Shown in pieces: positions 1 through 24,645 of a stretch of DNA of 24,645 nucleotides. The position numbers were made by a program, and so were the translations under genes. Each line of letters begins with the position of its first letter. Position 1 is the stretch's first letter. The notes under the pieces were generated by a model. The model ran no database searches, had not been told where the DNA came from, and saw only the letters and a program-made list of their open reading frames with translations. Source of the DNA: a virus; IMG/VR virus record IMGVR_UViG_3300012988_000039, positions 1-24,645 of that record; one strand, 5' to 3'.

Positions 1-137
1 ACTAGGCTTCCTGTGCCGCCTAGCTTCTCAAGGAATCTCTTTGCAATCTTATCCCTTACGTCTTCTGAGAGGATAATGTTTGCCATGATTATGGCTTCGT
101 TGTCAGCATTGATGTCGAAAGTTAATTTACTTTTCAT
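1..137 (-). CDS. Hypothetical phage protein, N-terminal part only
   Basis: The reverse strand carries an open frame that runs off the left edge, so only about 45 residues are visible (begins MKSKLTFDINADNEAIIMAN). I recognise no domain. The visible part is soluble, with alternating charged and hydrophobic positions. I chose the ATG at 137 because it follows an A-rich leader typical of this genome. An in-frame ATG at 164, directly after an in-frame TAA, is the alternative and would add nine residues. A host-type promoter box (181-188) lies upstream. It is transcribed divergently from the 384 block. Confidence 0.6.
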   Translation of the reverse strand, partial: MKSKLTFDINADNEAIIMANIILSEDVRDKIAKRFLEKLGGTGSL

Positions 138-180
138 ATTTGTATGTTTTTTAATAGCAGGCATTTAGTCACCGCTGATA

Positions 181-188
181 CAAATGTA
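181..188 (-). promoter_or_regulatory. Host-type -7 promoter box for the leftward gene
   Basis: Read on the reverse strand this is TACATTTG, a perfect match to the Bacteroidota -7 consensus TAnnTTTG. A clean TTTG -33 element at the usual distance is not obvious, so strength is uncertain. It would drive the gene starting at 137. Confidence 0.4.
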
Positions 189-189
189 G

Positions 190-219
190 AAAAATATTGC
201 AAATTTGTGCTGAAAATAA
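190..219. promoter_or_regulatory. Operator-like repeat, copy 1 (AATATTGCAAATTTGTGC core)
   Basis: A 30-base block here is repeated at 6267-6296 with only two differences, and its core (TGCAAATTTGTGC) belongs to the five-member TRCAAnnTTGTRC family also found at 1657, 11962 and 16775. It sits between the leftward promoter box at 181 and the rightward promoter at 225, where a bound regulator could control both. Function is inferred from repetition and position. Confidence 0.5.
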
Positions 220-224
220 ATTTA

Positions 225-256
225 TTTGGCTGATATTAAAAAAAGGATTAAATTTG
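225..256 (+). promoter_or_regulatory. Host-type promoter for the structured RNA / 384 gene
   Basis: TTTG at 225-228 is followed after 20 bases by TAAATTTG at 249-256, which matches the Bacteroidota primary sigma consensus (TTTG, about 19-20 bases, TAnnTTTG). Predicted transcription start is near 263-265, so the transcript would begin immediately before the long helix at 269. Confidence 0.6.
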
Positions 257-263
257 TCTGGTT

Positions 264-375
264 ATTTGAGCTGTGGAAGGCATAAATAACAATAAGAATT
301 TTCAAACGAAAGTTTGGCAAAAGACCTCCTTAAAGCCCTTCCACAGCTAAAACTCTGGGAGGTCTTTTTGTTTTT
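264..375 (+). ncRNA. Structured leader or small RNA with two crossing helices
   Basis: Helix A pairs AGCTGTGGAAGG (269-280) with CCTTCCACAGCT (337-348), 12 perfect pairs. Inside its loop is a small hairpin, CAAAC-GAAA-GTTTG (303-316), closed by a GNRA-type tetraloop. Helix B pairs 319-329 with 358-368, 11 perfect pairs, and is followed by a T-rich tract. The left arm of B lies inside the loop of A and the right arm lies outside, so A and B either form an H-type pseudoknot or are mutually exclusive, as in antiterminator/terminator pairs. The terminator ends only about nine bases before the ATG at 384. The element is therefore either a cis-acting attenuator of that gene or a stand-alone RNA of about 110 bases. 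I do not recognise it as a known family. Confidence 0.6.
319..375 (+). terminator. Intrinsic terminator upstream of the 384 gene
   Basis: AAAAGACCTCC (319-329) pairs with GGAGGTCTTTT (358-368) in an 11-bp perfect stem, followed by TTTTTGTTTTT ending at 375. The 28-base loop contains the right arm of the competing helix A. The strong stem plus T tract makes termination likely if helix B forms. Confidence 0.7.
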
Positions 376-383
376 ATGAGGTT

Positions 384-1118
384 ATGAATATTTCTTACTT
401 TCTTATTAAGCAAATGATTGAGGATAAAACTATTCGTCATCTTTGTGTATTAATAAAGTTAAAGAGCATATACGTCAGCGGATGCGTTCATAATTACTCA
501 CCTTACAAACTATCCAAATCCTGCTATATAAGCCGTAACAGTGTTAAGAAATACGTTGACTGGGCCATTGCTAATGGGTATGCCAGGATGGAAGGAACAA
601 GCCTTATATTCACGAAATTCACTAAAGTTCAAAGTAAATACAAGTGGGCAACTATCATGGTTGATTCTGCATTACCAATAAAAAAAATGATTGCTTTGTT
701 GCATAGAGAAATACTGTGTGATGGAGACAGAAAGTTTAGATACCTTATATCCAAAAAGGAGGATTCAAGCAATCCGATGGGCAAAAACGCACTTCATAAA
801 TTAAAGAAAGCTAAAAAGGCTTTAAGAAATTTGAAGGACGTTGCGCTTCTCCCGAATGCCTCAGAGAAATATACGGTATCTATTAAATTAATTGCTACAA
901 AATTCAAATGTTCAGTTGGTAAAGCACAGGGGATAATTAATTCCCTGTGTGAAGATAACCTATTAAAAAGGATCACTAACTATCGCATAATCGGTTCTGA
1001 GACTAGATCAAAAAAGTTTCATAATAATTATGCTAAGGACTATGTAGCACACAATAAAGGCACTTGGTACACAGGTGGAAGTATTATTTTACGCATGACA
1101 AATTCTTATGTTTTTTAA
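384..1118 (+). CDS. Winged-helix-like DNA-binding protein, possible replication or regulatory protein
   Basis: This basic 244-residue protein appears to hold two helix-turn-helix segments. The first is near residues 41-80 (SKSCYISRNSVKKYVDWAI, then a wing-like GYARMEGTSLIF). The second is near 165-200 (ATKFKCSVGKAQGIINSL, then LLKRITNYRII). The central part is lysine-rich. Dual winged-helix layouts occur in plasmid and phage replication initiators and in regulators, and I cannot choose between them. The start is the ATG nine bases after the terminator tract, so expression should depend on readthrough of the structured leader unless another promoter exists. The next gene, an HNH endonuclease, starts 50 bases downstream. 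Confidence 0.7.
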   Translation: MNISYFLIKQMIEDKTIRHLCVLIKLKSIYVSGCVHNYSPYKLSKSCYISRNSVKKYVDWAIANGYARMEGTSLIFTKFTKVQSKYKWATIMVDSALPIKKMIALLHREILCDGDRKFRYLISKKEDSSNPMGKNALHKLKKAKKALRNLKDVALLPNASEKYTVSIKLIATKFKCSVGKAQGIINSLCEDNLLKRITNYRIIGSETRSKKFHNNYAKDYVAHNKGTWYTGGSIILRMTNSYVF

Positions 1119-1167
1119 TTTAAAATGTGTGTCAAAAAAATGAAACTATTTAATCCGATGCATCACT

Positions 1168-1632
1168 ATGATAACTATTAATTCATATCCTAACTATATC
1201 CTTTATGAAGATGGAAGGGTTTATAGTAATAAAAGAAATATATTTCTTAAACCTCAAACTGACTCGTGCGGATATTTACATGTCGCTCTCCTTAAAGATG
1301 GAAAAGCTAAGATTTTTAGAATACATAAATTAATCGCTATTCACTATTTAAATCATATTCCCTGTGGATATGATAAAGTAATAGATCACATAGATAATAA
1401 CAAGCTTAATAACCACTATTCAAATTTACAAATTGTATCTGCTAGAAAAAACACTTCAAAAGACAGATTAAAAAGAGGCAATTTATCCAAGTCTGTAGGT
1501 GTTTACTTCCTAAAAAGAACTGGTAAATGGAAGGCTACTATTTATTACAAAAAAAGTATTCATTTAGGATATTTTCTTACAGAGAAGGAGGCTAAATCTG
1601 CTTATGATAATGCTTTTGAATTATATAAATAG
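1168..1632 (+). CDS. HNH homing endonuclease with AP2-type DNA-binding domain
   Basis: This 154-residue protein has an N-terminal NUMOD4-like strand region (about residues 5-50). An HNH core follows at about 53-95, with H53, the DHIDNNKLNN segment (H74, N77-N78) and a trailing SARKN. A C-terminal AP2/ERF-like DNA-binding domain spans about 107-150 (GVYFLKRTGKWKATI ... LGYFLTEKEAKSAYDNA). This is the usual design of free-standing phage HNH homing endonucleases, which cut target DNA and spread by recombination. The domain set is complete and there is no sign of decay. It is inserted between the 384 gene and a promoter/operator region (1635-1674). A second, differently built HNH gene lies at 16856. 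Confidence 0.9.
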   Translation: MITINSYPNYILYEDGRVYSNKRNIFLKPQTDSCGYLHVALLKDGKAKIFRIHKLIAIHYLNHIPCGYDKVIDHIDNNKLNNHYSNLQIVSARKNTSKDRLKRGNLSKSVGVYFLKRTGKWKATIYYKKSIHLGYFLTEKEAKSAYDNAFELYK

Positions 1633-1634
1633 TT

Positions 1635-1663
1635 GTAACCTTTCTCACTTAATTACAGTACAA
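1635..1663 (+). promoter_or_regulatory. Bipartite phage promoter P1 (variant)
   Basis: GTAACCTTT at 1635-1643 is followed by GTACAA starting at 1658, 23 bases after the first element. The other family members have GTATAA at that place. It precedes the 1695 gene. The downstream element overlaps the operator-like site at 1657-1674, so repressor binding here would block the promoter. Confidence 0.55.
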
Positions 1664-1674
1664 ACTTGTAATAT
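1657..1674. promoter_or_regulatory. Operator-like site, copy 2
   Basis: AGTACAAACTTGTAATAT contains TACAAnnTTGTA, the dyad core of the five-site family, with the AATAT flank on the right. It overlaps the downstream element of promoter P1. Confidence 0.5.
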
Positions 1675-1694
1675 AAACATAAAAAAATAAAACT

Positions 1695-2273
1695 ATGGGA
1701 TGCGACATTCATTCATTTGCCGAAGTAAGAACAGAAGGCAAGTGGCAAAAAGTAACAGAGAAAGCATTTGGCGTAGAATCAGATTACGTCGGTAAAACTA
1801 ATGCTCCTTTTGATTGGAGAAGCTATTCTCTATTTGCCTTTTTGGCAGGCGTTAGAAACTACGATCATTGCGAGCCAATATCAGAGCCTAGAGGATTGCC
1901 GGATGATAGCGAGTATTTGAATAAAGAAGTGGAAGATGGCTATTATGGGCCATTCGGTAAAGCTTCACCCTGTACCGAGAAGAAACGTCTTGAAGAGGAT
2001 TACGATTATCACTCTAAGTCATGGCTTACTTTAAAAGAGTTGTTGGAATTTGATTATGATAAAACTTTTTGGAATAGGCGAATTACCCGGACAACTTATA
2101 GAGAAGATGGAAGTGTCTCAGGGAGCAATGGAGCTTGTATCGCTGAAGAGGGTGAAGGAACTATTGTGACATACCGTGAGAACCTTGGAGTAGGATATTT
2201 TTATGAATTGGAAATGCTCAAGTCGCTTGGTGATCCTGAGGATGTAAGAATAGTATTCTGGTTTGATAACTAA
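1695..2273 (+). CDS. Conserved phage protein of the MGCDIH type, function unknown
   Basis: This 192-residue acidic, aromatic-rich protein begins MGCDIHSFAEVR. That N-terminus recurs in a widespread family of uncharacterised phage proteins, and I recognise it only as that family. The invariant-looking Cys and His near the N-terminus (C3, H6) and a conserved DWRSYSLFAFLAGVRNYD stretch (around residues 40-57) could bind metal or a ligand, but no catalytic motif is identifiable. No signal peptide or membrane segment is seen. It is driven by promoter P1. Promoter P2 follows its stop codon by a few bases. Confidence 0.85.
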   Translation: MGCDIHSFAEVRTEGKWQKVTEKAFGVESDYVGKTNAPFDWRSYSLFAFLAGVRNYDHCEPISEPRGLPDDSEYLNKEVEDGYYGPFGKASPCTEKKRLEEDYDYHSKSWLTLKELLEFDYDKTFWNRRITRTTYREDGSVSGSNGACIAEEGEGTIVTYRENLGVGYFYELEMLKSLGDPEDVRIVFWFDN

Positions 2274-2278
2274 TAATT

Positions 2279-2307
2279 GTAACCTTATTAATAAACTAAC
2301 AGTATAA
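2279..2307 (+). promoter_or_regulatory. Bipartite phage promoter P2
   Basis: GTAACCTT at 2279-2286 is followed by GTATAA at 2302-2307, exactly 23 bases start to start. The predicted transcript start is close to the ATG at 2315. It drives the block containing the alanine-rich gene and the helicase. Confidence 0.6.
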
Positions 2308-2314
2308 GCCTATT

Positions 2315-2371
2315 ATGTATATAGAAAAAGAAATAAAGAAAGAAGTCGCTTCAATACTAGACATTAAATAA
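2315..2371 (+). CDS. Possible 18-residue peptide, nearly leaderless
   Basis: ATG at 2315 opens an 18-codon frame (MYIEKEIKKEVASILDIK) ending in TAA at 2369-2371. It is amphipathic and charged. The only support is position: the ATG lies eight bases after the GTATAA element of P2, the same distance seen for the real gene after P5 (13521) and close to that after P4 (12642). It may be a leader peptide or chance. Confidence 0.25.
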   Translation: MYIEKEIKKEVASILDIK

Positions 2372-2396
2372 CATAAAAACCAAAAATCTAATCGCC

Positions 2397-2854
2397 ATGA
2401 AAAAAAATTCACACCAGCCGAAATCCTTAAAAACAAAGGATGTTATGATAAATCACAAGTTGATGGATTATCGTTTATTACTAAACCGGAAATTACTATC
2501 AATGATATATTGGACAGTGAGATTCCGTTAAAAGACAAGTCGTGGTTCCTGCGTAATAAATGCGACATGACTACTCTTGAAAAGAAGTGGTTTGCTATTG
2601 GATGTGCGGAAGTTGTATTGAGCATTTACGAGGCTAAGTATCCGGACAATAAAGCGCCTAGAGAGGCTATTGAGGCCGCTAAAGATTATTTGAACGACAA
2701 ATGTACGATTGAATTTTTAAAAGAAAAACGTTCTGCTGCTGCTTATGCTGCTGCTGCTGCTGCTGATTCCAAAAAAGTTTCATACAAAGATGCTTTGCTT
2801 GTTTTCATGAAAAATTTCGTGGAAGCTTCTGTTGAAAATAATATTGAAGCTTAA
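2397..2854 (+). pseudogene. Alanine-rich conserved phage protein with a frame break at an A8 tract
   Basis: From about 2402 to 2854 the frame encodes a continuous protein starting around KKFTPAEILKNKGCYD and running through LKDKSWFLRNKCDMTTLEKK to an alanine-rich stretch (SAAAYAAAAAAD) and a short C-terminus. I recognise the general pattern from uncharacterised phage proteins. The frame has no ATG. The well-placed ATG at 2397 is in another frame and is separated from it by eight A bases (2400-2407). With six or nine As the two would join to give MKKFTPAEIL or MKKKFTPAEIL. The 114-residue frame that can be opened with TTG at 2510 would discard a well-formed N-terminus. The explanation is a homopolymer sequencing error, a real mutation, or transcriptional/ribosomal slippage. 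The stop overlaps the helicase start (TAATG). Confidence 0.65.
2735..2764 (+). repeat. GCT trinucleotide tract encoding alanines
   Basis: Three GCT codons, one TAT, then six GCT codons (residues AAAYAAAAAA). A tract like this can change length by slippage while keeping frame. Confidence 0.85.
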
Positions 2855-4038
2855 TGGAACTGAAACTATCAACCAAACAACAAGTATTCTTAGACTCTGT
2901 ATTAGCTGGTGAGAATGTATTCTTAACAGGCAAGGCAGGAACCGGTAAGTCTTTTGTTGTTATGGAGGCTATCAAGCTCTTAAAGGAGAAGAGGGTTAAG
3001 TTTGTGGCATTGGCACCTACTGGCATAGCAGCTAATAATATCGGTGGACAGACTATACATTCTATGTTCGGGCTTAATCCTTTCGGTATCATGGACTATG
3101 AGTCCTGCCGGTTCCTGACAAGTCATAAGAGAAAGCTACTGGCAGAGATAGAGACATTCTTTATTGACGAAGTGAGTATGATGAGGCCGGATATATTAGA
3201 TGCTATGAACTGGACGCTTTTGAAGAACGGGCTAAAGGGCCTTGATAAAAGGCAGGTTATATTTGTAGGGGATTTAAAGCAGTTGCCGGTTGTTCTGAAT
3301 GATAATTCGAGAGCTGTACTCTATAGGGATTACGATGGAGAAAATTTCACCTATGCTAAGATATACGATAATCTAAATGTAGAAGTGGTTAACCTTGACG
3401 AGATATTAAGGCAGACCGATATTGAGTTTATAGACAACCTAAATAAGATTAGGAATGGCGATAAGAAGGTAAAGTATTTCAGGAAGTTTATTGGCAAGGA
3501 AGCTAATAAAGGCGTTGTGCTGGCACCTTACAATAATATAGTTGAAAGATATAACGTTGATGGATTAGCGTCGCTTGACACAGAGCAATTGACGTTTCAT
3601 GCTAAGATAACTGGTACTGTTAAGCCTGAGGATTTTAATTTGGAGGCTGAGCTGAAGTTAAAACACGGATGTAAAGTAATGTATCTGGCTAATAGTAAGG
3701 ATAATCCTCTTAGAAATGGCACGTTAGGAATATTCATCGCTGTTGACGGGCTTTATTATATACACGTTAATGGAACGGATTACAAGCTGAATATGATGGA
3801 GTTTACCAAGAAAGAATATGTGTTAAATACAGCCACTAATAGCTTAGAACTACAGGATCTTGGCAGCATTATACAATATCCGGTGAGACTGGCTTATGCG
3901 CTGAGTATTCATAAGAGTCAGGGTTTGACATTTGACGAAGTGACTGTTGATTTAACGAGGCCTACGTTTGCGCCAGGACAGCTATATGTGGCGCTAAGCA
4001 GGGTGACAAGTCCGGAAGGATTAAGGATAATAATGTAA
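2854..4038 (+). CDS. PIF1/RecD-like SF1 DNA helicase
   Basis: This 394-residue superfamily 1B helicase has all main motifs in order: Walker A GKAGTGKS (26-33), motif Ia LAPTGIAANNIGGQTIHSMFG (about 53-73), Walker B FFIDEVSMM (D105, E106), motif III FVGDLKQLP (about 137-145), motif V SIHKSQGLTFDEV near the C-terminus, and motif VI YVALSRVTSPEGL. It would hydrolyse ATP to unwind DNA 5' to 3' during phage replication or recombination. Length is that of compact phage PIF1/Dda-like enzymes, with no extra domains. Its ATG overlaps the previous stop (TAATG), suggesting translational coupling to the frame-broken gene. Its own TAA stop forms part of promoter P3. Confidence 0.93.
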   Translation: MELKLSTKQQVFLDSVLAGENVFLTGKAGTGKSFVVMEAIKLLKEKRVKFVALAPTGIAANNIGGQTIHSMFGLNPFGIMDYESCRFLTSHKRKLLAEIETFFIDEVSMMRPDILDAMNWTLLKNGLKGLDKRQVIFVGDLKQLPVVLNDNSRAVLYRDYDGENFTYAKIYDNLNVEVVNLDEILRQTDIEFIDNLNKIRNGDKKVKYFRKFIGKEANKGVVLAPYNNIVERYNVDGLASLDTEQLTFHAKITGTVKPEDFNLEAELKLKHGCKVMYLANSKDNPLRNGTLGIFIAVDGLYYIHVNGTDYKLNMMEFTKKEYVLNTATNSLELQDLGSIIQYPVRLAYALSIHKSQGLTFDEVTVDLTRPTFAPGQLYVALSRVTSPEGLRIIM

Positions 4039-4063
4039 CCTTTAATAAGAAATCATAGTATAA
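4035..4063 (+). promoter_or_regulatory. Bipartite phage promoter P3
   Basis: GTAACCTTT at 4035-4043 contains the helicase stop codon (4036-4038). GTATAA follows at 4058-4063, 23 bases start to start. The 4079 gene begins 16 bases after it. Confidence 0.6.
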
Positions 4064-4078
4064 CCAATAAAAACAACC

Positions 4079-4450
4079 ATGCAATTTTCTCCAAAACTTA
4101 AAAAGGCAGCCGAAGAAATAAAGGCTATATTAAAAAATTATGATATCGCCGCGTCTATTGTTTTACATACTCCGGGTCATAGCGAGTTTATTTTGGAAAT
4201 AACACCTTCATATTCTTGTGCTAAACTAAATCACGACAGCATTCGGTTTAAGGCTAAGAAATCAGATTTTAACGATGAGTTAAAGAGGCGGCAGGTGATT
4301 TCAGATACTGCCAATATGATGAATTTGCTATCTGAAACTACAGCTAAAAATGCCATGATGTTAATTACTGTTTCAGAACAATTTGATAAAATAGTCGGGG
4401 CAGATCATGGAGATTCAAACTTTACATCACATACAACTCAAAACAACTAA
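4079..4450 (+). CDS. Hypothetical protein
   Basis: This 123-residue soluble protein has a lysine-rich helical N-terminus, a central strand-rich part (ASIVLHTPGHSEFILEITPSY) and a helical C-terminus ending in a polar tail (HTTQNN). I recognise no family. It follows promoter P3 directly with the leader AAAACAACC before ATG, and the next gene begins three bases after its stop, so the two are probably co-transcribed. Confidence 0.75.
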   Translation: MQFSPKLKKAAEEIKAILKNYDIAASIVLHTPGHSEFILEITPSYSCAKLNHDSIRFKAKKSDFNDELKRRQVISDTANMMNLLSETTAKNAMMLITVSEQFDKIVGADHGDSNFTSHTTQNN

Positions 4451-4453
4451 AAT

Positions 4454-5167
4454 ATGAAAATTAAAAAAAGAGACAATTGCTATCATATATACACATTTAA
4501 CGAAAAAGAATATGAACAAACCGACTGGATAATATTCTACTGGGGCTGGTACTTTGATATTAGCTTTGAGAAGTGTGGTTACTTTGATAATCGTCCAAGG
4601 ATTAATCTTGACTTAATATTTTTTAGCTTAGAATTTATTTTGCCATTTAGAAACAAATGGACTGATGAGTGTGATTCTCCGAAATATGGTATTTCCATTC
4701 ATGGTAATACATTTTGGATTTATCGTGGAGGAAAAGGAAATATGAATGGGGGTAATAAGTGGTGGACTTGGAATATTCCATTTTTGACAAAAGAATGGGT
4801 AAGGACATCTATTCTATTAAAAGATGGCACATGGGAACATGAGACAAAAGGAAACAGGAAAAGTTTTTACGGAGATTCGTGGAAAGAAAAACAAAAGTCG
4901 TGGACTTACGAGTATACTGACATTTATGATGGAGAGGTTATACCCACTACTATTTATGTCGATGAGCGCGAATGGAGACCTAAGTGGTTAAAATGGACTA
5001 GTTTATTTGCTTCTAAAAGAAGGCAAATTGACATTCATTTCTCAAAAGAAGTTGGTAAACGAAAAGGAAGCTGGAAAGGCGGATGCATTGGTTGTGGTTA
5101 TGAATTATTTCCAAATGAAACGCCAATTGAATGTATTAAGCGAATGGAATTAGAACGTAAATTTTAA
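4454..5167 (+). CDS. Tryptophan-rich conserved phage protein, function unknown
   Basis: This 237-residue protein has about 16 tryptophans, many near Gly or basic residues. The C-terminal part carries GKRKGSWKGGCIGCGYELFP followed by a helix ending ERKF. The two close cysteines (CIGC) could contribute to metal binding, but no full zinc ribbon is visible. The C-terminal block resembles uncharacterised proteins I have seen in other phages, and no activity is known to me. The first third has hydrophobic stretches (DLIFFSLEFILPF) that could be buried strands rather than a membrane segment. It sits in the P3 block. Confidence 0.8.
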   Translation: MKIKKRDNCYHIYTFNEKEYEQTDWIIFYWGWYFDISFEKCGYFDNRPRINLDLIFFSLEFILPFRNKWTDECDSPKYGISIHGNTFWIYRGGKGNMNGGNKWWTWNIPFLTKEWVRTSILLKDGTWEHETKGNRKSFYGDSWKEKQKSWTYEYTDIYDGEVIPTTIYVDEREWRPKWLKWTSLFASKRRQIDIHFSKEVGKRKGSWKGGCIGCGYELFPNETPIECIKRMELERKF

Positions 5168-5186
5168 TCACTAAAAAACCTAAACA

Positions 5187-5372
5187 ATGATGGTAATAAG
5201 CTTCTTAAAATTTGAACAAGGCAAAGAAATGCAGTTGTTAAAGCAAACCACGACAAATAATACGCCTATTCCGCCATTAATGGCACGGGTAGTTATAGAT
5301 AGCAATAACTATAAAGTGAGCGACATTGAGTATAATTATGATACAGGAATAATCTTAATAGCACTGAAATGA
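5187..5372 (+). CDS. Small hypothetical protein
   Basis: 61 residues beginning MMVISFLKFEQGKEMQLL, no recognisable domain. The leader CTAAACA before ATG matches other starts here; the ATG at 5190 is an equally possible start. Its TGA overlaps the ATG of the next gene (ATGA), so the two are likely translationally coupled. Confidence 0.6.
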   Translation: MMVISFLKFEQGKEMQLLKQTTTNNTPIPPLMARVVIDSNNYKVSDIEYNYDTGIILIALK

Positions 5373-5551
5373 GTAACTTTTTAGAATATGCATGCGGCAT
5401 TATATTGGAGGCATGGCCGCTGTTCTTATGTGCTGGTTTAGTAGCTATTCCTTTATTAACATGGATAGCAAGCAGGGAAGAGGAGGAATATGACAGTTTA
5501 TACGATCACTACGATATTGAGGATATAAGGGAGGATAAGCATAATGACTGA
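5369..5551 (+). CDS. Small single-pass membrane protein
   Basis: This 60-residue protein has one hydrophobic segment at about residues 9-29 (CGIILEAWPLFLCAGLVAIP) followed by a strongly acidic, tyrosine-rich tail (REEEEYDSLYDHYDIEDIRED). The negative C-terminus suggests it ends outside the cytoplasm or faces a basic partner. It overlaps both neighbours by a few bases. Role unknown; small membrane proteins among early phage genes are often host-interaction factors, which is only an analogy. Confidence 0.6.
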   Translation: MSNFLEYACGIILEAWPLFLCAGLVAIPLLTWIASREEEEYDSLYDHYDIEDIREDKHND

Positions 5552-5897
5552 GAAGCAGCTATTCACTTATGTAAACGTAGTTATCTGCGCAGAGCTTATG
5601 TCGGCATACATGGAAGACCTAAAGGGAACTCCACATTACCGGCAGTCGATAAGGAACCGTTGTAAGGGCTTATCAGAAGATTTAGAGTCTATCCTTAATA
5701 AGGAGCTTCCCAAGATATTTGATGCTGATGAGCAATTCACTATTAACTGTATGAAGGAGTTTAAAGGCTTAGTAGAGAATTTGAGTAAATTATCAATGAA
5801 TCATATTATATCCATTAACCAGCTAATCACAGAGTACAAGAAAAATCCGGATAGGTTTCTGGACAAACATCAATTAACCTTAACTAAAATAGAATAA
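5544..5897 (+). CDS. Hypothetical helical protein
   Basis: This 117-residue, mostly helical soluble protein begins MTEKQLFTYVNVVICAELM. It has a clear Shine-Dalgarno-like AGGGAGG about nine bases upstream of the ATG, unusual in this window, which supports the start. No family recognised. Part of the overlapping string 5187-6108. Confidence 0.65.
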   Translation: MTEKQLFTYVNVVICAELMSAYMEDLKGTPHYRQSIRNRCKGLSEDLESILNKELPKIFDADEQFTINCMKEFKGLVENLSKLSMNHIISINQLITEYKKNPDRFLDKHQLTLTKIE

Positions 5898-5898
5898 C

Positions 5899-6108
5899 AT
5901 GAAAGTAACAGTAACAACCTACAAAGAAAGCGGAAAATGGTATGATGATTTAGAAATTAACATTTCTGATGAGATTCCATGTTTCGAAACTAATAAAATT
6001 GAAGAAGCTTTAGAGTTAGAAAATCCTTCCTTAAAGGAGTTTAATTATACATATTGTATAGATGATTCCGAACAGGGTAAATGGCAGCGTAGGTTAGTAA
6101 TTCACTAA
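5899..6108 (+). CDS. Small hypothetical protein
   Basis: 69-residue acidic protein, predicted strands at both ends (MKVTVTTYKESG and GKWQRRLVIH). It starts one base after the previous stop and is the last gene before the inverted-repeat control region at 6125-6231. No family recognised. Confidence 0.6.
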   Translation: MKVTVTTYKESGKWYDDLEINISDEIPCFETNKIEEALELENPSLKEFNYTYCIDDSEQGKWQRRLVIH

Positions 6109-6124
6109 TTTAAACCACAAAAAC

Positions 6125-6223
6125 ACCCTAAACATAATTAAAACCATAGGGTATTTACGCTATTTAGCCCTAAAAACCGGCAAAGCATATCCCTTGATAT
6201 GATTGGTTATTAGCGTAAATACC
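6125..6223 (+). promoter_or_regulatory. Inverted repeats upstream of the methyltransferase-like gene
   Basis: GGTATTTACGCTA (6150-6162) is repeated inverted as TAGCGTAAATACC (6211-6223), 13 perfect pairs. TAGGG at 6147-6151 can instead pair leftward with CCCTA (6126-6130, within a 6-bp match) or rightward with CCCTA at 6168-6172. The right 13-base arm abuts the -7 box at 6224. The set could be a two-site operator or an RNA switch between alternative hairpins. Confidence 0.5.
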
Positions 6224-6231
6224 TATATTTG
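6204..6231 (+). promoter_or_regulatory. Host-type promoter of the methyltransferase-like gene
   Basis: TTG at 6204-6206 and a perfect TATATTTG (TAnnTTTG) at 6224-6231 form a Bacteroidota-type promoter with a slightly short 17-base spacer. The transcript would start near 6238, about 24 bases before the ATG at 6262. Confidence 0.55.
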
Positions 6232-6261
6232 CACTATCATAGTAATAATCATACCTAAATT

Positions 6262-6933
6262 ATGTCAAAAATATTGCAAAATTGTACTGAAAATAACACT
6301 CGAAACCTAGTAGAGTTTTTTGCTGGTAGCCGATCTGTTGGTAAAGCCGCTGAGTCTATGGGTATGAATGTATTCTCAGTAGATTGGCATCCTTATGACA
6401 AGATAAATTGGGTTGGAGATATACAAGACATGTCTATAAGCGATGTCCCTTTTGTCCCTGATTTGGTTTGGGCATCGCCGGACTGCACAACATACACTAT
6501 AGCCGCTATATCAACACACCGTAATGGTACTGAGCCTAAGTCGGAGTATGCTAAGAAGTGTGACAAAGTAAATCAGCACTTTATTTGTATGATTCAGGAG
6601 TGGTTATTGATTAATCCTAACCTTAAATTTTACATTGAGAATCCACGAGGCATGCTCCGTAAGATGCCATTTATGAAGGATTTCATAAGGCGTACGGTTT
6701 GGTATTGCCAGTATGGGGATGATAGGGCTAAGCCTACAGACATATTTACCAATGATTTTGAGTGGATTCCTAGACCCGTATGTAAGAATGGCAATAGGAA
6801 GTGCCATCATGAGCCAGCTCCCAGGGGAAGCAAAACAGGAACTCAGGGGAGGAAAGGTAGCTATGAACGATCGAAAATACCTGGAGAACTTTGCCTTGAG
6901 ATATTAAAAAGCGCTATGTTATGCCGGGATTAA
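6262..6933 (+). CDS. DNA cytosine-methyltransferase-like enzyme
   Basis: This 223-residue Rossmann methyltransferase has an AdoMet-binding motif LVEFFAGSRSVGKAAESMG (about 16-34) followed by D41. The catalytic-loop position reads ASPDCTTYT (Cys75) where classic C5-cytosine enzymes have a Pro-Cys dipeptide. ENPRG (126-130) stands at the ENV position. Downstream YGDDRAKPTDIFTN, CHHEPAPRGS and SKIPGELCLEI match a compact phage family. It would modify phage DNA, possibly against host restriction, but the short target-recognition region and the altered motif leave specificity and even activity open. It has its own promoter (6204-6231), an upstream inverted repeat, and an operator-like repeat within codons 2-12. 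Confidence 0.85.
   Translation: MSKILQNCTENNTRNLVEFFAGSRSVGKAAESMGMNVFSVDWHPYDKINWVGDIQDMSISDVPFVPDLVWASPDCTTYTIAAISTHRNGTEPKSEYAKKCDKVNQHFICMIQEWLLINPNLKFYIENPRGMLRKMPFMKDFIRRTVWYCQYGDDRAKPTDIFTNDFEWIPRPVCKNGNRKCHHEPAPRGSKTGTQGRKGSYERSKIPGELCLEILKSAMLCRD
6267..6296. promoter_or_regulatory. Operator-like repeat, copy 3, inside the start of the methyltransferase gene
   Basis: This block equals 190-219 at 28 of 30 positions, with the core TGCAAAATTGTAC. It lies just downstream of the predicted transcription start and overlaps the first codons, a position suited to roadblock repression or autoregulation. Confidence 0.5.
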
Positions 6934-7526
6934 ATAGGCTTGGAAACACTAGAAAGGCAGAGTCAGCCGTATTAAAGGATTTATTAATTAAACAAGAGCT
7001 GTCTCCGCAGTCTATTACCCGGTGCTTTACCAGGCATTATACCAACATGGCCTTGGCTATCCATCCTAATCAGTGGGCACTATTTAACTTCCTGGTCTTT
7101 ATGTCTGATTCATCAGGTAGCTTTGAGTACAGTACTAAGCTTATGAGTCAGTTCAGCAAGGCGGCAGAGCATGCTAAAAATCATTACAAGGCAGATAAGA
7201 CACATTACAGCACGTCACCGTCAATGGTGAGGCAATCTTACGTCTATTTGGTAGAGAATGGCTTACTGGTCAAATTAAGCCTTAAAGGATGGTATATGAT
7301 TAACCCTTTCATGGTGTATAACTCTAATTACAGGTTATTTAATGGTAAGAAGATTATGAAAGAATATTTGAGGATAGTTAATTCGGATGATATATCGGCG
7401 AATCTTGCTAAATACTGCGATGGAATAAAGGAAAAAGTAGATAAAGAGCTATTAAGAACTAATATTAACTTAAGGAAAGGTGAAATCAAAGGTAATAAGC
7501 GTAAGCCAGGAAGAAAAACTAAATGA
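6921..7526 (+). CDS. Winged-helix protein resembling replication-associated phage proteins
   Basis: This 201-residue basic protein contains a winged-helix pattern at about residues 40-135, ending in the GWYMINPFMVYNSNYRLF strand-turn. A Y/W-x-INP-x-hydrophobic ending is typical of RepL-like and related plasmid/phage winged-helix proteins. The C-terminus is very basic (RKGEIKGNKRKPGRKTK). It may bind an origin or an operator. The start overlaps the methyltransferase end by 13 bases, and its end overlaps the next frame by 47 bases, so the three are one transcription unit. The family assignment is by motif shape only. Confidence 0.65.
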   Translation: MPGLNRLGNTRKAESAVLKDLLIKQELSPQSITRCFTRHYTNMALAIHPNQWALFNFLVFMSDSSGSFEYSTKLMSQFSKAAEHAKNHYKADKTHYSTSPSMVRQSYVYLVENGLLVKLSLKGWYMINPFMVYNSNYRLFNGKKIMKEYLRIVNSDDISANLAKYCDGIKEKVDKELLRTNINLRKGEIKGNKRKPGRKTK

Positions 7527-7803
7527 GTTCATCCGAATCATAGCCTGGCGCATGGGCATCACGGCTGACAACGAGATAAAGATGATGCAAATCCTAGTTA
7601 ATAAGGGCTTATTCCAGCCGTTTCACCTTAATAAATACCTGAAGGCAGAGCTTATGAATCTGGCAGGGATGAATAGTAATACATTCGTAGGCACAATCCG
7701 GCGATTGGATATAAAAGGAGCCATAGGAAAAAACGGGAAGAACTATTACGTTAATCCCGTTTTCAAAGGTTTGGATGACATAGATGCTATTGTGTTTCGG
7801 TAG
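7480..7803 (+). CDS. Second small winged-helix protein
   Basis: This 107-residue protein ends its wing with KNGKNYYVNPVFKGLDDID, echoing the INP-ending wing of the preceding gene. The helical core NLAGMNSNTFVGTIRRLDIKGAI looks like a recognition helix. The GTG at 7480 has AAGGAAAG just upstream, but it overlaps the previous gene by 47 bases; a later ATG (MGITADN) would cut into the domain. A frameshifted extension of the previous gene is an alternative. Its 3' end overlaps the convergent leftward gene by 17 bases with no terminator in between. Confidence 0.65.
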   Translation: MKSKVISVSQEEKLNEFIRIIAWRMGITADNEIKMMQILVNKGLFQPFHLNKYLKAELMNLAGMNSNTFVGTIRRLDIKGAIGKNGKNYYVNPVFKGLDDIDAIVFR

Positions 7804-8077
7804 CAGATTTAATTATAGATTGATTGTAGGCAATGGCTTCGTCTAGGTTATTAATTTTTTTGCCGGAAATTAGCCTCAAAATTATTTCATTTGACATTTG
7901 AAGCGCATCCAACAAGTCTGGTGCAGCAGCCATTAATTTGGAATTTGCGATTTGAATCTCTAAATCACTCCCGCTATGTTGTTTTTCTTCGTGAACACAA
8001 TAGTCATCGTGACCCGAAACGCCGATATATGGCGGTGAATGATAGAATTTCCAAGGCCCACTCGTATGTTTTCCCAT
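7787..8077 (-). CDS. Conserved small phage protein of the GPWK / ANAKLMAAAPDLL type
   Basis: This 96-residue protein begins MGKHTSGPWKFYHSPPYIG and carries ANSKLMAAAPDLLDALQ. That pairing marks a very common uncharacterised family in phages and prophages. Function unknown to me. The gene at 9250 is a divergent relative with the same HANAKIAVMAPQMLEAI block. The leader before the ATG ends AAAAATC, as in several genes of this cluster. It is the last gene of the leftward cluster and ends convergently inside the 7480 gene. Confidence 0.8.
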   Translation of the reverse strand: MGKHTSGPWKFYHSPPYIGVSGHDDYCVHEEKQHSGSDLEIQIANSKLMAAAPDLLDALQMSNEIILRLISGKKINNLDEAIAYNQSIIKSATETQ

Positions 8078-8082
8078 GATTT

Positions 8083-8268
8083 TTATGTATTTATTGGTTT
8101 AATTGTTTTCTTCGCGTTCGACCATGCGTTGCTTTTAGTTTTTCCGGACGCCATATACATAGTGTTTCTCCCATCTCTTATGAGGTAGTAAGACTCGCCG
8201 CCGTTCGTCTTTTGTTTCTCACATCTTGCATTTGGATAGTGCTTTTTAACAAATTGTTCTGCTGTCAT
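8083..8268 (-). CDS. Small hypothetical protein
   Basis: This 61-residue basic protein begins MTAEQFVKKHYPNARCEKQ and ends in a helix with AWSNAKKTIK. The pattern (helix, YYLIRDG strands, AW helix) recalls small phage proteins of unknown role. Leader ends AAATC before ATG. It is separated from the 8077 gene by only five bases. Confidence 0.65.
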   Translation of the reverse strand: MTAEQFVKKHYPNARCEKQKTNGGESYYLIRDGRNTMYMASGKTKSNAWSNAKKTIKPINT

Positions 8269-8280
8269 GATTTATATTAT

Positions 8281-8529
8281 TTAAATGTTAATTTCTCTTT
8301 CTAATTTAAGATTCTCCCAATACCAGAAGTGAGCATTTTCATAGGCGTCTATTAATTTCTCTTCCAGCGCTTTCAATTCGGCGGAGTCAACTAAAGACTC
8401 CACCCTTATAGCTCCAGATCTAATTGAGTCTATTACAATGGTTTTAACGCCATCCTCTTTATAGTACTGGAAGTCTATGTCCGCGGTGATCTGGGCGCCG
8501 TCTATGATTATGTAGGTATTATGGGTCAT
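8281..8529 (-). CDS. Small hypothetical protein
   Basis: 82-residue acidic protein: an N-terminal strand-rich part (NTYIIIDGAQITADIDF) and a C-terminal amphipathic helix (ELKALEEKLIDAYENAHFWYW). No family recognised. It begins ten bases after the stop of the 8540 gene, within the same leftward operon. Confidence 0.6.
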   Translation of the reverse strand: MTHNTYIIIDGAQITADIDFQYYKEDGVKTIVIDSIRSGAIRVESLVDSAELKALEEKLIDAYENAHFWYWENLKLEREINI

Positions 8530-8539
8530 TGGATGTGTG

Positions 8540-9115
8540 TTATAGTTGAATAATAACGGTGTTATCCGGATTTGTGCTTACTCTGATGTCCTCATGCCAA
8601 ACTGGTTCGCCGTCCTCGTTAGATCCATGCCACTCTTCTCTTCCGAAATCTTCCATTTCTAGCACAACCTCAGTAATAGGCTTGCCTTCATTGTAAGCTT
8701 TAATATAAGCTTGTATAAATGATTCAGGAATCTGAGGTAAATCTTTTGCTATGTGTTCTCCATGGAATTGACTGAGTTTTTCAAATCTTATTTGTAAAGA
8801 TTTATCTGTGGATGCTATTAATTTTTTATTCCAATAAGTATGTATATTTGGTCTTGTGTCTATGACATTAGGGTTATTACTAGAATTAAATTCATCATTG
8901 CTTTTGAAGATGATATAATCTTTTGTAAAGCTATTATAATGAATATACCAATCTCCTTCTTTAATTTCTTTATCAGAAATAATATAGAGGTGTTGATACT
9001 TATCACTATTTAGCTTATGCTCATCTTTAAATCGCAATTTAGTTTTTAATGGTGATAATGTTATATCTGATGCTTTTTCACTAGGTAGCATAACTATTTT
9101 AAATGTCTTTTTCAT
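8540..9115 (-). CDS. Conserved Bacteroidota phage protein, function unknown
   Basis: This 191-residue protein has a strand-rich N-terminal half (HLYIISDKEIKEGDWYIHYN), a KKLIASTDKSLQ segment, then LPQIPESFIQAYIKAYNEG and an acidic end with NPDNTVIIQL. The combination of the ASTDKSL block, the LPQIP-SFI helix and the NTVII tail recurs in proteins of phages from this phylum, as far as I recall, but no function is known to me. Its ATG overlaps the end of the short upstream gene (9099-9269) by 17 bases, suggesting coupled translation. Confidence 0.75.
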   Translation of the reverse strand: MKKTFKIVMLPSEKASDITLSPLKTKLRFKDEHKLNSDKYQHLYIISDKEIKEGDWYIHYNSFTKDYIIFKSNDEFNSSNNPNVIDTRPNIHTYWNKKLIASTDKSLQIRFEKLSQFHGEHIAKDLPQIPESFIQAYIKAYNEGKPITEVVLEMEDFGREEWHGSNEDGEPVWHEDIRVSTNPDNTVIIQL

Positions 9116-9269
9116 CTTGTTTTTGTTTTTCGATTAATACTCTTTCGTATAAATCTGAGTTGAATTGACCTCTGTTAGCATTATAGCTCCAGTACTCTTG
9201 AATGTACTTTACTTCTAATGGAGTAACATATTCCCTCTCAGATAGGGGTTTAATGGCTTCCTGTGGCAT
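9099..9269 (-). CDS. Small hypothetical protein (56 residues)
   Basis: A complete 56-codon frame, MPQEAIKPLSEREYVTPLEV through to KQKQDEKDI, fills the gap between two larger genes. It overlaps the end of the 9250 gene by 20 bases and the start of the 8540 gene by 17 bases, a typical operon arrangement. The composition (helical, charged, ending in a Lys/Gln/Asp-rich tail) looks coding. No family recognised. Confidence 0.6.
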   Translation of the reverse strand: MPQEAIKPLSEREYVTPLEVKYIQEYWSYNANRGQFNSDLYERVLIEKQKQDEKDI

Positions 9270-9573
9270 TTTCGAGAAGCTTAAGTGTGTTATTGCATAT
9301 TGTCCATATTTTCAACAGCTCGGGATCATGGTGTATGCTGGGGCTGTCAGAAATTGTTTGTATATCTTTAATAGCTTCCAGCATTTGAGGCGCCATTACC
9401 GCTATCTTAGCATTAGCATGCATCTCAGCCTCTGGAATATCGTAGTGCATGCCGTTAAACTGGCCGATTTTTTTGCCATTTGCTTGTATTTCAATCCATT
9501 GAGCTTTAGTGTATTGAGATTTTGCCCATTCGAAGCCTAATTCCCAAGTGCCTTCTGTTGTTTTATTTACCAT
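9250..9573 (-). CDS. Small phage protein related to the 7787 gene
   Basis: This 107-residue protein begins MVNKTTEGTWELGFEW and contains MHANAKIAVMAPQMLEAIKD, the same block as ANSKLMAAAPDLLDAL in the gene at 7787, so the two are probably distant paralogues of one common phage family of unknown function. The start lies in the conserved leader ACATAGAAATC-ATG, identical over 14 bases with the start of the 10038 gene. Confidence 0.75.
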   Translation of the reverse strand: MVNKTTEGTWELGFEWAKSQYTKAQWIEIQANGKKIGQFNGMHYDIPEAEMHANAKIAVMAPQMLEAIKDIQTISDSPSIHHDPELLKIWTICNNTLKLLENATGSH

Positions 9574-9626
9574 GATTTCTATGTTTTAGGTTTATATTGA
9601 TTTTGTATTATAACTCCGGGACTTAT

Positions 9627-9968
9627 TTAGTTCCCAGCACTCGGCGGCATGCCATCACCAGCTCTATTAGGTGAAACCGGCACTAATTCCCTTATTTTAG
9701 CCTCTCTGAGCGTAGATTTACCTGTATTGGAGTCCACGTTGCTTAAAGGGCTTACCTCTCCTATGGCCTCGTTAAGCCAGTTATAAATGGGGTATTCTTT
9801 TTTAGCCTTTTCGATTACGGCGGCGCGCGCTGATGATGCATTGAAGATCATTTTAAGGCAGTAGGATTGGATAATGGGTGTATCAGTATGAAGCTTAGAT
9901 GTTTCTTTAGCTAACATGATGGTGTTATTGCAGGCTTCGAGCACTGCTTTATAGTCTTCTACTTTCAT
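9627..9968 (-). CDS. Hypothetical protein
   Basis: This 113-residue protein has a helical N-terminal two-thirds (YKAVLEACNNTIMLAKETSK ... SARAAVIEKAKKEY) and a disordered, Pro/Gly-rich C-terminus (SPNRAGDGMPPSAGN). No family recognised. Promoter P6 on the reverse strand ends 21 bases before its ATG, so it probably opens the transcription unit running left to 7787. Confidence 0.65.
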   Translation of the reverse strand: MKVEDYKAVLEACNNTIMLAKETSKLHTDTPIIQSYCLKMIFNASSARAAVIEKAKKEYPIYNWLNEAIGEVSPLSNVDSNTGKSTLREAKIRELVPVSPNRAGDGMPPSAGN

Positions 9969-9988
9969 GGCTTATATTTTTAATTGAT

Positions 9989-10017
9989 TCATACTTAATT
10001 GATTTGTTAAAGGTTGC
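9989..10017 (-). promoter_or_regulatory. Bipartite phage promoter P6, reverse strand
   Basis: On the reverse strand GCAACCTTT is followed by GTATGA with the same 23-base start-to-start spacing as the rightward copies. It is the only leftward member I found and serves the 9968 start. Confidence 0.5.
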
Positions 10018-10037
10018 GTTATAGCTCCAGTATCTAT

Positions 10038-10217
10038 TTAGTCTTTTCTTTTAGGGTATATAAATTCCATTATTTTACCAATATCATCCCTTGTATACTG
10101 ACTATCGTAAAGAAACGCGAGTGCATAATATGTGCCTTGTTCTTTAAATATCTTTTCAAATACCTCAGCACTTCTTTTATATTCTTGTTTTTTTGTTTTA
10201 AAAACCTCTTTTTGCAT
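10038..10217 (-). CDS. Small basic hypothetical protein (59 residues)
   Basis: A complete 59-codon frame, MQKEVFKTKKQEYKRSAEVF onward, ending FIYPKRKD. It is lysine-rich and predicted helical. The start has the conserved leader ACATAGAAATC before ATG, shared over 14 bases with the 9573 start, which strongly supports it as a real gene. The structured repeat at 10265-10352 lies upstream. No family recognised. Confidence 0.65.
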   Translation of the reverse strand: MQKEVFKTKKQEYKRSAEVFEKIFKEQGTYYALAFLYDSQYTRDDIGKIMEFIYPKRKD

Positions 10218-10264
10218 GATTTCTATGTTTAAATGTTAATTTTTATGTGTTAATTCGGCGGCAC

Positions 10265-10352
10265 GCGTTAAGGATTGAAGCGTAAATCCTCACGCCAGCC
10301 CTTTTGCGTGAGATTGAAGCGGAAAGCCTGACCCGCTAGGGTAACGCCCTAA
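10265..10352. repeat. Structured repeat resembling a Bacteroidota interspersed element
   Basis: An 88-base GC-richer block runs from GCGTTAAGG to TAACGCCCTAA, directly against the stop codon of the 10353 gene. It holds two GATTGAAGCG direct repeats (10273-10282 and 10312-10321), a 7-bp hairpin CTCACGC/GCGTGAG (10289-10295 with 10306-10312), and short terminal stems (GGATT/AATCC and TAGGG/CCCTA). From memory, this layout (GCGTTAGGGATT... AGATTGAAGCGGAAAGCC... GGGTAACGCCCTAA) matches repeats scattered in many Bacteroidota chromosomes, so it may have been picked up from a host. Confidence 0.6.
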
Positions 10353-10562
10353 TTATTCTTTGTATTCTTTATTAGGAACTCTCCTACTTATAACCCTAGT
10401 ACTATAACCAGTAAGACGATACTCTTTAACATCATGTCTCAACAGCTCTCTATATCCATCTTCCCTAGTATCATACTCACTAACATCCTCCCAGCCAAAA
10501 CCATAATACTGTTGTATTACCTTAACTATAACTGTTTTATTTACTCTCTTTGTAGTTTCCAT
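10353..10562 (-). CDS. Small basic hypothetical protein
   Basis: 69 residues from the ATG at 10562 (METTKRVNKTVIVKVIQQYY onward), ending RRVPNKEYKE. The C-terminal two-thirds is rich in Arg and Tyr (EDGYRELLRHDVKEYRLTGYS). A 13-residue longer form would need a TTG start at 10601. The ATG has the AAAAAACTAAATGTT leader and is preferred. Its stop is immediately followed by the structured repeat. No family recognised. Confidence 0.6.
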   Translation of the reverse strand: METTKRVNKTVIVKVIQQYYGFGWEDVSEYDTREDGYRELLRHDVKEYRLTGYSTRVISRRVPNKEYKE

Positions 10563-10647
10563 AACATTTAGTTTTTTAATTCGTTTATCCAATAATTTCA
10601 ATAATCAAACACCAACAATTAAATCACACTAAGCCAGTTATTATAAT

Positions 10648-10666
10648 GAGGTGTATTATATACCTC
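10648..10666. promoter_or_regulatory. 19-bp near-palindrome
   Basis: GAGGTGTATTATATACCTC has nine-base arms with a single mismatch around a central T. It lies in the 155-base gap between the 10718 and 10353 genes, where it could be an operator or a hairpin. Nothing else in this gap (10563-10717) is convincing. Confidence 0.4.
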
Positions 10667-10717
10667 CCGCATGCTAACAATTTAATTATCAATGGTTTAT
10701 GTCTTAATTTGGCTACT

Positions 10718-10936
10718 TTACTTAGGCCATAGGACGGACATTAGACGCTCTTCCTGGGATAGAATTAGGTCGTATAATTGCTGGTTTAGCTGGTCAATTT
10801 CAAGTTCGTGGAGACTATCGAATAGGCTAACAGGGTCAATATCTGGACTGTTTGCTAAGGCGTTGTCGATTATGCAGCTAATAATTTGAGCGCGTATAAA
10901 GGCGTTAGTCGGGGTTAATTTAGGCTGGTTTCTCAT
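10718..10936 (-). CDS. Small hypothetical protein
   Basis: 72-residue helical protein, MRNQPKLTPTNAFIRAQIIS, with leucine-rich amphipathic stretches (LFDSLHELEIDQLNQQLYDLIL) that suggest a short coiled coil and oligomerisation. No family recognised. Upstream are two direct repeats (10975-11056), and TTTGTATAAC on the reverse strand near 11012-11021 may be part of its promoter. Confidence 0.6.
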   Translation of the reverse strand: MRNQPKLTPTNAFIRAQIISCIIDNALANSPDIDPVSLFDSLHELEIDQLNQQLYDLILSQEERLMSVLWPK

Positions 10937-10974
10937 GGCGAATGGGATAAAAAGCGTTAATAATTGGTTTGTTT

Positions 10975-11056
10975 ACTCAGTGAAAATGGTTTTTGGTAGC
11001 GTTTAAACGGGTGTTATACAAATTTCACTCAATGAAAGTGGTGTTTTGGCGTTTAA
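10975..11056. repeat. Pair of imperfect ~31-base direct repeats
   Basis: 10975-11006 and 11027-11056 share ACTCA(A/G)TGAAA, TGG, TTTTGG and CGTTTAA in the same order. The right copy includes TTTCACTCAATGAAA (TTTCA/TGAAA dyad) and ends inside the 11053 gene. Their position upstream of the 10936 start, flanking a TTTGTATAAC box, suggests regulator binding sites. Confidence 0.45.
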
Positions 11057-11457
11057 AGATTATCAATAGCTTGGTACATTTCCAGAATAACCTTTTTAAG
11101 GTCTTTTTTTGTTAGGTGTTTGTCCCACTTTTTGGTGATTGTTTTACAGCTGTGTAGGATTTCTTCGCCGATAATATAGTCTAGCAGGTTAACAATGGTT
11201 TCTGGATTGATACAAACTTCGTCTATGCCTAAAGTTTCTTTTTGGTATTCATAAACTTTCTCAATAGCCTCAAATACATCATATTTTTTAAGTGTTTGTT
11301 TGGCCTCATGTGTGCCGATAATGAAATAGTCTTCATTATATATAGCGTTATGAAGTTCATGGCCGATAAAGTTATCATCTATTCTGTTTAAGATGTTTGC
11401 AGTTCCGTGGTCAACTATTTGACGAATAACGGTTAATTGGTCTTGTGTGTATTTCAT
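11053..11457 (-). CDS. Hypothetical protein
   Basis: This 134-residue helical acidic protein begins MKYTQDQLTVIRQIVDHGTA. Internal segments such as NAIYNEDYFIIGTHEAKQTL and WDKHLTKKDLKKVILEMYQ have no catalytic motif that I recognise. The start has the leader ACAGAAATC-ATG typical of this cluster. It is the second gene leftward from the control hub, 33 bases after the 11491 gene. Confidence 0.65.
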   Translation of the reverse strand: MKYTQDQLTVIRQIVDHGTANILNRIDDNFIGHELHNAIYNEDYFIIGTHEAKQTLKKYDVFEAIEKVYEYQKETLGIDEVCINPETIVNLLDYIIGEEILHSCKTITKKWDKHLTKKDLKKVILEMYQAIDNL

Positions 11458-11490
11458 GATTTCTGTTTTTAGAAGGTTTATATAGTTGGG

Positions 11491-11763
11491 TTAAAGTAAA
11501 GGCATAATAACATCCAAATAATACTGCCAAAATTCTACCGGCGTAGCTTTGAGAAGCCAATCACCATGTTCCTCAGAGTTTGGTAAATTGTAGAAGTCTC
11601 CGAAGTGCTTTTCATAAAAAAGGAATATTTCTTCTTCATCGTCATGGGCCTCATTATTGTAATAAGGATTTTCTGGCATATTCTCATCTTCTTTATGCTT
11701 TTCTAAGCAAGAGCTAATCATTTCAATTAATTGCTCTTTAGGTGTTAATTCTTTGCTTTCCAT
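11491..11763 (-). CDS. Hypothetical acidic protein, first gene of the leftward cluster
   Basis: 90 residues from the ATG at 11763 (MESKELTPKEQLIEMISSCL). It is very acidic in the middle (NEAHDDEEEIFLFYEKHFGD) and ends in a hydrophobic helix (WQYYLDVIMPLL). A 19-residue longer form would need a TTG at 11820. The ATG with leader ACGAAATC matches its neighbours and is preferred. No family recognised. Confidence 0.6.
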   Translation of the reverse strand: MESKELTPKEQLIEMISSCLEKHKEDENMPENPYYNNEAHDDEEEIFLFYEKHFGDFYNLPNSEEHGDWLLKATPVEFWQYYLDVIMPLL

Positions 11764-11961
11764 GATTTCGTTTATTAGTTGGTTAATTTCCTTACTCGAA
11801 GATACAACCGTTATAAGCAATAACCTAACAATTTACATAGTGTAATAACCGCTCATCATTTTATGTTGCCGTTTGTACTATTTTATGGTTAAACCGGCGA
11901 ATATTAACGCTAATTATTGGTTAATTGACTGATAATCATTTAATGATCAAATAATCTAACC

Positions 11962-11984
11962 AAAATATTACAAATTTGTACGAA
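11962..11984. promoter_or_regulatory. Operator-like site, copy 4 (best dyad)
   Basis: AAAATATTACAAATTTGTAC has the perfect 12-bp palindrome TACAAATTTGTA at its centre. It is the most symmetrical member of the TRCAAnnTTGTRC family and lies in the divergent hub. Confidence 0.5.
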
Positions 11985-12043
11985 TTTTTAACAGTTATAA
12001 TGTAACCTTTTATATACCGTGCCAAACTCTGTTTTTAACTGTT

Positions 12044-12110
12044 AAATGTGATGAGCGGCAAATCTGAATGATAAGAGGCAACCAAAGATAAATATGTTAA
12101 AATCACATTT
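12044..12110. repeat. Inverted repeat AAATGTGAT / ATCACATTT
   Basis: Nine perfect pairs between 12044-12052 and 12102-12110, 49 bases apart, the right arm ending four bases before promoter P7. It may be a paired operator that loops DNA. Confidence 0.4.
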
Positions 12111-12114
12111 TAGT

Positions 12115-12142
12115 GTAACATTGGCTTGTAATAAGCGTATAA
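12115..12142 (+). promoter_or_regulatory. Bipartite phage promoter P7 (variant)
   Basis: GTAACATT at 12115-12122 is followed by GTATAA at 12137-12142, spacing 22 instead of 23. The transcript would start near 12149 and cross about 490 bases without a clear gene. Confidence 0.4.
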
Positions 12143-12273
12143 TTGGTATAAATTCAATTGTTAAACCAAAACAAACAAAGCCATGAAGAAGTAGTTAAAC
12201 CATGATCCGTTATGCCTTCGAGATAAAAGCGTGTTTCTAGTTAGATAAGAATAAAATTAAGATTGAATGATTG

Positions 12274-12302
12274 ACGAAGCCAGGCATATAGTTTGGCTTC
12301 GT
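12274..12302 (+). ncRNA. Strong hairpin in a candidate noncoding transcript
   Basis: ACGAAGCCA (12274-12282) pairs perfectly with TGGCTTCGT (12294-12302) around an 11-base loop, within the transcript expected from P7. There is no T tract, so it is not a terminator. It marks a possible small RNA or structured leader extending to about 12540. Confidence 0.35.
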
Positions 12303-12472
12303 TCGTTATGCATGATTGTATCAGCCGCCGATTATCCAATTCACATTTTACCAAAGGCAGCCATCTATCTAAATCTAATCGCCTGGCATCGCCAAATCTC
12401 ATACATCAGCCGGCCATCCCTCGCAAACCATCTATTTAATTCCATCTTTTTTGATTACAGTCCAAATTCACC

Positions 12473-12501
12473 AAAAACAAAAGCCCCCGGTAGCGGCAGG
12501 C
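12473..12501 (-). terminator. Possible reverse-strand terminator
   Basis: On the reverse strand GCCTGCC-GCTACC-GGGGGC can fold as a six-pair stem with one bulge and one wobble, followed by TTTTGTTTTT. No leftward gene is known just upstream, so it might end antisense transcription from the 12642 block. Confidence 0.3.
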
Positions 12502-12606
12502 GGATTTTATAAGTTGGAATCAGGGTACATAGTACCGTCTCTTTAAATATTTTTATAAAAAATTTTTCATGATTTTTTGCTACATAAAATAAATATTTGG
12601 ATAAGT

Positions 12607-12635
12607 GTAACTTTATGGTGTGTATATAAGTATAA
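12607..12635 (+). promoter_or_regulatory. Bipartite phage promoter P4
   Basis: GTAACTTT at 12607-12614 and GTATAA at 12630-12635, 23 bases start to start. The ATG at 12642 comes seven bases later, so the message would be leaderless or nearly so. Confidence 0.6.
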
Positions 12636-12641
12636 TGGTGC

Positions 12642-12953
12642 ATGAAAGAGATATATCCACAAATAAAAGTATTAAGAATAGCAAACGGTCTTGTTTATAG
12701 TGCCCGTGTCAGGAAAAAAGATAGTAACGGTATTTACTGGCTTTGTCATGTTGTTAAGAATTATCCTGATTATGGATATATGGATGAGGTTATGCAGGTG
12801 AATGATTTTCATAGAATTTGTTACATTTGGGTTATTGATGGTGTGCCGGTTAGTGGAATGTATCTTAATGACGGATCATTGTTGTGGGAGGTTGATGAAA
12901 ATCAGGAGGAAGAATCTGATAGAGTTTCAAAAGCTTACAAATTTGGTTTATGA
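12642..12953 (+). CDS. Hypothetical protein
   Basis: This 103-residue protein has a strand-rich middle (NGIYWLCHVVKNYPDYGY ... ICYIWVIDGVPVSGMYL) and an acidic C-terminal tail. No family recognised. It is the first gene of the rightward block, placed directly at promoter P4. The stop overlaps the next start (ATGA). Confidence 0.65.
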   Translation: MKEIYPQIKVLRIANGLVYSARVRKKDSNGIYWLCHVVKNYPDYGYMDEVMQVNDFHRICYIWVIDGVPVSGMYLNDGSLLWEVDENQEEESDRVSKAYKFGL

Positions 12954-13138
12954 TGGAAAGAAAAGAAGGATATTACTGGGTTAATTTTAGGGGGGAGTTT
13001 TTGGTGGCCCTGTGGATGCCGAGTCATTCGAGATTAGGATTGTGGTATTTACATGGTTCTTCTATTGGGTTTAGAGACGAAGATTTTAAGTTTATTGACA
13101 AAAATAGGATTAAGCAGCCGGGCAAGATGCCTGATTAA
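12950..13138 (+). CDS. Small hypothetical protein
   Basis: 62 residues, rich in Trp, Arg and Gly (EGYYWVNFRGEFLVALWMPS; LGLWYLHGSSIGFRDEDFKF). The repeated aromatic strands look like a small beta-fold. It overlaps the upstream stop by four bases; an ATG at 12953 is an alternative start. No family recognised. Confidence 0.6.
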   Translation: MMERKEGYYWVNFRGEFLVALWMPSHSRLGLWYLHGSSIGFRDEDFKFIDKNRIKQPGKMPD

Positions 13139-13143
13139 GAATT

Positions 13144-13488
13144 ATGAAATCAAGCGAATTAAGGATAGGAAACTTTTTTAACAATAGCTATAATGGAGAA
13201 TTATCTACTATTTATGCATTAGGACGCACGTTATGTTCTTATAAAACTCGCGTGGCTGATGATGGTCAATGTTCCTATGACTGCTGTATTCCCATCCCAC
13301 TCACCTATGATTGGTTGGTGAATTTTGGGTTTTATGCACATTCAGGCGATTATTTTAAGGCTGGATTTAGGCTGAACAGGGTTTTTGCTTATGAGTTGCT
13401 ATATGGTGTTATTAAGCTTAATTACGTCCACCAGTTACAGAACCTATACTTCGCTATCACGGGAGAAGAATTAGAAATTATTTTGTAA
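13144..13488 (+). CDS. Conserved Bacteroidota phage protein (RIGN ... VHQLQNLYFALTGEEL type)
   Basis: This 114-residue protein has N-terminal SSELRIGNFFNN, central PIPLTYDWLVNFGF and C-terminal KLNYVHQLQNLYFAITGEEL. That triple pattern is one I recognise from many phage and prophage proteins of this phylum. No biochemical function is known to me. The TAA stop lies inside promoter P5 (13485-13513). Confidence 0.8.
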   Translation: MKSSELRIGNFFNNSYNGELSTIYALGRTLCSYKTRVADDGQCSYDCCIPIPLTYDWLVNFGFYAHSGDYFKAGFRLNRVFAYELLYGVIKLNYVHQLQNLYFAITGEELEIIL

Positions 13489-13513
13489 CCTTATAAAAAT
13501 ATTTATCGTATAA
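13485..13513 (+). promoter_or_regulatory. Bipartite phage promoter P5
   Basis: GTAACCTT at 13485-13492 includes the upstream stop codon (13486-13488); GTATAA follows at 13508-13513, 23 bases start to start. The ATG at 13521 is eight bases downstream. Confidence 0.6.
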
Positions 13514-13520
13514 CTACCTC

Positions 13521-13700
13521 ATGACGGAACTGAAAGTAAGTGTAAATACGAGACCGGAGGAGATAATAATGTATTATTTTCCGGAGGCTGATGAGGAGGA
13601 TGTTGACTATATATTGTGGAATCATACTAGATGGCCTTATGGTCCTATAGTAAGTATAGCTGATGAGGTTTATAGGTATTATTTAAAGAACAGGAGATGA
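13521..13700 (+). CDS. Small acidic hypothetical protein (59 residues)
   Basis: A complete 59-codon frame starting MTELKVSVNTRPEEIIMYYF, with an acidic centre (PEADEEDVDYILWNHTRWPY) and a basic end (YYLKNRR). It sits eight bases after the GTATAA of P5, so it is probably translated from a leaderless message. The stop overlaps the next ATG (ATGA at 13697). No family recognised. Confidence 0.6.
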   Translation: MTELKVSVNTRPEEIIMYYFPEADEEDVDYILWNHTRWPYGPIVSIADEVYRYYLKNRR

Positions 13701-13831
13701 TAAATTGGTTAAAAAGGATATTGAAAGTTGACAGTGACTTTTGCGCATGGGTGGTGCTATTATTGTCTATTCCGTGTGTAAGTAGTGCTATTTTTGTTAT
13801 TTACTTAATTATAAAATACGAGATATACTGA
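13697..13831 (+). CDS. Small single-pass membrane protein (44 residues)
   Basis: A 44-codon frame, MINWLKRILKVDSDFCAWVV, with a hydrophobic segment over about residues 16-40 (AWVVLLLSIPCVSSAIFVIY) preceded by basic residues, consistent with an inner-membrane anchor with the N-terminus inside. It overlaps the previous gene by four bases and the next by one (TGATG), which supports it as a real gene. Function unknown. Confidence 0.55.
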   Translation: MINWLKRILKVDSDFCAWVVLLLSIPCVSSAIFVIYLIIKYEIY

Positions 13832-14121
13832 TGGAAAAAGGATATTATAAGCCTACTCTTGGTGAGTTTGTGCCTGGGTTTAAGTTTGAATATTGGGAGC
13901 CTGTGGATCAGGAATGGGTGGAGGAAACTATTACTGAGAGTACTGACATGCAGGAGATAGAGGACATGCTTAAACCTGGCTCTTATAGGCCGATAAGGGT
14001 TATTTCCGTATCTGAACAAGAAAATGAAATGCAAAGGATGCTGAATGATTCAAAGAAAGAAAATTTCAGTAAGTTTAAAAAATTAGTAACTACACTTTTA
14101 ATAACAGGCAAATGCAAGTAG
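13831..14121 (+). CDS. Hypothetical protein
   Basis: This 96-residue protein has an N-terminal aromatic, acidic region (YYKPTLGEFVPGFKFEYWEP), a middle ending in PGSYRPIRV and a helical, lysine-rich C-terminus. The opening resembles short uncharacterised phage proteins, without a named family. Overlaps the next gene by ten bases. Confidence 0.65.
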   Translation: MEKGYYKPTLGEFVPGFKFEYWEPVDQEWVEETITESTDMQEIEDMLKPGSYRPIRVISVSEQENEMQRMLNDSKKENFSKFKKLVTTLLITGKCK

Positions 14122-14444
14122 AGCCACACTCAATACACACGTCCTACTATAATTTACAGACTGCTGATCTATTCAGTGACGGAGAGAATGATCCTATAAT
14201 TGACGCTACGAGATGGGCTGATGAGCATTTATCGTTTGATAGCAGGGGTAATAAGTTGCCTTTCTCAGTAAGTTGTTCTATATTTGCTTTAGATGTAGAT
14301 AGAGATAATGAGTTGCTGGAGGATTGTATGGATAGATTTAAGAATGTCCGCCGAATAGCAGTTCATGTTATTGTGTTTAGAAACATGGATGACAAAATTA
14401 TTTACGATTTTAACGATAAAGTATTGACTGATGAAAGGATGTAA
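14112..14444 (+). CDS. Hypothetical protein
   Basis: This 110-residue acidic protein contains NKLPFSVSCSIFALDVDRDN and a strand-rich end (RRIAVHVIVFRNMDDKIIYD). Alternating strands and helices suggest a compact alpha/beta fold. No family recognised. It overlaps both neighbours by 10-14 bases. Confidence 0.65.
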   Translation: MQVEPHSIHTSYYNLQTADLFSDGENDPIIDATRWADEHLSFDSRGNKLPFSVSCSIFALDVDRDNELLEDCMDRFKNVRRIAVHVIVFRNMDDKIIYDFNDKVLTDERM

Positions 14445-14745
14445 AGTTTGGAAAGTACATGATGGATTTCCTGAGCTATTGTTTAAAGACTTTATTATAT
14501 TTGAGGATACATGGATTTATGAAGCTCCATTTATAAAAAATTTAACTACAAATGAAAATCTTGAGGTTTTAGAATTCAAGTACTACACTTGTTTTGAATG
14601 GACAAATCCTAATAACGTACATGGCAGACAGCATGTTGAGGTTAAACGTTCGGCTGTTAGTCTGAAAAATAAAGACATAGACAAGACACACTTATTTACA
14701 AATTCATCATATTATTTTAAAGACAATGGAACATTGGGAAATTGA
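14431..14745 (+). CDS. Hypothetical protein
   Basis: This 104-residue aromatic-rich, probably beta-rich protein (MKGCKVWKVHDGFPELLFKD; EFKYYTCFEWTNPNN). No family recognised. It overlaps the upstream gene by 14 bases and the downstream gene by 20 bases. Confidence 0.65.
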   Translation: MKGCKVWKVHDGFPELLFKDFIIFEDTWIYEAPFIKNLTTNENLEVLEFKYYTCFEWTNPNNVHGRQHVEVKRSAVSLKNKDIDKTHLFTNSSYYFKDNGTLGN

Positions 14746-15058
14746 TTTAAGAGCTAAGCTCGAAAAGGAATACGAAGATGGATGTTATCATTTTGATAAC
14801 GGCAACGGATTTGTGTTTGCCACTGGTAAAGGGGGCGCCATTAATGTTGCCGTATCTTGGGAGAAGGTTAAGAGAGGTTTGTTATCCCTTGAGCCAGTTA
14901 AGGGTGGAGATGGAATAATTCATCAGATTCCTGATTCGAGTAATTTATCATATAAAGAACACTCTGTTGGAAATGAAAAAGGAACAACTGTAACTGAGCA
15001 GGATTTTGTTGATGCTATGAGAGAAATTATGTGGGGAAAAGGAGGTAATAATGGCTAG
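14726..15058 (+). CDS. Hypothetical protein
   Basis: This 110-residue protein has a charged helical start (MEHWEIDLRAKLEKEYEDGC), a glycine-rich middle (GNGFVFATGKGGAINVAVSW) and an acidic helix near the end (TEQDFVDAMREIMWG). The GKGG loop is too isolated to call nucleotide binding. It overlaps the next start by eight bases. Confidence 0.65.
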   Translation: MEHWEIDLRAKLEKEYEDGCYHFDNGNGFVFATGKGGAINVAVSWEKVKRGLLSLEPVKGGDGIIHQIPDSSNLSYKEHSVGNEKGTTVTEQDFVDAMREIMWGKGGNNG

Positions 15059-15242
15059 TGAAGATGAGTACCAGCAAAGGCAGTTTCATATAGAAAAAGG
15101 CAATATCTATCCAGTAGGAGTTAAGTATGTGGTGGATAAAAGAGGCGGTATTTGGAGGCCAATAATTATTCCAACTATGCAGGAATTCATGGATAACCGA
15201 GACGGCACTTTTAGATTAACTATAAAACGAAAAACAATTTAA
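15051..15242 (+). CDS. Small hypothetical protein
   Basis: 63-residue protein with basic, strand-like segments (VGVKYVVDKRGGIWRPIIIP; TFRLTIKRKTI). It has the clearest Shine-Dalgarno in the window, GGAGG at 15041-15045, six bases before the ATG, which fixes the start. No family recognised. Confidence 0.65.
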   Translation: MASEDEYQQRQFHIEKGNIYPVGVKYVVDKRGGIWRPIIIPTMQEFMDNRDGTFRLTIKRKTI

Positions 15243-15254
15243 AACCAAACATAA

Positions 15255-15980
15255 ATGAGTAAAGAAAAAGTAATTCGCAAAATTTCCCTAAGTAGCCTTG
15301 GATTAAAAGGGCTTGTAATTGAGGGTACACAAGAAATTATTAAGGATAATAAGGTTTATCCTAACAACACATTTAAGGATGGCCTTAAGAATCCTATCCA
15401 CTTGGATTTAGAGAACCATATCCAAGAGCTGCGTTATCACGTTCTGGATGTATGTGGGCTTATTACTGAATCCACCAATAAGAACGATCGGATGGCGCTG
15501 ATGTCTAATACGGACATTGTTTCCTTTGAGTTCGGCTTTGGTGAAGAGCAGTTCTTTAAGATTAAGGCTACTAACCGGGTATTTGATGATAAGTTTCAAA
15601 CTATCACGACTCCAAAAGTTGAGTCTACTGATAATTATGAGTTCTTTGATACTGTGATGAACATCATTAAGTCTATCCTTGAAGAAGTGGATCAGTACAC
15701 TAAGGGTCTTAAGAAAATTTCTGATGAGGAACTGGTCATTAACTATATTCGCCGCGGTAAAGGAGGTGGAATTACCATGGATGAACTTAATGAGATGACT
15801 ACAGAAGAGAAAATGGAGTATTGCACAACGTTTATTGAGAAACAAGGTGGATTTGTTCTTATCAACGATGATGTAGAGGTAGAAGAAGTTGAAGAGGAGC
15901 CTGAGGTTAAAGAGCAATTAACGTTTGAAGAGATTTCGGAGGTTAAGCCTTTAAAAGAAAAAGTAGCTTTACCAAGATAA
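15255..15980 (+). CDS. Hypothetical protein paired with the PD-(D/E)XK nuclease
   Basis: 241 residues. The N-terminal two-thirds is alpha/beta (SLSSLGLKGLVIEGTQEIIK ... HIQELRYHVLDVCGLI), followed by a glycine-rich turn (RRGKGGGITMDE) and an acidic, disordered C-terminus (VEVEEVEEEPEVKEQ). The acidic tail and the adjacency (one base) to a RecB-like nuclease are reminiscent of nuclease/annealing-protein or nuclease/ssDNA-binding pairs in phages, but I see no RecT, Erf or OB-fold motif, so this is inference from context only. Confidence 0.7.
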   Translation: MSKEKVIRKISLSSLGLKGLVIEGTQEIIKDNKVYPNNTFKDGLKNPIHLDLENHIQELRYHVLDVCGLITESTNKNDRMALMSNTDIVSFEFGFGEEQFFKIKATNRVFDDKFQTITTPKVESTDNYEFFDTVMNIIKSILEEVDQYTKGLKKISDEELVINYIRRGKGGGITMDELNEMTTEEKMEYCTTFIEKQGGFVLINDDVEVEEVEEEPEVKEQLTFEEISEVKPLKEKVALPR

Positions 15981-15981
15981 T

Positions 15982-16776
15982 ATGATTCATAATCTATTCA
16001 AGAACGAGGTGTATTTAGAGCCTAATGAGCACAAGTATTTTGACTCAGAAGGAAACGAATACATTTCGTTTTCTGCTTTATATGGAAAGCTGGTAAAAAA
16101 ATTCGATGCTGATAAGGTCAGCAAGAACATTGCAAAGTATGGATTAGAATCGGCTGAGTTTCTGAAGCAAAAGTGGGCGCAGACAGCTGTTCAGGGAACA
16201 AGAATAGACAATGCCTTGGAGAGATACTTACAAAGCGCTACTATATTAGATTCAGATCATGATTTGACGGAATTGATACCTTTTGTTCTTGAAAAGTACA
16301 ATACTTATAACAAGGTTTATAATCAGGTTGTGGTATATAACAAGAATTATAGGGTAGCTGGAAGTACAGATGCGTCATGTATGGTAACCAATCGGGCAGA
16401 CAGCCGGTTCCATAAAGGGGACTGGAAGTGTTTTGAGAAGGGAGTTGATAGTTTATTTACTGTTAATGGTCAGGCATGGTTAAATGAGCCATTTCAGCAT
16501 CTCCCAAATACAAAATACACTAAAATTACTTTTCAGTTATCATACTATGCCTATTTATTTGAGGAACTTACTGGAAGGAAGTGTGAGAGGTTATTTATAG
16601 ATTTGATAGTCCCTAAATGGGAAGGTAATTTATTGAAGTCTTTTGAAAACCATGTTATACCAGTGATGTACCTTAAAAATGATGTAAAATTATTACTTGA
16701 AACATTTAAAAGTGACATCTTAGACATGGTATCAAACACAATTAACATAACGCCTGAATCAGAAGAAATTTTTTAG
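15982..16776 (+). CDS. PD-(D/E)XK (RecB/YqaJ-like) nuclease
   Basis: This 264-residue protein shows the order of a RecB/Cas4-type nuclease. An upstream helix has GTRIDNALERYL (about 72-83), the GT-x-x-(H/D)-x-x-x-E pattern. The first metal ligand is in VAGSTDAS (D130) and the D-x-K core is GDWKCFEKG (D147, K149). A QLSYYAYLFEE helix (about 185-195) follows, matching the conserved Q-x-x-x-Y helix. It would cut or resect DNA with divalent metal, probably in phage recombination or DNA end processing. The stop codon (TAG) overlaps an operator-like site, and a terminator follows, so it closes the 12642-16776 block. Confidence 0.85.
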   Translation: MIHNLFKNEVYLEPNEHKYFDSEGNEYISFSALYGKLVKKFDADKVSKNIAKYGLESAEFLKQKWAQTAVQGTRIDNALERYLQSATILDSDHDLTELIPFVLEKYNTYNKVYNQVVVYNKNYRVAGSTDASCMVTNRADSRFHKGDWKCFEKGVDSLFTVNGQAWLNEPFQHLPNTKYTKITFQLSYYAYLFEELTGRKCERLFIDLIVPKWEGNLLKSFENHVIPVMYLKNDVKLLLETFKSDILDMVSNTINITPESEEIF

Positions 16777-16793
16777 TACAACTTTGTAATATT
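16775..16793. promoter_or_regulatory. Operator-like site, copy 5
   Basis: AGTACAACTTTGTAATATT contains TACAAnnTTGTA with the AATATT flank to the right, as at 1657. It overlaps the nuclease stop codon and lies 17 bases before the terminator. Confidence 0.5.
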
Positions 16794-16809
16794 ATTCACT
16801 AAATTAGAG

Positions 16810-16840
16810 CCGGATAGCGAGATGTTGTCCGGTTTTTTAT
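16810..16840 (+). terminator. Intrinsic terminator after the nuclease gene
   Basis: CCGGATA (16810-16816) pairs with TGTCCGG (16826-16832), seven pairs with one wobble, around a nine-base loop, followed directly by TTTTTTATTT. It separates the early/middle block from the second HNH gene and the late packaging genes. Confidence 0.8.
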
Positions 16841-16855
16841 TTAAACGAATTTATT

Positions 16856-17365
16856 ATGAAGGAATTAAGTGATTATTTAGGATATTTAATATCCGAAAAG
16901 GGAGAAATTATAAGCATTAACTATGGAAATAATGGCTATCAAAAGTCTCTAAAGCAACACATAGATCGGACTGGATATCTAACAGTTTCAATATATAAAA
17001 ATGGAAAAAAAATATCTTTTAAAACACATAAATTAGTTGCGTTAGCGTTCATTCCTAATCCTGAAAATAAAGAAACCGTTAATCATATTGACGGAAATAA
17101 ACTAAACAATTCAGTATATAATTTAGAGTGGTCAACAAGAAGTGAAAATTGTCAACACGCATGGGATAACGGATTAAATAAAAGAAGTGACAAATGCACA
17201 AAGGCTGTTTCAGAAGCAACTTCGGTTAAAGTTATTTGCAATGTAAGTAAAAAAGTTTTTCCGAATATTAGAAGTGCTGCATTAGTTTTCGGATGCTCTG
17301 AGTCGCATTTATCCATGATGCTTAGGGGGAAAAGAACTAATAAAACAACTTTTAAATATTTGTAA
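16856..17365 (+). CDS. HNH homing endonuclease with NUMOD4 and NUMOD1 modules
   Basis: This 169-residue protein has an N-terminal NUMOD4-like part (about 8-50). An HNH core follows with THKLVALAFIPNPENKETVN (H58) and NHIDGNKLNN (H77, N81, N84-N85), then EWSTRSENCQHA. The C-terminal NUMOD1-like helix-turn-helix (about 124-160; VFPNIRSAALVFGCSESHLS, then MLRGKR) is a DNA-binding module. It is a complete free-standing homing endonuclease of different design from the 1168 gene. It lies directly upstream of the terminase genes, a frequent insertion neighbourhood. No bipartite promoter precedes it; transcription must read through the terminator or begin within the short gap. Confidence 0.9.
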   Translation: MKELSDYLGYLISEKGEIISINYGNNGYQKSLKQHIDRTGYLTVSIYKNGKKISFKTHKLVALAFIPNPENKETVNHIDGNKLNNSVYNLEWSTRSENCQHAWDNGLNKRSDKCTKAVSEATSVKVICNVSKKVFPNIRSAALVFGCSESHLSMMLRGKRTNKTTFKYL

Positions 17366-17366
17366 T

Positions 17367-17912
17367 ATGTCATATCTATTTTTTTGTGATACAAAAAATA
17401 ACATCCTGCTTCATCCTGACGTAGTAAAGTTGAGTCCTGAACTAGGACTACTAACTGACAAGGAAATTCTTTTCATCATACTGGCTTACGACTACAATTC
17501 TATTTTCAGGCAATTTCCAGAACGCCAACGCGTACAAAAGGCTATATGGCATGTTTTTAATGATAATGTTCCAAATTTACTAGATGAGAATAGTCGTCCT
17601 CATAAAATAAAGAATGCAATAGAGGTATATAAGTCGTTACAGTACAATCGAAACATTGAACTAGTTGAGATGTACAATCGAAAAATTGATGAGCTGTTAC
17701 TGATTTTGGCAGGGGACAATTCTAGCAATGGTATTAAAAACACCATGGAGAGTATTGATAAATTCCGAAAAGCAATAAGGGCTATTGAGGCGGAGATTGT
17801 AGAAGAGAAGTTGACCGAAGGCGAACTTAAAGGCAGCGTTAAACTAAGCTGGCTTGAGAAACTACAGTCTAATCAGAAAATGTATTTTGCGATAACATCT
17901 AAAAAGGCATAA
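17367..17912 (+). CDS. Protein upstream of the large terminase, small-terminase candidate by position
   Basis: This 181-residue protein has an N-terminal region with LSPELGLLTDKEILFIILAY and a long helical C-terminal half (SMESIDKFRKAIRAIEAEIV-like coil, then SWLEKLQSNQKMYF) compatible with a coiled-coil oligomer. It overlaps the terminase start by one base (TAATG), so the two are translated together. Small terminase subunits usually occupy this slot and are about this size, but no helix-turn-helix is clear, so the role is inferred from position. Confidence 0.6.
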   Translation: MSYLFFCDTKNNILLHPDVVKLSPELGLLTDKEILFIILAYDYNSIFRQFPERQRVQKAIWHVFNDNVPNLLDENSRPHKIKNAIEVYKSLQYNRNIELVEMYNRKIDELLLILAGDNSSNGIKNTMESIDKFRKAIRAIEAEIVEEKLTEGELKGSVKLSWLEKLQSNQKMYFAITSKKA

Positions 17913-19966
17913 TGAATTACGCAGGAAAGAGATATGAAGATTTGCCATTGCCTAAATTCCCTCTAATCAAGGGAAAGAATTTTTGCCCAAATCCTGTAGT
18001 TGTATATGGCATACCAGATTATGCCGATAGTGTAAGAAATCCTAGATGCATTGGAACACCAGAATATGAGAAGTACTGGACTGAGCAACTTTATAGATGT
18101 ATCAATGGATATAATACTGGCGGGATATATTTGCCAGGAAGATTCTATTATTACATGAATTTTAACTCCATGGCTACCGTAAGCGGCGTAATCACCCCTG
18201 ATTTTTGCGACATGCACTTGCAGTTGGCTTATTTGGTGGATTTTTGTAAGGATAACAATCTAAATCTAGTATTGCCAAAGAAGCGTAGGGCTGGCGTTTC
18301 CGAGTTCTTTCAGAAGGCTGTAGTGGATTACGGATACAGGTTCATTCCGGCTTATCATGCTGGGGTTGCTGCCGGTAAAAAGACCTATGCTGATGATTTT
18401 ATTAAAAAACTAAAGGTATCTGAGTCTTTACTTGTACCTGAATTTAAACTCAATCAATTAACTAAAAATGAAGAGGAGATAACTTCCGGTTATGTAGTTG
18501 TAGAAAATGGTAAAGACGTAGAGAAAGGCATAAAGAGTGAGATATACATCAGAACAGCGCACAACAATCCTAATATTTTAAAAGGAACATACCTCAACGA
18601 TGTTATTTGTGAAGAGGCTGGTGAGTTTGAAAATTTCAAGGAGTTTTATTCAGCTACTAAGGACGCTTTAACAGATGGTGGAGTTCAGGTAGGTGTAATG
18701 TATATATTTGGAACCGGTGGTAACATTAACAAAGGATCTAAAGACTTCAAGTTTGTTGTTGAGAATCTTAAGGACTTTAATGCCATCATGTTTGTTTTAA
18801 CCGGGGAGAGATTTAAGAAGCCTTATTATGGTGGAGCAACTAGGAAAGGAAAGGTAATAGGAATAACGCCAAATTTATCAAAGAAGTATAAACCATATCA
18901 GTTGATAGGGTGTGAAGATTTTGATGCGGCAATACAGGATATTACGAAGGAGCGGGAAGAGTTAAAAAAGGGTGAACTTAAATTATATTTAGAGCATTTA
19001 CAGAACAATCCGCTTACACAGGCCGAGATATTTAGAAAGATGTTTAGTAATAAATTTGATATTGCTAAAATAAACGCTCAATCAGATGAATTATCTAATT
19101 CAAGAGATAAATATCTTAAATACAAATTAGAGTGGGTTACAGGCGCAGATGGTCAAAGAGTATTTCCACTTCAAGTTAAGGCTATTCCGGCTAAAGACAC
19201 AGATGATGAAAAGGACTGTGTTCTTATTTTAAATGGATACCATCCAATAAAAAACTACCAACACTTATATTGTGCTGGAATTGACCCTTACGATCAGGAC
19301 GAAGCTAAATCATCAAAATCCCTAGGCGCAATGTGTGTTTTATTAAGGAGAAACATACTTCCGTCTAGTGACAATCCTTTAAATCTTCAAAGAGCGCCCA
19401 TAGCAGTTATTTGTACTAGGCCGAAACGGAAAGAATTGTTTTTTGAAATGTGTATTAAACTGGCAGTTTACTATAATTTAATAGGAGCTACTCAAGGCGA
19501 TAAGGCTAGTTCTTCCGGAATTATTAATATGTTTAAAGATTTAGGTTGCAGTAAATACCTAGCTCTAAGGCCAACAAAATTTGAGGCTGAAAACTCTACC
19601 CAAACTCATGAATATTGGATGTCACTTAATTCATATAGCAGGCCTATGATGTTAGGATTAATGCAAAGTGCTGTAGAGGATTATGTTCATAATATATGGT
19701 TTCCTGATCTTCTTGACCAGTTGGGCAATTTTGATGAAGTGGAAATTGGTAGTGATAACGATTTAGCTGATGCTTATGGTATAGCATTAGTGGCAGATGT
19801 TAGTTATGGATCTTCTCCAAGGGATAACTCTCATAAATTAGAAGATGATCCATTTAGCCTTGGTGGTGGATGGGAATATGATAAGAGTGGAAATCTTGTT
19901 GCCAAATTAGAAAAGAATCGTCCGACCAATCCAGAAGAGGACTTTGAAGGATTTGGTATTGTGTAA
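17912..19966 (+). CDS. Terminase large subunit (packaging ATPase/nuclease)
   Basis: A 684-residue DNA-packaging motor. The N-terminal ATPase has a Walker A-like LPKKRRAGVSE (121-131, the K/R-x-G-x-S form typical of terminases), a Walker B with DVICEEAG (D230, E234-E235), and a coupling motif YIFGTGGN (264-271). The C-terminal RNase H-like nuclease shows CAGIDPYDQDEA (D458), TQGDKASSSG (D530) and SDNDLADAYGIA (D617/D620), the three acidic metal ligands. It pumps DNA into proheads and cuts concatemers. The length is at the large end for the family, as in several Bacteroidota phages. The portal gene follows after 37 bases. Confidence 0.95.
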   Translation: MNYAGKRYEDLPLPKFPLIKGKNFCPNPVVVYGIPDYADSVRNPRCIGTPEYEKYWTEQLYRCINGYNTGGIYLPGRFYYYMNFNSMATVSGVITPDFCDMHLQLAYLVDFCKDNNLNLVLPKKRRAGVSEFFQKAVVDYGYRFIPAYHAGVAAGKKTYADDFIKKLKVSESLLVPEFKLNQLTKNEEEITSGYVVVENGKDVEKGIKSEIYIRTAHNNPNILKGTYLNDVICEEAGEFENFKEFYSATKDALTDGGVQVGVMYIFGTGGNINKGSKDFKFVVENLKDFNAIMFVLTGERFKKPYYGGATRKGKVIGITPNLSKKYKPYQLIGCEDFDAAIQDITKEREELKKGELKLYLEHLQNNPLTQAEIFRKMFSNKFDIAKINAQSDELSNSRDKYLKYKLEWVTGADGQRVFPLQVKAIPAKDTDDEKDCVLILNGYHPIKNYQHLYCAGIDPYDQDEAKSSKSLGAMCVLLRRNILPSSDNPLNLQRAPIAVICTRPKRKELFFEMCIKLAVYYNLIGATQGDKASSSGIINMFKDLGCSKYLALRPTKFEAENSTQTHEYWMSLNSYSRPMMLGLMQSAVEDYVHNIWFPDLLDQLGNFDEVEIGSDNDLADAYGIALVADVSYGSSPRDNSHKLEDDPFSLGGGWEYDKSGNLVAKLEKNRPTNPEEDFEGFGIV

Positions 19967-20003
19967 ACAAATTATAGCTATTTTTGGGTAAAATAAGTTA
20001 TAA

Positions 20004-22241
20004 ATGAGGCAGTTTCCAGACCAAACAATTCCAGAGTCAGAAAAAACAGCTAAATGGGGTTCTCTGCATTTAGATTATGCACAAGACATATTAAGGTATT
20101 CTGATACAACCAGAAACCACATGAATGAGTCATTTAGATCTTACAATGGATTAAAAGATCCGGCTAGTATTGCTTATTTGACAAAAACATACGGATTAGC
20201 TAATCGGGCTAAATTTATTACATACCGGGCGCATAATACGAAACTTCAATTAATGGTTGGTGAGTTCTTGTCAAGGCCATTAGCGGCAACTGTAGAAACC
20301 ATTAATAGAGAAGCTAAATCTGAAAAGATGAGGCAAATGGATTATTGGTATGGGGCTATGGTTGCGAAGCCTGAGTTAGAAGAATTAAAATCTAAAGTTG
20401 GCGTGGATGTAACAGAAGGAGCACCTATACCAAATAGTGAAGAAGACCCATTATGGGACAAAATGGCTCCAAAGGATAAGGAAGAAAGCATTATGCAGAT
20501 AATCCTTAATGAGCAAATTCCTGAATTAGATTTAAAGAAAAAGTTTTCCGAAGGCGTATTAAATTGCGCTATAGCTTCTGTTATTTTTGGTAAAATAGAA
20601 CGAGACGAAGAAGGTGAAACAGACTTTATAAATATTGATCCGCGAGATGCTATTTATGAAGAAATACAAGGAGATTATTTTTTAGAAAAAAGCCCTATTA
20701 TGGGTTCCCGCCAATGGTTATCAGTACATGATGTATTGATGAGGTATAGGCTTACGAAAGACCAGAGAGATAAGCTTAAAGAGATTGCTGCTAATCCGGC
20801 AGGATATTTAAGTAGGTATGGTTCAAGTCTTAGAATGCAGCCGAATGGAGGACTGGTAGTAGAAGTTATTCATATTGAATGGAAGTCTGTTAAACCAATG
20901 TATTTTAAGAAAATGCCTAAAACACCTAATCAATTAGCATTTGATTCTAGTGAAGGATTTATCACTCAAGAATTAGACGTTGATAAATATGAAAAAGGAA
21001 AGGAATATTATGACAAGGAAGAGAAAAAGGGTAAACTAAAAATAGAAGTTAAATGGCGTGAAACCTTATATGAGGCAACTAGGATAGGTGGCATGAACGA
21101 ATTAGATATTAATTTTAGAGAAGCTGCTTTTCAAATGAGAAGAGTAGATGACCCTACTAGGATTATATCAGGATCTTACACTGGATATTTGTGTAATACG
21201 GTTGACGGAAAAAGAATCTCATTGTTTCAGGAGATGGAGAATTGGAGTAATATTTTTGATATTACTATGTATAAAATACTCAAAGACATTAATCGGGCAA
21301 ATGGTAAGGTTTTAGGGTTTAATACTGCGACATTAGGGGCAAGAAGCTCTGTGAAAAAAGTTATGTATGATGCAACTAATGATGGATTTGTAACCTATGA
21401 TACAAGTTCTGCTGGAAATATGCACGGAAGAGATGTTAGTCTTAATAATATTCTTCAAGAGTTTGACATGGGATTAAGTCAGTCTTTTTCGCAGTTAATA
21501 GCTTTTAAGAATGATATTTTAGCTATGATGGATAGGATGACTGGAATTAATGAGAATAGGGAAGGTCAAATATCTGCTAGCGCTACAGCAACTAATACTA
21601 ATTCAGCTATTCAGGCATCAAGAACTATCACAGAGCCTTTCTTTTATGGTATCTATCTATATATTAGTAAAACTCTTATGAAGATTGTAGAGTCTACTAA
21701 GATTACATGGGCTTTTTATAAACTTGAAAAAGGTGAACAAATATTAGGTACTAGTAAATGGAAATATTTACAAGTTAGCCAGGATATTGGCTTTAAGGAT
21801 TATGGTGTTCATTTACAAGATGGCGGAAAATATCAACAGGTAAAGCAATTTATGCAAGGGTTGATGGAGGCTTCATTAAATGCTAAAGAAATGAGACCAG
21901 AAGATGCTTTGAAATTTGCTTTGGCAGAAACATTTGCTGACCAAAAATCTGTTTTAGAGGACGCATGGGCAAAAGTAAAGGAATTTGAATCTCAAAATCA
22001 ACAGGCGAATATGCAAAATCAACAGCAAATGCAACAGGCTCAACTGCAACAACAAATTGAATTGGCAAGAGAAGACCGAGAAGACAAACAACAGCAACAG
22101 GCCGACATGATTGTTTTACAAGGAGACACAGATATTAGAGTAAATTCAGCAAAGGCTTCAGATAAAGTTATAGAAAATGAACATAAATACAGAAATGAGG
22201 ATGAATTTGGCGCTGAAAGCATAAACAATTCAAATTATTAA
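20004..22241 (+). CDS. Portal protein
   Basis: This 745-residue protein follows the terminase. The N-terminal half has features of portal proteins: SLHLDYAQDILRYSDTTRNH, RAHNTKLQLMVGEFLSRPL (stem/clip start) and a central domain with FINIDPRDAIYEE. Later come the long-helix region (DMGLSQSFSQLIAFKNDILA, then MTGINENREGQISASATATN, the conserved portal block before the crown) and a C-terminal glutamine-rich coiled coil (about residues 662-702). It would form the dodecameric vertex ring for packaging and tail attachment. It is long, as in crAss-like and some podovirus portals. The call rests on context and pattern rather than a catalytic motif. Confidence 0.88.
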   Translation: MRQFPDQTIPESEKTAKWGSLHLDYAQDILRYSDTTRNHMNESFRSYNGLKDPASIAYLTKTYGLANRAKFITYRAHNTKLQLMVGEFLSRPLAATVETINREAKSEKMRQMDYWYGAMVAKPELEELKSKVGVDVTEGAPIPNSEEDPLWDKMAPKDKEESIMQIILNEQIPELDLKKKFSEGVLNCAIASVIFGKIERDEEGETDFINIDPRDAIYEEIQGDYFLEKSPIMGSRQWLSVHDVLMRYRLTKDQRDKLKEIAANPAGYLSRYGSSLRMQPNGGLVVEVIHIEWKSVKPMYFKKMPKTPNQLAFDSSEGFITQELDVDKYEKGKEYYDKEEKKGKLKIEVKWRETLYEATRIGGMNELDINFREAAFQMRRVDDPTRIISGSYTGYLCNTVDGKRISLFQEMENWSNIFDITMYKILKDINRANGKVLGFNTATLGARSSVKKVMYDATNDGFVTYDTSSAGNMHGRDVSLNNILQEFDMGLSQSFSQLIAFKNDILAMMDRMTGINENREGQISASATATNTNSAIQASRTITEPFFYGIYLYISKTLMKIVESTKITWAFYKLEKGEQILGTSKWKYLQVSQDIGFKDYGVHLQDGGKYQQVKQFMQGLMEASLNAKEMRPEDALKFALAETFADQKSVLEDAWAKVKEFESQNQQANMQNQQQMQQAQLQQQIELAREDREDKQQQQADMIVLQGDTDIRVNSAKASDKVIENEHKYRNEDEFGAESINNSNY

Positions 22242-22267
22242 TATATTTACTCAAAAATTAATCAGAA

Positions 22268-23413
22268 ATGGAAACCAATGAAGTAGTAAGTACAGAAAAT
22301 GTTCAGCGAGAGGTAGAACCTGTACAAAAACCGAACTTCGAGCTTCTGCAAAGTGATACTGTTTTGAATGGAACATTTGAGCCTAAAAAAGAAGAGCCGA
22401 AACTTGAGCCAACTAAAGAAGAATTAAAAGACCCTGTTGAGCAGGAAATTGTACCTGATGTTGTTGCGGATAAGCCAGAAGATAAAAAAGAAGAAACCAT
22501 ATCGGAAGAAAAAGAAGTTGATCCATTACTTGAAGGAGTAGTTGAGTTAACGCCTGAAACAGTAACAGAAAATGAGCCAGAAGAAGGAAGTTGGGTATCA
22601 ATTGCTAAATTAGAAGGATTAGAAGTTAAAGAAGATTCTTATGAAGCCTTTAAAGAAGCTATTACCTCTCCATTAAAAGCTCAAATAGAAGAAGTTAAAT
22701 CTTTAACAAAAGAACAACTTTTTGCTGAATATGATCCAGAGCATAGGGCTTATATGGAACTTGCTGATATGGGAATGAAGCATGAAGATATTGTGGCTCC
22801 ATTAAAGAATTTTGAGAAATTCAAAAACATGGATTCCGTTCAATTATATAGGGAGGACCTTCAATTGAGGCTTCCTAATGCAACACCAGAATTTATTGAT
22901 GCTGATGTTCAAAAAAAAATAGAGAGCGGTGAGATTGAGCATGATGCAACCAGAATAAGATTAGAGCTGGACTTAATGGAGAAAGAAATTCTTTCTGAGA
23001 GAGAACAGTTAATAAATAAACACAAAGCAAATAGAGAAGTTTTTTTACAACAACAGCGCACATTAGAGATGGAAACCATGTCAAAAGCTCTGAATAATAT
23101 GTCAGATATTATGGGCACACCTTTAAGTGCAGATGTAAAAAAGTCATTATCGGTCGAATATAGTAATGGAAAGTACGACCAATTACTGAAAGACCCTGAA
23201 ATGAAAGCTAAATTCATTGCTTTCGTGAAATATGGAGAGACCGCCCAAAAAAATCTTGAAGTTAAAAACTACAATAGGGGCAAACTCGAAATGGCAAAAA
23301 AACTGCATAACATACCTCCTGTAACAACTGGAGGAGCAGGAAGATTACAACAAAATACAGTAGAAGGAAATTTTGAAAAATTAGAAACTGACACACATCT
23401 TAAAGGGAGTTAA
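22268..23413 (+). CDS. Head scaffolding protein candidate
   Basis: This 381-residue, strongly acidic, helical protein has a disordered Glu/Pro/Lys-rich N-terminal third (EPKKEEPKLEPTKEELKD) and a long charged helical region (LEKEILSEREQLINKHKANR-like). A short conserved-looking tail with VTTGGAGRLQQN ends in LKGS. Lying between portal and capsid, with coiled-coil and acidic character, it fits a scaffold that directs capsid assembly and is then removed. No protease motif is visible, so a protease-scaffold fusion is unlikely. Confidence 0.75.
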   Translation: METNEVVSTENVQREVEPVQKPNFELLQSDTVLNGTFEPKKEEPKLEPTKEELKDPVEQEIVPDVVADKPEDKKEETISEEKEVDPLLEGVVELTPETVTENEPEEGSWVSIAKLEGLEVKEDSYEAFKEAITSPLKAQIEEVKSLTKEQLFAEYDPEHRAYMELADMGMKHEDIVAPLKNFEKFKNMDSVQLYREDLQLRLPNATPEFIDADVQKKIESGEIEHDATRIRLELDLMEKEILSEREQLINKHKANREVFLQQQRTLEMETMSKALNNMSDIMGTPLSADVKKSLSVEYSNGKYDQLLKDPEMKAKFIAFVKYGETAQKNLEVKNYNRGKLEMAKKLHNIPPVTTGGAGRLQQNTVEGNFEKLETDTHLKGS

Positions 23414-23447
23414 AAAAACAAAAACTTAAACCCTTAAAATAAAAATT

Positions 23448-24645
23448 ATGCCAACACTTAATCCAGGTCAAGCGAACCTAGTAAGAGGTACATTTTCTGG
23501 TGATTGTACTTTAGAATCTGATTTAATCAGGAACCAGCAAAAATTTCCAGCAATCCGTCAAATGCTGGAGCGTGTAGATCAGCGACAATTAACAACACTG
23601 TTAACATCTGGCGCTATTACTCCATATGGTATTGACATTACAAAGCCAACTAAATTTGGTAAAATTAAAGAAGGTCAGGCAATTGGAGATACAGCATTAC
23701 GGTTTAATGTAATGGGGCGTATTCAAAAAGCATCAACCATTTTAGCTCAAGTTGGTTCATCTGGAGCAGATGGAACATTTCAGCTATTAATGCAAGATAA
23801 CTATATTTACAAGGGACAAGTTTGTGTGTTCTATGGTAATCGTTACTCCGCAATGGCCTTGTCTGAGCCTACAAAAGTAGCGGGTGGATGGTTATATAAC
23901 TTCCAGCATCCGCAAAAAGAAGTATTTAATTATGCAACTGTTGTTGCTGCACAAGGAACTGGTACATATACATGCTTCCCTTCTACGACTGGTTACGGCG
24001 AGAAATCCGTAAAAGGTTACGGTCGCGATCAGTTCCCTGATACTTTTATCGTGGACATGACAACACAGCGTAAAACGGTACGTATTTCTGGAGATGCTGC
24101 TACAGACGTATTATGGTATGAGTACATGAGTTCAAACGGTCCTGTTAAAGGATGGAAGTTTGAAAAAGTACGCCAGGCAGAAGCTCAATGGGCTATGGAG
24201 AACGAATATGCTAAGATATTCGGTATTTCAACTATGAAAAATCCTGACGGTAGCCGTGCTGTAAATCCTAACCTTATTGATACTGATACCGGAAATGGAA
24301 TCACAATGGGTGACGGTATCGAAGAGCAAATTTCAGGAGGTAATGAAATTTTTGGATCAGGAGTTAACGGTGAAGCCACAGAAGATGATTTCATTGATGC
24401 AATGAAACTGTTAACTAAAACATCAAGCACCTCAACAACTGGTGTTAATATTGTATTTATGACAGGCATTGATGGATATTACAATGCGCAGCGCAAAATG
24501 GCTCGTTTTGTATTGGCTCAAAACGCTCAGTTAATGCAAAATGTAACAGGTGGTGCAGAAATTGAAGTAGGCTACCATATTACTAAAATGAATTTTGCTG
24601 GTAGCTCAGTTTGTTTTGTTCAGCATCCATTGTTTGATGATGACT
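23448..24645 (+). CDS. Major capsid protein (3' end beyond the window)
   Basis: The frame from ATG 23448 (MPTLNPGQANLVRGTFSGDC) is open for 399 codons to the right edge. It has a short N-terminal arm, an EGQAIGDTALRFNV segment, a strand-rich central region with GYGEKSVKGYGRDQFPDTFI, an alpha segment WKFEKVRQAEAQWAMENEYA typical of the spine region, and a late HITKMNFAGSSVCFVQHPLF strand. Position directly after portal and scaffold, a strong A-rich leader, and codon choices richer in C/G-ending codons than the neighbours suggest a highly expressed HK97-fold capsid. Completeness cannot be judged. Confidence 0.88.
   Translation, partial: MPTLNPGQANLVRGTFSGDCTLESDLIRNQQKFPAIRQMLERVDQRQLTTLLTSGAITPYGIDITKPTKFGKIKEGQAIGDTALRFNVMGRIQKASTILAQVGSSGADGTFQLLMQDNYIYKGQVCVFYGNRYSAMALSEPTKVAGGWLYNFQHPQKEVFNYATVVAAQGTGTYTCFPSTTGYGEKSVKGYGRDQFPDTFIVDMTTQRKTVRISGDAATDVLWYEYMSSNGPVKGWKFEKVRQAEAQWAMENEYAKIFGISTMKNPDGSRAVNPNLIDTDTGNGITMGDGIEEQISGGNEIFGSGVNGEATEDDFIDAMKLLTKTSSTSTTGVNIVFMTGIDGYYNAQRKMARFVLAQNAQLMQNVTGGAEIEVGYHITKMNFAGSSVCFVQHPLFDDD

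Follow-up and report, generated by a model that had tools for sequence, protein, structure and literature searches.

We report a structured RNA from a group of uncultured phages in which a long helix crosses the stem of the RNA's own predicted terminator. It lies near the start of the window, by which we mean the whole stretch of DNA analysed, a viral sequence from IMG/VR that is 24,645 bases long and possibly a fragment. There, positions 261-375 most likely open a transcription unit and encode a structured RNA, some 105-115 nt long, that an intrinsic terminator closes. The same crossing pair occurs in five relatives (G008, L051, L080, G013 and G001), with the window as the sixth member, and these six phages, all from one phage group, keep the shape while most letters of the helices differ. 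This pattern marks a real RNA element, and comparison of the six makes it almost certain that the crossing helices and built-in terminator are under selection.

Table 1. Positions of the RNA element, its promoter and neighbouring features in the window, with helix arms of two related loci
Feature	Position	Strand	Sequence and remarks
Promoter, Bacteroidota type	225-256	+	TTTG-N20-TAAATTTG; the window's only exact match to the Bacteroidota form
5' hairpin C	261-290	+	GUUAUUUG (261-268) paired with UAAAUAAC (283-290); A5 displayed in the loop
A5, 5' arm of crossing helix A	269-280	+	AGCTGTGGAAGG; sequence read, pairing energy, covariation
Motif 5' of hairpin D	294-302	+	AAGAATTTT; judged by eye
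Hairpin D, GNRA loop	303-316	+	CAAAC-GAAA-GTTTG; direct reading
B5, 5' arm of terminator helix B	319-329	+	AAAAGACCTCC
A3, 3' arm of helix A	337-348	+	CCTTCCACAGCT; within the 28-nt terminator loop
B3, 3' arm of terminator helix B	358-368	+	GGAGGTCTTTT
U tract	365-375	+	TTTTTGTTTTT; direct reading; TGTTTTT follows B3, up to 375
P, 244-aa winged-helix-like protein	384-1118	+	Homologues in L051 (64%) and G008 (45-46%)
Flavo-1 RNA (RF01705)	10262-10337	+	47 bits (Rfam)
Helix A, L042 (G008)	1360-1368 / 1452-1460		GTGAGACTT / AAGTCTCAC; crossing B GCCTCAA/TTGAGGC
Helix A, L049	2232-2243 / 2307-2318		CAGTAGAGAGTT / AACTCTCTACTG
Helix B, L049	2294-2306 / 2329-2341		92% complementary (repeat search); the remaining pair is G-T

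Direct reading of the window bears out the anatomy given in the original prediction: helix A (12 bp) and helix B (11 bp) are both perfectly paired, and the GNRA hairpin, the promoter at 225-256 and the ATG at 384 are all in place. The two helices cross because their arms interleave (269<319<348<368). This arrangement is poorly visible to standard tools. The nested folding energy of the window leader is unimpressive (z -2.1) because crossing helices cannot both be scored, and a simple terminator scan misses helix B because its loop exceeds the scan's 8-nt limit.

From the promoter onward, the element begins with hairpin C, which has looser equivalents in the relatives, followed by an AU-rich linker, an AAAGA(A/T)TTT-like motif (by eye, in five of the six phages and absent from G013) and a hairpin with a GNRA loop in four of the six, the loop being GAAA in L080 and GCAA in L051 and G001. 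The 3' half runs through B5, a spacer of 0-7 nt (L2), A3, a spacer of 6-12 nt (L3), B3, the U tract and usually a start codon, which in five phages lies about 10-20 nt past the terminator stem. The B loop spans 20-28 nt, and the arms of A and B have no base in common in any of the six. Judged by these arm positions, the spacers leave space for both helices simultaneously, and the sequences are compatible with both at once. The original prediction had proposed either a pseudoknot or a switch in which A prevents B. With regular spacers and no base used by both helices, the sequences suit a pseudoknot or loop-loop complex better than simple mutual exclusion, and direct exclusion of B by A is not borne out.

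Visible competition is of two other kinds, A against hairpin C and, in five of the six phages, A3 pairing with B3. When the growing window transcript is followed by nested folding, in a program that cannot score a knot containing A and B, C forms first, A displaces C once A3 has emerged, and B plus C win once B3 is out. The A3:B3 alternative reaches -9 to -14 kcal/mol; between-phage values for the same pairing go as low as -12, so that it is partly a matter of composition, and we retain it as a possible competitor. In the three leaders that precede P, B5 plus L2 can also pair with the ribosome-site region, which stands out from shuffles in the window (p 0.016), marginally in L051 (0.05) and not in G008 (0.20).

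The manner in which the relatives were found matters for the weight they carry. A homologue of P led to G008 (46%) and to L051/L049 (64%); both loci were located by protein with structure unused, and the crossing helices were read 5' of each start codon afterwards. L080 was retrieved by scanning for 18 bases taken from the upstream flank. Its leader is 79% identical to that of the window over 122 nt, its helix B carries two double compensatory changes, and its helix A is shifted in register and still 11 bp long. G001 and G013 came from a search with a descriptor combining the crossing helices, a U tract and a TAnnTTT[G/A] element. The upstream flank of G013 is 93-94% identical over 191 bp to those of G008 and L051, with divergence beginning at the promoter, and the promoter region of G001 resembles that of L080 (77% over 65 nt). 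The element was not found in Flavobacterium phage Fpv3 or crAss-like cr50_1.

Several other leads were set aside. An exact-pattern scan of IMG/VR for the window's arms gave five matches without helix A, judged to be chance, as were the pieces of about 28-36 nt that were all blastn returned for the L080 and G001 leaders against GenBank phages. Relatives found through the helicase shared with the window, besides that gene, only weak HNH matches in the stretches compared and had no RNA element. Searches with P0001 found no relative among phages or plasmids, in viral contigs (single query) or in genome contigs (single query and alignment A1).

Covariation, which the original prediction had named as its check, is found in both helices across the five relatives. 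In the 9-bp core of A all 54 cells are paired, with 2-4 pair types per column, every column variable and 36 both-side changes when the window is the reference; matching the A arms of different phages pairs 110 of 252 cells. The 7-bp core of B is paired in 42 of 42 cells, again with every column variable, against 95 of 196 between phages. Pairing energies tell the same story: a phage's own A5:A3 helix is worth -14.9 to -23.6 kcal/mol, the window's being the -23.6, whereas between-phage combinations give -0.5 to -11.7, except for window and L080 (-20 to -22). Since the cell counts use arms picked for pairing, the weight rests on the shuffle controls and on the loci found by homology.

The strict descriptor has no match in 9.9 Mb of dinucleotide shuffles. 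In its relaxed form it gives 2 matches with a score of at least 39 in 20.6 Mb and 12 with a score of at least 38 in 25.8 Mb, 3 of the latter with a -7 element just upstream, a rate of about 0.12 per Mb. In 1.97 Mb of real sequence, both strands counted, a score of at least 38 together with the element picks out exactly six independent members (L079 is a second copy of the G013 stretch and not a separate member); five further matches on other contigs, scoring 38 to 42.5, are without the element. The purine- or pyrimidine-rich character of most arms raises chance pairing, to 44-48% of between-phage cells, and could suggest an ordinary terminator beside an unrelated inverted repeat. The shuffle controls speak against such a coincidence, and it is already refuted by recurrence of the arrangement at the corresponding place in G008, L051 and L080, relatives that gene or flank homology and not structure had brought in; this leaves it scarcely credible.

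The promoter call uses the -33/-7 Bacteroidota consensus of PMC7366714. With 0.66 exact matches expected by chance, the match in the window is weak when taken alone; the call is supported because the motif recurs at a similar distance in the relatives. Equivalents of the form TTTG-N19/20-TAnnTTT[G/A] precede the element in L080, L051, G013 and G001, G008 has only the -7 element, and in all six phages a promoter-like element lies 10-18 nt 5' of A5. The originally proposed leader-type RNA, in which a promoter precedes two crossing helices and a terminator, is supported. Both the Flavo-1 RNA, not found in the scanned stretches of the relatives, and the type of promoter fit a Bacteroidota host, which is probable from these features and not proved by them. 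The window's terminase has low identity to those of crAss-like and Flavobacterium phages and 49-79% identity to IMG/VR contigs of up to 76 kb.

A DNA-binding-protein gene had been predicted just downstream. P makes this plausible through HTH_36, MarR and DnaD-like matches in family searches; these winged-helix matches are weak, so that a role in replication or as a regulator is a guess. The same searches gave no toxin match, a ThsA match was judged generic and weak, the AlphaFold model was too poor for use (pLDDT 42), and a PDB profile search returned nothing usable. The RNA itself is not tied to P, which follows it in the window, L051 and G008. In G013 an unrelated 96-aa ORF takes this place. 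L080 has only a 9-codon ORF, then about 350 nt free of long same-strand ORFs and a GIY-YIG gene, and G001 has a similar gap and a GIY-YIG-like gene, with no start codon close behind the RNA. Comparison of the loci indicates that the RNA element and the following gene occupy a variable slot and are exchanged together. Since the slot is exchanged and its content differs, we regard the RNA as an element with its own promoter and terminator and not as a leader bound to one gene.

Other features of these loci deserve mention (coordinates for G013, G001 and L080 refer to the reverse complements of L054, L055 and L080). ORF-poor stretches of 200-400 nt follow the RNA at L080 6110-7126, L055 3481-4307 and L054 13340-13700; those of L080 and G013 have parts in common (72-74%). 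These stretches are possibly intron-like, and for L055 and L080 Rfam had no convincing match. In G013 a small 59-aa gene beside the unit (L054 13738-13917) has the opposite orientation to its counterpart in G008 and L051, suggesting rearrangement at the slot. The window carries two HNH endonuclease-like genes (1168-1632 and 16856-17365, + strand); at the position of the first, after P, G008 and L051 have an ORF of roughly 90 aa. A cluster of five tRNA genes lies just upstream of the unit in G001 (L055 2544-3130, - strand), and L080 has a reverse-transcriptase-like gene with a YADD motif, by eye of the diversity-generating-retroelement kind (3670-4650, - strand).

What would such an RNA do? The chances are about even that it is a conditional terminator, or attenuator, mainly controlling readthrough into the following gene. 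Two hairpins would present complementary loops, C near the 5' end showing A5 and the terminator hairpin showing A3, and their pairing would create a pseudoknot or loop-loop complex with which the terminator stem can coexist. Helix A could already form while the terminator's 3' arm is still untranscribed, and how often polymerase reads through would depend on the balance between A, C, helix B and A3-B3 pairing. We infer that this RNA is transcribed, that only some transcripts terminate and that A pushes termination in one direction; the short terminated RNA may also pair in trans with new leaders and so provide feedback, as in P4 CI RNA or IsrK. Because A and B share no base, no classic antiterminator is evident from the sequence.

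Control of the next gene may not be the function at all, since no comparable gene follows the RNA in L080 and G001. A tentative alternative is a stand-alone small phage RNA acting in trans, for example by binding a host or phage factor, with knot and terminator as its working fold and the next gene expressed by leakage. The spacing of the two helices is compatible with this, and the unit is kept while the content behind it changes; against it, the terminator is closely linked to a start codon in five of the six phages, few letters beyond the AAAGA(A/T)TTT motif and the GNRA loop are conserved for a partner, and the 24.6-kb window holds no other complementary site with fewer than three mismatches in 12. 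Quite unlikely, in our view, is homoimmunity or self-incompatibility, in which, when a phage of the same type infects, the A5 loop would pair with its leader at A3 and bring about termination before its regulatory gene, the arms diversifying in specificity. The six phages do represent five mutually unmatched specificities, only the window and L080 cross-matching, the unit is exchanged as a cassette while the flank upstream of it stays 93% identical, and the logic is that of P4 CI RNA as described in PMC4825925. Since G013, G018 and the L080 record G019 encode tyrosine integrases, part of the group may be temperate; the records of the window, G008, L051 and G001, which may be incomplete or lack one, showed no integrase. 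This reading also presupposes action in trans, and drift with compensation would diversify the arms too.

The RNA is apparently undescribed, and we assign it to no known system. Type III toxin-antitoxin leaders of the ToxIN type likewise place a pseudoknotted RNA and a terminator ahead of a gene; here, however, there are no tandem RNA repeats (nor any direct repeats in window 180-400), the terminator is part of the knot, and P is winged-helix-like with no toxin match in family searches. That the RNA was originally matched to no known class agrees with Rfam release 15, where the leader has no match at gathering score and Flavo-1 is the only hit, elsewhere in the window; positions 200-420 gave sub-threshold noise, the best by E-value scoring 24.7 bits against a cut-off of 65 on the other strand.

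In pT181-type plasmid attenuators, an antiterminator sequesters the 5' half of the terminator, and the switch to OFF comes from a complementary antisense RNA (PMC4878617). The likeness lies in a 5' hairpin governing an intrinsic terminator ahead of a gene and in a loop-loop start of pairing, but no overlapping antiterminator of this sort is seen here: A5:B5 pairing is worth only -9.3 to +0.3 kcal/mol, while B5:B3 reaches -11.5 to -19.8. Nor did reading of the opposite strand of the window, G008 and L051 leaders reveal a Bacteroidota -7 element (in reverse, CAAANNTA); antisense-type control was among the options originally suggested. The P4 CI/seqA-seqC leader has mutually complementary segments, termination before replication genes and antisense specificity (PMC4825925). 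Complementary segments are found here too, but the P4 antisense arises by processing and binds both an upstream and a downstream site, whereas here one 5' loop faces the loop of its own intrinsic terminator, and Rfam links the window RNA to no related family. Like the present element, the small RNA IsrK (Gifsy-1 prophage) has a promoter and an intrinsic (Rho-independent) terminator of its own and alternative structures, and in IsrK readthrough yields the mRNA for the next phage ORF; the available part of its description includes no crossing terminator helix (PMC4825925), the host group differs, and again there is no Rfam match here.

Taken together, these observations describe, for phages with few annotated relatives, a strongly covarying structured RNA that matches no Rfam family and whose terminator is itself part of the crossing fold. 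It is unlikely, though conceivable, that it represents a new class of phage RNA, in which a single self-terminating transcript carries both the recognition loop and its target loop, specificities are interchangeable, and the role in uncultured Bacteroidota phages is RNA-based homoimmunity or control of the cassette. If the RNA regulates, it would represent termination control whose controlling helix has no base in common with the terminator. Its unmatched specificities form a natural set directly testable for orthogonality, and the element marks an exchanged gene slot in these phages.
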